From Candidatus Rokuibacteriota bacterium (GTDB taxonomy: Bacteria; Methylomirabilota; Methylomirabilia; Rokubacteriales; CSP1-6), in contig VGLJ01000021.1 of NCBI GenBank assembly GCA_016866775.1, positions 1-64,000 of the forward strand: a DNA stretch of 64,000 nucleotides, read 5' to 3'. Made by a program: the position numbers and the translations under genes. Positions 1 to 64,000 of this stretch are shown in pieces. The notes under the pieces are model-generated. The model did not search any database. It was not told where the DNA came from and saw only the letters and a program-made list of their open reading frames with translations. Position 1 is the stretch's first letter, and each line of letters starts with the position of its first letter.

Positions 1-102
1 CCAACGCCCGCGCCGGCGCCGCCCGTCGTCACGCCGCCGGTCGTCACGCCGCCGCCGCCACCCGTGGTTGCGGCACCGCCAACGCCCGCGCCGGCGCCGC
101 CC
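1..102 (+). repeat. Direct repeat in Pro-rich linker
   Basis: A 24-base unit encoding PTPAPAPP occurs at 1-24 and again, identical, at 79-102. Between them lies VVTPPVVTPP-type sequence. This is an internal low-complexity linker of the overlapping gene and probably changes length by slippage or recombination. Confidence 0.8.
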
Positions 103-690
103 CTGCGCCGGCAAGACTTCACCCGGCCCGTCGACTTCGGCAACCTCGAGTTTCCGGCGAGCTTGCGGATCTTCGGAGCGCCGCGCCCGTCGACAACCGC
201 GGGCGGCGTGGAGGCGCTCCGCACGTTCGTCGTCGAGACCGCCGACTACGCGACGGGCCCCGACGAGCTGGCGCAGGCGTTCGTGCTCGAGCAGCCGCTG
301 CTGCTGACCGACGTGGCGCTCGCGCTCCAGAAGTTCGGCGGGCGCTCTGGAGATTTGTGGCTCGAGCTGCGGACGGACCAGGGGCGCACGCCGGGCGCGC
401 GGCTCGCCGACAGCCGGCCGCTCGGCATCGCCGGTCTCATCGATCGTGGCGGGTACCGCTGGGTCGTGTTCCGCTTCGCGCCCGAGCAGGGCGGGATGAT
501 CCTGCCCGCGGGCCGCTACTGGGCGGTGCTGCGGTCGAGCGGCGACGGGATCTTCAACTGGTACTTCTCGCTCGGCAACGCGTACGGCGCGCCCGACGAT
601 TCACGCGCGGGCGCGCGTGGCGCCGGCACGTGGCCCGCGATCCTCAACTACCGGTTCAACTTCCGCGTGACGGGGCTCGCGAAGCCATGA
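1..690 (+). CDS. Secreted proline-rich protein, 5' end outside window
   Basis: The reading frame is open to the left edge, so the start lies outside. The first ~35 visible residues are Pro/Ala/Val-rich linker. The rest, ending in RFNFRVTGLAKP, is a beta-rich domain with a pattern like the choice-of-anchor R type (a run like LTDVALALQKFGGRSGDLW followed by ELRTDQG and later LPAGRYWAVL). Such proteins are usually exported and tethered to the envelope; no catalytic motif is visible. The stop overlaps the ATG of the next lipoprotein gene (ATGA at 687-690), so the two are probably co-translated. Function unknown; the domain call is from memory of the pattern. Confidence 0.6.
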   Translation, partial: PTPAPAPPVVTPPVVTPPPPPVVAAPPTPAPAPPLRRQDFTRPVDFGNLEFPASLRIFGAPRPSTTAGGVEALRTFVVETADYATGPDELAQAFVLEQPLLLTDVALALQKFGGRSGDLWLELRTDQGRTPGARLADSRPLGIAGLIDRGGYRWVVFRFAPEQGGMILPAGRYWAVLRSSGDGIFNWYFSLGNAYGAPDDSRAGARGAGTWPAILNYRFNFRVTGLAKP

Positions 691-2516
691 TCGCCGTCGT
701 GCTCGTGCTGGTTCTCGCCCTCGCGGGCTGTGCCACCGTGCCGGTCGATCCCGTCGTCGACGCGAAGGAATTGCCACGCACGATCGCCGTGCTGCCGTTC
801 ATCCCGCTCGCGGAGAAAGAGGCACAGACGCGCGCGCTCCACCGGATGGTCTACGGCTCGTTCAGCGCGATGCCGTACGACGTCGTCAAGCCGCAGGTCG
901 TCGAGGAGCGGCTGGTGCGCGCCGGGCTCGGCGATCCGCGCGAGGTCGCCAAGCGCGAGCCTGCCGAGATCGCGAAGATCCTGCGCGTCGACGGGCTCGT
1001 CTACGGCGAGCTCACGCACTGGGACCGGCTCTTCCTCGGCATCTACTCGCAGGTCGCGGCGGGCGGACGCATCAAGCTCGTCGACGCGCGCACCGGCCAG
1101 GTGCTCTTCGAGCGGGCCGAGGTGGAGCGCACGCACGAGGGCGGGCTGCCGACCGACGCGCTGTCGGTGGCGATCCAGATCGTGCAGTCCGCGTGGAACC
1201 TGCGCGAGATCGAGCTGATCCGCGCGTGCGACGATCTCGTGCGCAGCCTGCTGAAAGGCGTGCCGACGCCGCCCGTGCTCGAAGCCCGCCGGCCGCCCGC
1301 GTTCGCCAATGTCCTCAGCAACGGCGCGGGGCGCGTGCTCAAGGCCGGTGACGTCGTGAGCGTGGTCGCGCAGGGCCAGCCGGGCGTGATCGGCTCGTTC
1401 GACGTGACGCCGATCGCGAAGAACCTCGCGCTGGAGGAAACGAGCGAAGGTCTCTACGTCGGCCGTTACACCGTGAAGCCCGGGGACAGCGCGACGGAGG
1501 CGTACGTCGTCGCGCGGCTCGCGGACAGCGTCGGGCGCTCCAGCGAGCGCGAGGACGTGCTCGGCCGGTTCGACGTCGACACGCTGCCGCCCGCGACGCC
1601 GGCGGCGATCACCGCGCGGCTCCGCGACGGCGCGCTGCACCTCGCGTGGAGCGCGAACGTCGAGCCGGACCTCGCGGGCTATCGCGTGTATCGCAGCGAC
1701 TCGGCGCTGACCGGTTTCGCCGTCATCGCGACGACCGAGACACCGGCGTTCAGGGATGCGGTGCCGCGCGCGGTGTTCTACCGGGTCGCGGCGATCGATC
1801 GCGCGGGCAACGAGAGCGCACCCAGCGCGTCGATCGGCCTGCCCGTCCTGCCGTCGGTGCTGAGCGGCGTCGTCGATCGCGAGAGCTACCTGATGCCGGT
1901 CAACTCGCCCTACACGATCCAGGGAGGTCTCACGATCGACGGCGGCGCGACGCTGCACGTGATGCCGGGCGTGGTCGTGCGCTTCGCGCCGGGGGCGGAC
2001 GGCATCCTCGTGAAGGACGGCGCGGTCGTCGCGCGTGGCAGCGCGGGCGAGCGCATCGTGCTGACGTCGGGGAGCGAGCGCCCGCGCGCGGGCGATTTCA
2101 AGAGCGCGCTGCAGATCCGCGCGAAGCCCGGCCAGACGTCGACGCTCGAGCACGTGGTGATCGAGCAGGCCGCGGTCGGCGTGCGGATCGAAGGCGGTGG
2201 GCTGGAGGCGTTGCGCATCGACGTCACCGGCAACCAGCAGGCGGGCATCGAGGTCGCGGACACCGGCGTGCTGAAGCTGTCCGACAGCCTCGTGACAGGT
2301 CACGGCGCGGGTGGGGGCGTGACGGTTCGCGGATTCGGCCGCGTGCTCCTGCGGAACAATCGCATCGTGAACAACGGCTGGGCCGTCGTGAACTACTCCG
2401 GCAACCAGGTCGACGCGCGCGGCAACTGGTGGGGCGGCGCGAAGCCGGCCGACGCGCTGTTCGTGGGCGACGTGGATCGCCGCGACCCGCTGACGACGGA
2501 GGGCGGCGGGCGTTGA
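687..2516 (+). CDS. Lipoprotein: DUF799-like, FN3-like, right-handed beta-helix
   Basis: 609 residues from an ATG that overlaps the previous stop. The N-terminus is a lipoprotein signal with lipobox LAGC (Cys about residue 14). Residues ~30-190 resemble the GNA1162/DUF799 periplasmic lipoprotein family (VDGLVYGELTHWDR, then KLVDARTGQVLF). A fibronectin III-like segment follows (HLAWSANVEPDLAGYRVYR), and the C-terminal ~220 residues look like a right-handed beta-helix (repeated hydrophobic turns, GNQVDARGNWWGG at the end). Likely an outer-membrane-anchored binding or assembly protein. The combination with the preceding secreted protein suggests an envelope complex; ligand unknown. Confidence 0.7.
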   Translation: MIAVVLVLVLALAGCATVPVDPVVDAKELPRTIAVLPFIPLAEKEAQTRALHRMVYGSFSAMPYDVVKPQVVEERLVRAGLGDPREVAKREPAEIAKILRVDGLVYGELTHWDRLFLGIYSQVAAGGRIKLVDARTGQVLFERAEVERTHEGGLPTDALSVAIQIVQSAWNLREIELIRACDDLVRSLLKGVPTPPVLEARRPPAFANVLSNGAGRVLKAGDVVSVVAQGQPGVIGSFDVTPIAKNLALEETSEGLYVGRYTVKPGDSATEAYVVARLADSVGRSSEREDVLGRFDVDTLPPATPAAITARLRDGALHLAWSANVEPDLAGYRVYRSDSALTGFAVIATTETPAFRDAVPRAVFYRVAAIDRAGNESAPSASIGLPVLPSVLSGVVDRESYLMPVNSPYTIQGGLTIDGGATLHVMPGVVVRFAPGADGILVKDGAVVARGSAGERIVLTSGSERPRAGDFKSALQIRAKPGQTSTLEHVVIEQAAVGVRIEGGGLEALRIDVTGNQQAGIEVADTGVLKLSDSLVTGHGAGGGVTVRGFGRVLLRNNRIVNNGWAVVNYSGNQVDARGNWWGGAKPADALFVGDVDRRDPLTTEGGGR

Positions 2517-2551
2517 GCAAGCGCGCAGGACCGCGCTAGACTCGCGCCGGC

Positions 2552-4363
2552 GTGGCAAGGAGGACAACGCCTACGCGACGCACACTAGGTGCTCTGATGG
2601 TGGCAGTAGGGATGCTCGTCGCCGGCGCCACGGTGTGGGCGCAGGGACGTAGCATGTCTGTCGAGAGCATGCGGAGCGAGCGTCGCGTGGCGCTCGTCAT
2701 CGGCAACGGCGCCTACACACCACCGGCTGAGCTGAAGAATCCGCTCAACGACGCGCGCGACGTCGCCCAGGCGCTCCGCGCGCTCGCTTTCGACGTCGTT
2801 CTCCACACCGACGCCGACCTTCGGACGATGCAACGCGCGGTGCGGGAATTCGGCGCGAAACTGCGCCCGGACGGCGGGGCGCTCTTCTTTTACGCGGGCC
2901 ACGGCGTGCAGGTGCGGGGGAACAACTATCTCGTCCCCCTCGGCGCGCGGATCGGAGAAGAAGCGGAAATCGAAGACGAGGCACTCGATGCCAACCGCGT
3001 GCTCAGAGTGATGGAGGAATCGCGGAGCCGCGTCAGCGTCGTGGTGCTCGACGCGTGCCGCGATAACCCGTATTCAAGAGGCTTTCGAAGCGTCACGCGA
3101 GGGCTCGCGCCAATGTCTGCGCCGTCGGGCAGCATTGTCGCCTACGCGACAGCCCCCGGCGCGGTGGCCGCTGACGGCACCAGCCGAAACGGTCTTTTTA
3201 CCGGCGAGCTGCTGCGCACGATGCGCACGCCGGGACTTGAGATCGTGGCGCTGTTTCGCCAAGTGACAGGCCAAGTGCGTGAGCGGACGCGCGGGCGCCA
3301 GGTCCCGTGGATGCAGTCCTCGCTCGACGGCTACTTCTACTTTGCCTTGCCCGCGACATCGGTCCCGCCGGTGGCGGCGATCCAGCCCGCGCCGGCGCCA
3401 CCCGCGGTGTCGATCACGAAAGAGGTCGTGCGGGAATACGGCACCCTCGCGATTCGCGGGCGCGTGGCCGGCATTGACGTCTGGCTCGACGAGCGCAAGC
3501 TCGGCGCGACAGAAGCCGGAACGGCGCTGGTGGTGAACAACTTGGCGGTCGGCACGTACACAGTGACGGGCCGCAAGGCCGGCCATAAGGACTGGGCGCG
3601 CGAGATTGTGGTTGCGTCGAACCAGCGCGCGGAGGTTCTGATCGATCTCGAAGCTTTGGGTCCCTCGAAGGTGCTGCGAAGCGAGGAAGGCGTCGAGATG
3701 CTCCTCGTGCCGGGAGGCGAGTTCTGGATGGGGAGCGACGAACATGCTGACGAGAAGCCGCGCCGGCGCGGCTTCCTCGATGCCTTCTACATCGACAAGT
3801 TTGAGACGACGAATGCGCTGTACGCGCAGTTCATTCGCGCGACGGGGCGTCCGAGGCCGTCGCACTGGACGAATAGCTCGCCCAATGAGCCATCCGAGCC
3901 GGTCGTGCGAGTGACCTGGGACGATGCCGCGGCCTACTGCGTATGGGCCGGCAAGCGGCTGCCAACTGAAGCTGAGTGGGAGAAGGCGGCGCGCGGAACG
4001 GACGAGCGGAAATATCCCTGGGGTGACCACTGGGACCGATCACGCGCGAATTCCCGAGAGACCCAGCTCGGCAGGACGGCGCCGGTCGGGTCTTATCCGA
4101 CCGGAGTCAGCCCGTATGGGGCGCATGACATGTCCGGCAATGTGTGGGAATGGGTCTCGGACTGGTACGAGAGCAACTATTACCGCTTCAGCCCGGATCG
4201 GAATCCGCCTGGGCCATCCTCTGGAACCGCGCGTGTCCTACGCGGCGGGTCCTGGAACAGCTCGCGATTCAACCTCAGTACGACGAACCGCTACAATTCC
4301 TCCACCTCTCCGACAACCCTGGACGATGTCATCGGGTTCCGTTGCGCGAAGGGGGCCTCCTGA
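2552..4363 (+). CDS. Secreted caspase (C14) - PEGA - SUMF1 domain protein
   Basis: 603 residues from GTG 2552; ATG 2597 is an alternative, but the longer form gives a basic n-region (MARRTTPTRR) before the hydrophobic signal core. Residues ~45-265 are a caspase-like p20 domain with catalytic His117 in YAGHGVQ and Cys169 in DACRDNPY. Residues ~294-370 resemble a PEGA beta-domain. Residues 383-600 are a formylglycine-generating-enzyme-like (SUMF1) domain (GGEFWMG, WAGKRLPTEAEWEKAARG, GNVWEWVSDW, RVLRGGSW). The Cys pair used by true formylglycine-generating enzymes near RGGSW is absent (SSRFNLSTTNRYNSS), so this domain is probably a binding module. Similar orthocaspase architectures are known; substrate unknown. 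Confidence 0.85.
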   Translation: MARRTTPTRRTLGALMVAVGMLVAGATVWAQGRSMSVESMRSERRVALVIGNGAYTPPAELKNPLNDARDVAQALRALAFDVVLHTDADLRTMQRAVREFGAKLRPDGGALFFYAGHGVQVRGNNYLVPLGARIGEEAEIEDEALDANRVLRVMEESRSRVSVVVLDACRDNPYSRGFRSVTRGLAPMSAPSGSIVAYATAPGAVAADGTSRNGLFTGELLRTMRTPGLEIVALFRQVTGQVRERTRGRQVPWMQSSLDGYFYFALPATSVPPVAAIQPAPAPPAVSITKEVVREYGTLAIRGRVAGIDVWLDERKLGATEAGTALVVNNLAVGTYTVTGRKAGHKDWAREIVVASNQRAEVLIDLEALGPSKVLRSEEGVEMLLVPGGEFWMGSDEHADEKPRRRGFLDAFYIDKFETTNALYAQFIRATGRPRPSHWTNSSPNEPSEPVVRVTWDDAAAYCVWAGKRLPTEAEWEKAARGTDERKYPWGDHWDRSRANSRETQLGRTAPVGSYPTGVSPYGAHDMSGNVWEWVSDWYESNYYRFSPDRNPPGPSSGTARVLRGGSWNSSRFNLSTTNRYNSSTSPTTLDDVIGFRCAKGAS

Positions 4364-4456
4364 CTTCTGCGGCCTGTGACCGCCGCCTGACGTCGCTCGA
4401 GAATCGTTACCAAGCGTTTCGCCTCGCGCGCCGCTCACCCGCGCTACGATGCCGGC

Positions 4457-4855
4457 ATGATCGCGAACAGCGAAGACGCTGAGCGGACCATCGCCGCGGT
4501 CGCGCGGCGTGCGCCCGACCTGCGCTTACTCGTCCTGTTCGGCTCGCGGGCCCGCAGCGACGCGCGCGCGGGCTCTGACTGGGACTTCGCCTACGAAGCC
4601 GGTACGGTGTTCGACCCGGACGCGCTGCTACTCGCGCTGGTGGACGCGCTCGGCACCGAGCGGATCGATCTCGTCGACCTCGCCCGCGCCGGAGGGCTCG
4701 TGCGCTATCGTGCGGCACGCGATGGGCGACCGTTGTTCTCGTCGACGCCCGATGCGTTCGAGCGCTTCGCGATCGAGGCAGTGACGTTCTGGTGTGACGT
4801 GGCGCCGGTACTTGAAGCCGGCTACGCGGACGTGCTCTCGGAGCTCGATCGCTGA
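4457..4855 (+). CDS. mntA: MntA-type nucleotidyltransferase antitoxin
   Basis: 132 residues. A minimal nucleotidyltransferase (MNT) fold with a perfect G29-S30-x10-D41-x-D43 motif (LFGSRARSDARAG then SDWDFA). In the type VII HepT-MntA system the MNT protein transfers AMP to a tyrosine of the HEPN ribonuclease and so silences it. The next gene is the HEPN partner, and its probable CTG start overlaps this stop (CTGA, 4852-4855). The order is antitoxin then toxin, the reverse of some described loci. Confidence 0.85.
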   Translation: MIANSEDAERTIAAVARRAPDLRLLVLFGSRARSDARAGSDWDFAYEAGTVFDPDALLLALVDALGTERIDLVDLARAGGLVRYRAARDGRPLFSSTPDAFERFAIEAVTFWCDVAPVLEAGYADVLSELDR

Positions 4856-5277
4856 GCGCGCTCGACCGCGACGTCCTGGCCGAGCGGGCGATGGCCGTCG
4901 AGCGCCATCTCGCGCGAGTTCGGGATCGCCTGCCGGCCGATCCCGCGACGCTTCGGCCGTCGACCGACGCCTCGGACGCAGTGATCCTCCATCTCTGGCA
5001 GGCGACGCAGATCGTCATCGACCTGGCGGTCGCCGCCTGCCTCCATCTGAAACTCGGCGCGCCAGCGAGCTACGCCGATGCATTCCGTCGCCTCAGCGCG
5101 CAGGGGCATCTCGACGCTGATCTCGCCGCCCGCCTCATGCGCGCCGCCGGGTTTCGGAATGTCGTGGCCCACGCGTACGAGCAGCTCGACATGGTGCGCG
5201 TGCACCGCACGGCGTCGGACGGTCCGTCGGATCTCAGGCGATTTCTCGCGGCGCTGCGCCCGCTCGCCGGCCCGTAA
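4852..5277 (+). CDS. hepT: HepT-type HEPN ribonuclease toxin
   Basis: The first ATG is at 4891 (128 residues), but family-like sequence LDRDVLAERAMAVERHLARV extends upstream to CTG 4852 (141 residues). That CTG overlaps the mntA stop and has a GGAG at 4840-4843, eight bases upstream, so CTG is my preferred start. The HEPN active-site motif R102-x4-H107-x-Y109 is intact (RNVVAHAY); the Tyr is the residue AMPylated by MntA in the characterised system. The gene ends 4 bases before the converging vapC stop. Confidence 0.8.
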   Translation: MSALDRDVLAERAMAVERHLARVRDRLPADPATLRPSTDASDAVILHLWQATQIVIDLAVAACLHLKLGAPASYADAFRRLSAQGHLDADLAARLMRAAGFRNVVAHAYEQLDMVRVHRTASDGPSDLRRFLAALRPLAGP

Positions 5278-5281
5278 GGCG

Positions 5282-5725
5282 TCAGCGCGACGGCAGTTGT
5301 GCGAGGTCGAACCTCACGTAGCGCCGCAGGAGCTCGAAGTCATCGAGGTTCTCCGTCACGACGCTCGCACCGACCTGGCGGGCGCACAGCGCGATCAGGA
5401 CGTCGTTCCACAGGGAAGCAGTCTTCGAACGGAGCGCGGGTTCGCGGCGACGCATCCGTCCGAGCACGTCGCCTGCGCGCTCCCAGGATGCCGCCGTCGG
5501 CGTCACCACGCGTCCGACGCGATGGGACCAGATGGTCAGCTCGTGAACGGCGCGCCGCGCGATCTCGGCCGTCGCGCCGGCCCGGAGCTCTGCCGAGACC
5601 ACTGAAGAGAGGTAGGTCCTCGCTCGGCCCGCCGTGAGCGCACGGGCGGCGGCGCTTTCGAGCCCGCCCCGGATGGCTGCTATGTAGATCGTGGTGTCGA
5701 ACACCAGCCATCTATTCGTCGGCAT
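5282..5725 (-). CDS. vapC: PIN-domain ribonuclease toxin (VapC-like)
   Basis: 147 residues from ATG 5725, which has GAGGA five bases upstream and overlaps the end of the antitoxin gene by 14 bases. The PIN acidic quartet is visible as D10 (VFDTT), E46 (SAEL), D108 (LWNDVLIA) and D128 (ENLDDF). VapC toxins are Mg-dependent RNases, often cleaving initiator tRNA or rRNA. It is co-transcribed downstream of its ribbon-helix-helix antitoxin. Confidence 0.85.
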   Translation of the reverse strand: MPTNRWLVFDTTIYIAAIRGGLESAAARALTAGRARTYLSSVVSAELRAGATAEIARRAVHELTIWSHRVGRVVTPTAASWERAGDVLGRMRRREPALRSKTASLWNDVLIALCARQVGASVVTENLDDFELLRRYVRFDLAQLPSR

Positions 5726-5918
5726 GCGGGTCCTCGATGCGGCCACGACCCTTGATAATCAGATCCCGGAGTACACGCGCCAACTCTGCCTCGTCGGCGG
5801 CGGCGTCCAGCGCCCGGTGGATCGTCTCGGTCTCCGTGCGCGTCCCCAGTGCCCGGCGGGCACGCTCGAGCTTCTGTACGTCGATACGATAGTTCTTGCG
5901 GCGGATCCGGCTCGCCAC
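5712..5918 (-). CDS. vapB: VapB-type ribbon-helix-helix antitoxin
   Basis: 68 residues from GTG 5918, chosen because AAGGGGG lies five bases upstream. The sequence RKNYRIDVQKLERARRALG followed by TETETIHRALD has the beta-strand/helix/helix pattern of RHH DNA-binding antitoxins; the tail (RGRIEDPHADE) would contact the toxin. It overlaps vapC, typical of coupled antitoxin-toxin expression. A perfect inverted repeat 23 bases upstream is the likely autoregulatory operator. Confidence 0.78.
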   Translation of the reverse strand: MASRIRRKNYRIDVQKLERARRALGTRTETETIHRALDAAADEAELARVLRDLIIKGRGRIEDPHADE

Positions 5919-5940
5919 GATTGCCCCCTTGGATGATGCG

Positions 5941-5968
5941 TACAGACAGGAGCGTAGCATTGTCTGTA
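5941..5968. promoter_or_regulatory. Palindromic operator upstream of vapBC
   Basis: TACAGACA (5941-5948) and TGTCTGTA (5961-5968) are perfect inverted arms around a 12-base spacer. The site starts 23 bases upstream of the vapB GTG, where RHH antitoxins and toxin complexes bind to repress their own operon. Confidence 0.7.
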
Positions 5969-6111
5969 TGACTCCGCGGCGCCGAAAACCGTCCTGGCGC
6001 TCCTCACCGGCCTCGAACTCCACCTGTAAGGCTCGCCGCCTGTCCCTATCAAATGTTGTGAAGCTGCGCGTCCCGACGCTAGACTCCCGACGTCACGCGC
6101 AGGGGAGGCCA

Positions 6112-6183
6112 ATGGGGACGTCGCGCGAATCGACGGGGCGGGCGACGGGCGCGGAAGTGCGACCGCGCGGTCAGGCGGCATGA
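6112..6183 (+). CDS. Possible 23-residue leader peptide of cyclase operon
   Basis: An ATG at 6112 has a strong AGGGGAGG Shine-Dalgarno sequence four bases upstream (6100-6107) and a 23-codon frame (begins MGTSRESTGR, ends RPRGQAA) whose TGA overlaps the cyclase ATG (ATGA 6180-6183). The cyclase ATG itself has no comparable Shine-Dalgarno sequence. The peptide is hydrophilic and basic with no recognised family. It may serve only to couple translation into the cyclase gene. Confidence 0.4.
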   Translation: MGTSRESTGRATGAEVRPRGQAA

Positions 6184-7940
6184 GCCGGCCGGGGGCGTGG
6201 TGGAAGCGGCGGCGCCGCCGGCTGCTGAGGCTCTGGGCCATCGGCATCGGCGCGAGCCTCGTCGTCACCGCCATCTCCGCCAGCGGATTGCTCGACGCGC
6301 AGCAGGCGCGAGCGCTCGACCTGTTGCTCAAGCTGCGCGGCCAATCGCTCGTCTCCAGCGTGGTCGTCGTCGCCGTCGACGACGACGCGTTCCGCGGCCT
6401 CGGCGAGCGGCAGCCGCTCGACCGCGAATACCTCGCGCGCGTCGTGCACGGCGCGCGCCGGGCGGGCGCGAGCGCGGTGGCGCTCGACATCGCGTTCTCC
6501 ACGCCCTCGCCGAAGGACGGGGCGCTGGCCGACGCGATCGTCGCGTTCAGCGACGCGGGGCTGAGCCGCGTCGTGCTGACGCACCACGCGCCGCCCGAGG
6601 GGCCGCTCGCCGAGCTGTCGTCGCGCGTGAAGGTGCTGCGCGGCTCGCCGGACGTGCCCGAGGAGTCGGACGGCCTCGTCCGGCGGACGTCGCTCGTGAT
6701 GACGGGGCGCGGCGGCGACGAACCCTCGCTCGCGCTCGCCACGATCGCGCGGGCTCGCGGCGTCACACCGGAATTCGTCGCGCGTCAGTACGACGCCGCG
6801 CCGGGACGTCTGATCCACGTGAACTTCGCCGGACCGGCGCAGACGTTCCTCACGATTCCGAGCGACGTCGTGGCCGCCCTCGCGAGCGACACCGTCGAGC
6901 TGCCACCGGACAATCCGCTGCGAGGGCGTCTCGTGTTCGTCGGCGGGACGTTCCGCGAGAGCCGCGATTTCTTCGCCACGGCCCACGGCCGTCTCGCCGG
7001 TGTCGAGATCCACGCCAACATCGCCCACATGGTCGTCACGGGCAACTTCATCCGGCCCGCCGGGCGCGTCCTCGGGCTCGTGCTTCAGCTCGCGGCGGTG
7101 CTCGTCGCGGGCGTGGTGATGGTCACGGCCGGCGCGCCGACCTCCGCGCTCCTCTGCGGCGTCGCGCCGTTCGTGCTCGCGCTGCCCGCGAGCTATCTCG
7201 CGTTCAACTCCGGCGGGTACTGGGTCGATTTCGTGCTGCCCGTCGTTGCCACGCGGGTGCTCGGCGCCGTCGGTGTGCGGGTCGAGCGCCACCGGATCGA
7301 CAAGGCGTTCGGGCGCTACGTCAGCAAGGAAGTGGCAACGGAAGTGATGGCGGACGCGCCGAGCCTCGCGGGCGAGAACCGCGAGGTGTCGATCCTCTTC
7401 TCCGACATCCGCGGCTTCACCACGATCTCCGAGAAACGCCCGCCGGCCGAGCTCGCCGCGCAGCTCAACGAATACTTCGAGGCGATGACGGCGGCGATCT
7501 TTCGCCATCGCGGCATGGTCAACGACTTCATCGGGGACGCCGTGTTCGGCATCTTCGGCGCGCCGGTCCGCGATCCCGACCACGCGTGGCACGCGGTGGC
7601 CGCGGCCGACGCGATGGAGCGCGCGCTCCAGGAGCTGAACGTCAAGTGGGAGAAGGAAGGCCAGCCGCTCCTGCACATGGGCGTCGGCGTGCACACCGGC
7701 ATCGTGTTCGCCGGCAACGTCGGGGGGCGCACGCGCTTCAAGTACACGCTGATCGGCGACGCCGTGAACCTGGCGTCGCGCGTGGAAGGCGTCAACAAGG
7801 AGCTCGGCACGACCATTCTCCTCACCGAAGCGACGCACGCGCGCGTCGCCGCGCGTGTCCGCGCGCGCGACTGCGGTCCCGTGCCCGTGAAGGGCCGCAA
7901 CGAGCCGGTCCGCGTCTTCGAGCTGCTGGGACTGACATGA
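6180..7940 (+). CDS. CHASE2-domain adenylate/guanylate cyclase
   Basis: 586 residues. One N-terminal membrane segment after a very basic start (WWKRRRRRLLRLW), an extracytoplasmic CHASE2 sensor (~residues 45-285, with ALDIAFSTPSP), two or three closing membrane segments (~290-370) and a class III cyclase domain (~390-575). Metal-binding aspartates are in LFSDIRGF and FIGDAVFGIFG; the NLASR Asn/Arg pair is present. The usual purine-specifying Lys before FIGDAV is replaced (GMVNDFIGD), so the nucleotide base preference cannot be assigned. It makes a cyclic nucleotide in response to an unknown external signal. ATGA overlaps link it to both neighbours. Confidence 0.88.
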   Translation: MSRPGAWWKRRRRRLLRLWAIGIGASLVVTAISASGLLDAQQARALDLLLKLRGQSLVSSVVVVAVDDDAFRGLGERQPLDREYLARVVHGARRAGASAVALDIAFSTPSPKDGALADAIVAFSDAGLSRVVLTHHAPPEGPLAELSSRVKVLRGSPDVPEESDGLVRRTSLVMTGRGGDEPSLALATIARARGVTPEFVARQYDAAPGRLIHVNFAGPAQTFLTIPSDVVAALASDTVELPPDNPLRGRLVFVGGTFRESRDFFATAHGRLAGVEIHANIAHMVVTGNFIRPAGRVLGLVLQLAAVLVAGVVMVTAGAPTSALLCGVAPFVLALPASYLAFNSGGYWVDFVLPVVATRVLGAVGVRVERHRIDKAFGRYVSKEVATEVMADAPSLAGENREVSILFSDIRGFTTISEKRPPAELAAQLNEYFEAMTAAIFRHRGMVNDFIGDAVFGIFGAPVRDPDHAWHAVAAADAMERALQELNVKWEKEGQPLLHMGVGVHTGIVFAGNVGGRTRFKYTLIGDAVNLASRVEGVNKELGTTILLTEATHARVAARVRARDCGPVPVKGRNEPVRVFELLGLT

Positions 7941-8857
7941 CGAAGACGCTGACGATGCTCGCGGCGATCGCGCTGGCGCTCGCGGCCGAGGCGTGGGCGA
8001 ACGAGCCCATCGCCTACATCACCGAGATCCATCGCAAGGCCGGGACGGGCGAGGTCCTCGTGCATCGCGCGATCGACGGCGCGTGGAAGCCTCCGCAGCC
8101 GCTGCTCGCGCTCCGCGCCGGCGATCAGATCAAGGTGAGCGGCGATGCGCGCGTCGTCGTGCTGTTCCACGGAGCGGGGACGACCGCCGTCTCCGCGCAG
8201 ACGTCGCCGTTCACGGTCAAGCCACCGGCGAGCCGCGACAAGCCGGCGTCGCCGCAGGTGGCGGCGGCGCTGACCGAGTTCTTCCTCGGCAAGCAGTCGC
8301 CGCCCACCTTCAAAGGTGCGGTCACGCGGAGCGCGGCGCCGACGATCGTGGCGCCGAGGTACACGCGGCTGTTCCCGGGCGCGGTCGTCTTCGAGTGGGA
8401 GGGCGCGGCCGGCCAGCCGTGCACCGTCCGCGTGCTCGGAGGGCAGGGCGTGTTGTGGGAGCAGCGCAACGTCGTCGCGGAGAAGCTCGCGTACCCCGCG
8501 TCCGCGCCCGCGTTGCAGCCCGGCGTCCGCTACGCGTGGGAGCTGCACACCGCCGGACATCCACCGCAGCGGACGGAGTTCGAGATCATCGGCGACAGCG
8601 ACGCGCGCCGCGTGCGCGACACGCTCGCCGCCGTCGAGCAGACCGTTCCCGCGAGCAGTGCGCCCGGCACGTTCACCGTGATGCGCGCAGCGATCCTCTC
8701 GGAGGACGGTCTCTTCGCCGATGCGCGGCGCGAGCTCGAGGCGGCGGAGCGCCGGAATCCCGACGACCCGACCGTGCCGTACGTGCTCTCGCACGTCTAC
8801 GAGCACATCGGCCTCACCGCGCAGGCGCGCCAGGCGCTCCAGCGAGCCGCGCGATGA
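7937..8857 (+). CDS. Exported FecR-like protein with C-terminal TPR-like helices
   Basis: 306 residues, coupled by ATGA to the cyclase. A signal peptide ends near AEAWANEP. Residues ~25-100 have a FecR-like beta pattern (GEVLVHRAIDGAW, then LRAGDQIKVSGDARVVVLF). The C-terminal ~70 residues form a TPR-like pair of helices (DGLFADARRELEAAERRNPDDPT). FecR-like proteins with CHASE2 cyclases recur in bacteria, which suggests a sensory complex in the periplasm; that role is inferred from context. Confidence 0.65.
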   Translation: MTKTLTMLAAIALALAAEAWANEPIAYITEIHRKAGTGEVLVHRAIDGAWKPPQPLLALRAGDQIKVSGDARVVVLFHGAGTTAVSAQTSPFTVKPPASRDKPASPQVAAALTEFFLGKQSPPTFKGAVTRSAAPTIVAPRYTRLFPGAVVFEWEGAAGQPCTVRVLGGQGVLWEQRNVVAEKLAYPASAPALQPGVRYAWELHTAGHPPQRTEFEIIGDSDARRVRDTLAAVEQTVPASSAPGTFTVMRAAILSEDGLFADARRELEAAERRNPDDPTVPYVLSHVYEHIGLTAQARQALQRAAR

Positions 8858-9315
8858 GAGTCGCGGCGATCGCGAGCCTCGTGGTCGCCGTGCTGGTCGG
8901 GCTGGGCCCGTCGGGGCCCGCCGCGCGGGAGCAGCCGCTGTGGATCGTCACGGAAGGCGAAGCGTCGCTGCCGTCCGAGGCGACGCCCCGCAGCGCCCCC
9001 GCGTTGCCGCAGGACGGGCCGGTCATTCGCATCGAGCGGCCGGACGTGAGCACGCCCGTCGCGCCGCCGTTCGCGGTCGACGTGATCTTCGAGCCTCGAG
9101 CGGGCGGCGCGCTCGTGAAGATGGAGAGCCTGAAGATCGCGTATCTGAAGATCGTCGAGCTCGACGTCACCGACCGCTTCAAGCCCTACGTCAAGGGCAA
9201 CCGCCTTTTCGTCGAGAACGCCAACGTCCCCGCGGGTCGGCATCGCCTGAAGATCATCATCGCGGACCAGAACGGCAAGTTCACGGCGGAGGTCCTGCAG
9301 GTGGCGGTCAAGTGA
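8854..9315 (+). CDS. Exported small beta-domain protein
   Basis: 153 residues, ATGA-coupled to the FecR-like gene. A signal peptide ends near AAREQP. After a Ser/Pro/Ala linker the C-terminal ~95 residues form one Ig-like beta domain (IRIERPDV, VDVIFEPR, IVELDVTDRFKPYVKGN, GRHRLKIIIADQNGKF). Proteins with this fold often describe possible ligand or matrix modules; no active site is visible. GTGA overlap links it to a following 24-codon frame. Confidence 0.55.
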   Translation: MRVAAIASLVVAVLVGLGPSGPAAREQPLWIVTEGEASLPSEATPRSAPALPQDGPVIRIERPDVSTPVAPPFAVDVIFEPRAGGALVKMESLKIAYLKIVELDVTDRFKPYVKGNRLFVENANVPAGRHRLKIIIADQNGKFTAEVLQVAVK

Positions 9316-9386
9316 CCGCGACCTTCGTCGGCCGCGGCTGGATCAACGAGCTCATCGATCTGATCCTGAAGCTCATCAACGGCTGA
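9312..9386 (+). CDS. 24-residue amphipathic peptide at operon end
   Basis: A GTG overlapping the previous stop (GTGA) opens a 24-codon frame whose last 15 residues, WINELIDLILKLING, would form a nearly ideal amphipathic helix with W/I/L on one face and N/E/D/K on the other. Its position as the fourth ATGA/GTGA-coupled frame of the cyclase operon is the main support. Such peptides can bind membranes or partner proteins; no homologue is known to me. Confidence 0.4.
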   Translation: MTATFVGRGWINELIDLILKLING

Positions 9387-9417
9387 CCTGTCCCGCAGAT
9401 CGGGTATTCTTGGCGCC

Positions 9418-10617
9418 ATGACTCAACCCGCTCGCTCGCTCGAAGGCATTCGCGTCATCGATCTCTCGCGCGTCATCGCCGGCCCCTGGTGCGGCGCGAT
9501 GCTCGCCGACATGGGCGCCGACGTCATCAAGGTGGAAGGCGTCGCCGACGCCGACGAATCCCGCACGTGGCCGCCGCACAAGGACGGCGAGTCGGCCGCG
9601 TACCTCCTCTTCAACCGCAACAAGCGCGGCATGACGCTCGATCTCAAGAGCGCGGACGGCGTCGAGATCGTGAAGAAGCTCGTGGCCGGCGCCGACGTGG
9701 TCATCGAGAACTTCCGCACGGGGACGATGGAGTCGTTCGGCCTCGGTTGGGACGTGCTCTCGAAGATCAACCCGCGGCTCGTCTACTGCTCGATCTCCGC
9801 GTTCGGCCGCACAGGGCCGCGCAAGGACAGCGCGGGCTATGAAGCGCTGATGCAGGCGTTCAGCGGCATCATGTCGATCACCGGCGAGCCGGGCGGCGCG
9901 CCGGTGCGCGCGGGCGTGTCGTTCCTCGACCTTTCGACGGGGTTCATCACCGCGTTCGGTGTGGTGAACGCGCTGCTGCACCGCGAGCGCACCGGCCTCG
10001 GCCAGCGCGTGGACGGCTCGCTGCTCGAGACCGCGGTGAGCCTGCTCGCGTTCCATGCGGAGGGCTACCTCCTCACGGGCGCGATTCCGAAAGCGCTCGG
10101 GTCGGGCCATCCCTCGCTCTCGCCGTATCGCAACTTCCGCTGCGGCGACGGGCAATGGGTCTTCATTGCCGCGGCGAACGACCGGTTCTGGGGCCGGCTG
10201 GCGCCCGCGCTCGGGCTGCCGGAGCTGGCGAACGACCCGCGGTTCGCGAGGAACGTCGACCGCGTGAAGCACCGCGGCGAGCTCGAGGCCATCCTGGAGA
10301 AGACCATCGCCGGCCAGTCACGCGAGCCGCTGCTCAAGGCGCTCGACGAGGCCGGCGTGCCGGCGACGCCGGTGAACACCGTGAATCAGGTGATGGAGGA
10401 TCCGCAGACGAGCGCGCGCGGGATGATCGACCGCGTGCAGCACCCGGTGCTCGGCGACATCCCCGTCGTCAGCACGCCGGTGAAGTTCTCGAACATGAAG
10501 GTCGGCGTCCGGATGCCGGCGCCCGTCAAGGGCCAGCACACCGACGAGGTGCTCGGGTCACTCGGCTACAGCGCCGACGCGATCGCCGGCCTCCGGGCCC
10601 GCAAGGTCGTCAGCTAA
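9418..10617 (+). CDS. CaiB/BaiF family (class III) CoA-transferase
   Basis: 399 residues, full length for the family. N-terminal GIRVIDLSRVIAGPWCG, the CoA-binding VIKVEG region, VVIENFRTGTMESFGL and the catalytic Asp171 (SFLDLSTG) that forms the acyl-aspartyl intermediate are all present. It moves CoA between carboxylic acids by a ping-pong mechanism; the substrates cannot be read from sequence. The TAA stop at 10615-10617 is formed by the left end of the IS630 insertion; the uninterrupted gene would have ended in TAG at the same codon. Confidence 0.9.
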   Translation: MTQPARSLEGIRVIDLSRVIAGPWCGAMLADMGADVIKVEGVADADESRTWPPHKDGESAAYLLFNRNKRGMTLDLKSADGVEIVKKLVAGADVVIENFRTGTMESFGLGWDVLSKINPRLVYCSISAFGRTGPRKDSAGYEALMQAFSGIMSITGEPGGAPVRAGVSFLDLSTGFITAFGVVNALLHRERTGLGQRVDGSLLETAVSLLAFHAEGYLLTGAIPKALGSGHPSLSPYRNFRCGDGQWVFIAAANDRFWGRLAPALGLPELANDPRFARNVDRVKHRGELEAILEKTIAGQSREPLLKALDEAGVPATPVNTVNQVMEDPQTSARGMIDRVQHPVLGDIPVVSTPVKFSNMKVGVRMPAPVKGQHTDEVLGSLGYSADAIAGLRARKVVS

Positions 10618-10671
10618 TGAATCTCGCGGAATAAGTTAGCGATATTCACGGGTACGATCGCATGCTGATCC

Positions 10672-11711
10672 ATGCCAACCACCAGCCGCGGATCGCGAAA
10701 GGATTGTGCTGCGTTGGAAGCTCGGCGGTTCCACGCCGCGCAGTTGTTTGCGCGTGGCGAGTCGCAAGCGGCAGTCGCGCGCGTGTTGGGCGTGACGACG
10801 GCCGCGGCGAATCATTGGCATCAGGTCTGGCAGTCGAAGGGGCGGCGCGGGCTGAAGGGTGCCGGGCGGGCCGGGCGTAAACCCCGGCTCGACGCGAAAC
10901 AGTGGGCGCGGGTCGAGCGCGCGCGGCGCGCGGGCCCGGGCAAGCAGGGCTTCACCACGGAGTTGTGGACCTTGCCCCGGGTCGGGGAACTGATCCAACG
11001 TATTACCGGTGTTCGGCATCATCCCGGGCACGTCTGGCGCCTGCTGCGGGCGCGGGGCTGGTCCCTCCAGCGCCCCGCGCGGCGCGCGCGCGAGCGCGAC
11101 GACGCGGCGATCGAGCAATGGAAGACACGGCGCTGGGCGCAGCTAAAAAAAACGCCCGACGCCGGCGCGCCTGGATCGTCTTCGCGGACGAGAGCGGCGT
11201 CTCGCAGCAACCCGTCGTCCGTCGCACCTGGGCCCCGCGCGGCGAAACGCCGGTCTTGATCCACACGGGGCGCAATTGGCACCGGCGGTCGGTCGCGGGC
11301 GCCTTGGCGTTTCGTTGGGACGGCCGCCGGACGCGCTTCTTCTTTCAAACGCGCGAGGGCAACGACAACGACATCGCGCTCATCGCCTTCCTGCGCGCCC
11401 TCCGACGCCACTTCCTGCGGCAGCGCGTGCTGCTCATCTGGGACGGTTTGCGGGGGCACACGAGCCGGGTGATGGCCGCGTATCTGGCGCGGCAGCGGGC
11501 CTGGCTGACCGTCGAACGGTTGCCTGGCTATGCGCCGGATCTGAATCCCATCGAACAGGTCTGGGGCAACGTCAAAACTCGGGAACTGGCCAATGTCTGT
11601 GCGCTCGACCTCGCCGGCCTTCGTCCCCCAATCCATGCGGGCTTCGGGCGCGTGCGCCGGCAGCCTCAGCTCGCCTTCGCGTTCCTGCGCCACGCAGGGC
11701 TGGCGTTCTGA
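10672..11711 (+). CDS. IS630 transposase OrfAB made by -1 frameshift
   Basis: The first frame (10672-11259) encodes helix-turn-helix DNA-binding regions (ARRFHAAQLFARGESQAAVA). At an A8 run (11145-11152) a -1 slip enters the second frame, which carries the DDE_3 endonuclease domain. Catalytic residues are Asp (FADESG, codon 11187), Asp (LLIWDGLRGH, codon 11442) and Glu (NPIEQVWGNVK, codon 11553). The fused product is about 346 residues. Frameshifted transposases are normal in IS630 elements; both frames look intact, so the element may be active. Confidence 0.85.
11145..11152 (+). promoter_or_regulatory. Slippery A8 site for transposase frameshift
   Basis: Eight consecutive A (zero frame CTA AAA AAA ACG) give an A-AAA-AAA heptamer. 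The DDE domain continues in the -1 frame from this point. Confidence 0.75.
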
Positions 11712-11747
11712 CGTGTACACAGTAACCTATTCCGCGCGATTCATTAG

Positions 11748-12299
11748 CTAGGGCCGGCCGTCGAGTGCCCGGCGGAGCTGGTCGAGGTGGTTGTCGTCGT
11801 GCGCGGCGACGCCCGCCGTGAACTCCGCGATCGTCCGGCGGCCGACGCCGGGGACCAGTCCGCCGCGCTCCCACTGGGCCGCCGACAGCGCGCGGAAGAG
11901 CGTCAGGACCTCGGCGCGCCGCCGTCGAAACGCCTCCAGCGCAGTCTCGGTGTCACAGCGGAGATACTGGCGCTCTTCCGCCCACCGCTCGGCGTCCACC
12001 GGATAGGGCACGCCGCCGACGATGCCCCACGCTTCCGCATCGGGCGCGGTGAGCCCGACGACGAAGAGCTTCGGATCCGTCATCGAGAGCATCGCGTGAT
12101 AGCGAAGCATGCACAGCTCCTCGATGTCGCGCATGTGGCACACGATCTCCTTCGCCGACCACGCCTTCGGCGCCGGGCGGCGGGAGAGCGCGGCGTCGTC
12201 GCGGCCTCGAATGGCGGCGACGAAATCGTCGGCGGCGCGGCCGAGGCGGGCGAGGCGCTGCTCGAGCGACTGCTGCGCGTACTCTGCGGAAGTGGCCAT
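11748..12299 (-). CDS. DinB-like metal-dependent protein
   Basis: 183 residues, four-helix DinB/YfiT-type fold. Three candidate metal-binding histidines are seen: one in EIVCHMRDIEE and two in VAAHDDNHLDQLRRAL. Family members include bacillithiol/mycothiol-dependent transferases and many uncharacterised proteins, so a thiol-transferase role is possible but unproven. It converges on the CaiB-type gene, and its TAG stop (11748-11750) lies directly against the IS630 target duplication. Confidence 0.75.
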   Translation of the reverse strand: MATSAEYAQQSLEQRLARLGRAADDFVAAIRGRDDAALSRRPAPKAWSAKEIVCHMRDIEELCMLRYHAMLSMTDPKLFVVGLTAPDAEAWGIVGGVPYPVDAERWAEERQYLRCDTETALEAFRRRRAEVLTLFRALSAAQWERGGLVPGVGRRTIAEFTAGVAAHDDNHLDQLRRALDGRP

Positions 12300-12322
12300 G
12301 AGCGATGATACGCTGGGGCGCC

Positions 12323-14020
12323 ATGAGCGGCACGCCGCACGGTCTCGCGCGCGGGCTCACCAACTACGGTGACGCCGACTTCTCGCTCTACCTCCGGCGG
12401 TCGTTCGCGAAGTCGATGGGCTACTCGAAGGAGATGCTCGCGCGGCCCGTCGTCGGCATCGCGCAGTCCGCGAGCGGCTTCAACAACTGTCACCGCCACT
12501 TTCCCGAGCTGCTCGACGCCGTGAAGCGCGGCGTGCTCGCGGCGGGCGGGCTGCCGATCGACTTCCCGACGATCTCGCTCGGCGAAGTGTTCCTCAGTCC
12601 GACCAGCATGATGTTCCGCAACCTCATGGCGATCGACGTCGAGGAGATGATTCGCGCCCAGCCGATGGACGCCGTCGTCCTCCTCGGCGGGTGCGACAAG
12701 ACGGTGCCGGCGCAGCTCATGGGCGCGGCGTCGGCCGACGTGCCCGCGATTCAGCTCCTCGCGGGCCCGATGCTGCCCATGTCGTTCCACGGCGAGCGGC
12801 TCGGCGCGTGCACGGACTGCCGGCGCTTCTGGGCGAAGTACCGCGCCGGCGGGATCAACGCGACGGAGATCGAGGAGATCGAGGGCAACCTCGCGACGAC
12901 CGCGGGCACGTGCGCGGTGATGGGCACCGCGAGCACGATGGCCGCCATCGCCGAGGCGCTCGGCATGGCGCTGCCGGGCACGGCCGCGATCCCCGCGGTG
13001 CACGCGGACCGCCTGCGCGCGGCGGAGGCGACCGGGAAGCGCGCGGTCGCGCTGGCCGCCGAGGACCTCCGGCCGAGTCGCATCATCACCGAGCGCTCGG
13101 TCGAGAACGCGCTGCGCGTGCTGCTCGCGATCGGCGGATCGACGAACGCGATCCTTCACCTGACGGCCGTCGCCGGTCGCGCCGGCGTCGACATCTCGCT
13201 GGCGCGATTGAACGAGCTGAGCGACGCGACGCCGGTGCTGGTCGATCTCAAGCCCACCGGCCAGCACTACATGTCCGATCTCAACGCGGCCGGTGGGCTC
13301 GGCGCGATCCTGCGCGAGCTGAAGCCGATGCTGCATCTCGACTGCGTCACCGTGACCGGTGAGACCCTCGGCCAGCGGCTCGACGCGGAGCCCGGCTGGG
13401 TCGATCGCGACGTGGTGCGGCCCCTGGGCGATCCGTATCAGAAAGTGGGCGGCCTCGCGGCGCTGTTCGGCACGCTGGCGCCGAGCGGGGCGATCATCAA
13501 GCGCTCCGCCGCCGACCCCGCGCTGTTCGAGCGCGAGGGACGTGCGGTGGTGTTCACGTCGCTCGAGGATCTCGCGACTCGGATCGACACGCCGGACCTC
13601 GACGTGACGGGGGACGACTTCCTCGTGCTGCAGAACGCGGGCCCGAAGAGCGGCTACGCGATGCCCGAGGCCGGCTACCTTCCGATTCCCGCGAAGCTCG
13701 CGCGGTCGGGCGTGAAGGACATGGTGCGGATGTCGGACGCGCGCATGAGCGGAACCGCGTACGGCACGATCGTCCTCCACATCTCGCCGGAGGCCGCCGT
13801 CGGAGGGCCGCTGGCCCTGGTGAGGAACGGCGATCGCATCAAGCTCAGCGTGAGTCAGCGGCGGCTCGATCTTCTCGTCGACGACGCGGAGCTCGGCCGC
13901 CGGCGCGCGGCGTGGAAGCCGCCGGTGACGCCGCCGCGACGCGGCTACGGCAAGCTCTACATGGACCACGTGCTGCAGGCCGAGCACGGCTGCGACTTCG
14001 ACTTCTTGCGGAAGGCGTGA
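12323..14020 (+). CDS. IlvD/Edd family sugar-acid dehydratase (pentonate type)
   Basis: 565 residues from ATG 12323; a slightly longer start at 12305 is less likely. IlvD/Edd fold with cluster cysteines C56 (FNNCHRH), C124 (LGGCDKT) and C197 (TAGTCAVMG). Their spacing of 68 and 73 residues equals that described for [2Fe-2S] L-arabinonate and D-xylonate dehydratases, and the GACTDCRRFWAKYRAG motif is typical of that branch rather than of branched-chain amino acid DHAD. Predicted to dehydrate an aldonate to a 2-keto-3-deoxy acid. The DapA-like gene three genes on could take the product further. Confidence 0.8.
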   Translation: MSGTPHGLARGLTNYGDADFSLYLRRSFAKSMGYSKEMLARPVVGIAQSASGFNNCHRHFPELLDAVKRGVLAAGGLPIDFPTISLGEVFLSPTSMMFRNLMAIDVEEMIRAQPMDAVVLLGGCDKTVPAQLMGAASADVPAIQLLAGPMLPMSFHGERLGACTDCRRFWAKYRAGGINATEIEEIEGNLATTAGTCAVMGTASTMAAIAEALGMALPGTAAIPAVHADRLRAAEATGKRAVALAAEDLRPSRIITERSVENALRVLLAIGGSTNAILHLTAVAGRAGVDISLARLNELSDATPVLVDLKPTGQHYMSDLNAAGGLGAILRELKPMLHLDCVTVTGETLGQRLDAEPGWVDRDVVRPLGDPYQKVGGLAALFGTLAPSGAIIKRSAADPALFEREGRAVVFTSLEDLATRIDTPDLDVTGDDFLVLQNAGPKSGYAMPEAGYLPIPAKLARSGVKDMVRMSDARMSGTAYGTIVLHISPEAAVGGPLALVRNGDRIKLSVSQRRLDLLVDDAELGRRRAAWKPPVTPPRRGYGKLYMDHVLQAEHGCDFDFLRKA

Positions 14021-14022
14021 GC

Positions 14023-14547
14023 ATGAAGACCGCCGCGCTCGCATCGATCGTCCTCGTCGCTGGTGTCGCCGATGCGAAGGACCTTCACTCGACGCCTCCG
14101 AAGTTCTTCCCCAAGCCGCCCCACCGTCATCACCCTCATGGGTTCAAGCAGCGGCACGGCGTCGGTGTCGGCGTGATCGCTCCGTCCGTCGTCATCTACT
14201 CCGCGCCGTCGTACGTTCCGGCGTACGTGCCGCCGCCGCCGCCGGCCGCCTACAGCTACGCGCCGCCGCCCATGCAGCGCGTGGTCGAGTTCCCGACCGG
14301 GCGCTACGAGCTCCACGGTGACGGCATCACGACGCCGTACCGGTGGGTGTGGATCCCGAATCCGCCGACGAGCCCACCGGTCGAGCAGCCGCCGGTCGCG
14401 CCGCCCGCGCCGCCGGCGTCGGCGCCCGCGCCCGCTCTGGCTTCGGCGGAGCCGCCGCGCTCGACTCAGGTCTATCGCTGGACCGACGACGCCGGTGTCG
14501 TGCACCTGACCGACCGCTTGGAGAAGGTTCCGGAGGCCTACCGCTGA
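14023..14547 (+). CDS. Exported Pro-rich protein with DUF4124-like C-terminus
   Basis: 174 residues, starting two bases after the dehydratase stop. Signal peptide (ALASIVLVAGVADA), a His/Pro-rich stretch (FFPKPPHRHHPHGFKQRHG), a Pro-rich linker and a C-terminal DUF4124-like motif (QVYRWTDDAGVVHLTDRLEKVP). Function unknown; probably envelope-located. Its stop overlaps the probable CTG start of the next gene. Confidence 0.6.
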   Translation: MKTAALASIVLVAGVADAKDLHSTPPKFFPKPPHRHHPHGFKQRHGVGVGVIAPSVVIYSAPSYVPAYVPPPPPAAYSYAPPPMQRVVEFPTGRYELHGDGITTPYRWVWIPNPPTSPPVEQPPVAPPAPPASAPAPALASAEPPRSTQVYRWTDDAGVVHLTDRLEKVPEAYR

Positions 14548-15275
14548 CACGCCGACAGCTCCTCCTGATCCTCGCGCTGGCGATCCTGGTGGCCGGCGCC
14601 GGCACCGCGTACCACGTCCGCTACGGAGATGTCGAGCGTCTCGCCGACTACTATCCGTTCGAGCCCGTCGGGCGTACGTGGGAGTACGTCGTCACCGAGC
14701 TCGGTCCGGGCGCGGGGATGTCACGCACCGGTATCGCGACCTTCACCGTGCTCGGACCGAGCGAGCTCAACGGCAAGCCGACCGTCGTGGTCACGGTCAA
14801 CCGGCAAATGGGCGGGATGCCGAACGAGCCCGGCGCGAAGGTCATCGTGCGGAACCATTTCGTCGTCACGCCCGAGCAGATCCAGCAGCTCGCGGTCGAG
14901 TGGACCGACTCGTTCAACCCGATGCAGCACGGCCGCGTGACGTACACGCCTCCCATCACCGTCGGCCGGCTGCCACTCACGCCGGGCGGCACGTGGGAGG
15001 CGAGCACCCAGATCCAGAGCCCGCGCGAGGGAGAGCCCGACTTCCGCGCTGATTCCAAGCGGTACGTCCGGGTCATCGGCAAGGAGACCGTCGTCGTGCC
15101 GGCCGGCCGCTTCGAGGTCGTGAGGCTCGAGGTGAAGACGAGCTCGACGCGTGTCGGCGGCACACGGGCGACGGAGTCGACGCGCGTCGAGTGGCGGGCG
15201 CGTGGCCCCGGGCTCGTCCGTCTGACCGAGGGGCCGTTCGAGCTGGCGTTGAAGTCCCACAACGACAAGCCGTGA
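14544..15275 (+). CDS. Membrane-anchored exported protein, probable CTG start
   Basis: 243 residues if begun at CTG 14544. No ATG/GTG/TTG is available that keeps the hydrophobic anchor TRRQLLLILALAILVAGAG; the next start, GTG 14589, cuts it off. CTG has GGAGG (14532-14536) seven bases upstream and overlaps the previous stop as CTGA. The rest is a beta-rich exported domain (ADYYPFEPVGRTWEYVV, VVPAGRFEVVRLEVKT). Function unknown. Confidence 0.65.
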   Translation: MTRRQLLLILALAILVAGAGTAYHVRYGDVERLADYYPFEPVGRTWEYVVTELGPGAGMSRTGIATFTVLGPSELNGKPTVVVTVNRQMGGMPNEPGAKVIVRNHFVVTPEQIQQLAVEWTDSFNPMQHGRVTYTPPITVGRLPLTPGGTWEASTQIQSPREGEPDFRADSKRYVRVIGKETVVVPAGRFEVVRLEVKTSSTRVGGTRATESTRVEWRARGPGLVRLTEGPFELALKSHNDKP

Positions 15276-15288
15276 GAGAATCGCGACC

Positions 15289-16209
15289 ATGAACGACGCT
15301 CAACGCATCACCGGCGTGCTCAGCCCGGTCGTCACCCCGTTCAAGGCCGATCTCTCACCCGATCCCGAGCGCTTCGTGCGGCAGTGCAAGTGGCTGCTGT
15401 CGCAGAACGTCGGGCTCGCGGTGTTCGGCACGAACTCCGAGGCGAACTCGCTCTCGGTCGACGAGAAGGTGGCGCTGCTGGAGAAGCTGGTGAGCGCGGG
15501 CGTCGATCCCTCGCGGATGATGCCGGGCACCGGGCACTGCGCGATCACCGACTCGGTGAAGCTCACCGCGCAGGCGGTGAAGCTCGGCTGCGCCGGCGTC
15601 TTGATGTTGCCGCCCTTCTACTACAAGGGCGTGAGCGACGAAGGCCTCTACCGGAGCTTCTCCGAGATCGTCGAGCGGGTGGGGGAGCCGCGGCTGCGCG
15701 TGTACCTCTATCACATCCCGCCGGTCGCGCAGGTGCCGATCACGCTCGGGCTCGTCGAGCGCTTGCTCAAGAAGTATCCGGGCACCGTCGCCGGGATGAA
15801 GGACAGCGGGGGCGACTGGAACAACACGAAGGCGTTCCTCGACGCCTACGCGAAGGCGGGCTTCGACGTGTTCCCGGGCGCGGAGACGTTCCTGCTCCAG
15901 GGCATGCGCAACGGCGGGGCCGGCTGCATCAGCGCAACGGCGAACACGAACCCCGGCCCGATCGCACGGCTCTTCGAGACATGGCGGAGCGCCGATGCCG
16001 ACGCGCAGCAGGCGAAGCTCGACGGGATCCGCCAGACGTTCGCGAAGTACCCGATGATCCCCGCGCTGAAGGCCGCGATCGCGCACTACGGCGGCGACGC
16101 CGCGTGGTCGACGGTGCGCCCGCCGCTGGTGGAGCTGACGCCGGACCAGTCGCGCTCGCTGGTCTCGGACCTCGACGCGCGCGGCTTCACGATGCCCGGC
16201 CTGCGTTAA
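15289..16209 (+). CDS. DapA/NAL-family Schiff-base aldolase or dehydratase
   Basis: 306 residues, full-length TIM barrel. Catalytic Tyr141 (VYLYHIPP) and Schiff-base Lys171 (AGMKDSGGD) are present, as is the substrate carboxylate region FGTNSEANSLS (in place of the GTTGE seen in true DapA). It is therefore unlikely to be 4-hydroxy-tetrahydrodipicolinate synthase; a 2-keto-3-deoxy acid aldolase or dehydratase is more likely, which fits the upstream pentonate-type dehydratase. Confidence 0.75.
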   Translation: MNDAQRITGVLSPVVTPFKADLSPDPERFVRQCKWLLSQNVGLAVFGTNSEANSLSVDEKVALLEKLVSAGVDPSRMMPGTGHCAITDSVKLTAQAVKLGCAGVLMLPPFYYKGVSDEGLYRSFSEIVERVGEPRLRVYLYHIPPVAQVPITLGLVERLLKKYPGTVAGMKDSGGDWNNTKAFLDAYAKAGFDVFPGAETFLLQGMRNGGAGCISATANTNPGPIARLFETWRSADADAQQAKLDGIRQTFAKYPMIPALKAAIAHYGGDAAWSTVRPPLVELTPDQSRSLVSDLDARGFTMPGLR

Positions 16210-16231
16210 AAGTCGCGCGCGAGGGCGATAT

Positions 16232-16440
16232 ATGAGTCCAGCTAAGAAACTCCCGCGAAAACCTCTGGCAGAGGCCATATTCGAAGCTCATTGGGCGTTG
16301 AAGCCTGGCGTCTCGGCGAGTTCTTTAGGCGTTATGCCTATAACGAGTGGTATCCGTTTAGTAGAGACGGGTTCGAAGCATATCGAGCAGCAAGCGGCGC
16401 GGAAGCACAAAGCATCACACCTTACGAGTATCAGCGCTAA
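16232..16440 (+). pseudogene. Decayed low-GC gene fragments
   Basis: A start at 16232 gives MSPAKKLPRKPLAEAIFEAH, resembling the N-terminus of TIGR04255-family proteins, but the frame then loses its resemblance. From ~16300 another frame (ending TAA 16438-16440) reads EAWRLGEFFRRYAYNEWYPF and SITPYEYQR, protein-like but without a start. G+C over 16261-16440 is 53 % by count, far below the flanks. I read this as remnants of one or two acquired genes. Confidence 0.5.
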
Positions 16441-16443
16441 CAC

Positions 16444-17655
16444 TTACGCCCGCCGCACGAGTCGCCTTTGCAGGAGAAGAACTGCGAGCACGACGAGGCC
16501 CGCGAGGCCGTTCACCAGGAACGCGCGGCCCACGCCCCAGTGCTCGGAGACGAAGCCCACCCAGAACGCGCCGATCGGAAAGATGCCGCCCGCGATCAGC
16601 GTGTAGAAGCTCATCACGCGGCCGCGGAGCGCCTCCGGCGCGCGGAGCTGCAGGGACGTGTTGCAGCTCGCGTTGACCAGCGTGCCCGCGAAGCCGGTGA
16701 TCGCGAGGGCCACCGCCGCCATCCAGACCCAGCGCGTGAACGCGAGCGCGAGGAGCCCCCCGAGCGCGCACGACAGCGACGTCGCGATCATCGGCACGCG
16801 CGGCGCGCCCGTGATGAGCGCGCCGAGCGAGAGGCCGGCCACCAGCGCGCCGACCCCGAGCGCGGCCATCAGCAGGCCGAAGCCCTCGGCGCCCATACCG
16901 AGGCCGTCGCGCGCGAGCAGCGGCACGTAGACGCTGAAGTTGAACACGCAGAAGCTCAGGATCATCTGCAGGCCGAGGATGAACCGCACGGCCGGCGTCC
17001 GGAGCGCGTACGACACGCCCTCGAGCAGATCCTCGACGAACGTGCGGCCCGCGAGGCGCGGCACGGGGCGCCGTCCCGGGATCAGCGCGAGCATCGTGAT
17101 CGCGAAGACGAACGCGACGGCATTCAGGAAGAAGCCCGGCGAGAGGCCGACGCGCGCGATGAGCACGCCGGCGATCGACGGCCCGATGATTCGCGCCCCG
17201 TTGAACGACGCCGAGTTGAGGCCGACCGCGCTCATGACGTGCTCGCGTCCGACGAGCTCCATCACGAACGACTGGCGCGCGGGCTGATCGATCGAGCTCA
17301 CCAATCCCCAGATGACCGCCACGACCAGCACGTGCCAGTACCGCGCGTGGCCGCTCGCTGCGAGCAGGCCCAGGGCGATCGCAAGACAGCCCTGGATACT
17401 CTGCGTCACGAGGAGGAGCGTCCGCCGGGTCACGCGATCCGCGAGGACGCCGGTGAAGACGGAGAAGAGCAGGATCGGACCGAACTGCAGCGTCGCCGTC
17501 AGGCCGAGGAGGAACGGGGAGTTGGTGAGCTGGAGGACCAGCCAGGTCTGGGTGACTGTCTGCATCCAGATACCCGTCTGGCCGACCAGGGTGCCGATGA
17601 AATAGAGGCGATAGTCGCGCTGGCCGAGGGCGCGGAGGCCGGCGGGAAGCGCCAT
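16444..17655 (-). CDS. MFS transporter, EntS/DUF894-like
   Basis: 403 residues from ATG 17655. About twelve hydrophobic segments; the N-terminal half carries ALGQRDYRLYFIGTLVGQTG and the loop motif FTGVLADRVTRRTLLL between helices 2 and 3. The family includes enterobactin and drug exporters. It is divergent from the marR-arsM operon, with only 68 bases between starts, so co-regulation by the MarR protein is likely. An arsenical substrate is possible by context only. Confidence 0.75.
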   Translation of the reverse strand: MALPAGLRALGQRDYRLYFIGTLVGQTGIWMQTVTQTWLVLQLTNSPFLLGLTATLQFGPILLFSVFTGVLADRVTRRTLLLVTQSIQGCLAIALGLLAASGHARYWHVLVVAVIWGLVSSIDQPARQSFVMELVGREHVMSAVGLNSASFNGARIIGPSIAGVLIARVGLSPGFFLNAVAFVFAITMLALIPGRRPVPRLAGRTFVEDLLEGVSYALRTPAVRFILGLQMILSFCVFNFSVYVPLLARDGLGMGAEGFGLLMAALGVGALVAGLSLGALITGAPRVPMIATSLSCALGGLLALAFTRWVWMAAVALAITGFAGTLVNASCNTSLQLRAPEALRGRVMSFYTLIAGGIFPIGAFWVGFVSEHWGVGRAFLVNGLAGLVVLAVLLLQRRLVRRA

Positions 17656-17679
17656 GCAGGGCCAGACTAACATCCGGGG

Positions 17680-17709
17680 TTGACCTGCGTCTCACCTCTC
17701 GGATATAGT
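17680..17709 (+). promoter_or_regulatory. Sigma-70-like promoter of marR-arsM
   Basis: TTGACC (17680-17685), an 18-base spacer and TATAGT (17704-17709). Transcription would begin near 17716, leaving roughly eight bases before the ATG at 17724, so a nearly leaderless mRNA. The -10 box overlaps the palindromic operator at 17706-17724. Confidence 0.65.
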
Positions 17710-17724
17710 TGTGAGTGCCAACTA
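17706..17724. promoter_or_regulatory. MarR operator 1
   Basis: TAGTTG (17706-17711) and CAACTA (17719-17724) are perfect inverted arms around 7 bases. The site overlaps the -10 box and the first base of the marR start codon, a position suited to autorepression. A second copy lies ahead of arsM. Confidence 0.7.
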
Positions 17725-18209
17725 TGAAGGACGCGACCCTCACCCGGCAGGCGAGAGAGCTGCAGGACGCGCTCGGCGAGTTCATTCGCGTCTACCAGTT
17801 CCGCGACCGCGACCGCATCTGCTGCCACGATGTCTCCGTGACCCAGTGCTACGCGCTCGACGTGCTGCTCCGTCGCGGGCTCGCCACGCTGAACGAGCTG
17901 GCGACGGAGCTGTGCCTCGACAAGAGCACGGCGAGCCGGGTGGTCGCGACGCTCGAGCGCAAAGGCTACGTCGCTCGCAGCACCCATCCGCGCGACCGCC
18001 GCGCCGTGTTGCTCACCGCGACCGCCACCGGCAAGCGCCTCGTCGAGCGAATCCTCGGCGGCCTGGTCGAGGAGAAGAAGCAGATCCTGGCCGAGTTCCC
18101 CGAAGACGTGCGGGAGCTGGCCGCCGAGCTCATCCAGCGCCTCACCACCGCCAGCCGCGGCCGCACGATGTGCGCGACACCGGTCGGGAAAGTTGCCAGT
18201 ACCAACTAG
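17724..18209 (+). CDS. MarR-family regulator with Cys-rich sensing segment
   Basis: 161 residues from ATG 17724. Winged helix-turn-helix (TLNELATELCLDKSTASRVV, wing STHPRDRRAVLL). Unusual cysteines cluster ahead of and in the DNA-binding domain: ICCHDVSVTQC and one in ELCLDKS, candidates for binding As(III) or another thiophilic ligand. It sits in an operon with arsM, and the same palindrome occurs at its own promoter and before arsM, so it probably represses both. Arsenic sensing is inferred, not shown. Confidence 0.8.
   Translation: MKDATLTRQARELQDALGEFIRVYQFRDRDRICCHDVSVTQCYALDVLLRRGLATLNELATELCLDKSTASRVVATLERKGYVARSTHPRDRRAVLLTATATGKRLVERILGGLVEEKKQILAEFPEDVRELAAELIQRLTTASRGRTMCATPVGKVASTN
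18190..18208. promoter_or_regulatory. MarR operator 2, ahead of arsM
   Basis: AAGTTG (18190-18195) and CAACTA (18203-18208) with a 7-base spacer; 15 of 19 bases match operator 1. It overlaps the marR stop codon, 12 bases before the arsM ATG. Confidence 0.65.
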
Positions 18210-18220
18210 CGAGGAACGTC

Positions 18221-19036
18221 ATGGCTGACCGGAACATCAAGGACGTCGTGAAGGAGAAGTACGGCAAGGCGGCGCGGCGCGTGACCAGCGGCAGCGGAAG
18301 CTCGTGTTGCGGCAGCGCGTCCTCGCGCGCCGAGTGCGATCCGATCACCTCGAACCTCTACGGCCGGGAGACGGCGGACCTGCCACAGGAAGCCGTGCTC
18401 GCGGCGCTCGGGTGCGGCAACCCGACGGCGCTCGCGCAGCTCGCGTCCGGCGAGACCGTGCTCGATCTCGGCTCCGGCGGCGGCATCGACGTGCTGCTCT
18501 CCGCGAAGCGCGTCGGGCCCACGGGCAAAGCGTACGGGCTCGACATGACCGACGAGATGCTCGCGCTCGCGCGCGAGAACCAGCGGAAGGCCGGCGTCAC
18601 GAACGTCGAGTTCCTGAAGGGCGAGATCGAGCAGATCCCGCTGCCGGACAACTCGGTGGACGTCATCATCTCCAACTGCGTGATCAACCTCTCCGCGGAC
18701 AAGGACCGGGTGTTCGCCGAGGCGTTCCGCGTGCTCAAGCCCGGCGGCCGCCTCGCGGTGTCCGACGTCGTCGTGCGCGGCGAGGTGCCTGCGGAGATCC
18801 GGCGGAGCGTGGAGCTCTGGATCGGCTGCGTCGCGGGCGCGCTCGACTACGACGACTACCGGGCGAAGCTCGAGAAGGCCGGGTTCGCCGGCGTCGACCT
18901 CGAGCCCACGCGGATCTATCGTGCCGAGGACGCCCGCGAGTTGCTCCGGGACCGGGAAGGGATCGACGTCGCCGCCATCGCCCCTGCCGTCGACGGCAAG
19001 TTCATGAGCGCGTTCGTCCGCGCCCGCAAGCCCTGA
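18221..19036 (+). CDS. arsM: Arsenite methyltransferase
   Basis: 271 residues from ATG 18221, with GAGGA six bases upstream. Class I SAM methyltransferase (VLDLGSGGGIDVLLSAKRVG) with the cysteines expected of ArsM: an N-terminal SSCCGSAS pair, SNCVINL and IGCVAGAL. The N-terminal KEKYGKAA and DPITSNLYG motifs also fit. It methylates As(III) stepwise using SAM and thiols. It follows marR by 11 bases. Confidence 0.9.
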   Translation: MADRNIKDVVKEKYGKAARRVTSGSGSSCCGSASSRAECDPITSNLYGRETADLPQEAVLAALGCGNPTALAQLASGETVLDLGSGGGIDVLLSAKRVGPTGKAYGLDMTDEMLALARENQRKAGVTNVEFLKGEIEQIPLPDNSVDVIISNCVINLSADKDRVFAEAFRVLKPGGRLAVSDVVVRGEVPAEIRRSVELWIGCVAGALDYDDYRAKLEKAGFAGVDLEPTRIYRAEDARELLRDREGIDVAAIAPAVDGKFMSAFVRARKP

Positions 19037-19147
19037 CACCCGGCGGCGAGCAGGCCTCGCTCCGCTCCCGGCGCAACGTAGTACACTCGGCGCCCCCGAG
19101 GGGGTTGGGGTCCTCAGCCATCGGGCCCCATGTTCAAGGAGGCCGTC

Positions 19148-20164
19148 ATGGTGTGGCTCGCGCTCGTGCTCCTGCTCGCGTTCCCCGTCGCAGCCCTCGC
19201 CGCCGATCCGCTCGTCGTCAGCGTCTGGGGCGGCAACTGGAAGGACACCGTCGAGAAGGTGGTGGCGAAGCCGTTCACCGCGAAGACGGGCATCCCGGTC
19301 GAGTTCGAAGTCGGCGGGACGCTCGATCGCCTCGCCAAGGCGCGTGTCTCCAAGGCCGCGCCGCTCGTCGACGTCACGTTCACCACCACGCACGTGGGCC
19401 GGCTCTACATCTCCGACGGGCTCTTCGAGAAGCTCGACATGACGAAGATCCCGAACAGCAAGGACCTCGCGCGGGAAGCGCTGCGCAGCGACTACCACCT
19501 CGGCACGTGGGCCTACGTCTACACGATCGCGTACCGGCCCGATCAGGTGCAGGGCGAGATCACGAAGTGGACGGATCTGTGGGAGCCGCGCCTCAAAGGC
19601 AAGGTCGGCATGCCGGACTTCGATCCGTCGCACATCATCACGATCAGCGCGCTGCTCGACGGCGGCGACGAGACCAACTGGCAGAAGGGCCAGGAGCGGC
19701 TCAAGCGGATCAAGCCGAACATCGCCGCGTTCTTCGCGACCGACGCGCGCAGCCAGGACCTCATGAAGACGGGCGAGGCGCCCGTGCAGGTCATGCTCTC
19801 GATCAACGCGTTCCACCTGATCGGGCAGGGGATGAACGTCAAGGTGATCACGCCGGCGGACAAGCCGGGCATCGTGGGCATCGACACCGCGGCCGTCATG
19901 GCCGGCTCGAAGAAGGCCGCGGCCGCGCACGAGTTCATCAACATGGCGCTGTCGAAGGAGATCCAGGAGCAGCTCGTCACGACGTTCAAGGCGGGGCCGA
20001 CGAACCTCAAGGCGGCGGTGCCGACGGCGCTGAAGGGCCAGCCCGGCGTGTTCACGTCGCCGGCCGAGTGGAAGGACCGCGGCTACATCATGAACGACGA
20101 GGTCCGCGCCAAGACGCTGGCGGCGTGGAAGGAGTGGTTCAACGCGAACATCGTCGCGAAGTAG
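19148..20164 (+). CDS. Polyamine-type ABC transporter substrate-binding protein
   Basis: 338 residues from ATG 19148, preferred over ATG 19130 because AAGGAGG (19135-19141) lies six bases upstream. Signal peptide ending in LAADP; PotD/spermidine-like type II binding fold with VVSVWGGNWKDTVEKVVAKPF and KWTDLWEPRLKGKVGMPD. It would capture a polyamine or related small cation or organic solute in the periplasm. Permeases and ATPase follow directly. Confidence 0.85.
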   Translation: MVWLALVLLLAFPVAALAADPLVVSVWGGNWKDTVEKVVAKPFTAKTGIPVEFEVGGTLDRLAKARVSKAAPLVDVTFTTTHVGRLYISDGLFEKLDMTKIPNSKDLAREALRSDYHLGTWAYVYTIAYRPDQVQGEITKWTDLWEPRLKGKVGMPDFDPSHIITISALLDGGDETNWQKGQERLKRIKPNIAAFFATDARSQDLMKTGEAPVQVMLSINAFHLIGQGMNVKVITPADKPGIVGIDTAAVMAGSKKAAAAHEFINMALSKEIQEQLVTTFKAGPTNLKAAVPTALKGQPGVFTSPAEWKDRGYIMNDEVRAKTLAAWKEWFNANIVAK

Positions 20165-20237
20165 CGGCGCGGCAGGGCGGGACCGCCGCCTCGGCCTCGC
20201 GCTGCTGGCACCTTCACTCGCGGCGCTGGCGATTCTC

Positions 20238-21002
20238 GTGGTCGCGCTCGGTGCGCTCTTCCAGCTCAGCGTCCTGACGTTCGTCCCCGGGTCGCTGAAG
20301 ACCGGCGGCCTGACCGACGCCAACTTCCGCGCGGTCCTGGCGCCGCAGTACCTCCGCTACATCTGGGACACGATCGTCCTGAGCGCGCTCACGACGATCC
20401 TCACGCTGCTCGCGTCGTACCCCGTCGCCTACGCGCTCGCGCGCACCCCGTCGGCGCGGGTCCGCTCACTCATCCTGGTGCTGACGCTGGCGCCGTTCTT
20501 CACCGGGGCGATCGTGCGGACGTACGCGTGGATGCTCGTGCTCGGCCAGTCGTTCATCAAGTGGCCGGTCAAGCTCCTCTTCGAGCCCGAGGGCGTCCTC
20601 ATCGGGCTCGTGCACTTCTCGATGCCGACGATGATCCTGATCCTCGCCGCGGCGATCAGCCACATCGACCCGGTGTACGAGCGGGCGGCGGCCAGCCTCG
20701 GCGCGCGGCCGTCGCGCGTGTTCCTGCGCGTGACGCTGCCGCTGTCGCTGCCCGGGATCGTCTCCGGCTCGCTCGTGGTGTTCGCCTGGACCTTCAGCGC
20801 GTTCCCGACGCCCGAGCTGCTCGGCGGCGGGCGCGTGAAGATGATCGCGAACGTCGTGAAGGACCTCGCGCTCGATTCGTTCAACTGGCCGGGCAGTGGC
20901 GCTTTTGCGGTCGTCGCCCTCGTGGTGACACTGCTCGTGCTGGCGGTGACCTCCAGGATGCTCGGCCGCGAGGCGGCGGCCGACGGGCATCGCCCGGCGT
21001 GA
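20238..21002 (+). CDS. ABC permease, PotB-like
   Basis: 254 residues from the first GTG. Six hydrophobic segments and the EAA loop (ERAAASLGARPSRVFLRVTLP). Hydrophobic in-frame sequence continues upstream of this GTG (RDRRLGLALLAPSLAALAI, from about 20181) as expected for the first membrane helix, but with no ATG, GTG or TTG; a CTG at 20202 or 20205 is possible. The true start is therefore uncertain. Confidence 0.8.
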   Translation: MVALGALFQLSVLTFVPGSLKTGGLTDANFRAVLAPQYLRYIWDTIVLSALTTILTLLASYPVAYALARTPSARVRSLILVLTLAPFFTGAIVRTYAWMLVLGQSFIKWPVKLLFEPEGVLIGLVHFSMPTMILILAAAISHIDPVYERAAASLGARPSRVFLRVTLPLSLPGIVSGSLVVFAWTFSAFPTPELLGGGRVKMIANVVKDLALDSFNWPGSGAFAVVALVVTLLVLAVTSRMLGREAAADGHRPA

Positions 21003-21784
21003 TCGCACGCGCCGTCGTCGTCCTGCTGCTGGCCTTCATGACCCTGCCGACCGTGGTCGTCGTCGTCGCCTCGGTGAACCCGACCGAGATGCTCGCGTTC
21101 CCGCCGAGCGGATTCTCGCTCCGGTGGTACGAGCACGCGCTGACCTATCCGCAGTTCCGCCGCGCCGCGGTCAACAGCGTGATCGTCACGGCCGCGAGCG
21201 CGGCGCTGGCGCTGCCGATCGGCACGGCGGCGGCGCTGGCGCTCGTGCGACACCCCCTGCGCCTGCGCGGCTTCTGGACCGCGGTGTTGCTCTCGCCGCT
21301 CGTCGTGCCGGGCGTTGCCGCGGGTCTCGGTCTGCTGATCCTCGCCGCGCGGCTGGGTCTCCTGGCGAACCACGCGGTGCTGATCGCGGCGCACGTCATC
21401 CTCGTGCTGCCGTTCGTCATCCGCTCGGTGATGGTGAGCGTCGCGAACCTCGACCCGATGCTCGAGCGCGCCGCGGCCAGCCTGGGCGCCCGGCCCTGGC
21501 GCGTGTTCCGCATGGTCACACTGCCGTTGCTCCGGCCGGGGCTCTTCGCCGCGCTGCTCTTCGCGATCATCGTCTCGGTCAACGAGTTCGTGGTCTCGCT
21601 GTTCGTGTCCACGCGGGTGACCGAGATCCTGCCGGTGGCGATGTTCACGTACGTCGTGAACTACACCGACCCGACGATGGCCGCGGTGTCCACGCTCTTC
21701 ATCGGCGCGACGTTCGTCGTGGTCTTCGCGGCCGACCGGCTCCTGCATCTCTCGCGCGTCTTCCAGATCGACACCCATCGATGA
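20999..21784 (+). CDS. ABC permease, PotC-like
   Basis: 261 residues from GTG 20999, overlapping the previous stop (GTGA). Six predicted membrane helices; FPPSGFSLRWYEHAL after helix 1 and the EAA loop LERAAASLGARPWRVFRMVT are typical of the PotC branch. It pairs with the preceding permease to form the channel. Confidence 0.87.
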   Translation: MIARAVVVLLLAFMTLPTVVVVVASVNPTEMLAFPPSGFSLRWYEHALTYPQFRRAAVNSVIVTAASAALALPIGTAAALALVRHPLRLRGFWTAVLLSPLVVPGVAAGLGLLILAARLGLLANHAVLIAAHVILVLPFVIRSVMVSVANLDPMLERAAASLGARPWRVFRMVTLPLLRPGLFAALLFAIIVSVNEFVVSLFVSTRVTEILPVAMFTYVVNYTDPTMAAVSTLFIGATFVVVFAADRLLHLSRVFQIDTHR

Positions 21785-22851
21785 ACACGACGGTGGTCGC
21801 GCTGGAAGGCGTGAGCAAGCGCTACGGCGCCGTCCAGGCGCTCGACGCGGTCGACCTCGCGGTCTACGAGGGCGAGATGCTGTCGCTGCTCGGTCCGTCG
21901 GGCTGCGGCAAGACGACCACGCTGAACGTCATCGCGGGGTTCGTGGAGCCGGAGGAGGGACGCGTGCTCCTCGACGGCGACGACGTCACGCGGCAGCCCG
22001 CGTGGCGCCGCGGGCTCGGGGTCGTCTTTCAGTCATACGCGCTGTTCCCGCACATGAGCGTGGCGGACAACGTGGCGTTCGGGCTCCGCGAGCGCGGCGT
22101 GCCGCGCGCCGACGTCGCCGCGCGGGTGAGGGAAGCGCTCACGCTCGTGCGGCTCCCCGAGGCCGGGCCGCTGCGCCCCTCCCAGCTCTCCGGCGGGATG
22201 CAGCAGCGCGTGGCCCTCGCGCGCGCGCTCGTGATCCGGCCGCGGGTCCTGTTGCTCGACGAGCCACTGGCCGCGCTCGACCGGAAGCTGCGCGAGGAGA
22301 TGCGCGCCGAGCTGAAGGACATCCAGCGCGAGGTCGGCATCACGACGGTGTTCGTGACCCACGACCAGCACGAGGCGCTGGGGCTCTCGGATCGGGTCGC
22401 CGTGATGAACGCCGGGCGGATCGAGCAGCTGGGCTCGCCGCGCGAGGTCTACGAGCAGCCGGCGACGCGCTTCGTCGCCGATTTCATCGGCGCGTCCACG
22501 GTGCTGGAGGGGCGTGTCGTCGACGCACGGACGGTCGTGCTCGCGGGTGGCCAGCGCGTGGAGGTGCACCTGCCACGCGTGCTCTCGGCGGGCGCCACCG
22601 TCCGGCTCGTCGTCCGGCCCGAGCGCGTGGCCGTGGGCGGCGGCGCCGGCGGCGCGGCGAACGTGCTGCGCGCCCGGATCGCGAGCGTGATGTTTCTCGG
22701 CGATCACTCCGAGCTGCGGCTCGACCTCGACGGCGGCGGCCGCTTGCTCGCGACCGTCTCGGGCCCGGCCCTCTTCCAGCCCGGCGACGCGGCCACGATC
22801 AGCGTGCCGCCGGACGCGTTCCTCGAAGTCCCGACTACAGCCAGTCTCTGA
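21781..22851 (+). CDS. ABC ATPase, PotA-like
   Basis: 356 residues, ATGA-coupled to the permease. Walker A GPSGCGKTTT, Q-loop VVFQSYALFPHM, signature LSGGMQQR, Walker B VLLLDEPLAALD, switch THDQ, and a C-terminal TOBE-like domain (~280-350). Energises the polyamine-type importer. Its last 17 bases overlap the converging pxpA gene. Confidence 0.9.
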   Translation: MNTTVVALEGVSKRYGAVQALDAVDLAVYEGEMLSLLGPSGCGKTTTLNVIAGFVEPEEGRVLLDGDDVTRQPAWRRGLGVVFQSYALFPHMSVADNVAFGLRERGVPRADVAARVREALTLVRLPEAGPLRPSQLSGGMQQRVALARALVIRPRVLLLDEPLAALDRKLREEMRAELKDIQREVGITTVFVTHDQHEALGLSDRVAVMNAGRIEQLGSPREVYEQPATRFVADFIGASTVLEGRVVDARTVVLAGGQRVEVHLPRVLSAGATVRLVVRPERVAVGGGAGGAANVLRARIASVMFLGDHSELRLDLDGGGRLLATVSGPALFQPGDAATISVPPDAFLEVPTTASL

Positions 22852-23611
22852 GCGGCTTGACCGTCGCGCCGGCCTTCACGAGGCCGTCGCGCACCGCGGC
22901 CACGATCTTTTCCGCGCCCGGCGAATCGCCGTGGATGCAGATGGTCTGGATCTTCGCGTCGATGACCTTGCCGCTGATCGTCTTGACCTTGCCTTCCATC
23001 ACCATGCGGACGGCCTGGTCGGCGGCCTTCGCGGGATCGCTCACGAGCGCGTCCTTGCCGAGCTTGCGCGAGACGAGCTGGCCGTCGTCCGCGTAGACGC
23101 GGTCGGCGAAGCCCTCGGCGGCGACGCGCAGCTTCGGCACCTTCCGCACCTCGGTGTCGTATTTCGTCATCGCCATCGTCATCAGGATCAGGTTCGGATC
23201 GAGCTCGACGATCTGCTCGCCGGACGCGCGGCCGAGCGGCAGGTTCTCCTCGAACATGAAGTACTGGATGCCGTGGGCCTTCACGTGCTGGAGCTTCGTG
23301 CCCGCCGCCTGCGCGAACGCGCTCAGCGCGCCGACCTGATAGCGGTGGATGTCCTTCAGCTCCTGCGGCGAGATCTCCATCCGCCGGCGCCCGAAGCCCA
23401 TCAGGTCCGGCAGCCCGGGGTGCGCGCCCACCGCCACGCCGTGCTGGACCGCCAGCTCGACGGTCTTGCGGATCACGTGCGGGTCGCCGCCGTGAAAGCC
23501 GCAGGCGATGTTCGCCGAGGTGATGTGCGGCATGACCTCTTCGTCGGCGCCGAGCGTCCAGCGGCCGTAGCTCTCGCCCATGTCGCAGTTGATGTCGATG
23601 TACGTGGTCAT
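22835..23611 (-). CDS. pxpA: 5-oxoprolinase subunit A (LamB/YcsF family)
   Basis: 258 residues. N-terminal DINCDMGESYGRW, SANIACGFHGGDP and GAHPGLPDLMGFGRR are family signatures; CIHGDSPGA lies near the C-terminus. PxpA works with PxpB and PxpC to open 5-oxoproline with ATP; the partners are not in this window, so this may be a stand-alone paralogue of unknown substrate. Confidence 0.85.
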   Translation of the reverse strand: MTTYIDINCDMGESYGRWTLGADEEVMPHITSANIACGFHGGDPHVIRKTVELAVQHGVAVGAHPGLPDLMGFGRRRMEISPQELKDIHRYQVGALSAFAQAAGTKLQHVKAHGIQYFMFEENLPLGRASGEQIVELDPNLILMTMAMTKYDTEVRKVPKLRVAAEGFADRVYADDGQLVSRKLGKDALVSDPAKAADQAVRMVMEGKVKTISGKVIDAKIQTICIHGDSPGAEKIVAAVRDGLVKAGATVKPLRDWL

Positions 23612-23666
23612 GGCGTCGTCGGCCTCCTTGCGCTGCCTAACGATACGCCATGACCACCACTCGCGG

Positions 23667-24545
23667 CTACTGCACGGCGGGAACGATGAGCTGCGCCGGC
23701 ACGATCGAGTGACTGTGACCGAGCGCGCTGTCGAAGCCTTCCAGCGTGCCGATCGTCGCGTTCGACGGGCACGACTTGCCGGACGTGGTCGCCTCGGCGC
23801 GGATCAGCGCGACACCGCGGCCGACGTCGGTGTGCGCGAAGTCGGCGTGGACCGCCTCGCCCGCGCGTATCATCGCCGTCCCTTCCGTGCGCGCGCCGGC
23901 CTCGTCGACGAAGGCCCAGTTGAGCTGGCAGACGCCGGTGCCGACGTTCACCGCGTTGAAGCGCGCGGTGTGGCCGAAGCCGATGGCGAGCGGACCGAAG
24001 AGGTGCCAGACCATCGTCCGCCCGTCGCCGTCGATGCTCGCGGGATCTCGCGGGCTCATCGTCAGCGCCGGTGCGCCGCCCTGCTGGTTGTCGACCTGCA
24101 CGGTCGCGACGGGGCCCTTGCACGGACCCGGCGGCAGCGCGCGATCGAGTGGCGTGACGACGCCGCGCAGCTGGTGACGGACGGCGGGCACGAGGGCGAG
24201 GGTGGTCCCCTGACCATCGGGAAGTGGCGGCGGCGTCCGGTCCGGCGTGAAGATCATGGTCGTCGTCTGTCCCGGCATGATCGTGTGTATCTCGGTGGCG
24301 ACCATCATCCCGGCCTCGTCGACGAAGCGCATCTCCACACGGCACGGTCCGGGCGGAAGTCCGCCGCGCATCTTCTGGACCGCGGGCAGCGCGACGTGCG
24401 GGTGCGCCCGCTGGACTTCGGTGATCCCGAACATGCCGAAGCCCGGCGGGTCCGGCTGCGGATTGAAGGCCTGGGCGGAACCGGCGCCGATCAGGACGAG
24501 CAGAGACACCACCGCGAACGTCACGCGAACGGGGAAACGAACCAT
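23667..24545 (-). CDS. Exported protein with duplicated domain
   Basis: 292 residues from ATG 24545, with GAGGGG seven bases upstream. Signal peptide ending GSAQAFNP. The mature part contains two related beta units: LPPGPCRVEMRFVDEAGMMV and later GTGVCQLNWAFVDEAGARTE, each followed by a hydrophilic G-Q/G-E turn. No enzyme motif seen. Possibly an extracellular structural or adhesion protein. Confidence 0.55.
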   Translation of the reverse strand: MVRFPVRVTFAVVSLLVLIGAGSAQAFNPQPDPPGFGMFGITEVQRAHPHVALPAVQKMRGGLPPGPCRVEMRFVDEAGMMVATEIHTIMPGQTTTMIFTPDRTPPPLPDGQGTTLALVPAVRHQLRGVVTPLDRALPPGPCKGPVATVQVDNQQGGAPALTMSPRDPASIDGDGRTMVWHLFGPLAIGFGHTARFNAVNVGTGVCQLNWAFVDEAGARTEGTAMIRAGEAVHADFAHTDVGRGVALIRAEATTSGKSCPSNATIGTLEGFDSALGHSHSIVPAQLIVPAVQ

Positions 24546-24566
24546 GCGGGAGCCCCTCGTGTCGTG

Positions 24567-24591
24567 AAAACGCCCTGAGCGTTCTCTCAGG
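24567..24591 (-). terminator. Intrinsic-like terminator after LLM gene
   Basis: Read on the minus strand: CCTGAG-AGAACG-CTCAGG hairpin followed by GCGTTTTC. It lies between the stop of the LLM oxidoreductase gene and the start of the next minus-strand gene. Confidence 0.5.
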
Positions 24592-24633
24592 CAGGCGCGC
24601 GAAGGAGGTGCGCGCCGCAATCACAGCACGAGG

Positions 24634-25569
24634 TCAGAGCCGCGGCAAGATCTCTTTCGCGATTCGCTCCACCTGGTCGGCCTGATATTTATACGGAATG
24701 AGAATGATGCGATCGACACCGGTCTTCACGTGGGCCCGCAACTGCTCCACGCACTGCTCGGGCGAGCCATGGATCGCGTGCTCGATCGTCGATTCACTCC
24801 AGGCGGCGACGTCCCATTCCGTGGACAGCCAGTGCCGCACGTCGGCCGTCGTCTGCTCCCGATCCCGGCCCACGTAGATCGCGAGCTGATTCGTAGATCT
24901 GAGAATCTTCGGGTCGCGGCCGGCCTCGCGCGCGAACGCGAGGACCTTGTTCCAGCTCTTCGTGAAGCTCTCCGGCGTGTAGAAGTACGTGAGCCAGCCG
25001 TCGCCGACCGTGCCCGCGCGCTTGAGCACCGCGTCGACGTAGCCGCCCACGAGGATCGGCGGCCGCGGCTTCTGCGCGGTGCGCGGGACCAGCACCGCCT
25101 CGCGCAGGTTGAATTCGTCCGCTTTCAGCGTCACGCGCTCCTGCGTCCACAGCCGCATCAGGATGTCGAGGTTGCGCTCGAAGAGCCGGCCGCGCTGCTT
25201 GAAGGGCACGCCGACGGCGTCGAACTCGCGCGCGTACCAGCCGGCCGCGACGCCGAGCACGAGCCGGCCGTTCGAGATCACGTCGAGGCTGCCGAGCGCC
25301 TTCGCGGCGACGACGGGATTGCGGAGCGGAAGGACGAGCACGCCGGTGCCGAGCTTGATGCGCGTCGTCCGCGCGGCCACGGCGCCGAGCGTGGTGATCG
25401 AGTCGAGGATGGGGAACGACGGCTCGACGCCGAGGAGCACGTGGTCCCACGCCCAGAGCGACTCGAAGCCGAGCGCCTCGGCGCGCGCGGCGTACGCGTA
25501 GATCGCCTGGACGTCCGGGACCTCGCCCGGGCCGACGAAGTTGCGGATCGCGAGGCCGAAGTCCGTCAT
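24634..25569 (-). CDS. LLM-class F420-dependent oxidoreductase
   Basis: 311 residues. Luciferase-like TIM barrel: ALGFESLWAWDHV near the N-terminus, RIKLGTGVLVLPLRNPVVAAK, GVAAGWYAREFDAVGV and PPILVGGY, close to the TIGR03619 subfamily. Such proteins use F420 (some use FMN) to oxidise or reduce small substrates. It overlaps the CoA-transferase beta gene by 4 bases (25566-25569), so it is the last gene of a four-gene operon. Confidence 0.82.
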   Translation of the reverse strand: MTDFGLAIRNFVGPGEVPDVQAIYAYAARAEALGFESLWAWDHVLLGVEPSFPILDSITTLGAVAARTTRIKLGTGVLVLPLRNPVVAAKALGSLDVISNGRLVLGVAAGWYAREFDAVGVPFKQRGRLFERNLDILMRLWTQERVTLKADEFNLREAVLVPRTAQKPRPPILVGGYVDAVLKRAGTVGDGWLTYFYTPESFTKSWNKVLAFAREAGRDPKILRSTNQLAIYVGRDREQTTADVRHWLSTEWDVAAWSESTIEHAIHGSPEQCVEQLRAHVKTGVDRIILIPYKYQADQVERIAKEILPRL

Positions 25570-26327
25570 CCGATGAACTGCCGCTTGGGATCGAGCATGC
25601 GGAGGATGTCGAGCTCCTTGTCGGTCGGAGGTTCGGTCGTCGCGAGATCGGCGCTGACGAGCACCTCGAAGCCCGTGTTCGCCTGGACGTCGGCGACGGC
25701 GATGCCCGGATGCAGCGCGGTCAGGCGCATGCGGCGGCTCTCGGGCTCGAAGTCGAAGACGCCGAGCGTGGTGACGATGCGGGAGACGCCGCCGAAGAGC
25801 AGGCCGCTCTTGCGCCGGCTGTCGCCGCCGGAGAGGTAGCCCGGGCTCGTCACGAACTCGACACGCTCGCTGAAGCGCCGCTTCTCGTGGACCGTGAGGA
25901 TCATGACCTCGCGGCAGAGCGAGATGATGTCGTTCGCGCCGCCGCTGCCGGGCAGCCGCACCTTCGGGCGGTCGTAGCCGCCGATCACGCTCGTGTTCAC
26001 GTTCCCGTATTGATCGATCTGCGCGCCGCCGATGAAGCCGACGTCGAGGAAGCCGCGCTGCGCGAGGAGGAACGCGTCGCTGATCCCGGGGAGCATCTGC
26101 GCGTGATACGCCGCGCGCATCTCGTTGGTCGAGATCGGCAGGTCGCCCGGCTTGAACGAGGGCCCGAGGATCCCGCCTTCCATCATCATCGTGAGCGTCG
26201 GCGCGTGGGTGCGCTGCGCGAGCGCCGTCGCCATCAGCGGAGCGCCCACGCCCGCGAACACCGTGATGCCGTCGCGCAGCGCCCGGGCGCCCATCACCGC
26301 GAGCAGCTCGTTCGCCGTGCACGTCAT
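25566..26327 (-). CDS. CoA-transferase subunit beta (GctB/IpdB-like)
   Basis: 253 residues from ATG 26327. Family I CoA-transferase fold with MMEGGILGP (a candidate catalytic Glu position), GFIGGAQIDQYGNVNTS and LPGSGGANDI. Works with the alpha subunit encoded just upstream, with a 4-base overlap. Either glutaconate-type CoA transfer or the IpdAB-type ring-opening hydrolysis of steroid catabolism is possible; sequence alone does not separate them. Confidence 0.8.
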   Translation of the reverse strand: MTCTANELLAVMGARALRDGITVFAGVGAPLMATALAQRTHAPTLTMMMEGGILGPSFKPGDLPISTNEMRAAYHAQMLPGISDAFLLAQRGFLDVGFIGGAQIDQYGNVNTSVIGGYDRPKVRLPGSGGANDIISLCREVMILTVHEKRRFSERVEFVTSPGYLSGGDSRRKSGLLFGGVSRIVTTLGVFDFEPESRRMRLTALHPGIAVADVQANTGFEVLVSADLATTEPPTDKELDILRMLDPKRQFIG

Positions 26328-27286
26328 GTCGTCAGCATCCGCGCGCGGGCCGCGGCGTCGCGCCGTGCGGCCTCGTCGAACAGCGCCAGGTAGTCGGCGT
26401 GCGTCCGCGGCGCGTAGACGTAGCGTTCGAGATAATCCGTGACGCCCGCGGCGCCGCGCTCCTTGATCCCGTCGACGTAGACCGTGAAGTGCGCGGGCTC
26501 GGCGTCGTAGCGGCCGTAGCACTCGTGAGGATAGGAACCGTAGGGGACGTGGACGAGCGCATCGACCGCGAAGCCGGGAATCACCGTACGGTCCGGGTGC
26601 CGGCGGATCTCGTCGTCGGAGACGATCTCCTCGGCGGTCATCAGCACGGTGGTGGCGGCGCGCGCGAGGTCGGCGTCCATGTGCGGGTAGCCGTCGATCT
26701 GTCCGTTGCCGAAGCGATCGGCGCGGTGGACGTGGAGCAGCGCGACGTCCGGAAACAGCGCGGGCACCGCGTGCAGCGTCTCGCCGGTGTAGGGGCATTC
26801 GACGGTCTTCGAGCCCCCGACGTCCATCAGGCTCGAGCCGAGCATCGTCAGCGACGGCAGGAACGGAACTCCCATCGCGGCCGCGCGATAGCGGAGCCCG
26901 AGCGCGAGGTGACTCCACTCCTCGAACTCGAGGCGGCCCGACTCGACGTACTCGCGCTGGATGCGCGAGAGACCCCACGGCAGCCCGATCCCCATCCACG
27001 ACGTGACGAGCTTGTCCGCCGCGCCGGCGACCACGGCCCACTCGCCTTCGTACGACATGAGGTTGCGCGAGAGGGTCAAGCCGCGCGGCCTGCGACGCAG
27101 CAACGCCCAGATCAAGGCGAGGGGTGTCCGCGAATAGAGACAGCCGCCGATCGCGACGTGATCGCCGTCGTTGACACGCGCCGCCGCGGCCTCGAGCGTG
27201 GTGAGCTTCTCGCTCGCGGACTTGGCCTTGCGCTCGAGCCGGAGGCGCGCGACCTGGAAGTCGAACTCCTTCGGGGCGATCGTCAC
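26324..27286 (-). CDS. CoA-transferase subunit alpha (GctA/IpdA-like)
   Basis: 320 residues from GTG 27286, overlapping the cysteine-synthase-like stop (GTGA). Contains VAIGGCLYSRTPLALIWALL, LVTSWMGIGLPWG and HVHRADRFGNGQIDGYPHMD, typical of the alpha subunit. Forms the heteromer with the beta subunit. Confidence 0.8.
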   Translation of the reverse strand: MTIAPKEFDFQVARLRLERKAKSASEKLTTLEAAAARVNDGDHVAIGGCLYSRTPLALIWALLRRRPRGLTLSRNLMSYEGEWAVVAGAADKLVTSWMGIGLPWGLSRIQREYVESGRLEFEEWSHLALGLRYRAAAMGVPFLPSLTMLGSSLMDVGGSKTVECPYTGETLHAVPALFPDVALLHVHRADRFGNGQIDGYPHMDADLARAATTVLMTAEEIVSDDEIRRHPDRTVIPGFAVDALVHVPYGSYPHECYGRYDAEPAHFTVYVDGIKERGAAGVTDYLERYVYAPRTHADYLALFDEAARRDAAARARMLTT

Positions 27287-28332
27287 CCGACGATCTCCCA
27301 CTTCGCCTGGTAGCGGTCGAGCTGCTCGATCGTGTGCGCGTCGAGCGGATGGTCGCGCTCGGGGATCTCGACGTGCTTCGCCTCGCCGCAGAGCGGGGTG
27401 GTGAAGTACCGCTGGCCGGTGTCGTTGATCGGCGTGACGATCGTGCGGAGGTCGGGATGCCGGCGCGCGAGCTTCAGCGCCGCGGCGACGTTGCAGCCGC
27501 TGGAGATCCCGCAGAAGATGCCTTCCTCGCGCGCGAGCCGCCGCGCCACGTCGACGCTCTCCTCCGTGGTGGTCGTGATGATGCCGGTGAGGATCGAGAC
27601 GTCGAGGTTGCGCGGGACGAACCCGTCGCCGATCCCTTCGATGCCGTGATGGCCCCACGCGCGGCGCGAGAGCAGCGCGCACTCCGCGGGCTCGACGGCG
27701 TAGAGGCGCACGCGCGGATCCTGCCGGCGCAAGTAGCGGCCGACGCCGGTGAGGAGCCCGCCGGAGCCCTGCGAATCGACGAACGCGTCGATCTTGCCTC
27801 CGCTCTGCTCCCAGATCTCCGGCCCCGTCGTGAGCATGTGGGTCTCGACGTTGTCCGGGTTGTCGAACTGCCCGGGCACCCAGTATTGATCCGGTGCCGC
27901 GGCACGAATCCGCTCGAGCTTCTGCAGCGACAGGTCGACGTCGCTCTCACCGCCCGGCGTGAACACCAGCTCGGCGCCGTACGCGCGCATGATCTTCTTG
28001 CGCTCGTCGCTCATGCCTTCCGGCATCACGATCGTGCAGGGGTAGCCCTTCACCGCCGAGACCCACGCGCACGCGATGCCCGCGTTGCCGGTGGAGCATT
28101 CCAGCACGCGCATCCCCGGCTTCAAGTCGCCGCGCTGCTCAGCCCTGGTGAACATGTGGAGATAGATGCGGTCTTTGAGGCTGCCCGTCGCGCCGTACCA
28201 CTCGACCTTCACGTAGATGGCGGGCGTCACGTCGCGCGTGATGCGGTTGAGCTTCACGAGCGGCGTGCGGCCGACGGCGTCGGCGATGGACGGAAGCGCG
28301 GCGGCATAGCGGTTCCACGCGGTGGCGGTCAT
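27283..28332 (-). CDS. PLP-dependent cysteine synthase/cystathionine beta-synthase-like
   Basis: 349 residues from ATG 28332. Beta-family PLP enzyme: PLP Lys in TGSLKDRI, substrate loop STGNAGIACAW, Gly-rich phosphate loop GSGGLLTGVGRYL and SSGCNVAAALKLA. The conserved STSGN motif appears as ECSTGNAGI. O-acetylserine sulfhydrylase is the default guess, but its place at the head of a CoA-transferase/LLM operon suggests a specialised lyase or synthase. It diverges from the ABC ATPase gene. Confidence 0.8.
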   Translation of the reverse strand: MTATAWNRYAAALPSIADAVGRTPLVKLNRITRDVTPAIYVKVEWYGATGSLKDRIYLHMFTRAEQRGDLKPGMRVLECSTGNAGIACAWVSAVKGYPCTIVMPEGMSDERKKIMRAYGAELVFTPGGESDVDLSLQKLERIRAAAPDQYWVPGQFDNPDNVETHMLTTGPEIWEQSGGKIDAFVDSQGSGGLLTGVGRYLRRQDPRVRLYAVEPAECALLSRRAWGHHGIEGIGDGFVPRNLDVSILTGIITTTTEESVDVARRLAREEGIFCGISSGCNVAAALKLARRHPDLRTIVTPINDTGQRYFTTPLCGEAKHVEIPERDHPLDAHTIEQLDRYQAKWEIVG

Positions 28333-28360
28333 GGCCCCCGCATTGTGGCACGATCTCGCG

Positions 28361-29089
28361 GTGATCTCGCTCCAGCGCGTGACCAAGCGGCTCGGCGGGC
28401 AGGTCGTGGTGGACGACGTGTCGCTCCTTATCGCGGCCGGCACCACGCACGTCCTGCTCGGCTCCAGCGGCTCGGGCAAGTCGACGATCCTGCGCCTGAT
28501 CCTCGGGCTCCTTCAGCCGGACGCGGGTGAGGTGAAGGTCGACGCGGACACGGAGCGGCCCTCACGCAGCATCGGCTACGTGGTCCAGGAGGGCGCGCTC
28601 TACCCGCACCTGACGGTCGCGCGGAACGTCGCGCTCGCCGCGCGCGCCGAGGGGTGGGAGGACGCGCGACAGCGCACGCGCCTGCGCGCGCTCGCGGAGC
28701 TGGCCGGTCTCGACGGCGAGCTGCTCGACCGCTATCCCGCCGAGCTCAGCGGCGGCCAGCGGCAGCGTGTCGGCCTCATGCGCGCGCTCATGCTCGATCC
28801 GCCGATCCTCCTGCTCGACGAGCCGCTCGGCGCGCTCGATCCCATCACGCGCGCGGAGCTCCAGACCCAGCTCGTGCGGATCTTCGGCGAGCTCCGCAAG
28901 ACGGTCGTGCTCGTCACGCACGACGTGCGCGAGGCCTTCGTCTTCGGCGCCGGCATCACGCTCCTGAACCACGGTCGCGTCGTCCAGCACGGCACGTTCG
29001 CCGACCTCGCGCGCCGGCCCGCGAGCCCGTTCGTCGCCGAATTCCTCCGGGCGCAGGCGCCGCCGCCCGAGATGACGCGAGAGCTGTGA
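28361..29089 (+). CDS. Osmoprotectant-type ABC ATPase (OpuA/ProV-like)
   Basis: 242 residues from GTG 28361; ATG 28331 is an alternative that would overlap the divergent gene. Walker A GSSGSGKST, Q-loop YVVQEGALYPHL, LSGGQRQR signature, Walker B ILLLDEPLGALD and switch THDVREAF. It lacks the C-terminal CBS pair of full OpuA/ProV. Partner of the fused receptor-permease that follows after 2 bases. Confidence 0.85.
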   Translation: MISLQRVTKRLGGQVVVDDVSLLIAAGTTHVLLGSSGSGKSTILRLILGLLQPDAGEVKVDADTERPSRSIGYVVQEGALYPHLTVARNVALAARAEGWEDARQRTRLRALAELAGLDGELLDRYPAELSGGQRQRVGLMRALMLDPPILLLDEPLGALDPITRAELQTQLVRIFGELRKTVVLVTHDVREAFVFGAGITLLNHGRVVQHGTFADLARRPASPFVAEFLRAQAPPPEMTREL

Positions 29090-29091
29090 GG

Positions 29092-30606
29092 ATGAAGGCG
29101 ACGCTCGTGCTCGTCGCGCTGTGCGCAACGGCTCTCTGGCCGTCCCCGGCCCCGTCCCAGCCGTCCGCGATCCGCGTCGGGTCGAAATCGTTCACCGAGA
29201 GCTACATCCTCGGAGAGATCGTCGCGCAGATCATCGACGGCGCCGGCGAGGCGCGCCCGGAGCGCCGCTTCGGCCTCGGCGGCACCGGCATCGTCTACGG
29301 CGCGATCGCGAGCGGCGACATCGACGTCTACGCGGAATACACCGGCACGATCGCCCAGGCGATCCTGAAGACTCCGGCGGTGACGTCGGTCGAGCCGCTG
29401 CGCGCCGCGCTCGCGCCGCTCGGCCTCACGCTCAGCGGGCCGCTCGGCTTCGAGAACACGTACGCGCTGGCCGTGCGCCGGGACGCGGCGCAACGCCTGC
29501 AGCTGCGCTCGATCAGCGATCTCGCGAAGCATCCGACGCTGCGAGCGGCGTTCGATCCCGGGTTCCTCGAGCGTCCGGACGGCTGGCCGGGCCTGAAGGC
29601 GCACTACGGGCTCGCGTTCGCCGACGTGCGGATCATGGAGCACGCACTGACGTATCCGGCGCTGGCGAACGGCCGCGTCGACGTCATCGACGTGTTCTCG
29701 ACGGACGGCCAGCTCGCGCGCCTCGACCTCGTACTGCTCGACGACGATCGGCGCTTCTTCCCGCCGTACGCGGCGGTGCTGCTCGCGCGCCGCGCTGTGG
29801 CGGAGCGCTTCCCGCGGACGTGGGCGGAGCTTCAAGGACGGCTCGTCGGCCGGATCGACACGGCGACGATGACGCGTCTGAACGCGCTCGCCGACCTCGA
29901 CCGGCGTCCGTTCGCCGACGTGGCGGCGACGTTTCTCGGCGACACCGCCCGCGCACCACGCGCGGCGCGGTCGGGGCGCGAATTGCTGACGCCGGGTCGT
30001 GAACTCGTGACGCTGACGGTCGAGCACCTTGAGCTCGTTGTCATCGCGGTCGCCGTCGCGATGTTGCTCGGCGTTCCGCTGGGCATTCTCGCCGCCCGCC
30101 GTCCGCGGCTCGCGCAGGTCGAGCTCATGGGCGTCGGCGTGCTGCAGACGATTCCCGCGCTGGCGCTGCTCGCGTTCATGATCCCGCTCTTCGGCATCGG
30201 CACGGTGCCGGCGCTCGTCGCGCTCTGCCTCTACGCGCTCTTGCCGATCGTGCGCAACACGCACGCGGGCCTCGCGAGCCTCGATCCGAGGCTGGTCGAG
30301 ATGACGACGGTGCTCGGCCTCACGGGATGGCGGCGGCTGGCGTGGATCGAGCTGCCGCTCGCGTCGGTCACGATCATGGCCGGCATCAAGACGTCCGCGG
30401 TGCTCACCGTCGGAACCGCGACGCTGGCGGCCTTCATCGGCGGTGGCGGCTACGGCACGCTCATCGTGACCGGTCTCGCGCTGAACGACGTCGCCACGAT
30501 CCTGCGAGGCGCGATTCCCTCGGCGGTCCTGGCGCTCGCGATCCACGCCGCGTTCGAGGGGCTCGACCGCCTGGTGATCCCGCGACCTCTTCGAGGGGGG
30601 CCTTGA
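29092..30606 (+). CDS. Fused osmoprotectant-binding protein and permease
   Basis: 504 residues. Signal peptide, then an OpuBC/ProX-like binding domain (~25-290: GSKSFTESYILGEIVAQI, DVYAEYTGTIAQAIL) and a C-terminal permease of about five or six helices (~305-500) with LDPRLVEMTTVLGLTGWRRL as the EAA loop. Imports quaternary amines or similar compatible solutes. Binding domain first, permease second. A 12-base-pair hairpin overlaps its stop. Confidence 0.85.
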   Translation: MKATLVLVALCATALWPSPAPSQPSAIRVGSKSFTESYILGEIVAQIIDGAGEARPERRFGLGGTGIVYGAIASGDIDVYAEYTGTIAQAILKTPAVTSVEPLRAALAPLGLTLSGPLGFENTYALAVRRDAAQRLQLRSISDLAKHPTLRAAFDPGFLERPDGWPGLKAHYGLAFADVRIMEHALTYPALANGRVDVIDVFSTDGQLARLDLVLLDDDRRFFPPYAAVLLARRAVAERFPRTWAELQGRLVGRIDTATMTRLNALADLDRRPFADVAATFLGDTARAPRAARSGRELLTPGRELVTLTVEHLELVVIAVAVAMLLGVPLGILAARRPRLAQVELMGVGVLQTIPALALLAFMIPLFGIGTVPALVALCLYALLPIVRNTHAGLASLDPRLVEMTTVLGLTGWRRLAWIELPLASVTIMAGIKTSAVLTVGTATLAAFIGGGGYGTLIVTGLALNDVATILRGAIPSAVLALAIHAAFEGLDRLVIPRPLRGGP

Positions 30607-30619
30607 CGGCCCCCCTCGA
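30591..30619 (+). terminator. 12-bp perfect hairpin over stop codon
   Basis: TCGAGGGGGGCC (30591-30602), loop TTGAC, GGCCCCCCTCGA (30608-30619). The stop TGA is within the loop region. No U-run follows, so it would act as a factor-dependent terminator or mRNA 3'-end stabiliser. Confidence 0.55.
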
Positions 30620-30620
30620 G

Positions 30621-30667
30621 ACTCCCCCCAGGATCGACTGCGGCGGCAAAGCCGCCGCTCGGAACGT
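30621..30667 (+). repeat. Intergenic 3'-end repeat element, copy A
   Basis: ACTCCCCCCAGGAT, then a perfect GCGGCGGC-AAA-GCCGCCGC hairpin (30640-30658), then TCGGAACG. A closely matching element in the same sense relative to its gene follows ispH (56727-56768). Confidence 0.6.
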
Positions 30668-30678
30668 GATGACCCTCG

Positions 30679-31437
30679 TCAGGTCTCCGTCTCGAGAGCG
30701 GCGCACAGGTCGCGGCAGAGCGCCGTCACCTCGGCGTGATCGGCAGGGAACCACGCGGCCATCCACTCCGCGCGCTCGAAGAACGCCAGAGGAGGGCGGC
30801 CGGCGCGGCGGATCGCGCCGCGGCGGACGAGCCCGCTTGCCTTGATGATGCTCACGTCGGTCAGCATGCGGCCCAGGGCAGCGATGCCCGCCGTGACCGG
30901 AACGAGGGTCGCGACGGCCTCGAGGGACTCGGCGACGGCGCGGAGAGCGAAGACGCGCGTACGCGGGCGCAGCCGCGACGGCAACGCGTCGAGCACCGCG
31001 CGGATCGTGAAGCCGGAGAAGATGGTGTCGTCGACGATCGCGAGCGCGGTGACGCCGGCGAGAGCACCCAGACGCCCGGACAGCGTGTCCGCGCCCTGGA
31101 GGACGTACTTGCCGTCGTCCTGTTCCTCGCGCCACAGGTCGACGCGCTGGATCGCGGGGAACCAGCCCGTTCGCTCGTGGATCCGCGCGGCGCCGCGCGC
31201 GCCGGCGCCGCCGATGCCCACCGCCACCGCGAACGGCGCGTGACCGCCGCGCGCGATCAGCGCGTCGATCTCCTGCGCCACGGTGCGGAGCACGATGCGG
31301 GACGGCTCCGCGCTCAGGCGCGCGAGCAGCGCGCGTCCGAGACGCGCGGCGGACGAGGCGTTGCCGCACGCGCCGACGATGTCGGAGAGGTCGTCGTGGA
31401 TGTAGAGCGTCCGTGGCGTAGGCGCCGCGAACGTCAC
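30679..31437 (-). CDS. Phosphoribosyltransferase-fold protein
   Basis: 252 residues from GTG 31437, overlapping the egtD stop (GTGA). A PRPP-binding-like motif ALAIVDDTIFSGFTI lies about two-thirds along, preceded by VAVGIGGAGARGA. The ~30-residue N-terminal segment (RTLYIHDDLSDIVG) is unassigned. Type I phosphoribosyltransferases move ribose-5-phosphate to a base; substrate unknown. Translational coupling to egtD suggests a link to ergothioneine or histidine metabolism. Confidence 0.65.
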   Translation of the reverse strand: MTFAAPTPRTLYIHDDLSDIVGACGNASSAARLGRALLARLSAEPSRIVLRTVAQEIDALIARGGHAPFAVAVGIGGAGARGAARIHERTGWFPAIQRVDLWREEQDDGKYVLQGADTLSGRLGALAGVTALAIVDDTIFSGFTIRAVLDALPSRLRPRTRVFALRAVAESLEAVATLVPVTAGIAALGRMLTDVSIIKASGLVRRGAIRRAGRPPLAFFERAEWMAAWFPADHAEVTALCRDLCAALETET

Positions 31438-32441
31438 GAGGCCGGGCGCGCGAGCGCGAGCCCGAAGCGCTGCGCGTCGTCGGTGTACCACGCCTCCAGC
31501 GTGAGCCCGGCGTCGCGCAGCATCGCCTCGGTGGAGGCCCGCGTGAACTTGTACGAGCTCTCCGTCCAGATGTCGTCGCCCGGCTCGATGTCGAGGACCA
31601 TGTCGACGCCGGGCAGACGCACGCGCTGCGCCGTCTCGGCGACGAGGTGCATCTCGATGCGGCGGGTTGCTTCCTCGTAGCGCGCCACGTGACGGAAGGC
31701 CTCGGGCACGAAGTCCGCGCCGAGCGCGCGGTTGATGACGCGCAGGACGTTGCGATTGAACTCGCGTGTGACGCCCGCCGCGTCGTCGTACGCGGCCTCG
31801 AGGACCGCGCGGTCCTTGACGAGGTCGACGCCGACGAGCAGGGAGCCATTGGCGCCGAGCGTTGCGCGGATGCCCGCGAGCAGCCGGCGGCTTCCCTCGG
31901 GGTCGAAGTTGCCGATGGTGCTGCCGAGGAAGAGCGCGAGACGCCGACCCGCGGGCGGCGGCACGTGGACGAGGTCGGTGGCGAAATCGCCGACGACGGC
32001 GTGGACGTGCAGCCGCGGATAATCGCGCGCGAGCGACGTCACGGCGCGGGCGAGACCGTCGCGCCCGAAGTCGACCGCGACGTATCGCGCCGCCGTTGCG
32101 ATGGCGTCGATCAGCGTGCGGGCCTTGCGGCACGAGCCGGGTCCCAGCTCGACGATGTCGGTGGGCCTCTGGTCGCGCGCGATGGCCCTCGCCACCGCCG
32201 GCAGCAGCGACTCCTCGACGCGCGTCAGGTAGTACTCGGGGAGCTCGGTGATGCGATCGAAGAGCCCGGCGCCCGCGTCGTCGTAGAAGTACTTCGGCGG
32301 CAGCGACCACGGGCGGCGGGCGAAGCCGCGGCGGACGTCCTCGGCCAGCATCGCGAGGAACGCCGCGTCGTCGGTGCGCACCTCGAACCGACAGCGCGCG
32401 GCGACGTCAGCGGGCGACGGTACGGAATCCGGCGAGGACAT
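31434..32441 (-). CDS. egtD: L-histidine N-alpha-methyltransferase
   Basis: 335 residues from ATG 32441, which lies inside the end of egtB. EgtD features: PPKYFYDDAGAGLFDRITEL followed by PEYYLTR, SAM-binding VELGPGSCRKARTLI, FLGSTIGNFDP and the substrate region FNRNVLRVINRALGADF. Trimethylates histidine to hercynine with three SAM. Acts with EgtB encoded immediately upstream. Confidence 0.93.
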   Translation of the reverse strand: MSSPDSVPSPADVAARCRFEVRTDDAAFLAMLAEDVRRGFARRPWSLPPKYFYDDAGAGLFDRITELPEYYLTRVEESLLPAVARAIARDQRPTDIVELGPGSCRKARTLIDAIATAARYVAVDFGRDGLARAVTSLARDYPRLHVHAVVGDFATDLVHVPPPAGRRLALFLGSTIGNFDPEGSRRLLAGIRATLGANGSLLVGVDLVKDRAVLEAAYDDAAGVTREFNRNVLRVINRALGADFVPEAFRHVARYEEATRRIEMHLVAETAQRVRLPGVDMVLDIEPGDDIWTESSYKFTRASTEAMLRDAGLTLEAWYTDDAQRFGLALARPAS

Positions 32442-33714
32442 TGCGCCGCTGACGCTTGTAGAAGTTTCGCCATGTCGCGCGAATGAGGCGCGACCGTGTC
32501 GTCCAGCCGCCGCCACGAAGCACCTTCTTCTCGCCGAAATACGGTGCCGAGTACTCCGCGTACGGATCGCACACGAAGCCGGGATAGGGCTCGAAGGTGT
32601 CCTCGACCCACTCCCACACGTTGCCGATCATCTGCCGGCAGCCGACGGGGCTGTCGCCGCAGGGCAGCGCGCGAACGTCGATCGTGCCGCCCGCACGATA
32701 GTCGAGGCTCGCGCGATCGGGCGCCGGCGCCTCGTCGCCCCACGGGAAGCGCCGCTTCTCGCCCGTCACCGGATCGAGCGTGGCCGCCATCTCCCACTCG
32801 GCTTCGGTCGGCAGACGACGCCCCGCCCAGCGACAGAAGGCTTCCGCCTCGTACCAGTTGACGTGCACGACCGGATGCCACGCCTCGAGCGGCACGAGCG
32901 CGTCGAAGCGGCGCTCGCGCCAGCGTCCGTCACTGTCGCGCGCCCAGAACAGCGGATGCTCCGCGCCGTCACGGCGGCGCCAGTCCCAGCCACGCCGGCT
33001 CCAGCACGGACGGCGTCGATAGCCGCCGTCGTCGACGAACGCCTGGAACTCCGCGTTCGTGACGGGTGTCGACGCGATGCGGAAGGGCTCGACCTCGACG
33101 GGATGCGCCCACTTCTCGTTGTCGAACACGAACGGCTCGTCGCGTGCCGCGCCGACGCAGAACGGACCGCCCGGGACGCCCACGTCGCGCGGCCGGTACG
33201 CGGTGTCGACTTCCGGTGACGCCCACGTGGGATCATAGCGACTCAGCTTCGGACGCTGGTAGCCGTGGGTCTGGAGGATCAGCGTGAGGTTCTCCGCGTG
33301 CATGTCCTCGTGCTGCGCGACCAGCGTGTAGAAGTACGTCTCGGCGGCGGTCGGCTCTCGGCCGTCGAGCCGCGCGACGCTGCGACGGAGCACGTCCGTG
33401 ATGTACGCGAGCGTCGCCTCGCGAGACGGGTACGCGTGATCCCACCGCCGCGTGTACGAGACGTGAAAGGCGTCGTAGATCCCGTCGGAGCCCGGCAGGA
33501 GCGAGCCGGCGCCGTCGAGGTGGCGGAGGATCCAGGACTCCTGGAACCAGCCGACGTGGCCCATCTCCCAGAGCGGGGGCTCGATGAAGTGGCCGCGCGG
33601 CCCGAGCATCTCGGCGTCCGTCAAGCCCGCAAGAAGCTCGAGCTCGACGGCCCGGGCGTCCCGTAGCGTCGCGCTCAAGGTATCGGCCCCGCCGATCGTT
33701 CGCACCTCGACCAT
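32407..33714 (-). CDS. egtB: Hercynine oxygenase (sulfoxide synthase)
   Basis: 435 residues from ATG 33714. N-terminal DinB-like domain with iron ligands HVGWFQESW and H-x3-H in QHEDMHAENL; C-terminal SUMF1-like domain (GRRLPTEAEWEMAA, GNVWEWVEDTF, VLRGGGW). Uses O2 and iron to join hercynine to a thiol donor. A related enzyme, SenA, makes selenoneine; no senB or senC lies nearby, so ergothioneine is preferred. Thiol donor (Cys or gamma-Glu-Cys) not assignable. Confidence 0.9.
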   Translation of the reverse strand: MVEVRTIGGADTLSATLRDARAVELELLAGLTDAEMLGPRGHFIEPPLWEMGHVGWFQESWILRHLDGAGSLLPGSDGIYDAFHVSYTRRWDHAYPSREATLAYITDVLRRSVARLDGREPTAAETYFYTLVAQHEDMHAENLTLILQTHGYQRPKLSRYDPTWASPEVDTAYRPRDVGVPGGPFCVGAARDEPFVFDNEKWAHPVEVEPFRIASTPVTNAEFQAFVDDGGYRRRPCWSRRGWDWRRRDGAEHPLFWARDSDGRWRERRFDALVPLEAWHPVVHVNWYEAEAFCRWAGRRLPTEAEWEMAATLDPVTGEKRRFPWGDEAPAPDRASLDYRAGGTIDVRALPCGDSPVGCRQMIGNVWEWVEDTFEPYPGFVCDPYAEYSAPYFGEKKVLRGGGWTTRSRLIRATWRNFYKRQRRNVLAGFRTVAR

Positions 33715-33752
33715 TCGGTGGCAGTCTACCTTATGGCGTTGGGAGGGCTGAG

Positions 33753-35036
33753 ATGGAACGACGGTTCGACCTTGTCGTCGTCGGAACCGGTGTGACATCG
33801 GCCGTCGCGTCGCGGTGCCGCGAGGCCGGCTGGACGGTCGCCGTCGTGGACTCGCGGTCCTTCGGCGGCACGTGCGCGCTTCGGGGCTGCGTGCCGAAGA
33901 AGATCCTCGTGGGCGCCGCCGAAGCGGTCGCCGCCGCGCGCGACATGGCGGACAAGGGCGTGCCCGCGGCGACGCTGACGCTCGACCGGCTGCCGCTGAT
34001 GCGCTTCAAGCGCTCGCTGGTGGACCCCACGCCGACGCGTACCGAGGAGTCGTGGGCGAAGATGGGCATCGAGCAGTTTCACGGCCGCGCCCGCTTCGTC
34101 GGTCCGACGACCGTCGCGGTCGGCGACGATCGGCTCACGGGCCGGCGCGTGCTCATCGCGGCGGGCGCGATGCCCGCGCCGCTGCGCTTTCCCGGCGCCG
34201 ATCGTCTCGCCACGAGCGAAGACTTCCTGAATCTCGACCTGGTGCCACGCCGCATCGTCTTCGTCGGGGGCGGCTACATCGCGTTCGAGTTCGCGCACGT
34301 GGCCGCACGCGCGCGAGCGGAGGTGACGATCGTGCATCGCGGCGCGCGTCCGCTCGGCGGCTTCGATCCCGATCTGGTCGATCTCCTCGTCCGGCGCACG
34401 CGCGAGGTGGGGATTCGCGTCGAGCGCGACGCCGAGCGACGCTTCGAAGCGGACCTGGCCGTGCACGCCGCGGGCCGCGTCCCGGAGATCGACGACCTCG
34501 ACCTCGCGGCCGCCGGCGTCACGCGCGAGAAGAGCGGCGTGACGGTGAACGACCATCTCCAGAGCGTGTCGAACCCCGCCGTCTACGCGGGCGGCGACGC
34601 CGCGGCGAAGGGGCCGAAGCTCACGCCGAAGGCCGATCACGACGCGCTCGTGCTCACGACCAACCTTCTCGACGGGAACAAGCGGACGGTGAATTACGAC
34701 GGCTTTGCGTCCGCCGCGTTCTCGATTCCTCCGATCGCGTCGGTGGGCCTCCTCGAGGCGGACGCGCGCAAGGCGGGATTGAAGTTTCGCACGAACGGGC
34801 AGGAGACGTCGGGATGGTTCCACACCCGTCGGGTGGAGGAGACCGCGTCAGGCTTCAAGGTGCTGATCGAGGAGGGAACGGGCCGCGTGCTCGGCGCGCA
34901 CCTGCTGGGTCCGAACGCGGCGGAGGTGATCAACCTCTTCGCGATCGCCGTCCGCTTGCGGCTTCGCGCGGACGACTTGAAGGAGGTCCTCTTCGCCTAT
35001 CCGAGCCTCGGCTCCGACATCCGCTTCATGTTGTAG
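33753..35036 (+). CDS. Disulfide-reductase-like flavoprotein
   Basis: 427 residues. FAD motif VVVGTGVTSAVASRC, redox-active pair C41-x4-C46 (GTCALRGCVPKK), NAD(P) motif VFVGGGYIAFEFAH and FAD motif VYAGGDAA. The C-terminal His-Glu pair of glutathione and mercuric reductases (HPT..E) is replaced: the end reads FAYPSLGSDIRFML. It is therefore an atypical member, perhaps acting on another disulfide or quinone. Divergent from egtB with 38 bases between. Confidence 0.8.
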   Translation: MERRFDLVVVGTGVTSAVASRCREAGWTVAVVDSRSFGGTCALRGCVPKKILVGAAEAVAAARDMADKGVPAATLTLDRLPLMRFKRSLVDPTPTRTEESWAKMGIEQFHGRARFVGPTTVAVGDDRLTGRRVLIAAGAMPAPLRFPGADRLATSEDFLNLDLVPRRIVFVGGGYIAFEFAHVAARARAEVTIVHRGARPLGGFDPDLVDLLVRRTREVGIRVERDAERRFEADLAVHAAGRVPEIDDLDLAAAGVTREKSGVTVNDHLQSVSNPAVYAGGDAAAKGPKLTPKADHDALVLTTNLLDGNKRTVNYDGFASAAFSIPPIASVGLLEADARKAGLKFRTNGQETSGWFHTRRVEETASGFKVLIEEGTGRVLGAHLLGPNAAEVINLFAIAVRLRLRADDLKEVLFAYPSLGSDIRFML

Positions 35037-35070
35037 AGTACCCGCGCAGCTCAGCAGGGAGGAGAACGTC

Positions 35071-36243
35071 ATGAGGCGAGCAGCCGTCGCGCTGTCCCTG
35101 GTCGTCATGGTCGGACTCGCGCTGATCATCCCCGGCGCGTTCGCGCAGCAGGACCCGATCAAGATCGGCGTCATCCAGCCGCTCTCCGGCTCCGTCGCGG
35201 CGTCGGGCAACTACATCCGGATGGGCGCGGAGATCGCGCGCGACTGGATCAACGGCCGCGGTGGCGTGCTCGGCCGGCAGGTCCAGCTGCTCATCGAGGA
35301 CAACAAGTCCGATCCGAAGGAAGCGGCGACGGCCGCCGAGAAGCTGATCGTCAAGGACAAGGTGCCCGTCATCGTCGGCGCGTGGGGCAGCTCGATGACG
35401 CTGGCCGCGATGCCGAAGCTCGAGGAGTACGGCGTGCCGATGGTCGTCGAGACCTCGAGCGCCGCGTCGATCACGAAGCGCGGCAACCCGTGGGTCTTCC
35501 GCATCAGCCCGCCGAGCGAGATGGAAGCGCTCGGGCTCGAGCGGTACCTCAAGGACCTCGGCGTGAAGAAGGCCGACTTCCTCGCCGTGAACACCGACTG
35601 GGGCCGCGGCGCCGTCGGCGCGTTCGGCGACATCCTGAAGAAGTCCGGCGCGAACGTGGGGCTCGCGGAGTTCATGGAGCAGGCCGCGACCGACATGAAC
35701 GCGCAGATCACGAAGGTGAAGGCGGGCAACGCCGACACGCTCTTCATCACCACGGCCGTCGAGCAGATCACGCTCGTGCTGCGTCAGGCGCAGGAGCAGC
35801 GCCTCACGCGCAAGATCGTGACGACGGGCGGCAGCTCGGCGCCGAGCCAGCTCATCAAGCAGGCGGGCCCGGCCGCCGAGGGCACGTATCACATCCTCTT
35901 CTTCCTGCCGTGGTTTCCCGAGGCGATGCCGGACGGCAAGCTCGCGAAGGCGTTCGTCGACGAGTGGAACAAGCGCGGCCATCCGTTCGACGGCCTGACC
36001 GAAGGCTTCCGCGGCCACGACGGCGTGCTCACGGCCGTCGAGGCGCTGAAGACCGCCGGCAAGCCGGACCCGAAGGCCGTGCGCGACGCGCTGTGGAAGG
36101 TTCAGCTCATGGGCCTCAACGGCCCGATCAAGTTCGAGAAGGACGGGCCCGCGGGCAAGGAGAGCGGGCAGAGCAAGCCGAGCATCTTCCTCGTCCAGAT
36201 CAAGGACGGGAAGATCGCGCTGCCGGCGTTCGCGAAGAAGTAG
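35071..36243 (+). CDS. livK: Branched-chain amino acid-type ABC binding protein
   Basis: 390 residues with a signal peptide ending IPGAFAQQ. Type I periplasmic fold: PIKIGVIQPLSGSVAASGNY, GGVLGRQVQLLIEDNKSDP, TSSAASITKRGNPWVFR. GGAGGA-type Shine-Dalgarno sequence (AGGGAGGAG) lies upstream. The ligand may be an amino acid, an aromatic acid or amide; this family is broad. Confidence 0.87.
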   Translation: MRRAAVALSLVVMVGLALIIPGAFAQQDPIKIGVIQPLSGSVAASGNYIRMGAEIARDWINGRGGVLGRQVQLLIEDNKSDPKEAATAAEKLIVKDKVPVIVGAWGSSMTLAAMPKLEEYGVPMVVETSSAASITKRGNPWVFRISPPSEMEALGLERYLKDLGVKKADFLAVNTDWGRGAVGAFGDILKKSGANVGLAEFMEQAATDMNAQITKVKAGNADTLFITTAVEQITLVLRQAQEQRLTRKIVTTGGSSAPSQLIKQAGPAAEGTYHILFFLPWFPEAMPDGKLAKAFVDEWNKRGHPFDGLTEGFRGHDGVLTAVEALKTAGKPDPKAVRDALWKVQLMGLNGPIKFEKDGPAGKESGQSKPSIFLVQIKDGKIALPAFAKK

Positions 36244-36249
36244 AGCGCT

Positions 36250-37122
36250 CTGGACCAGCTGCTCCAGCACCTGCTGAACGGGCTCTTGCTGGGGGCGACG
36301 TACAGCCTGCTCGGCATCGGGCTGACGCTCGTGTTCGGGCTGATGAACGTCGTGAACTTCGCGCACGGCGAGTTCTACACGCTGGGCGCGTACGCGACGT
36401 TCGCGGCGCTGGTCCTCGGCTCCGTCAACTTCTTCCTCGCCATTCCGATCGCGATCGTGGTGGGCGCCGCCGCCGGCGCCCTCTGCGATCGCGTGCTCCT
36501 CCGGCCGCTCCGCGGCGCCTCGATCGACACCGTCATGCTCGTGATGATCGGCGTGTGGATCGCGATGCAGAACGCCGAGCTGCTCGGGTGGGGCGGCGTC
36601 GCGAAGAACATTCCGACGCCGCTGCCGACGCAGCCGCTGACCGCCGGTCCCGTCTCCGTCGCGCCGCTGCGGCTCTTCGTCTTCGTCGTCTCGGGCCTCC
36701 TGATCCTCGGCGCGCACCTCGTGCTCGCGAAGACGAAGCTCGGGCGCGCGATGCGCGCGACGTTCCAGGACCGGGAGACCGCGGCGCTGATGGGCGTCAG
36801 CATCGATCGGATCCACACGATCACGTTCGCGTTCGGCGCCGGGCTCGCGGCGGCGGCCGGCGCGCTGCTCGGCCCGGTGTTCCTCCTGTATCCGTCGATG
36901 GGCGACCTCGCGTCGCTCAAGGCCTTCTCCGTCGTGATCCTCGGCGGCCTCGGCAACTTCGCGGGCGCCGCGCTGGGCGGCCTCGTGCTCGGTATCGCCG
37001 AGGAGCTGGGCGCGGGCTACATCTCCTCCGGCTATCGCGACGCGGTCGGCTTCATCATCATCGTGGTCGTGCTGCTCCTGCGTCCGGCCGGGCTGTTCGC
37101 GCGGGCCGAGCGCGTGGGGTAA
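36250..37122 (+). CDS. livH: Branched-chain-type ABC permease LivH, probable CTG start
   Basis: 290 residues if begun at CTG 36250; the first conventional start is TTG 36286. The upstream part, LDQLLQHLLNGLLLGATYSL, is exactly what LivH N-termini look like (usually MDQ...), which supports CTG. Core motif GIGLTLVFGLMNVVNFAHGE and six or more further helices follow. Six bases after livK; three bases before livM. Confidence 0.85.
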   Translation: MDQLLQHLLNGLLLGATYSLLGIGLTLVFGLMNVVNFAHGEFYTLGAYATFAALVLGSVNFFLAIPIAIVVGAAAGALCDRVLLRPLRGASIDTVMLVMIGVWIAMQNAELLGWGGVAKNIPTPLPTQPLTAGPVSVAPLRLFVFVVSGLLILGAHLVLAKTKLGRAMRATFQDRETAALMGVSIDRIHTITFAFGAGLAAAAGALLGPVFLLYPSMGDLASLKAFSVVILGGLGNFAGAALGGLVLGIAEELGAGYISSGYRDAVGFIIIVVVLLLRPAGLFARAERVG

Positions 37123-37125
37123 CCC

Positions 37126-38073
37126 GTGCGCCGCTCGGGCTCGAGGATCGTCGTCGCCGCGTCGCTGGTGGCCGCTGCCACCGCGCCCGCCTGGGTCTGG
37201 AACCCGTACCACCTCCACACGCTGATCATGGCGGGCATCTTCGCGGTGCTCGCGCTCAGCTTGAATCTGCTGCTCGGCTACACGGGACAGCTCTCGCTCG
37301 GGCACGCGGCATTCTTCGGCATCGGCGCGTACGCGTCCGGGCTCCTGACGGTGAAGCTCGAGTGGTCGCCGTGGATCGGACTCGTCGTCGCCATCGCGCT
37401 GCCCGCGCTCGCGGGCTGGGTGATCGGCCGGCTCGCGCTGAAGATCCGCGGCGCGTACTTCGTGCTCCTGACGATCAGCTTTGCCGGCGTGGTGTCGCTG
37501 GTGAGCGTGAACTGGATGGAGCTGACCAATGGCCCGCTCGGACTGCCCGGCGTGCCGCCGCTCGAGCTCGCGCTGCCCTGGCTGGGGGAGGTGTCGCTCC
37601 GCACGAAAAGCGCCTACTACTACGTCGTGGTCGCCGCGGTCGCGCTCTGCTATCTCGTGTGCCTCGGCCTCGTGCGCTCGCGCGTGGGCCGCGCGCTCGT
37701 CGCGCTGCGCGAGAACGAGACGCTGGCGGAGTCCGTCGGGATCAACGTCACGCACTACCTCGTGCTGGCGACGGTGGTCAGCGCGGCGATGGCGGGCCTC
37801 GGCGGCGGGCTCTACGCGCACTACACGCGCTTCGTGAGCCCCGAGGTGTTCCTCTTCACGTACACCGTGACGATGGTCATCATGGTCGTCGCCGGCGGCA
37901 AGGGGACGCTGGCCGGGCCCGTCCTCGGCGCCGTGCTCTTCACCGCGCTGCCGGAAGTCCTGCGCGCGGCCACGTCGTGGCAATGGCAGATGCTGCTGTA
38001 CGGCGTGCTGCTCGTGATCGTGCTCTTCTTCCTGCCGCAGGGCATCGTTCCCGCGGTGCAGCGCCGGCGATGA
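37126..38073 (+). CDS. livM: Branched-chain-type ABC permease LivM
   Basis: 315 residues from GTG 37126. LNLLLGYTGQLSLGHAAFFG and the EAA-like segment GRALVALRENETLAESVGIN are LivM signatures. ATGA overlap with livG. Confidence 0.9.
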   Translation: MRRSGSRIVVAASLVAAATAPAWVWNPYHLHTLIMAGIFAVLALSLNLLLGYTGQLSLGHAAFFGIGAYASGLLTVKLEWSPWIGLVVAIALPALAGWVIGRLALKIRGAYFVLLTISFAGVVSLVSVNWMELTNGPLGLPGVPPLELALPWLGEVSLRTKSAYYYVVVAAVALCYLVCLGLVRSRVGRALVALRENETLAESVGINVTHYLVLATVVSAAMAGLGGGLYAHYTRFVSPEVFLFTYTVTMVIMVVAGGKGTLAGPVLGAVLFTALPEVLRAATSWQWQMLLYGVLLVIVLFFLPQGIVPAVQRRR

Positions 38074-38843
38074 TCCTCGAGGTCCGCGATCTCGCGGTGC
38101 GCTTCGGCGGTGTCACCGCGGTCGGCGGCGTCAGCTTCGGCGTCGCCGCCGGCACGGTCACGAGCCTTATCGGGCCCAACGGAGCCGGCAAGACGACGGC
38201 CTTCAACGTCATCACGGGATTCCAGCGGCCGACCGCCGGCGGCGTGATGCACGACGGCACGACGATCACCGGATGGCGGCCGCATCGCATCGCCGCGCGC
38301 GGCCTCGTGCGCACGTTCCAGAAGACGAGCCTCTTCCCAGGGCTGTCCGTGCACGAGAACGTGCTCACCGGCCTGCATCTGCGCGGGCGCGTCGGGTTCG
38401 TCGCCGCGCTGCTCCGTCGCGGACGCGTGGGTGCCGAGGAGCGCGCGCTCGACGACGAGGCCGAGCGCGTCATCGGCTTCGTCGGCCTCGGCGCCCGGCG
38501 CGAGACACTCGCGAGCGCGCTGCCGTACGGTGAGCAGCGGCTGCTCGAGCTGGCCGTCGCGCTGGCGGCGCGGCCGCGCCTCCTGCTGCTCGACGAGCCG
38601 GGCTCCGGGATGACGATCTCGGAGAAGTCGGCGCTGGCGGCGCTGATCCAGCGAGTTCGCGACGACGGCATCACGGTGTTCCTCGTCGAGCACGACATGC
38701 GGCTGGTGATGGGCATCTCGGATCGCGTGCTCGTCCTGAACTACGGCCGGCTCATCGCCGACGGCAGCGTCACCGAGGTCCAGCGCGATCCCGAGGTCAT
38801 TCGTGCGTACCTCGGGACGGGCGCGACACGAGAGCGAGCGTAG
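38070..38843 (+). CDS. livG: Branched-chain-type ABC ATPase LivG
   Basis: 257 residues. Walker A GPNGAGKTT, FNVITGFQRPTAG, Q-loop VRTFQKTSLFPGLSVHENVL, Walker B LLLLDEPGSGM, switch EHDMRLVMGI. The signature is LPYGEQRLLELAVAL, as usual for LivG. In intact operons livF follows directly; here a WD40-caspase gene is inserted between. Confidence 0.9.
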   Translation: MILEVRDLAVRFGGVTAVGGVSFGVAAGTVTSLIGPNGAGKTTAFNVITGFQRPTAGGVMHDGTTITGWRPHRIAARGLVRTFQKTSLFPGLSVHENVLTGLHLRGRVGFVAALLRRGRVGAEERALDDEAERVIGFVGLGARRETLASALPYGEQRLLELAVALAARPRLLLLDEPGSGMTISEKSALAALIQRVRDDGITVFLVEHDMRLVMGISDRVLVLNYGRLIADGSVTEVQRDPEVIRAYLGTGATRERA

Positions 38844-38898
38844 TCGCCGCGCGATGCGGCGGCGCGCGTGGTAGGGTCCACGCCGGGAAGGGACGAGC

Positions 38899-40638
38899 AT
38901 GAGCGGGACTCGACGTTCAGCACTCGGCGTCCTGGCTGCGTTGTCGTTCCTCGGGGTTCTCAGCATCGCCCTCAGATCGACCGCACAGAGCGCGTCCGAG
39001 TCCGCGTCTTTGCTGCCGGAGATCATTCCCCAGACCGGACACTCCGCGAAGATCCTGGCCCTCACCTCGAGCCCCGACGGGCGCTGGCTCGCGTCTGGAA
39101 GCTGGGATTCCACAGTCAAGGTCTGGGAAGTGGCGACGGGCCGAGAGCTCCGTACCCTCAGGGGTCACGGAGGCCCTGTGCTGGCGGTCGCGGTCAGCGC
39201 CGACGGCCGCTGGCTGGCGTCCGGCAGCCACGACAGGATCGTCAAGGTCTGGGAAGTGGAGACCGGCCGCGACGTGCGCACCCTGAGCGGTCACACCAAC
39301 CAGGTGTTGGCCGTCGCCATCAGCCCGGACGGACGATGGGTTGCCTCCGGCGGTTACGACAGAACCATGCGGCTGTGGGAGGTGGCGACCGGGCGTGAGG
39401 TGAGTACGTTGCCGGGGCACAACGCACCGGTGTGGACCGTCGCCTTCAGCCCCGACGGGCGCCGGCTGGCTTCGAGCGGGGGCGACAATGCCGTGAAGCT
39501 CTGGGAGATCGCGACGGGGCGCGAGCTCCACGCCCTGACCGGCGCGGCCAGGACAGTGGGCTTCAGTTCAGACGGGCGTTGGCTGGCGGCCGCGAGACTC
39601 AACGGCACACTGACCCGCTGGGAGACAGCCTCCGGTCAGGAATCGCACTCCTTCCGGTTCGCCGCGCGTCCCATCTCTCGACAAGATCCGGTCGCCTTCG
39701 GTCCAGACGGCAAGCGGCTCGCCTTCGGGCACGGGGTCGTCAAGGTCACGGTGTGGGACGTGGCGAACGGCCAAGAAGTTATCGCATTCAAGCCTCCCGG
39801 CGAAGTTGGAGCGCTCGCCCTCGGTCCGGATGGCGGCTGGCTCGTGTCTTCGGGGCATCGAGGGGATACCTCGGTCAGGCTTTGGGAGACATCGACAGGT
39901 CGGCCGCCCCGAACGCTGGGCGGCGACGCGACAGTCCCTGGTTTGCTCGCCCTCAGTCCCGACGGGCGGTGGCTGGCCACAGCGAGTGAGCACGACCCGG
40001 TCGTGGGTCCGCGCAAGGACTACACGGTGCGGCTCTGGGACGCAGCCACCGGCCAGCAGGTGGACACCCTCCGGGACCACCGCGGCCCGGTGTCGTCGAT
40101 CGCGTTCGCGCCCGATGGCGCGTTGGTTGGCGTCGGCAAGCGTGGACAGAACCATCAGTCTCTGGGAAGTGATCGATGCCTGCAACGCGGGCCAGGCCTG
40201 GAAGGCGAGGAGAAACGCCGCGGCCCGATGAACGCCAGGGGGCTGGCGCAGCTGGCCTACGAAAAGGGGATGTGCGTCATGGCGGCGGCTCAGGGATACC
40301 AGGCGGCCCTGGAGGCGACTCGACTGGGACACGGGCTCTTGACGTACGCGTTGGTGGAGGAAGGGCTGAAGACCCGGGCCGCAGACGTCGCGCCACAGGA
40401 TCACAGGGTGATGATGCGAGAATGGCTGGACTACGCCACCCGCCGGGTCCCGCAACTACAGTCGGAGATCATGAAGGAGGAGGCCGGACGAGGACGTGCG
40501 ATCGCCGTCGTGGACGGCGAAGAGTCGATCCAGGAGTGGGACAAGCGGAGCCTGCAACACCCGCGAGTCTTCTACCGGCGTGAGCCGGATGACCAGGAGC
40601 TGGTGATCGTCACGACGGGCTCGATGCGCCGGCGGTGA
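38899..40638 (+). pseudogene. WD40-caspase gene with compensating frameshifts
   Basis: The frame stays open for 579 residues, but part of it is scrambled. After a signal peptide come nine WD40 blades (PDGRWLASGS / KVWEVATGRE pattern). Blade 9 ends in frame at FAPDGA; its continuation WLASASVDRTISLWEV runs in the +1 frame from ~40121 and goes straight into IDACNAGQAWKA, the caspase catalytic-Cys motif (codon 40181). A second indel near 40207 returns to the first frame for EEKRRGPMNARGLAQLAYEK and the p10-like end LGHGLLTYALVEEGL. The annotated frame thus lacks the Cys motif, and the His half of the caspase p20 is missing altogether. A dead caspase or local sequence error. Confidence 0.75.
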
Positions 40639-40705
40639 AAGTGGCGGCCCTTCTCCAACCCTGGCCGCTCACGTAGTCCCTCGGCTGGGCGCCCCGGGCG
40701 GCCGG

Positions 40706-41410
<705 letters not shown>

Positions 41411-41411
41411 C

Positions 41412-42179
41412 GTGAGCACTCGTACATCGCGCCACAGCGTCAGCGTGCTCGTGTGCCTGATGGTCATCGCGATCGTCGCGCCCGCGTTGGCGGGGCGGCC
41501 GCTGGTCACCGAGGACACCGGCACGCTCGATCCCGGTCAGGTGGAGGCCGAGCTCGGATTCGAGTACGTCCGGGACCGCGAGGTGCGAACCTTCGGAGCC
41601 CCGGCAGGGCTCGCGTTGAACATCGGCCTGCTGCCGCGGCTCGAAGGGACCATCGGCACGACGATCGTCGTGCTCGATGCTCCGGGCGCTTCGTCGCAGG
41701 CCGGCATCGGCGACAGCGACGCGAAGCTGAAGTATCGCTTCGTCGACGAGACGCCGAACATTCCCGCCGTGATGGGCGCGATGGCGTTGCGCCTGCCGAC
41801 CGGCGACGAGAGCCGCGGCCTCGGCGAGCCCGGCGTCGACGTGCAGGCGCTGGCCGTCGCGAGCAAGACCTTCGGACCGGCGACGCTCACCGTGAACGCC
41901 GGTTACACGTTCGTGACGGCCGATCGCACCGCCGACGTCGTGAACGTCAACGCGTCCGTGGACGCGGCGATCACCGACACGTGGTCGGTGGTCGCCGAGA
42001 TCGTCAGCGAGCTGGCGACGCACCGGCGTGCCGACGACCGGGTGGTCGTGCGTGTCGGGACGACCTATGAAGTGGCGAAGAGCGTCACGCTGGATGCGGC
42101 CGCCGCCGTCGGCGTCACGCGCGCGAGTCCCGACCTCCTGCTGACCGTCGGCGTCACCGTGCTCTTGAGCGGGCGCTGA
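41412..42179 (+). CDS. Outer-membrane beta-barrel-like exported protein
   Basis: 255 residues from GTG 41412, with GGGAGG five bases upstream and one base after livF. Signal peptide ending PALAGRPLVTEDTGTLDPGQ. Alternating strands (VEAELGFEYVRD, AKLKYRFVDE, GAMALRLPTGDES, TLTVNAGYTFV) resemble the Phenol_MetA_deg / transporter barrel family. Possible outer-membrane channel; it may be co-transcribed with the liv genes. Confidence 0.6.
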   Translation: MSTRTSRHSVSVLVCLMVIAIVAPALAGRPLVTEDTGTLDPGQVEAELGFEYVRDREVRTFGAPAGLALNIGLLPRLEGTIGTTIVVLDAPGASSQAGIGDSDAKLKYRFVDETPNIPAVMGAMALRLPTGDESRGLGEPGVDVQALAVASKTFGPATLTVNAGYTFVTADRTADVVNVNASVDAAITDTWSVVAEIVSELATHRRADDRVVVRVGTTYEVAKSVTLDAAAAVGVTRASPDLLLTVGVTVLLSGR

Positions 42180-42180
42180 C

Positions 42181-43227
42181 ATGGTGATCGCCCCCGTCGT
42201 CGCGCTCGGCGCCGCGCTGCTCTTCGGGCTCAGTGCGCCCGCGGCAAAGCTGCTCGCCGGTGCGGTCGATCCCTGGCTCCTCGCCGGGCTGCTCTATCTC
42301 GGCTCCGGGGTCGGGCTCGCCTTCGTCCGGCTCGCACAGCGCACGCTCGGCTTCCGGCGCCGCGAAGCGCGGGTCACGCTCACCGAGCTTCCATGGCTAC
42401 TCGGCGCGATCGCGACGGGTGGCGTCATCGGGCCCGTCCTGCTGATGTTCGGACTCGCGCGGGGCCTCGCCTCCCAGGCGGCGCTGCTGCTGAACCTCGA
42501 AGGTGTGCTTACGGCCGTGATCGCGTGGGTCGTCTTTCGGGAACACTTCCACGCGCGGATCGTGGTCGGCATGTCGGCGATCACCTCCGGTGCCGTGGCC
42601 CTAGCGTGGAGCGGAACCGCGGGCGCCGCCATCGACGCGTCGGGCGTCCTCGTGGCGGCGGCGTGCCTGGCATGGGCGATCGACAACAACCTCACGCGCG
42701 TCGTCTCCGGAGCCGACCCTCTCGACATCGCCGCGTTCAAGGGGCTCGTGGCGGGCGCCGTGAACGTGCTGATCGCCCTCGCTCGGGGCGTCGCGTGGCC
42801 GCCGCTCGATGCGGTGCTCGGCGCCGCCGTCGTCGGTCTGCTCGGCTACGGGACGAGCCTCGTGCTGTTCGTCCTCGCGCTTCGACATTTGGGGACCGGT
42901 CGCACGGGCGCGTACTTTTCGACGGCGCCGTTCATCGGGGCGGTGGCCGCCGTCATCGCGCTGGGCGAGCCGCTGACGAGGCAGCTCGCCCTCGGCGCCG
43001 CACTGATGGCGCTCGGCGTCTGGCTCCATCTCACGGAGCATCACGAGCACGAGCACGCGCACGAGGCGCTCGAGCACGAGCATGCGCATCGGCACGACGA
43101 GCACCACCAGCACGGCCATGCGCCGGGCACGATCGTCACGGATCCGCACACGCATCGCCATGTCCACGCGCCGCTGCGCCATCGGCATCCGCACTATCCA
43201 GACCTGCATCACCGGCACGACCACTGA
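42181..43227 (+). CDS. DMT/EamA transporter with His-rich tail
   Basis: 348 residues, ten predicted helices in two EamA repeats (GLSAPAAKLLAGAV; PFIGAVAAVIALGEPL). The cytoplasmic or periplasmic C-terminal ~66 residues hold about 25 His, in two copies of L-x-H-x-H-x-H-x-x-D-x-H-H-x-H-x-H (residues 297-313 and 332-348). Such tails bind Ni, Zn or Co; metal export or metal-regulated transport is a reasonable guess. A 7-bp hairpin follows the stop. Confidence 0.8.
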   Translation: MVIAPVVALGAALLFGLSAPAAKLLAGAVDPWLLAGLLYLGSGVGLAFVRLAQRTLGFRRREARVTLTELPWLLGAIATGGVIGPVLLMFGLARGLASQAALLLNLEGVLTAVIAWVVFREHFHARIVVGMSAITSGAVALAWSGTAGAAIDASGVLVAAACLAWAIDNNLTRVVSGADPLDIAAFKGLVAGAVNVLIALARGVAWPPLDAVLGAAVVGLLGYGTSLVLFVLALRHLGTGRTGAYFSTAPFIGAVAAVIALGEPLTRQLALGAALMALGVWLHLTEHHEHEHAHEALEHEHAHRHDEHHQHGHAPGTIVTDPHTHRHVHAPLRHRHPHYPDLHHRHDH

Positions 43228-43269
43228 CCGCGGCCACCGCGGTACCACGCCGCGAGAACGAGGAGAGAC

Positions 43270-45612
43270 GTGGGAGCCAAGTACTTCGGAGCCTCGGTGC
43301 TGCGCAAGGAAGACCCGCGCTATCTGCGCGGTGAAGGGCGCTACGTCGACGACCTGATCCTGCCGGGCATGCTGCACGCGGCGTTCGTGCGCAGCCCGCA
43401 CGCGCACGCGCGCATCACGCGGCTGGCGGCCGACGCCGCCCGCCGCGTGCCGGGCGTCGCGCGCGTCTTCACCTTCGCGGACCTCGAGCGCTGGATGAAG
43501 CCGATGCCGTTGTTCGGCGCGATTCCGCCGGGCCTGGCGGCGCGCGTCGACGTGACGATGAAGCAGATCGTCCAGCTCGCGATGGTGCGCGACGAGGTGC
43601 GCCACGCGGGCGAGATCGTCGCGATGGTGCTCGCGGAGAGCCGCGCCGTCGCCGACGACGCGGCGGAGCTCGTCGAGGTCGAGTACGAGCCGCTTCCGGT
43701 GCTGACCGATCCGATCGCCGCCGCCGCGCCCGGCGCGCCCGTCCTCTATTCCGCGTGGGGCGACAACGTGGCGGTCCACTTCCGCACGGGCTTCGGCGAC
43801 GCCGACGCGGTGCTTCGCGCGGCGGATGTGCGCGTGAGCGAGCGATTCGACATCCAGCGCTACGTCGGGATGCCGATCGAGACCCGGGGCGTGGCCGCGC
43901 AGTGGGACGCGCGCGACGGCAGCCTCACCACGTGGAACACCACGCAGGTCGTGCACTTCGTCCAGCAGGGGCTGACGACCGCGCTCGGGCTCCCCGCGCA
44001 CAAGGTCCGCGTGATCGCGCCGGACGTCGGCGGCGGCTTCGGCACCAAGGCGAACGGCTACCCGGAAGACCTGCTGATCCCCGCCGCCGCGATCGCGAGC
44101 CGCCGCCCGGTGAAGTGGATGGAGACGCGGCGCGAGCACATGATCGGCTCCGCGCACGCGCGCGGCCAGATCCACGAGATCGAGATCGCGGCGAAGCGTG
44201 ACGGCACGATGCTGGCCGTCCGCGACCGGATCTGGGTGGATCTCGGCGCCTACAACGTCTGGGGCATCGTGCTGCCGTACAACACGGTCGCGCATCTCCT
44301 CGGCCCGCATCGGATCGCGAGCCTCGCGGTGGAGTGTCGCGGCGTCGTCACCAACAAGATCGCCAACGCGCCCTATCGCGGCGCCGGGCGGCCCGAGACC
44401 GTCTTCGCCATGGACCGGATCGTCGACTGTCTCGCGCGCAAGCTGCGAATGGACCCGGCGGAGCTGCGCCGCCGCAACTATCTCGCCGCAGCGGATCTGC
44501 CCTACGAGCTCGGCATCCCGTATCGCGACGGCAACCCCCTCGTGTACGACAGCGGCGACTTCCGCGCGGCGCTCGATGCGGCGCTCGACGCGGTGGACTA
44601 CGACGCCTTCCGCAAGGAGCAAGCGGCGCTGCGTGAGCGCGGCACCCATCGCGGCATCGGCATCTCGGGCTACGTCGAGGGCACGGCGATCGGCCCGACG
44701 GAAGGCGCGACCGTGCGGCTCGACGCCTCCGGCCACGCGGTGGTCGCGACGGGCGCCTGCTCGCAAGGGCAGGGGCACGAGACCTCGTTCGCGCAGATCG
44801 CGGCGGATGCGCTCGGCATCCCGCTCGAATGGGTGAGCGTGGTCGGCGGCGACACGGCCGCGATCCCGTTCGGCATCGGCACGTTCGCGTCGCGCAGCGC
44901 GGTGAACGCGGGGACGTCGATCCACGAGGCGTCGTCGCGCGTGCGCGAGAAGATCGTCGCCGCCGCCGCGACGCTGCTGGAGGCGGCGCCGGCCGACATC
45001 GAGATCTCCGACGGCATGCTCAGCGTGCGCGGGGCGCCGAACTCGGCGGTGTCAATGCAGCGGGTGATCCAGGCGTCGTGGCCGACGTTCGCGAAGCCCG
45101 GCATCGCGCACCCCGACTTCGAGGCGACGGTCTATCACCACCAGCCGACGGTGACCTACACGAGCGCCGTGCACGTGGCGATCGTCGACGTCGATCCGGA
45201 CACCGGCGGCGTGAAGATCGTGCGCTACGTGGTCTCGCACGACTGCGGCACGATCATCAATCCGGTGATCGTCGAGGGCCAGATCCACGGCGGCGTCGCG
45301 CAGGGCGTGGGCGGCGGGCTGACCGAGGAGATGGTCTACGACGACCAGGGGCAGCTGCTCAGCGGCAGCCTGATGGACTACGCGATCCCGAAGGCGCTCG
45401 ATCTCCCGTCGATCGAGACGATCCACCTCGAGTACCCGTCGCCTCGCAACCCGCTCGGCATCAAGGGCATCGGCGAGGGTGGCGCGATCTCACCGCCGGC
45501 CGCGCTCGCGAACGCGGTGGAGGACGCGCTCGCGCCGTTCGGCGTCCGCGTGACGAAGACGCCGCTGCTCCCGTCGGTTGTGCGCGCGCTCGTCGATCCG
45601 GGCCCGGCATGA
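43270..45612 (+). CDS. Xanthine/CO dehydrogenase family molybdopterin subunit (CoxL-like)
   Basis: 780 residues from GTG 43270 (GAGGAG upstream). N-terminal VLRKEDPRYLRGEGRYVDD, Moco-binding APDVGGGFGTKANGY, active-site loop PYRGAGRPETVFAMD and SQGQGHETSFAQIAADALG, C-terminal NPLGIKGIGEGGAI. The PYRGAGR loop matches form II (AYRGAGR) rather than CO-oxidising form I (AYxCSFR), so the substrate is probably not CO. FAD and FeS subunit genes are not adjacent. Confidence 0.88.
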   Translation: MGAKYFGASVLRKEDPRYLRGEGRYVDDLILPGMLHAAFVRSPHAHARITRLAADAARRVPGVARVFTFADLERWMKPMPLFGAIPPGLAARVDVTMKQIVQLAMVRDEVRHAGEIVAMVLAESRAVADDAAELVEVEYEPLPVLTDPIAAAAPGAPVLYSAWGDNVAVHFRTGFGDADAVLRAADVRVSERFDIQRYVGMPIETRGVAAQWDARDGSLTTWNTTQVVHFVQQGLTTALGLPAHKVRVIAPDVGGGFGTKANGYPEDLLIPAAAIASRRPVKWMETRREHMIGSAHARGQIHEIEIAAKRDGTMLAVRDRIWVDLGAYNVWGIVLPYNTVAHLLGPHRIASLAVECRGVVTNKIANAPYRGAGRPETVFAMDRIVDCLARKLRMDPAELRRRNYLAAADLPYELGIPYRDGNPLVYDSGDFRAALDAALDAVDYDAFRKEQAALRERGTHRGIGISGYVEGTAIGPTEGATVRLDASGHAVVATGACSQGQGHETSFAQIAADALGIPLEWVSVVGGDTAAIPFGIGTFASRSAVNAGTSIHEASSRVREKIVAAAATLLEAAPADIEISDGMLSVRGAPNSAVSMQRVIQASWPTFAKPGIAHPDFEATVYHHQPTVTYTSAVHVAIVDVDPDTGGVKIVRYVVSHDCGTIINPVIVEGQIHGGVAQGVGGGLTEEMVYDDQGQLLSGSLMDYAIPKALDLPSIETIHLEYPSPRNPLGIKGIGEGGAISPPAALANAVEDALAPFGVRVTKTPLLPSVVRALVDPGPA

Positions 45613-45929
45613 ACGCAGCCCGACCTGGTGCTGCACGGGGGCGTCATCGACACGGTGGACGCGGTGGACAGCGTGCGCGAAGCGATCGGCGCGCCGCTCG
45701 TCGTGCTGAGCTCGCCGTATCGGTCCCTCCTGCGCCCGCTCATCGACTACGTCGAGTCGATCCAGTCGCGCGGCGACGATCAGATGGTCACCGTCGTGCT
45801 GCCGGAGTTCCTGCCCGGAAGTGGTGGCAGCACATCCTCCACAACCAGACGGCGCTGATGATCAAGGCCGCGCTGCTCTTCCACCGGAACACGGCGGTGA
45901 CGGACGTGCCGTTCCTTCTGAAACGGTAA
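45609..45929 (+). pseudogene. Remnants: amidohydrolase N-terminus fused to KimA-like C-terminus
   Basis: Translation gives PDLVLHGGVIDTVDAVDSV, the start of an amidohydrolase (DLVLxGGxIxTxDxxxxx), running without break into APLVVLSSPYRSLLRPLIDY, which matches the C-terminal domain of the next gene. At 45819-45830 one base is missing relative to that gene, so the remainder (KWWQHILHNQTALMIKAALL to PFLLKR) is in another frame. Identity to the intact gene is about 78 % over 120 bases by hand count, so the duplication is old. Confidence 0.7.
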
Positions 45930-45953
45930 GGCTCGGTTCCGGAGTGTGTAAAG

Positions 45954-47792
45954 ATGGGCGGCGTGAGGGTCGCCTATCTCAAGCGGGTCCTCGTGGGCCC
46001 GCCGATGTCCCTGGCGCAGGCCAAGCACGAGCGACTCAGCAAGAGAGTCGCGCTCGCGGTCTTCGCCTCCGACCCGCTGTCGTCCGTCGCGTACGCCACC
46101 GAGCAGATCCTGCTCGTGCTCATCCTCGCGGGCACCGTCGCGCTCAGCTACTCGCTGCCCATCGCCGTCGGCATCGCCGCGCTGCTCGCGATCGTCGTGA
46201 TGTCCTACACGCAGACGGTCGCCGCGTATCCCCAGGGCGGCGGCGCGTATCTGGTCTCGAAGGACAACCTCGGAAAGTACCCCTCGCTCGTCGCCGCCGG
46301 CGCGATCCTCACGGACTACGTGCTGACGGTTGCGGTGTCCGTCGCCGCCGGCATCGCGGCGATCACGTCGGCGTTTCCCACGATCGCCCGGCACCGCGTG
46401 CTGCTGTGCGTGGCGGCCGTGGTCGCCATCGGACTCGCGAACCTCCGCGGCCTGCGCGAGTCCGGGCGGATCTTCACCATCCCGACGTACTTCTTCGTCG
46501 TCTCCATCCTCGCGATGATCGGGTACGGGATGACCGCGACGACCTTCGGCTGGCTGGCGGAAGCGCCCTACGAGCCGCACCCGCCCGGTCTGGAGGGAGT
46601 CGGGATCTTTCTCCTGCTGCGCGCGTACGCGGCAGGCTGCACGGCCTTGACGGGCGTCGAGTCCGTGGCCGATGGCGTGGCGGCCTTGAAAGCTCCGGAG
46701 AGCCGCAACGCGCAGAAGGTCCTGATCGCGATGGGCGCGATCTCCATCACGATGTTCCTCGGCATCACCTACCTCGCGTACGACTTCGGGATCGTCCCCG
46801 GCGGCGAGCAGACCGTGGTCTCGAAGATCGCGCGCCGCGTGTTCGGCGGCGGCGTGCTCTATTACACGGTCCAGGCGGCCACGACGCTGATCCTGCTGCT
46901 CGCCGCGAACACGGCGTACGCGGACTTCCCGCGCCTGTCGTCGATCGTGGCGCGCGACCGGTACCTCCCGCGGCAGTTCGCGAGCCAGGGCGACCGCCTC
47001 GTCTTCTCGAACGGCATCGTGATGCTCAGCGCGTTCGCGATCCTCCTGCTGCTCCTCTTCAGCGGCGACACGGACACGCTGCTGCCGCTGTACGCGATCG
47101 GCGTCTTCCTGTCGTTCACGCTCTCGCAGGGAGGCATGGTTCGGCGCTGGATGCGGCTCAAGCCGGCGGGATGGCGCTGGCGCATCTGGGTCAGCGGCGC
47201 CGGCGCGCTCACGACGTTCGTGGTGCTGGTGACGCTGACCGTGACGAAGTTTTCGGAGGGCGCGTGGATCGTGGTCGTGGTGATCCCCGCGCTCGTCGCG
47301 GTGTTCGTCACGATCCACCGGCACTACGACGAGGTCGCCCACGAGCTCTCGCTCACCGGCTTCGAGGGGCCGCCGACGCTGCAGCACACGATCCTCATCC
47401 CGATCGGCGACCTCCACCGCGGCGTGGTGCGCGCGTTGCAGTACGCGAAGACGCTCGCGGGGCCGGACGTGGCGATCCGTGCGGTCTACGTGGAGACGGA
47501 CCCCGCGCGTACGACGCGTCTGGAAGAGAAGTGGGGACAGTGGGGCCTCGGCGTCCCGCTCGTCGTCCTCACGTCGCCCTACCGGTCCCTGCTGCGCCCG
47601 CTGCTCGACTACATCGACGCGCTGCAATCGCGGGGCAGCGATCACATGATCACGGTGGTCGTGCCGGAATTCCTGCCGCGGCGCTGGTGGCAGCACATGC
47701 TCCACAACCAGACCGCGCTCGTGATCAAGGCGGCGCTGCTCTTCCGGCGCAACACGGTCGTCGCCGACGTTCCCTACCTGCTGAAGCACTAG
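45954..47792 (+). CDS. kimA: KimA-like APC-family potassium transporter
   Basis: 612 residues. N-terminal YLKRVLVGPPMS and ALAVFASDPLSSVAYATEQIL followed by SYTQTVAAYPQGGGAYLVSK closely resemble Bacillus KimA/YdaO. About twelve membrane helices (~40-445), then a ~150-residue cytoplasmic UspA-like domain (TILIPIGDLHRGVVRAL). KimA imports K+ with protons and is controlled by c-di-AMP in Firmicutes; no riboswitch is evident here. GTG 45966 is an alternative start. Confidence 0.8.
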   Translation: MGGVRVAYLKRVLVGPPMSLAQAKHERLSKRVALAVFASDPLSSVAYATEQILLVLILAGTVALSYSLPIAVGIAALLAIVVMSYTQTVAAYPQGGGAYLVSKDNLGKYPSLVAAGAILTDYVLTVAVSVAAGIAAITSAFPTIARHRVLLCVAAVVAIGLANLRGLRESGRIFTIPTYFFVVSILAMIGYGMTATTFGWLAEAPYEPHPPGLEGVGIFLLLRAYAAGCTALTGVESVADGVAALKAPESRNAQKVLIAMGAISITMFLGITYLAYDFGIVPGGEQTVVSKIARRVFGGGVLYYTVQAATTLILLLAANTAYADFPRLSSIVARDRYLPRQFASQGDRLVFSNGIVMLSAFAILLLLLFSGDTDTLLPLYAIGVFLSFTLSQGGMVRRWMRLKPAGWRWRIWVSGAGALTTFVVLVTLTVTKFSEGAWIVVVVIPALVAVFVTIHRHYDEVAHELSLTGFEGPPTLQHTILIPIGDLHRGVVRALQYAKTLAGPDVAIRAVYVETDPARTTRLEEKWGQWGLGVPLVVLTSPYRSLLRPLLDYIDALQSRGSDHMITVVVPEFLPRRWWQHMLHNQTALVIKAALLFRRNTVVADVPYLLKH

Positions 47793-48800
47793 GCCGCGCG
47801 GCGTCCTGAGTCGAGAGGTAGCCCACCAGCCGATCGCTGTTGTCGACCACCGCCCGCCGGCCGAGCGTGTTCGCCGACGCGCGCTGGAGGGCGTCGTCGA
47901 CCGAATCGGTCGGCCGCACGCGCAGCGTCTCGTCCATCGGCCGCATCACGTCGCGCACGCGGAGCCGCGGCCACTCCTCGCGGGGGATCCGCTGGAGCTC
48001 GGCGATGCTCGCGATGCCGACGACCCGGTCGCCGTCCACCACGGGGAAGCTCGCGACGGGGTGCTCCCAGAAGCGGTCGACGAGGGCGCCGAGCGTGTCG
48101 TCCGGCCGGACCGTCACCCCGTCCCGCGTCATGACGTGGCTGACCGCCAGGTGCCCCAGTGACTCCCGCAGCCCCACCCGCGCGTAGCTCGTGTTCGCCG
48201 CCTGGTGGAGGAACATGCCGACCAGCACGAGCCACATGCCGCTGATGCCGGCGCCCGCGAACGTCTGCACGATCCCGAACGCCATCAGGCCGTACGCGAC
48301 GAACACGCCCGCGCGGCGCGCGAGATCGGTCGCCCGGGAGAGCGAGCCGTGCCACCGCCAGAGCCCCGCGCGCAGCAGCCGGCCGCCGTCGAGCGGGAAG
48401 CCGGGGATCAGATTGAAAAACCGACCATGGCATTGACGGTGAGCAGGTACGTCACGATCGCGCCGATCGAGGACTCCACCGCGACGACGGTCTCGCGCAG
48501 CGCCCAGAGCGCGGCGGCGATCGCGAAGCTCGCGATCGGACCGGCGGCGGCGATCAGCGCCTCGGCGCGTGGCGACGGCGGCTCGTCCTCCAGGTGCGAC
48601 ACGCCGCCGAAGATGTGGAGCGTGATCCCGCGCACCTTCAGGCCGTGCGCGACCGCCACCACCGAGTGCGCCAGCTCGTGCAGCAGCACCGACACGAACA
48701 GCAGGAGCGCGGCGAGCAGCCCGTACATCCAGTGCGCCGCCGGGGCCGGATCGGGGAGCCCGCGCGGGAAGTAGCCGGCCGCGAGCGTCGGGCAAGACAT
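47725..48800 (-). pseudogene. Broken M50 site-2 protease with CBS pair
   Basis: Upstream part (48408-48800): [20 protein letters not shown], zinc motif [33 protein letters not shown]. It then breaks at NAMVGFSI-stop. The next frame continues [20 protein letters not shown] and two CBS domains (VSHVMTRDGVTVRPDDT; VRDVMRPMDETLRV). The break is one base lost in an A5 run (48415-48419). The N-terminus also lacks the first membrane helix: family members have ~25 more residues, but the gene stops at the leuC promoter. The 3' end runs antisense into kimA. Confidence 0.72.
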
Positions 48801-48836
48801 TGCGCAAGCGACGTGCCACCGACTACGCTCTCGCTC

Positions 48837-50222
48837 ATGCCTCAGACGATGTTCGAGAAGATCTGGACGCGCCACGTCGTGACCGAAGGCCCCGGGGGCC
48901 AGACGCTGCTGTATATCGATCGTCACTTGCTTCACGAGGGCTCGGCCGCCGCCTTTGCGCGGCTCGAGCGCAGCGGCCGCCGCGTGCGCCGGCCCGATCG
49001 CTGCGTGGCGACCGCCGATCACTACGTGCCGACGACGCTCGGCACGCCGGTGACCGATCCCGAGGTCCGCGACATGATCGAGGGCCTGGGACGTCACACC
49101 GCGGAGCGGCGCATCCCGTACTTCGGCGTCGGCGACATCAGGCGCGGCATCGTGCACGTGATCGGGCCTGAGCAGGGGGTCACGCAGCCCGGGATCCTGC
49201 TCGTGTGCGGCGATTCCCACACGGCCACTCACGGCGCGCTCGGCGCGCTGGCCTTCGGCATCGGATCGAGCGAGGTCGAGCACGTGCTGGCGACGCAATG
49301 CCTCTGGCAGCGCAAGCCGCGCGTACTGCGCATCAGGGTCGACGGCCGGCTCGGGCTCGGCGTCGCCGCCAAGGACGTGATCCTGGCGATCATCGCGACG
49401 ATCGGCGCCGCGGGCGGTGTCGGCCACGCGATCGAGTACGCGGGCGAGGTCATCCGCGCGATGTCGATCGACGAGCGCATGACCGTCTGCAACATGTCGA
49501 TCGAAGGCGGAGCGCGCGCGGGCATGGTCGCGCCCGACGACAAGACGTTCGCGTATCTGGCAGGACGCCCCTATGCGCCGAAGGGGGGCCTGTGGGACCG
49601 CGCGCTCGCGTTCTGGAAAACGCTGCCGTCCGATCCGGACGCGTCCTTCGACCGCGAGGTGACGCTGGACGGCTCGGCGATCGCGCCGACCGTGACGTGG
49701 GGCACGAGCCCGCAGGACGCGCTGCCGGTCACCGCGCGCGTGCCGGATCCGTTGGGCGAACCGGACGTCGCGCGCCGCGCGAGCATGGAGCGCGCGCTCG
49801 CGTACATGGGCCTCACGCCCGGGACGCCGCTCACCGAGGTGAAGGTCGACCGCGTGTTCATCGGCTCGTGCACGAACAGCCGGCTCGACGACCTGCGCGC
49901 GGCCGCGGCGATCGCGAAAGGCCGCCGCGCGGTCGTGCCCGCGTGGGTCGTGCCGGGCTCGGGGCTCATCAAGCAGGCGGCGGAAGCCGAAGGCCTGGAC
50001 CGGATCTTCCGCGACGCCGGCTTCCAGTGGCGCGAGGCCGGCTGTTCGATGTGCGTCGGCATGAACGGCGACCTCGCCGGCGAAGGCGTGCGGGTCGCGT
50101 CGACGTCCAACCGCAACTTCGAAGGCCGCCAGGGCAAGGGCGCGCGCACGCATCTCGTGAGCCCCGCGATGGCGGCGGCCGCCGCGGTGACCGGCCGGCT
50201 CGCCGACGTGAGGGGGCTGTGA
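48837..50222 (+). CDS. leuC: 3-isopropylmalate dehydratase large subunit
   Basis: 461 residues. Aconitase fold: [30 protein letters not shown], cluster Cys in IGSCTNSR and [10 protein letters not shown]. With LeuD it isomerises 2- to 3-isopropylmalate. No leuA or leuB in the window. One-base stop/start overlap (TGATG) with leuD. Confidence 0.93.
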
Positions 50223-50836
50223 TGCAGCCCTTTACGAAAGTCACCGCGGTCGCCGCGCCGATCGACCTGCCGAACATCGACACCGATCGCATCATCCCCG
50301 CGCGCTTCCTCCGCAAGCCGAAGGAGGGCATGGCCGGCCTCCTGTTTCACGACGTGCGTTTCGACGACCAAGGCAACGAGCGCGCGGACTTCGTGCTGAA
50401 CCAGGCGCCGTTCCGCGCGGCGAAGATCCTCGTGGTGAACGACAACTTCGGCTGCGGCTCGTCGCGCGAAGCCGCGGTGTGGGTGCTCGAGCACCACGGG
50501 ATTCGCACGGTCATCGCGTCGAGCCTCGGCGACATCTTCCACGGCAACTGCTACACGAACGGCCTCCTGCCGGTGATCCTCCCGCGCGACGTCGTCGCGG
50601 GTCTGCGCGCGCAGCTCCACGCGCATCCGGGCGCCAGCATCAGCGTGGACCTCGAGTCGCAGACCGTGACCGCGCCCGACGGCACGACGCACCGCTTCGA
50701 GATCGATCCGTTCCGCAAGCAGGCGCTGCTCACGGGCCAGGACGAGATCGCGCTGACGCTCGGCTACGAGAAGGAGATCACGGCGTTCGAGGCGCGCCAC
50801 GCGCGCGCGATGCCGTGGCTCGCGGCGGACGCCTGA
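50222..50836 (+). CDS. leuD: 3-isopropylmalate dehydratase small subunit
   Basis: 204 residues. IDLPNIDTDRIIPARFL, NDNFGCGSSREAAVW and FHGNCYTNGLLPV are LeuD signatures. Partner of LeuC. Confidence 0.93.
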   Translation: MQPFTKVTAVAAPIDLPNIDTDRIIPARFLRKPKEGMAGLLFHDVRFDDQGNERADFVLNQAPFRAAKILVVNDNFGCGSSREAAVWVLEHHGIRTVIASSLGDIFHGNCYTNGLLPVILPRDVVAGLRAQLHAHPGASISVDLESQTVTAPDGTTHRFEIDPFRKQALLTGQDEIALTLGYEKEITAFEARHARAMPWLAADA

Positions 50837-50838
50837 GC

Positions 50839-51267
50839 GTGGAGTCCGCCGAGTCCCGTCGCGGCTTCCTCGTCTGCGTGGTCTACGTCATCGAGCGCGA
50901 CGGCCACGTGCTCCTGCTCAAGCGCAGCCGCTTCAAGGACCACGCGGCCGGTGAGTGGGAGACGGGCAGCGGCGGCATCCTGCGCGGCGAGACGCCGCAG
51001 GCGGCGGCGGTGCGCGAAGCGAAAGAGGAGACCGGGCTCGACGTCGAGGTGCTCGGCCCGATCGACGCGGTTCACTTCTATCGCGGCGCCGAGCGGCGCG
51101 AGACGATCGGCATCACGTTCCACTGCCGCGCGTGCTCGGGCGACGTGCGCCTGTCGGACGAGCACGAGGAGGCGAAGTGGGTGCCGCTCGCTGCGCTCGC
51201 CGACGGCCCGTACCCCGAGTGGATGCGTCGCGCGGCGACGATCGCGCAGAGCCGCCACGCCGGGTGA
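50839..51267 (+). CDS. NUDIX hydrolase
   Basis: 142 residues from GTG 50839, two bases after leuD. Complete Nudix box G-x5-E-x7-REAKEETGL (GGILRGETPQAAAVREAKEE). Hydrolyses a nucleoside diphosphate linked to another moiety; specificity unknown. Possible housecleaning enzyme co-transcribed with leuCD. Confidence 0.87.
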   Translation: MESAESRRGFLVCVVYVIERDGHVLLLKRSRFKDHAAGEWETGSGGILRGETPQAAAVREAKEETGLDVEVLGPIDAVHFYRGAERRETIGITFHCRACSGDVRLSDEHEEAKWVPLAALADGPYPEWMRRAATIAQSRHAG

Positions 51268-51295
51268 GCCCCCGGTCGCCGAATCGCCAGCGACT

Positions 51296-51955
51296 CTAGC
51301 GGACCAGCAGCAGTCGCTCGCCGATTTCCCTGAGGTCGGCGAGGAAGCGTTGCGGCTCGGGCGCGTTGTCCCATTGCACGAGCCGCCAGTGGTCAACGGT
51401 TGCTGTGAGCAGCACCCGGGCAATATCCGGCGGAAAGAGGCCCGCAGCCTTGCTGTGGGCGTCTCGCAGAGCCGTCTCGCACGAGAGGTTCATCCGGCAG
51501 CAGAACCCCCAGATATCCGCGAGATCCTTCGGCTCGCGGCGATCGACGAGCGCTGTGATCTTGTTCGCAAGAATGTTCTCGGCGCTGTCGAGTTGCCCGA
51601 GCACCGGATGCATTCGTAGCGTGCCGACGTGTGCGGGGACATCGTTGACCATCTCGATCTTGAGCGCGACCTCGGCCCTCACGGTGATCCGCACGAAACG
51701 AGCGCCACGCCGTTCGACGTCCACGTGCCACCCGTCGGCATCGGTGAGCGTCTCGATGACGCGTTGAGCCCACGTACCGAAGCGCTCGTCGTCGTTGACG
51801 AAGAGGTCGAGATCGTCGGAGAAGCGGTGCTGGAGATAGCCGCGCGAGGCCGCCGTGCCCCCGGTGAGGTAAAAGCCGGTTTCGAGCGGCGTCAAGCGGC
51901 CGAGGACGGCGTCCTGCAGCGGATACAGGCGTTCGAGAAAGAACGCGCGGTCCAT
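51296..51955 (-). CDS. AbiEii/AbiGii-type nucleotidyltransferase toxin
   Basis: 219 residues from ATG 51955 (GTG 51958 is the codon before). NTase motif LTGGTAASRGYLQHRFSDDL followed by DLFV; conserved NILANKITALVDRREPKDLADIW is typical of the family. AbiEii toxins use NTP to inactivate cellular targets, described as type IV toxin-antitoxin. The usual AbiEi partner is absent; a 92-residue protein is encoded immediately upstream instead. Confidence 0.75.
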   Translation of the reverse strand: MDRAFFLERLYPLQDAVLGRLTPLETGFYLTGGTAASRGYLQHRFSDDLDLFVNDDERFGTWAQRVIETLTDADGWHVDVERRGARFVRITVRAEVALKIEMVNDVPAHVGTLRMHPVLGQLDSAENILANKITALVDRREPKDLADIWGFCCRMNLSCETALRDAHSKAAGLFPPDIARVLLTATVDHWRLVQWDNAPEPQRFLADLREIGERLLLVR

Positions 51956-51968
51956 CACGGCGACGTCG

Positions 51969-52247
51969 TTACACGAGTTCTGGATGGTGCGCGGGAAGCC
52001 ATTCGACGAGGAAGTCGATCCCCCGCCTGATCTCCTCCATCCGTACGCGCGCGCGCCACTCCGGCCAGCCCTTGACCAGCTCGCGGAAACCGAGGAGCCG
52101 GACTATTTCAGGATATGGCGCGTATTCGATCAGCCTCACGGCAGCCCACGTCCGATCGAGGGGCCCGAGCGTGATCTCGCCGGCGAGCAGCCGGCGGAAC
52201 TGCTCCTCGTCGATGTCGTAGTCCCAGACCCACGGCGGCCGGCTCAT
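51969..52247 (-). CDS. Small protein paired with AbiEii-like toxin
   Basis: 92 residues from ATG 52247. Mostly helical, Trp/Arg-rich: WVWDYDIDEEQFRRLLAGEI, YAPYPEIVRLLGFRELVKG, GIDFLVEWLPAHHPELV. No known DNA-binding or NTase motif. It ends 13 bases before the AbiEii-like gene, so it is the candidate antitoxin of a two-gene module. I recall similar proteins beside AbiEii genes but no function. Confidence 0.55.
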   Translation of the reverse strand: MSRPPWVWDYDIDEEQFRRLLAGEITLGPLDRTWAAVRLIEYAPYPEIVRLLGFRELVKGWPEWRARVRMEEIRRGIDFLVEWLPAHHPELV

Positions 52248-52306
52248 AGATCGAGAGTACACGACGGTGCACCAATGCGAGAAACAAGCACCGCGCGTGG
52301 GGGAGG

Positions 52307-52636
52307 CTAACGGAGCGGGTCGCCGCTGTTGACGTGGAAGTGCAGATGCTTCGAGTCCTGATACCGGCCGAGGTTCGTCAGCACGCGACACGCGCCGTGC
52401 TCTCGCGTGACCTGCTCGGCCACCTGGCGGACCACGGCCAGCACCTTGTGCAGCAGCGCCTCGTCCACCCCGCCGAGGTCGATCAGCGACGGGACGTGCC
52501 TTTTAGGAACGACGACGATGTGGACGGGCCAGAACGGCCGCGTGTGATGACACGCCAGCACGTCGTCGGTCTCGAGCACGACCCGGACGGGTGTCCGGCC
52601 GCTCAGCGCCTCGTCGCAGTAGAAGTCTTCGCTCAC
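52307..52636 (-). CDS. HIT-family hydrolase/transferase
   Basis: 109 residues. Histidine triad HLHFHV near the C-terminus, preceded by VHIVVVPKRHVPSLIDL. Likely acts on AMP-linked nucleotides. ATGA overlap with the upstream VOC gene. Confidence 0.88.
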   Translation of the reverse strand: MSEDFYCDEALSGRTPVRVVLETDDVLACHHTRPFWPVHIVVVPKRHVPSLIDLGGVDEALLHKVLAVVRQVAEQVTREHGACRVLTNLGRYQDSKHLHFHVNSGDPLR

Positions 52637-53028
52637 CGCTTTGGCTGCAGGAGATCCCAGAGGTTGCCGTAGAGATCCTTGAACACCGCGACGGTGCCAT
52701 AGGGCTCTTTCCTGGGTGGACGGACGAACTCGACCCCTGCCGCCTCGTACCGCTCGTAGTCACGCCAGAAATCGTCCGTGTACAGGAACAGGAACACTCG
52801 CCCGCCGGTCTGCGAGCCCACGCGCGACGCTTGTTCGGGCGAGGACGCCCTGGCCAGCAACAGGCGCGATTCACTCGCTCCCGGAGGCGCGACCACCACC
52901 CAGCGCTTGGACTGTTCTGGAACATCGCTGTCTTCGACGACGACGAATCCGAGCTTGCCGACGAAGAACGCCAGCGCTTCGTCGTACTCCCGCACGACGA
53001 GCGACACGAGCCCGAGCCGTTGCTTCAT
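52633..53028 (-). CDS. VOC (glyoxalase/dioxygenase) superfamily protein
   Basis: 131 residues from ATG 53028. Typical VOC pattern: LGLVSLVVREYDEALAFFVG at the start and GTVAVFKDLYGNLWDLLQP at the end. Substrate unknown. Confidence 0.8.
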   Translation of the reverse strand: MKQRLGLVSLVVREYDEALAFFVGKLGFVVVEDSDVPEQSKRWVVVAPPGASESRLLLARASSPEQASRVGSQTGGRVFLFLYTDDFWRDYERYEAAGVEFVRPPRKEPYGTVAVFKDLYGNLWDLLQPKR

Positions 53029-53048
53029 CCGAGGAGCCCCCGAAGGCC

Positions 53049-53891
53049 TTACGGCTGGCGGCGGCGGAGCATCTGCTGGAGGCTCTGGCGCGTGAGGCCG
53101 AGACGCTCGGCGGCGCGCGTCTTCGAGCCGCACTCGCGCAGCGCGTCCTCGATCATCCGGCGCTTGAGCTGCTCGATGGCCTCGTTGAGCGTGACCGGCG
53201 GCGCCGCGGACGGTGCCCCGTGCAGCCGCTCGGAGAGATGCGCGACGTCGAGGGGGCGCCCGTCGTCGGCGAGCGCCACCGCGCGCTCGATCTCGTTCTC
53301 CAGCTCGCGCACGTTGCCCGGGAACGGATACGCGCGCAGGCACCGGAGCGCCTCCGGCGTGATGCCGGGAACCGCGCGGCGCGCGCGCTCGCGGAACGTC
53401 CGGAGGAAATACTCGGCGAGGGTGGGGATGTCTTCCGGGCGCTCGCGGAGCGGGGGCAGCCGGATCGGGAACACGTTCAGCCGGTAGTACAGGTCCTGCC
53501 GGAAGCGGCCCGCGCGGATCTCCTGCTCCAGGTCCGCGTTCGTCGCGGCGATCACGCGCACGTTCACCTTGTGCGTCGCCGTCGCGCCCACGCGCCGGAC
53601 TTCGCCTTCCTGCAGCACCCGGAGCAGCCTGAGCTGCGCCGCCGGCGACATCTCGCCGACCTCGTCGAGGAAGATCGTGCCGCCGTCCGCCTCCTCGAAG
53701 AGCCCGCGCCGGTCCGCCGTCGCGCCGGTGAAGGCGCCGCGCGTGTGGCCGAACAGCTCTGACTCCAGCAGCGACTCGGGCAGGGCGCCGCAGTTCTGCG
53801 CGACGAACTTGCGCTCGCGCCGCGGGCCGTTGGCGTGGATGAGCCGCGCGAAGAGCTCCTTGCCCGTGCCGGTCTCGCCGGTAGGACGAGC
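53049..53891 (-). pseudogene. Sigma-54 activator lacking its N-terminus
   Basis: Begins at Walker A (TGETGTGKELFARLIHANGP) with no start codon and no preceding AAA+ residues. GAFTGA loop, Walker B GGTIFLDEVGEM, arginine region LRERPEDIP and a C-terminal Fis-type helix-turn-helix (SKTRAAERLGLTRQSLQQML) are intact. The gene joins an alpha/beta hydrolase at ~53882: one added base would make a seamless TPTLVL-TGETGTGKE. As written the two are in different frames. Confidence 0.75.
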
Positions 53892-54493
53892 GTCGGCGTC
53901 CGGATCTTGCCGAGCAGCTCGAAGACGTCGTCCTCCGAGATTCGCTGGAGCGCCTCCACGTAGATGTCCGGCGACGACCCGCCGGCCCACTCGGTGAGGT
54001 CTTCGACGCCCCTGAGCGAGTGCGGCTCCGGGAGACACTTGCTGAAGAGGCGCTCGCGCCACCCGTCGAAGTCGTCCCGGATCACGCGGGCCACCTTCTC
54101 CTCGAACGGCTGCGGGAGCGTCTGGCGATACTGCGGCGGCACGAAGATCAGGTGGGACACGCGGTCGGGATGGTCGATCGCGTAGCGCATGGCGAGCATC
54201 GTCGAGCACGAGAACGCGACGAAGGCGAAGGGCGGCCGCACCGCCGCGTCGAGCACCGCGAGCAGATCGGCGTAGTGCGTCTCGAAGTCGTACCCGGTGA
54301 GCGGCTTGTCCGAGCGGCCGTTGCCCCGCGGGTCCATCGTGACGACGCGGAAGGAGTGCGAGAGGTACGGGATCTGGTTCTTCCAGAGGCGGCCGTGGAC
54401 GACGGGCTGGCGCGGCGGACAGAGGAAGAGGTCCGGCGCGCCGGTGCCCGTCGCCTGCCAGTAGAGCTTCGCGTCCGGCCGCTCGACGAACAT
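53880..54493 (-). pseudogene. Alpha/beta hydrolase, truncated at sigma-54 junction
   Basis: About 205 residues from ATG 54493. WKNQIPYLSHSFRVVTMDPR and GNGRSD (oxyanion region), nucleophile elbow FVAFSCSTMLAM (Ser/Cys-Ser context), then RISEDDVFELLGKIRTPTLV. The expected C-terminus with the catalytic Asp/His is missing because the frame enters sigma-54 AAA+ sequence out of register. Confidence 0.7.
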
Positions 54494-54496
54494 GCG

Positions 54497-54775
54497 CTAC
54501 GACTTCTCGGCCGTCGACGGGTCGATCTTCCCGGCGATCCGGGCGATGCGGGTAACGGGGAATCCGCCCTTGGCGCCGTGGGTGCGGATCAGGTCCTCGC
54601 TCGGCGCGATGTACACGCAGAAGAGCCGGTCGGTGGTCACGTAGCTCTCGACCCACTGGATGTCCGGGCCGAGCTTTCGCAAGATTTCGTTCGACTTCCG
54701 CGAGGCCGCCTGCAGCTTCTCCTGGGGCCACGAACCGACACCGGGAATCTCGCGCTCGATCACGTACTTGGGCAT
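54497..54775 (-). CDS. Possible independently translated DUF4242 protein
   Basis: 92 residues from ATG 54775 within the ROK fusion. AAGGAG at 54782-54787 is at good spacing for this ATG, and the sequence (MPKYVIEREIPGVGSW to GFPVTRIARIAG) has the size of stand-alone DUF4242 proteins. Either an internal start or the relic of a separate gene whose upstream neighbour lost its stop. Confidence 0.5.
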   Translation of the reverse strand: MPKYVIEREIPGVGSWPQEKLQAASRKSNEILRKLGPDIQWVESYVTTDRLFCVYIAPSEDLIRTHGAKGGFPVTRIARIAGKIDPSTAEKS

Positions 54776-55762
54776 CATCGGCTCCTTCTGAGGTTGCGGC
54801 ATTGTACGACCAAGCTCGTACAGCACGAGCGCGGCGCCGCCGCGCACGGTCCGGCTCTTGTCGCCACTGACGATCTCGAGGCGTGTCTGTCCCAGTGCGG
54901 GCGCGTAGCGGCCGGCGCGCCGCAGGATGTCGTCGCGGAGCGGCGCCAGCGAGGCCGCGACGCCGCCGGTCACCACCACGACCTCGGGATTGATGCCTTT
55001 CACGATGACCGCGAGGAGGGCGCCGAGCGCCTCGCACGCCTGCTCGACGATCGACTTCGCGAGCGGGTCATCGAGCCGCGCGGCTTCGAACACCAGCTCC
55101 GAGGTGATCGCGCGCGGATCCCCGCCGGCCATCGCCACGAGCTTCGAGCGCATCCGCACGGCGCGGCGCCGCGCGGCCTGTGCCATGACCCTTCCGCCCA
55201 GGTAGGTTCCCGCGCAGCCGTAGCCCTCGCAGATGCAGCGCCGCCCGCGGAAATCGATCGGCACGTGGCCGAGCTCGCCACCGAAGCCGCTGTGCCCGCG
55301 CAGGAGCGTGTTCCCCGCGATGATCGCGCCCCCGATCTCGGCGCCGACGGCGAGGAGGACGGCCGACGACGCGCCGCGCGCGGCGCCGAACATGTGCTCG
55401 GCGAGCGCCAGCGCGTTGGCGTCGTTGTCGATGAACGCCGGCAGGCCGGTCGCCTTGGTGATGATCGAGGCGAGGGGGACCCCGCCGAACTCTCGCACGT
55501 GGTTGCCGGGGAACTTCATCATCGCGCCGTTCCTGACGTCGACGACACCCGCCAGCCCGACCCCGACGCCGACGACGTGCATCTCGCCCGCCCGCGCCTC
55601 GCGGACCATGGCGTCGACGAGCTCGAGCAGCGTCTCCACCGCGGTGCCCTTGCCGCGACCATGCGTCGCGCGCTGCTCGACGGCGAGCGCCTCACCCTGG
55701 CGGGTCACGATCCCGCCCGAGATGCTGGTGGCCCCGACGTCGATCCCGATGAATGCGCTCAT
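54497..55762 (-). CDS. ROK-family kinase fused in frame to DUF4242 domain
   Basis: 421 residues. ROK part (~1-320): ATP motif GIDVGATSISGGI, catalytic region IDNDANALALAEH, GHVPIDFRGRRCICEGYGCA (Cys-rich zinc motif), VTGGVAASL. It reads without stop through PQPQKEPMM into a 92-residue DUF4242-like domain (PKYVIEREIPGVGSWPQE). ATG 54775 inside has AAGGAG six bases upstream, so DUF4242 may also be made alone. Likely a sugar kinase; DUF4242 proteins are small and of uncertain metal-binding role. Confidence 0.75.
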   Translation of the reverse strand: MSAFIGIDVGATSISGGIVTRQGEALAVEQRATHGRGKGTAVETLLELVDAMVREARAGEMHVVGVGVGLAGVVDVRNGAMMKFPGNHVREFGGVPLASIITKATGLPAFIDNDANALALAEHMFGAARGASSAVLLAVGAEIGGAIIAGNTLLRGHSGFGGELGHVPIDFRGRRCICEGYGCAGTYLGGRVMAQAARRRAVRMRSKLVAMAGGDPRAITSELVFEAARLDDPLAKSIVEQACEALGALLAVIVKGINPEVVVVTGGVAASLAPLRDDILRRAGRYAPALGQTRLEIVSGDKSRTVRGGAALVLYELGRTMPQPQKEPMMPKYVIEREIPGVGSWPQEKLQAASRKSNEILRKLGPDIQWVESYVTTDRLFCVYIAPSEDLIRTHGAKGGFPVTRIARIAGKIDPSTAEKS

Positions 55763-55769
55763 CGGCGTC

Positions 55770-56507
55770 TCACGCGCCGGACTTCGGCGGCAGCGGCATG
55801 AGCATCGAGACGCGCCGGCGATACGTCCGGTAGACGTCGCCGTAGAAGCGGACGAGGTCGCGCTCCTCGAGCTAGATGGCCACGAGGATGTAGCCGGTCG
55901 TCGCGAGCGCGAAGACGAGGTGCGCGACCGTCATGGTCGGCGCGGCCCAGAACGCGACGAGGAACCCGAAGTAGATCGGATGGCGCACGTAGTTGTAGAG
56001 GGCCGGCGTCCGGAAGCCGAGGTGGTGATACGCGCGCCCGCGCAGGTGCACGTAGACCTGTCGCAGCCCGAAGAGGTCGAAGTGGTTGATGAGGAACGTG
56101 CTCACGAGGACGATCAGCCAGCCCGTCAGCGAGACGGCGAGGAGCGCCGCGCGCGCGGTCGGGTCGCGAACGTCCCAGACGACACCGCCCATCGGCTCCC
56201 ACCGCCAGAAGAGCAGCAGCAGCGCGAGGCTCGCGAAGAGCACGTAGGTGCTCCGCTCGATGGCCTCGGGGACGATCCGCGTCCACGCCTTCTTGAAGCC
56301 CTGCCGCGCCATGCCGCTGTGCTGGACGGCGAACAGCCCGAGCAGGAGCGCGTTCACCAGCAGCGCCCGGCCGAGCGGGGCGGTGGGCGGCGAGTCGATG
56401 GACTTCGGCACGCCGATGTTCGTGACGAAGCCGATGGCGTACAGGAAGGTCCCGAAGAAGATCGCGTAGCAGATCAAGCCGTAAACGAAGGCCGCGATGC
56501 GCCCCAT
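55770..56507 (-). pseudogene. MddA/NnrU-like membrane methyltransferase with in-frame TAG
   Basis: Membrane protein of the ICMT/MddA type: [59 protein letters not shown]. After residue 211 (TGYILVAI) a TAG at 55872-55874 interrupts the frame, which then continues 33 codons as LEERDLVRFYGDVYRTYRRR to the true-looking TGA at 55770. The EERDLV segment is conserved in the family and needed for SAM binding. MddA methylates methanethiol to dimethyl sulfide; activity here is doubtful without readthrough. Confidence 0.72.
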
Positions 56508-56726
56508 CCCTGTCCTCCTCGGGTCGTGCGAGCCGCTTCGACCGCCAAGCCGTTGAGCAAGGCTCGCGCCACGCCGAAAAATCGAGGAGTTAGCGCGCAG
56601 AGGGTGTCACGGAGCGCAAGGTGAGCTTCCGGGGCGAGGGGCGTTCGGCGGATTTCACGTGCACGTGCCCGCAATTCGACACGGCACCTGTGGCCATACG
56701 ACGTGCAACGCCGGATGGCTCCGCGC

Positions 56727-56768
56727 CGTTCGAGCGCCGGCTTTGCCGGCGCAATCCTGGGGGGAGTT
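56727..56768 (-). repeat. Intergenic 3'-end repeat element, copy B
   Basis: On the minus strand: ACTCCCCCCAGGAT, a GCGCCGGC-AAA-GCCGGCGC hairpin (56735-56753), then TCGAACG. It begins at the ispH stop codon, in the same orientation relative to its gene as copy A at 30621-30667. Confidence 0.6.
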
Positions 56769-57666
56769 ATCGAAGCTCTTTCGGGAGGACGAAGCTCACG
56801 TCTTCTTCGACGCCGTCGATCATCACCACGTCTTCGGGATCGAGCGCCTCGATGACGGCTTCGACGAGTTGCTCGGGCGTGGACGCGCCCGACGTGATCC
56901 CGACGTCCGCGACGCCTTCGAACCACCGCGGATCCATCTCCTCGGGGCCGTTGAGCAGGTACGCGGGGACGCCGTGCGACGAGGCGACCTCACGGAGCCG
57001 ATTGCAGTTCGAGCTGTTCGGCGCGCCGATGACCAGGATGAGATCGACGTGCTTCGAGAGCTCCTTCACCGCGGCCTGGCGGTTGGTCGTCGCGTAACAG
57101 AGGTCGTTGCGGACGAGCACGTCGGAGAACTTGCTCTTGATCTGCTGGATCGAGCGCTGGGTGTCGTCGACCGAGAGCGTCGTCTGCGTGAGCACCGTCA
57201 CCGGCGTGTGAGGATCGAGCTCGGGCGCGAGGAACGGCTCGCGGTCGTCGACGAGGTGCATGTCGGTCTGCCCCATCGTCCCTTTGACTTCCTGGTGCCC
57301 GCGGTGGCCGACGAGGATGATCTTGCGGCCCTCGCGGACGTACTTCCGCGCCTCGTTGTGCACCTTGGTGACGAGCGGGCAGGTGGCGTCGATCACGTTG
57401 AGACGCCGCTCGACGGCCTTCACGAAATCTTCCGGCGGCGAGCCGTGGGCGGAGAAGACGACGTGGGCGCCCTCGGGGATCTCCTCGACCTTCTCGACGG
57501 TGATGGCTCCCTTGGCCTCGAGCGATTGGACGACGTGGGGGTTGTGCACGATCTCGTGCTTGACGTAGACCGGCGGCCCGAACTTGCGGAGCGCCAGCTC
57601 CACGACGTCGATCGCGCGCACGACGCCCGCGCAGAACCCCCTGGGAACCCCGAGGTACACCTTCAT
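56767..57666 (-). CDS. ispH: 4-hydroxy-3-methylbut-2-enyl diphosphate reductase
   Basis: 299 residues. Cluster cysteines in [22 protein letters not shown] and [14 protein letters not shown]-type [13 protein letters not shown] and HRGHQEV also fit. Final step of the MEP isoprenoid pathway, making IPP and DMAPP. The ATG abuts the thiolase stop with no gap, so the two are co-transcribed. Confidence 0.95.
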
Positions 57667-58854
<1,188 letters not shown>

Positions 58855-58938
58855 GGGTGGCGGGTCCTTTCTGAACGGCTGAGGGCGCGCGGACGCGCCC
58901 GTGATGCGAACGAGTGTAAGCCTCCGCGCGGGGGCCGA

Positions 58939-59382
58939 TCAACTGCGACGGTACGCCCGCCAGGACTCCAGGAGCAGGCCCGCGAAGGCCAGCAGGCCGA
59001 CCGCCGCGGCGGCCAGCGCGATCACGCGCAGGGGACGGTTGGCCGCGGTCACCGCGGCCGTCGACTCCGCGAAGCGGCAGATCGCGCGGCCCTCCTGCTC
59101 GATGCGCCACACGCGGACGCGACCCAAAGCGTCGGTGTCCGTGAAGGCCGTCACGGGCTGCCCCGCGGCGAGCGGACGACCGAGACCCGCGCACCAGCCG
59201 AGATCCAGCGTGCCGCTCGCGGTGCGCGAGGTGTAGCGGATCGTCGGCCCGTTCACGACCACGCCGGCGACGGGCGTGAGCTGCGTCAGGCGCGGGACAC
59301 GGCGAACGGTGAGGAGCCCGGCGAGAGACAGCGCGACGAGCAGGCCGGCCACGCCGATCGCGAGGAAGACCATGCGTCGCAT
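58939..59382 (-). CDS. Small membrane protein, two helices
   Basis: 147 residues from ATG 59382. An N-terminal helix ([20 protein letters not shown]), an exported middle domain with a CxxC-less pair of cysteines ([19 protein letters not shown]), and a C-terminal helix ([20 protein letters not shown]) with basic end. No family recognised. Divergent from the second thiolase. Confidence 0.5.
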
Positions 59383-59439
59383 TCGCGGTCCATTATCCAC
59401 GCAAGGGCGTGGGTTAAGATCGTTTTGGGAGGAGCTCTC

Positions 59440-60624
59440 ATGGCAGACGCCGTCATCGTGTCCACCGCGCGCACAGGGATCGGCAGGGCCTACCGCGGCG
59501 CGTTCAACAACACCCACGGCGCCACCCTGGGCGGCCACGTCGTCGCCGAGGCGGTGAAGCGCGCGAAGATCGACCCGGCCGAGGTCGAGGACGTCATCTT
59601 CGGCTGCGCGCTCCCGGAGGGGGCCACGGGCCAGAACATCGCGCGCCAGGTCGCGCTCCGCGCCGGGCTGCCGGTGACCACGAGCGGCGTCACGGTGAAC
59701 CGTTTCTGCTCCTCGGGCATGCAGGCGATCGCGATGGCGGCGCACCGGGTGATCGTCGACCGCGTGCCCGTCATGGTCGCGGGCGGCGTCGAGTCGATCT
59801 CGCTCGTCCAGAACGAGCACTTCAACGTCCACCGCATCCACGAGCCGTGGATCGACGAGCACAAGCCCGAGCTCTACCTGCCGATGATCGACACCGCCGA
59901 GGTCGTCGCGAAGCGCTACTACGTCACGCGCGAGATGCAGGACGAGTACGCGCTGGCGAGCCAGCAGCGCACGGCGGCGGGCCAGAGGGCCGGACGCTTC
60001 GACGCCGAGATCGTTCCGATGACCGTGAGCAAGCTCACGCAGGACAAGAACACCGGCGAGGTGCGCGAAGAGCCGGTGACGCTGAAGCAGGACGAGGGCA
60101 ACCGGCCCGACACCTCGCCCGAGGGGCTCGCCAAGCTCGCGCCGGTGCGCGGCGAGAAAGGCCACATCACGGCCGGCAACGCGTCACAGCTTTCGGACGG
60201 CGCCTCGGCGTGCGTGGTGATGGACGCGAAGCTCGCGGAGAAGCGCGGGCTCTCGCCGCTCGGGATCTTCCGCGGCTTCACGGTCGCGGCGTGCGAGCCG
60301 GACGAGATGGGTATCGGGCCGGTGTTCGCGGTGCCGCGGCTGCTCGAGCGGCACGGCCTCAAGGTCAGCGACATCGACCTCTGGGAGCTGAACGAGGCGT
60401 TCGCGGTGCAGGTCGTCTACTGCCGTGACAAGCTCGGCATCCCCATGGATCGCCTGAACGTCGACGGCGGCGCGATCTCCATCGGGCATCCGTACGGCAT
60501 GAGCGGCTCGCGCATGGTCGGCCACGCGCTCATCGAGGGCAAGCGCCGCGGCGCCAGGTTCGTCGTCTGCACCATGTGCATCGGCGGCGGCATGGGCGCC
60601 GCGGGTTTGTTCGAAGTGGCGTAG
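59440..60624 (+). CDS. Thiolase (acetyl-CoA acetyltransferase)
   Basis: 394 residues from ATG 59440 with GGAGGAG upstream. Cys in [42 protein letters not shown]. Fatty-acid or ketoacyl-CoA metabolism. Confidence 0.9.
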
Positions 60625-60638
60625 AATCGGCCTCCGTC

Positions 60639-61685
60639 ATGACCAATCAGCCGACCCCGAAGTTCGTGACGCTCCCCGAGATCCGCCGTGCCGCGCGCGA
60701 GCGGCTGCCCCGCGAAGTCTTCAACTTCGGCGCGGGCGGCTCCGAGACCGAGACGACGATGCGGCGCAACCGCAAGAGTCTCGATCGCCTCGCGATCCGG
60801 CAGAACGTGCTCGTCGACGTGCGCACGATCGATCTCTCGACGAGCCTGCTCGGCGTGCCGCTGTCGTGGCCTGTCGCGGTCGCGCCGATGGGCGGCCTCG
60901 TCCTCTTCCACCCGGAGGGCGATCGCGAGATGGGGCGCGGCGCCGCGCTCGGCGACACGCTGCAGTGGCTCAGCGGCGCGACCGGCTGGTCGCCCGAGGA
61001 CGTGGCGAAAGGCTCCAACGGCCCGAAGATGTTCCAGCTCTACGCGCACGGCGATCGCGGCTGGATGAGCGAATTGCTCGCACGCGTCGAGAGCTCCGGC
61101 TACCACGCGGTGGCGCTGACGGTCGACGTGCAGAAGTACAGCCGCCGCGAGCGCGACATCCTCGCGCGCTGGAGCCCGCGTCAGGCGATGGAGATCGCGC
61201 CGTTCCCGCGCGGCCCCGAGCCGAACTTCCAGGAGCGGCTCACGTGGGACGACGTCGAGTGGCTGATGAAGAGCACGAAGCTGCCCGTCGGCCTCAAGGG
61301 GATCATGGCCCCGCGTGACGCCAAGCGGGCGGTGGACATGGGTGTGCGGCTGATCTGGGTGTCGAACCACGGCGGGCGCCAGCTCGATCAGACGCAGGCG
61401 ACGATCGACGCGCTGCCGCAGATCGCCGAAGCCGTGGGCGCCGCCGCGGAGATCGTCATCGACGGCGGCTTCAATCGCGGCACGGACATCGTGAAGGGGA
61501 TCGCGCGGGGCGCGAAGGTCGTCGCGTGCGGCCGGACGTCGCTGTGGGGCCTCGGCGCGGACGGCGCGGAAGGTGTCGCGTGCGCGCTGAGGATTCTGCG
61601 CCACGAGGTCGAGACCGCGATGGGTCTCTGCGGCCGGACGAATCTCGCGAGCCTGACGCCCGACCTGATTTTCAGAGTCGACTAG
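60639..61685 (+). CDS. FMN-dependent alpha-hydroxy-acid dehydrogenase
   Basis: 348 residues from ATG 60639. VAVAPMGGLVLFHPEGD, FQLYAHGDR, LTVDVQ, catalytic His/Arg in VSNHGGRQLD, IDGGFNRGTDIVKG and GRTSLWGLGADGAEGV. The first substrate Tyr of glycolate oxidases (YYAGGA) is replaced by FNFGAGG. Oxidises an alpha-hydroxy acid; electron acceptor unknown. Overlaps the converging uspA by 4 bases. Confidence 0.87.
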   Translation: MTNQPTPKFVTLPEIRRAARERLPREVFNFGAGGSETETTMRRNRKSLDRLAIRQNVLVDVRTIDLSTSLLGVPLSWPVAVAPMGGLVLFHPEGDREMGRGAALGDTLQWLSGATGWSPEDVAKGSNGPKMFQLYAHGDRGWMSELLARVESSGYHAVALTVDVQKYSRRERDILARWSPRQAMEIAPFPRGPEPNFQERLTWDDVEWLMKSTKLPVGLKGIMAPRDAKRAVDMGVRLIWVSNHGGRQLDQTQATIDALPQIAEAVGAAAEIVIDGGFNRGTDIVKGIARGAKVVACGRTSLWGLGADGAEGVACALRILRHEVETAMGLCGRTNLASLTPDLIFRVD

Positions 61686-62128
61686 CGGCCTTTGACCGTC
61701 ATCACCGGGCAGGGCGCCCGGTTGATCACGCGCTCGGCCACGCTGCCCAGCAGCGCCCGCGCGAGGATGCCGTGGCCGTGCGTGCCCATCACGATCAGGT
61801 CGGCGCGCTGGCGTTTCGCGAACCGCGCGATCTGGTCGGCGACCGCGCCGCTGTCGAGCACCGTGCCGGTCGCCCGGACGCCCGCGGCGCGCGCCCGCTT
61901 CACCAGACGCTCCATCGACCGCTCGGCCTGCGCGCGTTGCGCGTTCAGCATCTCGTCGTACGCCGTCGGCGCGATGTACGCGTCGCCGACGACGGGCAGC
62001 GCCGGCAACACGTGGAGGATCAGGAGCGTGGCGGCGTTGTCCTTCGCGAGCTCGAGCGCCTTCCTGAGCGCGGGCCCGGACGCCGGCGAGAAGTCGGTGG
62101 GATGGACGCTCCGCCGGATGCGCGCCAC
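61682..62128 (-). CDS. Universal stress protein (UspA family)
   Basis: 148 residues from GTG 62128. ATP-binding G-x2-G-x9-GS motif (MGTHGHGILARALLGSVAER), N-terminal HPTDFSPASGPALRKALE. Last gene of the minus operon with the VOC and SCP-x-type thiolase genes. Confidence 0.88.
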   Translation of the reverse strand: MARIRRSVHPTDFSPASGPALRKALELAKDNAATLLILHVLPALPVVGDAYIAPTAYDEMLNAQRAQAERSMERLVKRARAAGVRATGTVLDSGAVADQIARFAKRQRADLIVMGTHGHGILARALLGSVAERVINRAPCPVMTVKGR

Positions 62129-62131
62129 GGC

Positions 62132-62530
62132 TTAGTGGTACTGCTCGCGCTTGCGCAGCTCGACGAACAGCCCGTTCGTCTCGCCGGGATGGATCCAGGC
62201 GATGTCCGGGCGACGGTCGTCGACGCGCGCGCCCTTGTCCTTGAGGTGCTTCACGCTGCCCGGGATGTCCTCGGTCTCGAAGCCGATCAGGTACACGCCC
62301 TCGCCCTTCTTCGCGAGGAACTTGCCGACGGGCTTGTTGGGATCCGTCGGCTCCATCAGCTCGATGTGGCCGGCGCCGATCGGCAGGATCGCGTTCTTGA
62401 ACCCGAACTCCTTCGACTCGCCGCGCGTGTGCACGGCGAGACCGAAGAGCTCCGTGTAGCGCGTGATGGCGGCCTCGAGATCCTTGACCACCACGCTGAT
62501 CTCGATGGCGTCGCCGAGGACCTTCTTCAT
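62132..62530 (-). CDS. VOC protein, methylmalonyl-CoA epimerase-like
   Basis: 132 residues from ATG 62530. AIEISVVVKDLEAAITRYTE, HIELMEPTDPNKPVGKFL and the metal-site region IHPGETNGLFVELRKR resemble methylmalonyl-CoA epimerase. ATGA overlap with the thiolase-like gene upstream supports a CoA substrate. Confidence 0.75.
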   Translation of the reverse strand: MKKVLGDAIEISVVVKDLEAAITRYTELFGLAVHTRGESKEFGFKNAILPIGAGHIELMEPTDPNKPVGKFLAKKGEGVYLIGFETEDIPGSVKHLKDKGARVDDRRPDIAWIHPGETNGLFVELRKREQYH

Positions 62531-63726
62531 GCGCCGCTCGAAGAGCCGACGATGCCGACGAACGACACGCACTCGCCCGGCGCGCCGCCGAGGTTGTGGG
62601 TGAGCGCGAGCGTGCGGCCGCGCGCCACGCTGGCGATCTGGCGCTTGCCCGCCTCGCCACGCAGCTGCAGCCACGCCTCGAACAGCATCCGCAGCCCCGA
62701 GGCGCCGATGGGATGGCCGAACGACTTCAGGCCGCCGTCCGGGTTGACCGCCAGCTCGCCCTCGAGGTCGAACGTGCCCGCGAGCACTTCCTTCCACGCG
62801 GTGCCGCGCGTCGCGAAGCCGAGGTCTTCCATCAGCACGAGCTCGGTCGGCGTGAAGCAGTCGTGGACTTCCGCCATCGCCAGCTCCTGGCGCGGGTCCT
62901 TCACGCCGGCCTGCGCGTAGGCGTCGGCGGCGGACGCGATGACCTCGTTGAACTGCGTGTAGTCGTAGTCGGGGTCGATCGGCCCGGCGGCCGGGCCGGC
63001 GACGAAGCTGAGCGCCTTCACGTAGATCGGCTTGTCGGTGTACCTGTGTGCGTCCTCGGCGCGCACGATGATCGCGGCCGCGGCGCCGTCGCTGACGCCG
63101 GAGCAGTCGAAGATCCCGAGCGGGCCGGCCACGAGCGGCGAGCACGCGATCGTGTCCTTCGGCACTTCCTTGCGGAACTGCGCGCGCGGGTTGAGCGCGC
63201 CGTTCTTGTGGTTCTTCCACGCGATGCGCGTCATCACTTCCTTGAGCTGCTCGTCGGAGACGCCGTACTTCTTCGCGTACGCCGGCGCGAGCAGGCTGAA
63301 CATCGCGGGCGCGGTGAGCGGGGCACGGGTGCCGTCGTCGTTGGTCCGCGAGCCCGGCAGGCCGGAGTAGCCGGAGTCCTTCAGCTTCTCGCCGCCGATG
63401 GCCATCGCGATGTCGTACGCGCCCGACGCGACCGCGTAGCACGCGTTGCGGAACGCCTCGGAGCCGGTGGCGCAGAAGTTCTCGAGGCGGCTCACGGGCT
63501 TGTAGTCGATCTTCAGCGGCCGCGAGAGCGTGAGGCCGCTGTTGCCGGAGAACAGCGTCCCGAACCAGTAGGCGTCGACGTCCTTGAGGTCGATGTGCGC
63601 GGAGGCGACGGCCTCGGTGGCGGCGTCGACCAGGAGGTCGCCGACGCTCTTGTCCCACCGCTCGCCGAACTGCGTGCAGCCCATGCCGACGATCGCCACG
63701 CGGTCACGAATCCCATTGCTCGCCAT
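62527..63726 (-). CDS. Thiolase-fold acetyl-CoA acetyltransferase (SCP-x type)
   Basis: 399 residues. RVAIVGMGCTQFGERWDKS, ENFCATGSEAFRNACYAVAS (active Cys), CSGVSDGAAAAIIV, EVHDCFTPTELVLMEDLGF, GHPIGASGLRML. AAAGGAG Shine-Dalgarno sequence upstream of the ATG. Ketoacyl-CoA thiolysis, often steroid or branched acyl chains. Confidence 0.87.
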   Translation of the reverse strand: MASNGIRDRVAIVGMGCTQFGERWDKSVGDLLVDAATEAVASAHIDLKDVDAYWFGTLFSGNSGLTLSRPLKIDYKPVSRLENFCATGSEAFRNACYAVASGAYDIAMAIGGEKLKDSGYSGLPGSRTNDDGTRAPLTAPAMFSLLAPAYAKKYGVSDEQLKEVMTRIAWKNHKNGALNPRAQFRKEVPKDTIACSPLVAGPLGIFDCSGVSDGAAAAIIVRAEDAHRYTDKPIYVKALSFVAGPAAGPIDPDYDYTQFNEVIASAADAYAQAGVKDPRQELAMAEVHDCFTPTELVLMEDLGFATRGTAWKEVLAGTFDLEGELAVNPDGGLKSFGHPIGASGLRMLFEAWLQLRGEAGKRQIASVARGRTLALTHNLGGAPGECVSFVGIVGSSSGA

Positions 63727-63756
63727 GTCGTCAGCTCCTTTGAACTCGCGGGCTCC

Positions 63757-63774
63757 CGGGCGCTCAAGCGCCCG
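63757..63774. terminator. 8-bp hairpin between hepT-like and thiolase genes
   Basis: CGGGCGCT-CA-AGCGCCCG, perfect arms. It lies 3' of the hepT-like gene and 5' of the thiolase gene on the minus strand; no U-run. Confidence 0.4.
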
Positions 63775-63813
63775 CCCGCTCGGTTGCCGCGCCGTGCGTC
63801 CGATTCTACCTGT

Positions 63814-64000
63814 CTACGATGTCCGTAGGAAGTCGAGCACTTCGCGTTTGAACGTCTCGAAATCGCCGGGCCTGGTGGACACCGTCTCGAAGACGATCGC
63901 GTCGTCGATGCGGCCGGACTCGTGAACGAGGAGGTTTCTCGGCTTCATGCGGCGCACCAAATTCGCCGTTCCCGATGTCACCATACCGCGCTCCGTGAGT
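63814..64000 (-). CDS. HepT-like HEPN protein, 5' end outside window
   Basis: The last 62 codons are visible. ANLVRRMKPRNLLVHESGRI and TFKREVLDFLRTS follow the C-terminal HepT pattern, but the motif reads R-x4-H-x-S (RNLLVHES) instead of R-x4-H-x-Y, so the tyrosine that MntA AMPylates is missing. The ribonuclease residues Arg and His remain. Any mntA partner would lie beyond the edge. Confidence 0.65.
   Translation of the reverse strand, partial: LTERGMVTSGTANLVRRMKPRNLLVHESGRIDDAIVFETVSTRPGDFETFKREVLDFLRTS

Follow-up and report, generated by a model that had tools for sequence, protein, structure and literature searches.

Three tracts of an intergenic DNA repeat covary in parallel register across a bacterial order, as a conserved intramolecular triple helix might

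Two copies of a repeat in the window

The 64,000-nucleotide stretch of Candidatus Rokuibacteriota DNA analyzed here (the window) carries a forward-strand gene in which an OpuAC substrate-binding domain is fused to a BPD_transp_1 permease (29092 to 30606), followed by a convergent gene on the reverse strand (30679 to 31437) for which no Pfam match was found. The fused gene and its ATPase gene adjoin a gene that Pfam marks as an EgtD-like histidine-specific methyltransferase within positions 28322 to 33714, of which the part from 32407 to 33714 looks EgtB-like. The ispH (LytB) gene lies farther along on the reverse strand (56767 to 57666). An initial annotation had reported a shared motif, hairpin, and tail behind the transporter gene and ispH, and both copies were confirmed. 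The 14-mer ACTCCCCCCAGGAT occurs exactly at 30621 to 30634 (forward strand) and 56754 to 56767 (reverse strand), against a chance expectation of 0.19 matches, and the window contains no other match with up to two mismatches allowed. On the 3' side of each 14-mer are a GC hairpin, with an 8-bp stem and the loop AAA, and then TCG(G)AACG.

The annotated part is only the last portion of the element; a first hairpin (HP1) and its relation to the linker that follows it had been overlooked. In the copy behind the transporter gene, with all features on the forward strand, HP1 spans 30591 to 30619 (TCGAGGGGGGCC-TTGAC-GGCCCCCCTCGA, 12 bp) and has counterparts in the family throughout the order, and its loop contains the TGA stop codon of the transporter gene (30604 to 30606). 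Within HP1 is the purine arm of a putative triplex (30593 to 30600, GAGGGGGG), which covaries with the linker across the family. The linker, the putative third strand (30622 to 30629), reads CTCCCCCC, the parallel complement of the purine arm. The last hairpin (HP2) occupies 30640 to 30658 (GCGGCGGC-AAA-GCCGCCGC), with compensatory changes across the family, and the conserved tail TCGGAACG, which is TCGAAC in the family consensus, follows at 30659 to 30666. The convergent gene has its stop codon 12 nt past the tail.

The copy behind ispH, on the reverse strand, is truncated: HP1 is absent there and the copy starts with the linker ACTCCCCCCAGGAT (56754 to 56767), followed by HP2 (56734 to 56752, GCGCCGGC-AAA-GCCGGCGC) and the tail TCGAACG (56727 to 56733). 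The first A of its ACTCCCCCCAGGAT is also the last A of the ispH TAA stop codon. The annotated start at or just after a stop codon thus holds for the ispH copy and not for the transporter copy, in which 14 nt separate the stop codon from ACTCCCCCCAGGAT.

Range and anatomy of the family

Further copies were found genome-wide, as a repeat family would require. The window's own genome (G000, 5.13 Mb) contains seven matches to the 14-mer with at most one mismatch and none to the reversed control, 48 matches to a longer version of the motif with at most three mismatches versus 13 for the control, and 61 matches to a covariance model at an E value of ≤0.001. When the sequence collection was scanned for the linker together with the hairpin, 52 loci were found, 48 of which are titled Candidatus Rokubacteria or Rokuibacteriota. 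The whole element is also present in L049 (titled Chloroflexi) and L075 (titled Acidobacteria), which may be misbinned contigs because they come from the same soil series as Rokubacteria bins, while the Geobacter and Mediterranea loci have no HP1 and look like chance matches. The covariance model, built from 46 copies, matched all 39 genomes of the order, which we take to be Rokubacteriales and which includes the window's own genome, and none of the 21 genomes from elsewhere in the class. Detected copy numbers within the order range from 1 to at least 79 per genome and differ inside genera (25 and 74 in g4, for example). A search confined to the open-license literature, with partial coverage, found no publication on this repeat. 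The family is a real, order-wide, REP-like noncoding DNA repeat.

The family consensus begins with HP1 (CTCGGAGGGGGGC-loop-GCCCCCCTTCCGA), which is separated from the linker CCTCCCCCC by either a connector of 1 to 2 nt or a variable middle hairpin. After the linker come a short variable stretch, HP2 (GCGCCGGC-RAA-GCCGGCGC), and TCGAAC. All eight HP2 pairs are intact in 190 of 205 copies (the parser tolerates one mismatch), and the inner pairs interchange among C-G, G-C, T-A, and A-T. The two stems of the window differ by paired changes, as annotated. In the 46-copy alignment, 94.8% of the cells pair, versus 90.8% after shuffling, and 29 two-sided changes are present, versus 5.9 after shuffling. 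These compensatory pairs support the proposed selection on the stem.

A middle hairpin is present in 18 of the 35 parsed copies of the window's own genome. Terminator-like examples there are those at L153:9856-9940, L158:18131-18210, L164:10861-10946, and L152:7142-7218, and the middle hairpins with an A-run and a T-run look as if the repeat had captured a bidirectional terminator. In genome G012, some copies are compound, with GATCCATAGTCAGAGGGGGCC or a close variant of it and one further hairpin 5' of HP1 (L190:18011, L193:8143, L199:12887 and 17595, L206:10520, and L209:7888).

Placement, gain, and loss

Placement was analyzed with our own gene caller in three genomes, and the other intergenic regions of ≥40 bp served as the comparison. 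The set comprised 100 copies, namely 103 matches minus 5 (cut-off, weak, or overlapping palindromes) plus the two copies of the window. Of the 84 intergenic regions with a copy, 55 were tandem, 29 were convergent, and none was divergent, compared with 274, 31, and 99, respectively, of the 404 other regions (divergent avoidance, P = 9e-10; convergent enrichment, P = 1.5e-9, odds ratio of 6.3). Contact with gene ends is often exact. In the window's own genome, the stop codon directly abuts CTCGG in 15 of 24 copies that meet a stop codon first; in G012 it lies 0 to 4 nt from the copy in 24 of 33; and in G027 an opposite-strand start codon is at most 8 nt away in 12 of 16 copies that meet a start codon first. 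The exceptions were three copies inside predicted ORFs and L179:15031, which is beside a predicted ORF and was classed as start/start; under a stricter overlap rule, 11 of the 100 copies were marked as being inside a predicted ORF. These positions support the annotated placement at gene ends. The element strand shows no preference with respect to replication, agreeing with the local GC skew in 48 cases and disagreeing in 52. In reversed copies of G027 (e.g., L177:13070-13143 and L180:3313-3386), the linker reads GGGGGGAGG, which is Shine-Dalgarno-like, and a folded HP1 would bring it to within a few nucleotides of the start codon.

Comparison of congeners shows that some sites have changed. 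Site A is occupied in G006 only and site B in G027 only, and at site J, compared between G012 and G031, there is an insertion at a CTAG stop with GCTAGCG-like repeats on its flanks. Sites A, B, and J show presence/absence at orthologous positions of the kind known from miniature inverted-repeat transposable elements (MITEs), and other copies, e.g., K, M, and L177:13070, are common to congeners. A multicopy family that is polymorphic between congeners agrees with the nonautonomous repeat that the initial annotation had offered as one of two readings.

The other reading was a 3'-end RNA element, that is, a module that follows stop codons as a bidirectional terminator or mRNA stabilizer and is retained for its role in gene expression. 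The tight spacing to stop codons, the convergent enrichment, and the absence from divergent regions all speak for it, as do 2 of the 18 middle hairpins of the window's own genome, which by regular expression have the A-run, GC stem, and T-run of a true bidirectional terminator. In addition, REPs of E. coli are reported, in the part of the source used here, to lower translation when they lie no more than 15 nt from a stop codon (PMC12306157). However, the copies at tandem sites are oriented almost evenly, with 33 in sense and 30 in antisense, so that the sense orientation annotated for the two window copies, correct for both, is not a general rule. The stems contain almost no G-T mismatch, with 1 G-T, 4 A-C, and 10 other mismatches in HP2 and 0 G-T and 2 A-C in HP1 among the 205 copies; this counts against RNA because an RNA stem should favor G-U, with the qualification that the numbers are small. 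Neither HP1 nor HP2 is followed by a T-run, so the intrinsic-terminator pattern is missing at both. Rfam 15 has no match to the element: at the gathering score it gave none anywhere in the window, and on six loci it found only a tRNA and a TPP riboswitch (the latter in the window's own genome at L164:14567-14676). The scarcity of G-U pairs, the even orientation, and the gain and loss at orthologous sites favor DNA over RNA, and the range of copy numbers within the order also counts against an RNA module, which we consider unlikely.

Parallel covariation of the HP1 arm and the linker

Taken in one and the same 5'-to-3' direction, the bases of the linker CCTCCCCCC complement those of the purine arm GGAGGGGGG of HP1, and on the opposite strand the HP1 arm and linker form a homopurine mirror repeat. 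This parallel register is that of an intramolecular triplex with a pyrimidine third strand and not that of a normal stem. The conserved CCT of the linker is not explained by base pairing in the usual direction.

Copies whose HP1 has A at tract position 6 were sought in 60 genomes with the linker left unconstrained. Twelve were found, in 9 genomes and 7 genera, 11 of them with a linker (L275 has none and was therefore excluded). With A in the arm, none of the 11 linkers had the consensus C; 8 had T, 2 had G, and 1 had A. With G in the arm (n = 74), 66 linkers had C and 2 had T, A occurred in 3 and G in 1, and the tract was unreadable in 2. The association gave a Fisher P value of 1.4e-7, and the variant copies differ from one another in their loops, middle parts, and HP2 arms. 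Other kinds of change follow the same rule. Both copies with a variant at arm position 5 have T at that position of the linker, 3 of 4 copies of the far family f4 (G038) combine a GGGGGGG arm with a CCCCCCC linker, and type A copies, the type found in the window, pair the arm GAGGGGGG with the linker CTCCCCCC. Tract lengths also go together: six G's occur with six C's in 63 copies and with five in 6, and five G's occur with five C's in 29 copies and with six in 9 (Fisher P = 1e-12). Among intact nonconsensus arms, 15 of 23 had a perfect parallel match in the linker, compared with a permuted mean of 4.1 and a maximum of 9 in 2,000 permutations. A two-stem switch, in which the linker would pair antiparallel to the 5' arm of HP1, was rejected, the match being perfect in only 3 of the 23, all poly(G). 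The covariation counts leave out 62 of the 205 copies (those with a mismatched HP1 and loci that had been found via their linker), and their P values are too small, as the copies are related.

Some copies depart from the rule. The arm and linker mismatch in 3 of the 11 position-6 variants and in 8 of the 23 nonconsensus arms, and 4 copies have C at arm position 3 and yet retain T in the linker. In copies with a middle hairpin, about 35 nt lie between strands of the putative triplex. Part of the covariation may stem from a few founder subfamilies. This bears on another explanation, that of an ordinary hairpin repeat without a triplex, in which a protein binds the C-rich linker and the agreement of arm and linker is a founder effect. 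The informative variants are few (the same 23 copies) and nested in genomes, and the linker sequence is strongly conserved. Against it, changes at position 5, position 6, and position 3 of f4, together with tract length and type A, all obey one parallel rule, and the position-6 variants are scattered over genera in copies that are otherwise dissimilar. We regard this explanation, too, as doubtful. The arm-linker rule is well supported as a pattern in the compared sequences, and HP1 and the linker behave as a conserved triplex would, the evidence for the fold being comparative. The odds are even that an intramolecular triple helix has been maintained by natural selection, with three DNA tracts covarying in parallel register across a bacterial order.

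Flanking repeats and the search for a mover

Flanking direct repeats were analyzed for 97 of the 100 copies, those with N's or an unrecognized HP1 being left out. Repeats of at least 8 bp flank 6 of 22 copies in G027 (0.58 expected), and repeats of at least 9 bp flank 5 of 45 in G012 (0.70 expected); the window's own genome shows no excess (at least 8 bp in 1 of 30, 1.15 expected). The copies at L207:19128-19204, L195:12092-12170, and L194:5129-5205 have flanking repeats of 17, 19, and 11 bp, respectively, with 39 to 59 nt of unconserved sequence from HP2 to the right repeat. Direct-repeat lengths this varied do not fit a usual transposon. At stop/start overlaps, direct repeats can span both codons and would then leave both genes whole.

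No autonomous parent, with HP1 and HP2 kilobases apart, was found in 60 stretches (1.14 Mb) sampled from three genomes, and 'orphan' HP1 matches were mostly the same palindrome read on the opposite strand. The varied direct repeats had suggested a retro-type mechanism, which was rejected: RVT_1 does not vary with copy number, and since the high-copy genomes G006, G016, G022, and G037 are without it, it is not required. Movement as a strict REP family by a RAYT/TnpA-REP single-strand transposase is improbable: the repeat shares with REPs, as described in the part of PMC3733652 drawn on here, short and abundant palindromes, a location in tandem and convergent regions, and close stop codon contact, yet Y1 transposase domains (Y1_Tnp) do not track the copies, occurring in 7 of 39 order genomes (including the high-copy genomes G006 and G031) and being absent from the window's own genome and the high-copy genomes G012, G014, G016, G022, G024, G027, G037, and G038, and no GTAG or CGTC tag is conserved beside either hairpin in the 205 copies (the 8 nt preceding HP1 contain GTAG in 4 copies and CGTC in 2; the 10 nt following HP2 contain GTAG in 1, CGTC in 1, and the reverse complement of CGTC in 5).

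Proposed explanation and its meaning

The reading that we prefer, at slightly better than even odds (probability of about 0.52), is that the repeat acts at the level of DNA, that a triplex-hairpin drives its spread, and that copies persist where both neighboring genes stay whole. When the strands part in replication or transcription, one strand would fold back into HP1. The linker (Y2) would then lie in the major groove of HP1, beside its purine arm (P) and pyrimidine arm (Y1). The top strand would form C+.G-C and T.A-T triads and the bottom strand the purine motif with G.G-C and A.A-T triads, the form suited to neutral pH. The resulting triplex-hairpin might spread the repeat either as the substrate of some enzyme or as a fork-stalling structure that becomes duplicated, and copies would survive only at stop codons and stop/start overlaps, where both genes remain intact.

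If this is true, the family would be evidence, drawn from comparison, that intrastrand triplexes arise in bacterial cells and have a role there, and it would be a repeat that spreads through a triplex fold and lands on stop codons. Intrastrand triplex motifs are common in bacterial genomes, and a third strand that tracks its hairpin through several types of change makes the question of triplexes in cells testable with sequence data, and the repeat supplies natural pairs of arm and linker variants for experiments. In addition, the family equips an uncultured order of soil bacteria with mobile markers whose contact with stop codons is unusually exact.

Comparison with known systems

Like intrinsic terminators, the Rokubacterial repeat places GC hairpins just after stop codons, and some copies have a T-run hairpin in the middle; unlike terminators, its HP1 and HP2 have no T-runs and it occurs in either orientation. 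MITEs such as Correia or ERIC are small noncoding repeats that are gained and lost at orthologous sites, some with flanking direct repeats. Compared with these, the Rokubacterial repeat did not clearly show long terminal inverted repeats or a target duplication of fixed length, and the stretches sampled from three genomes yielded no parent transposase for it. With REP, BIME, and REPIN elements, as described in parts of PMC3733652 and PMC12306157, it shares short palindromes, high copy number, a location between tandem and convergent genes, and frequent contact with stop codons, and like them it is probably mobile as DNA. It differs from them in having neither a conserved GTAG/CGTC tag nor a tracking RAYT gene and in adding a parallel third strand.

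The closest known kind is the BoxC/PIT/TM-ECO group of intrastrand triplex repeats, as far as it is presented in the part of PMC4666352 used here. Those repeats, too, are multicopy, intergenic, and variable between related strains, with three consecutive G/C-rich tracts able to form an intrastrand triplex. The criteria given there are a stem of 6 to 15 nt and loops of 1 to 6 nt (PMC4666352); the short forms of the Rokubacterial repeat, with 7 to 9 triplets and short loops, are within them, and in those with a middle hairpin the loop is too long. In the same part of that source, the E. coli motif folds in vitro, its triplex was not seen in duplex DNA or clearly in vivo, and a pyrimidine-strand triplex is said to prefer acid (PMC4666352). 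The sequences differ: the E. coli TM-ECO consensus is 5'-CCCTCNCCC..GGGNGAGGG..GGGNGAGGG (PMC4666352), and that of the Rokubacterial repeat is GGAGGGGGG..CCCCCCTTCC..CCTCCCCCC. The strand order differs as well, being Y-R-R on one strand in E. coli (PMC4666352) and R-R-Y on the bottom strand here. Unlike BoxC/PIT/TM-ECO as described there, the Rokubacterial repeat has a second covarying hairpin and a tail, contact with gene ends, and avoidance of divergent regions, whereas TM-ECO shows no distance trend and is more often upstream of ORFs (PMC4666352). Covariation of three tracts, seen in the Rokubacterial repeat, was not met for the E. coli motif in that part of PMC4666352. The Rokubacterial repeat may work in the same way as BoxC/PIT/TM-ECO, yet by sequence it falls outside that family.
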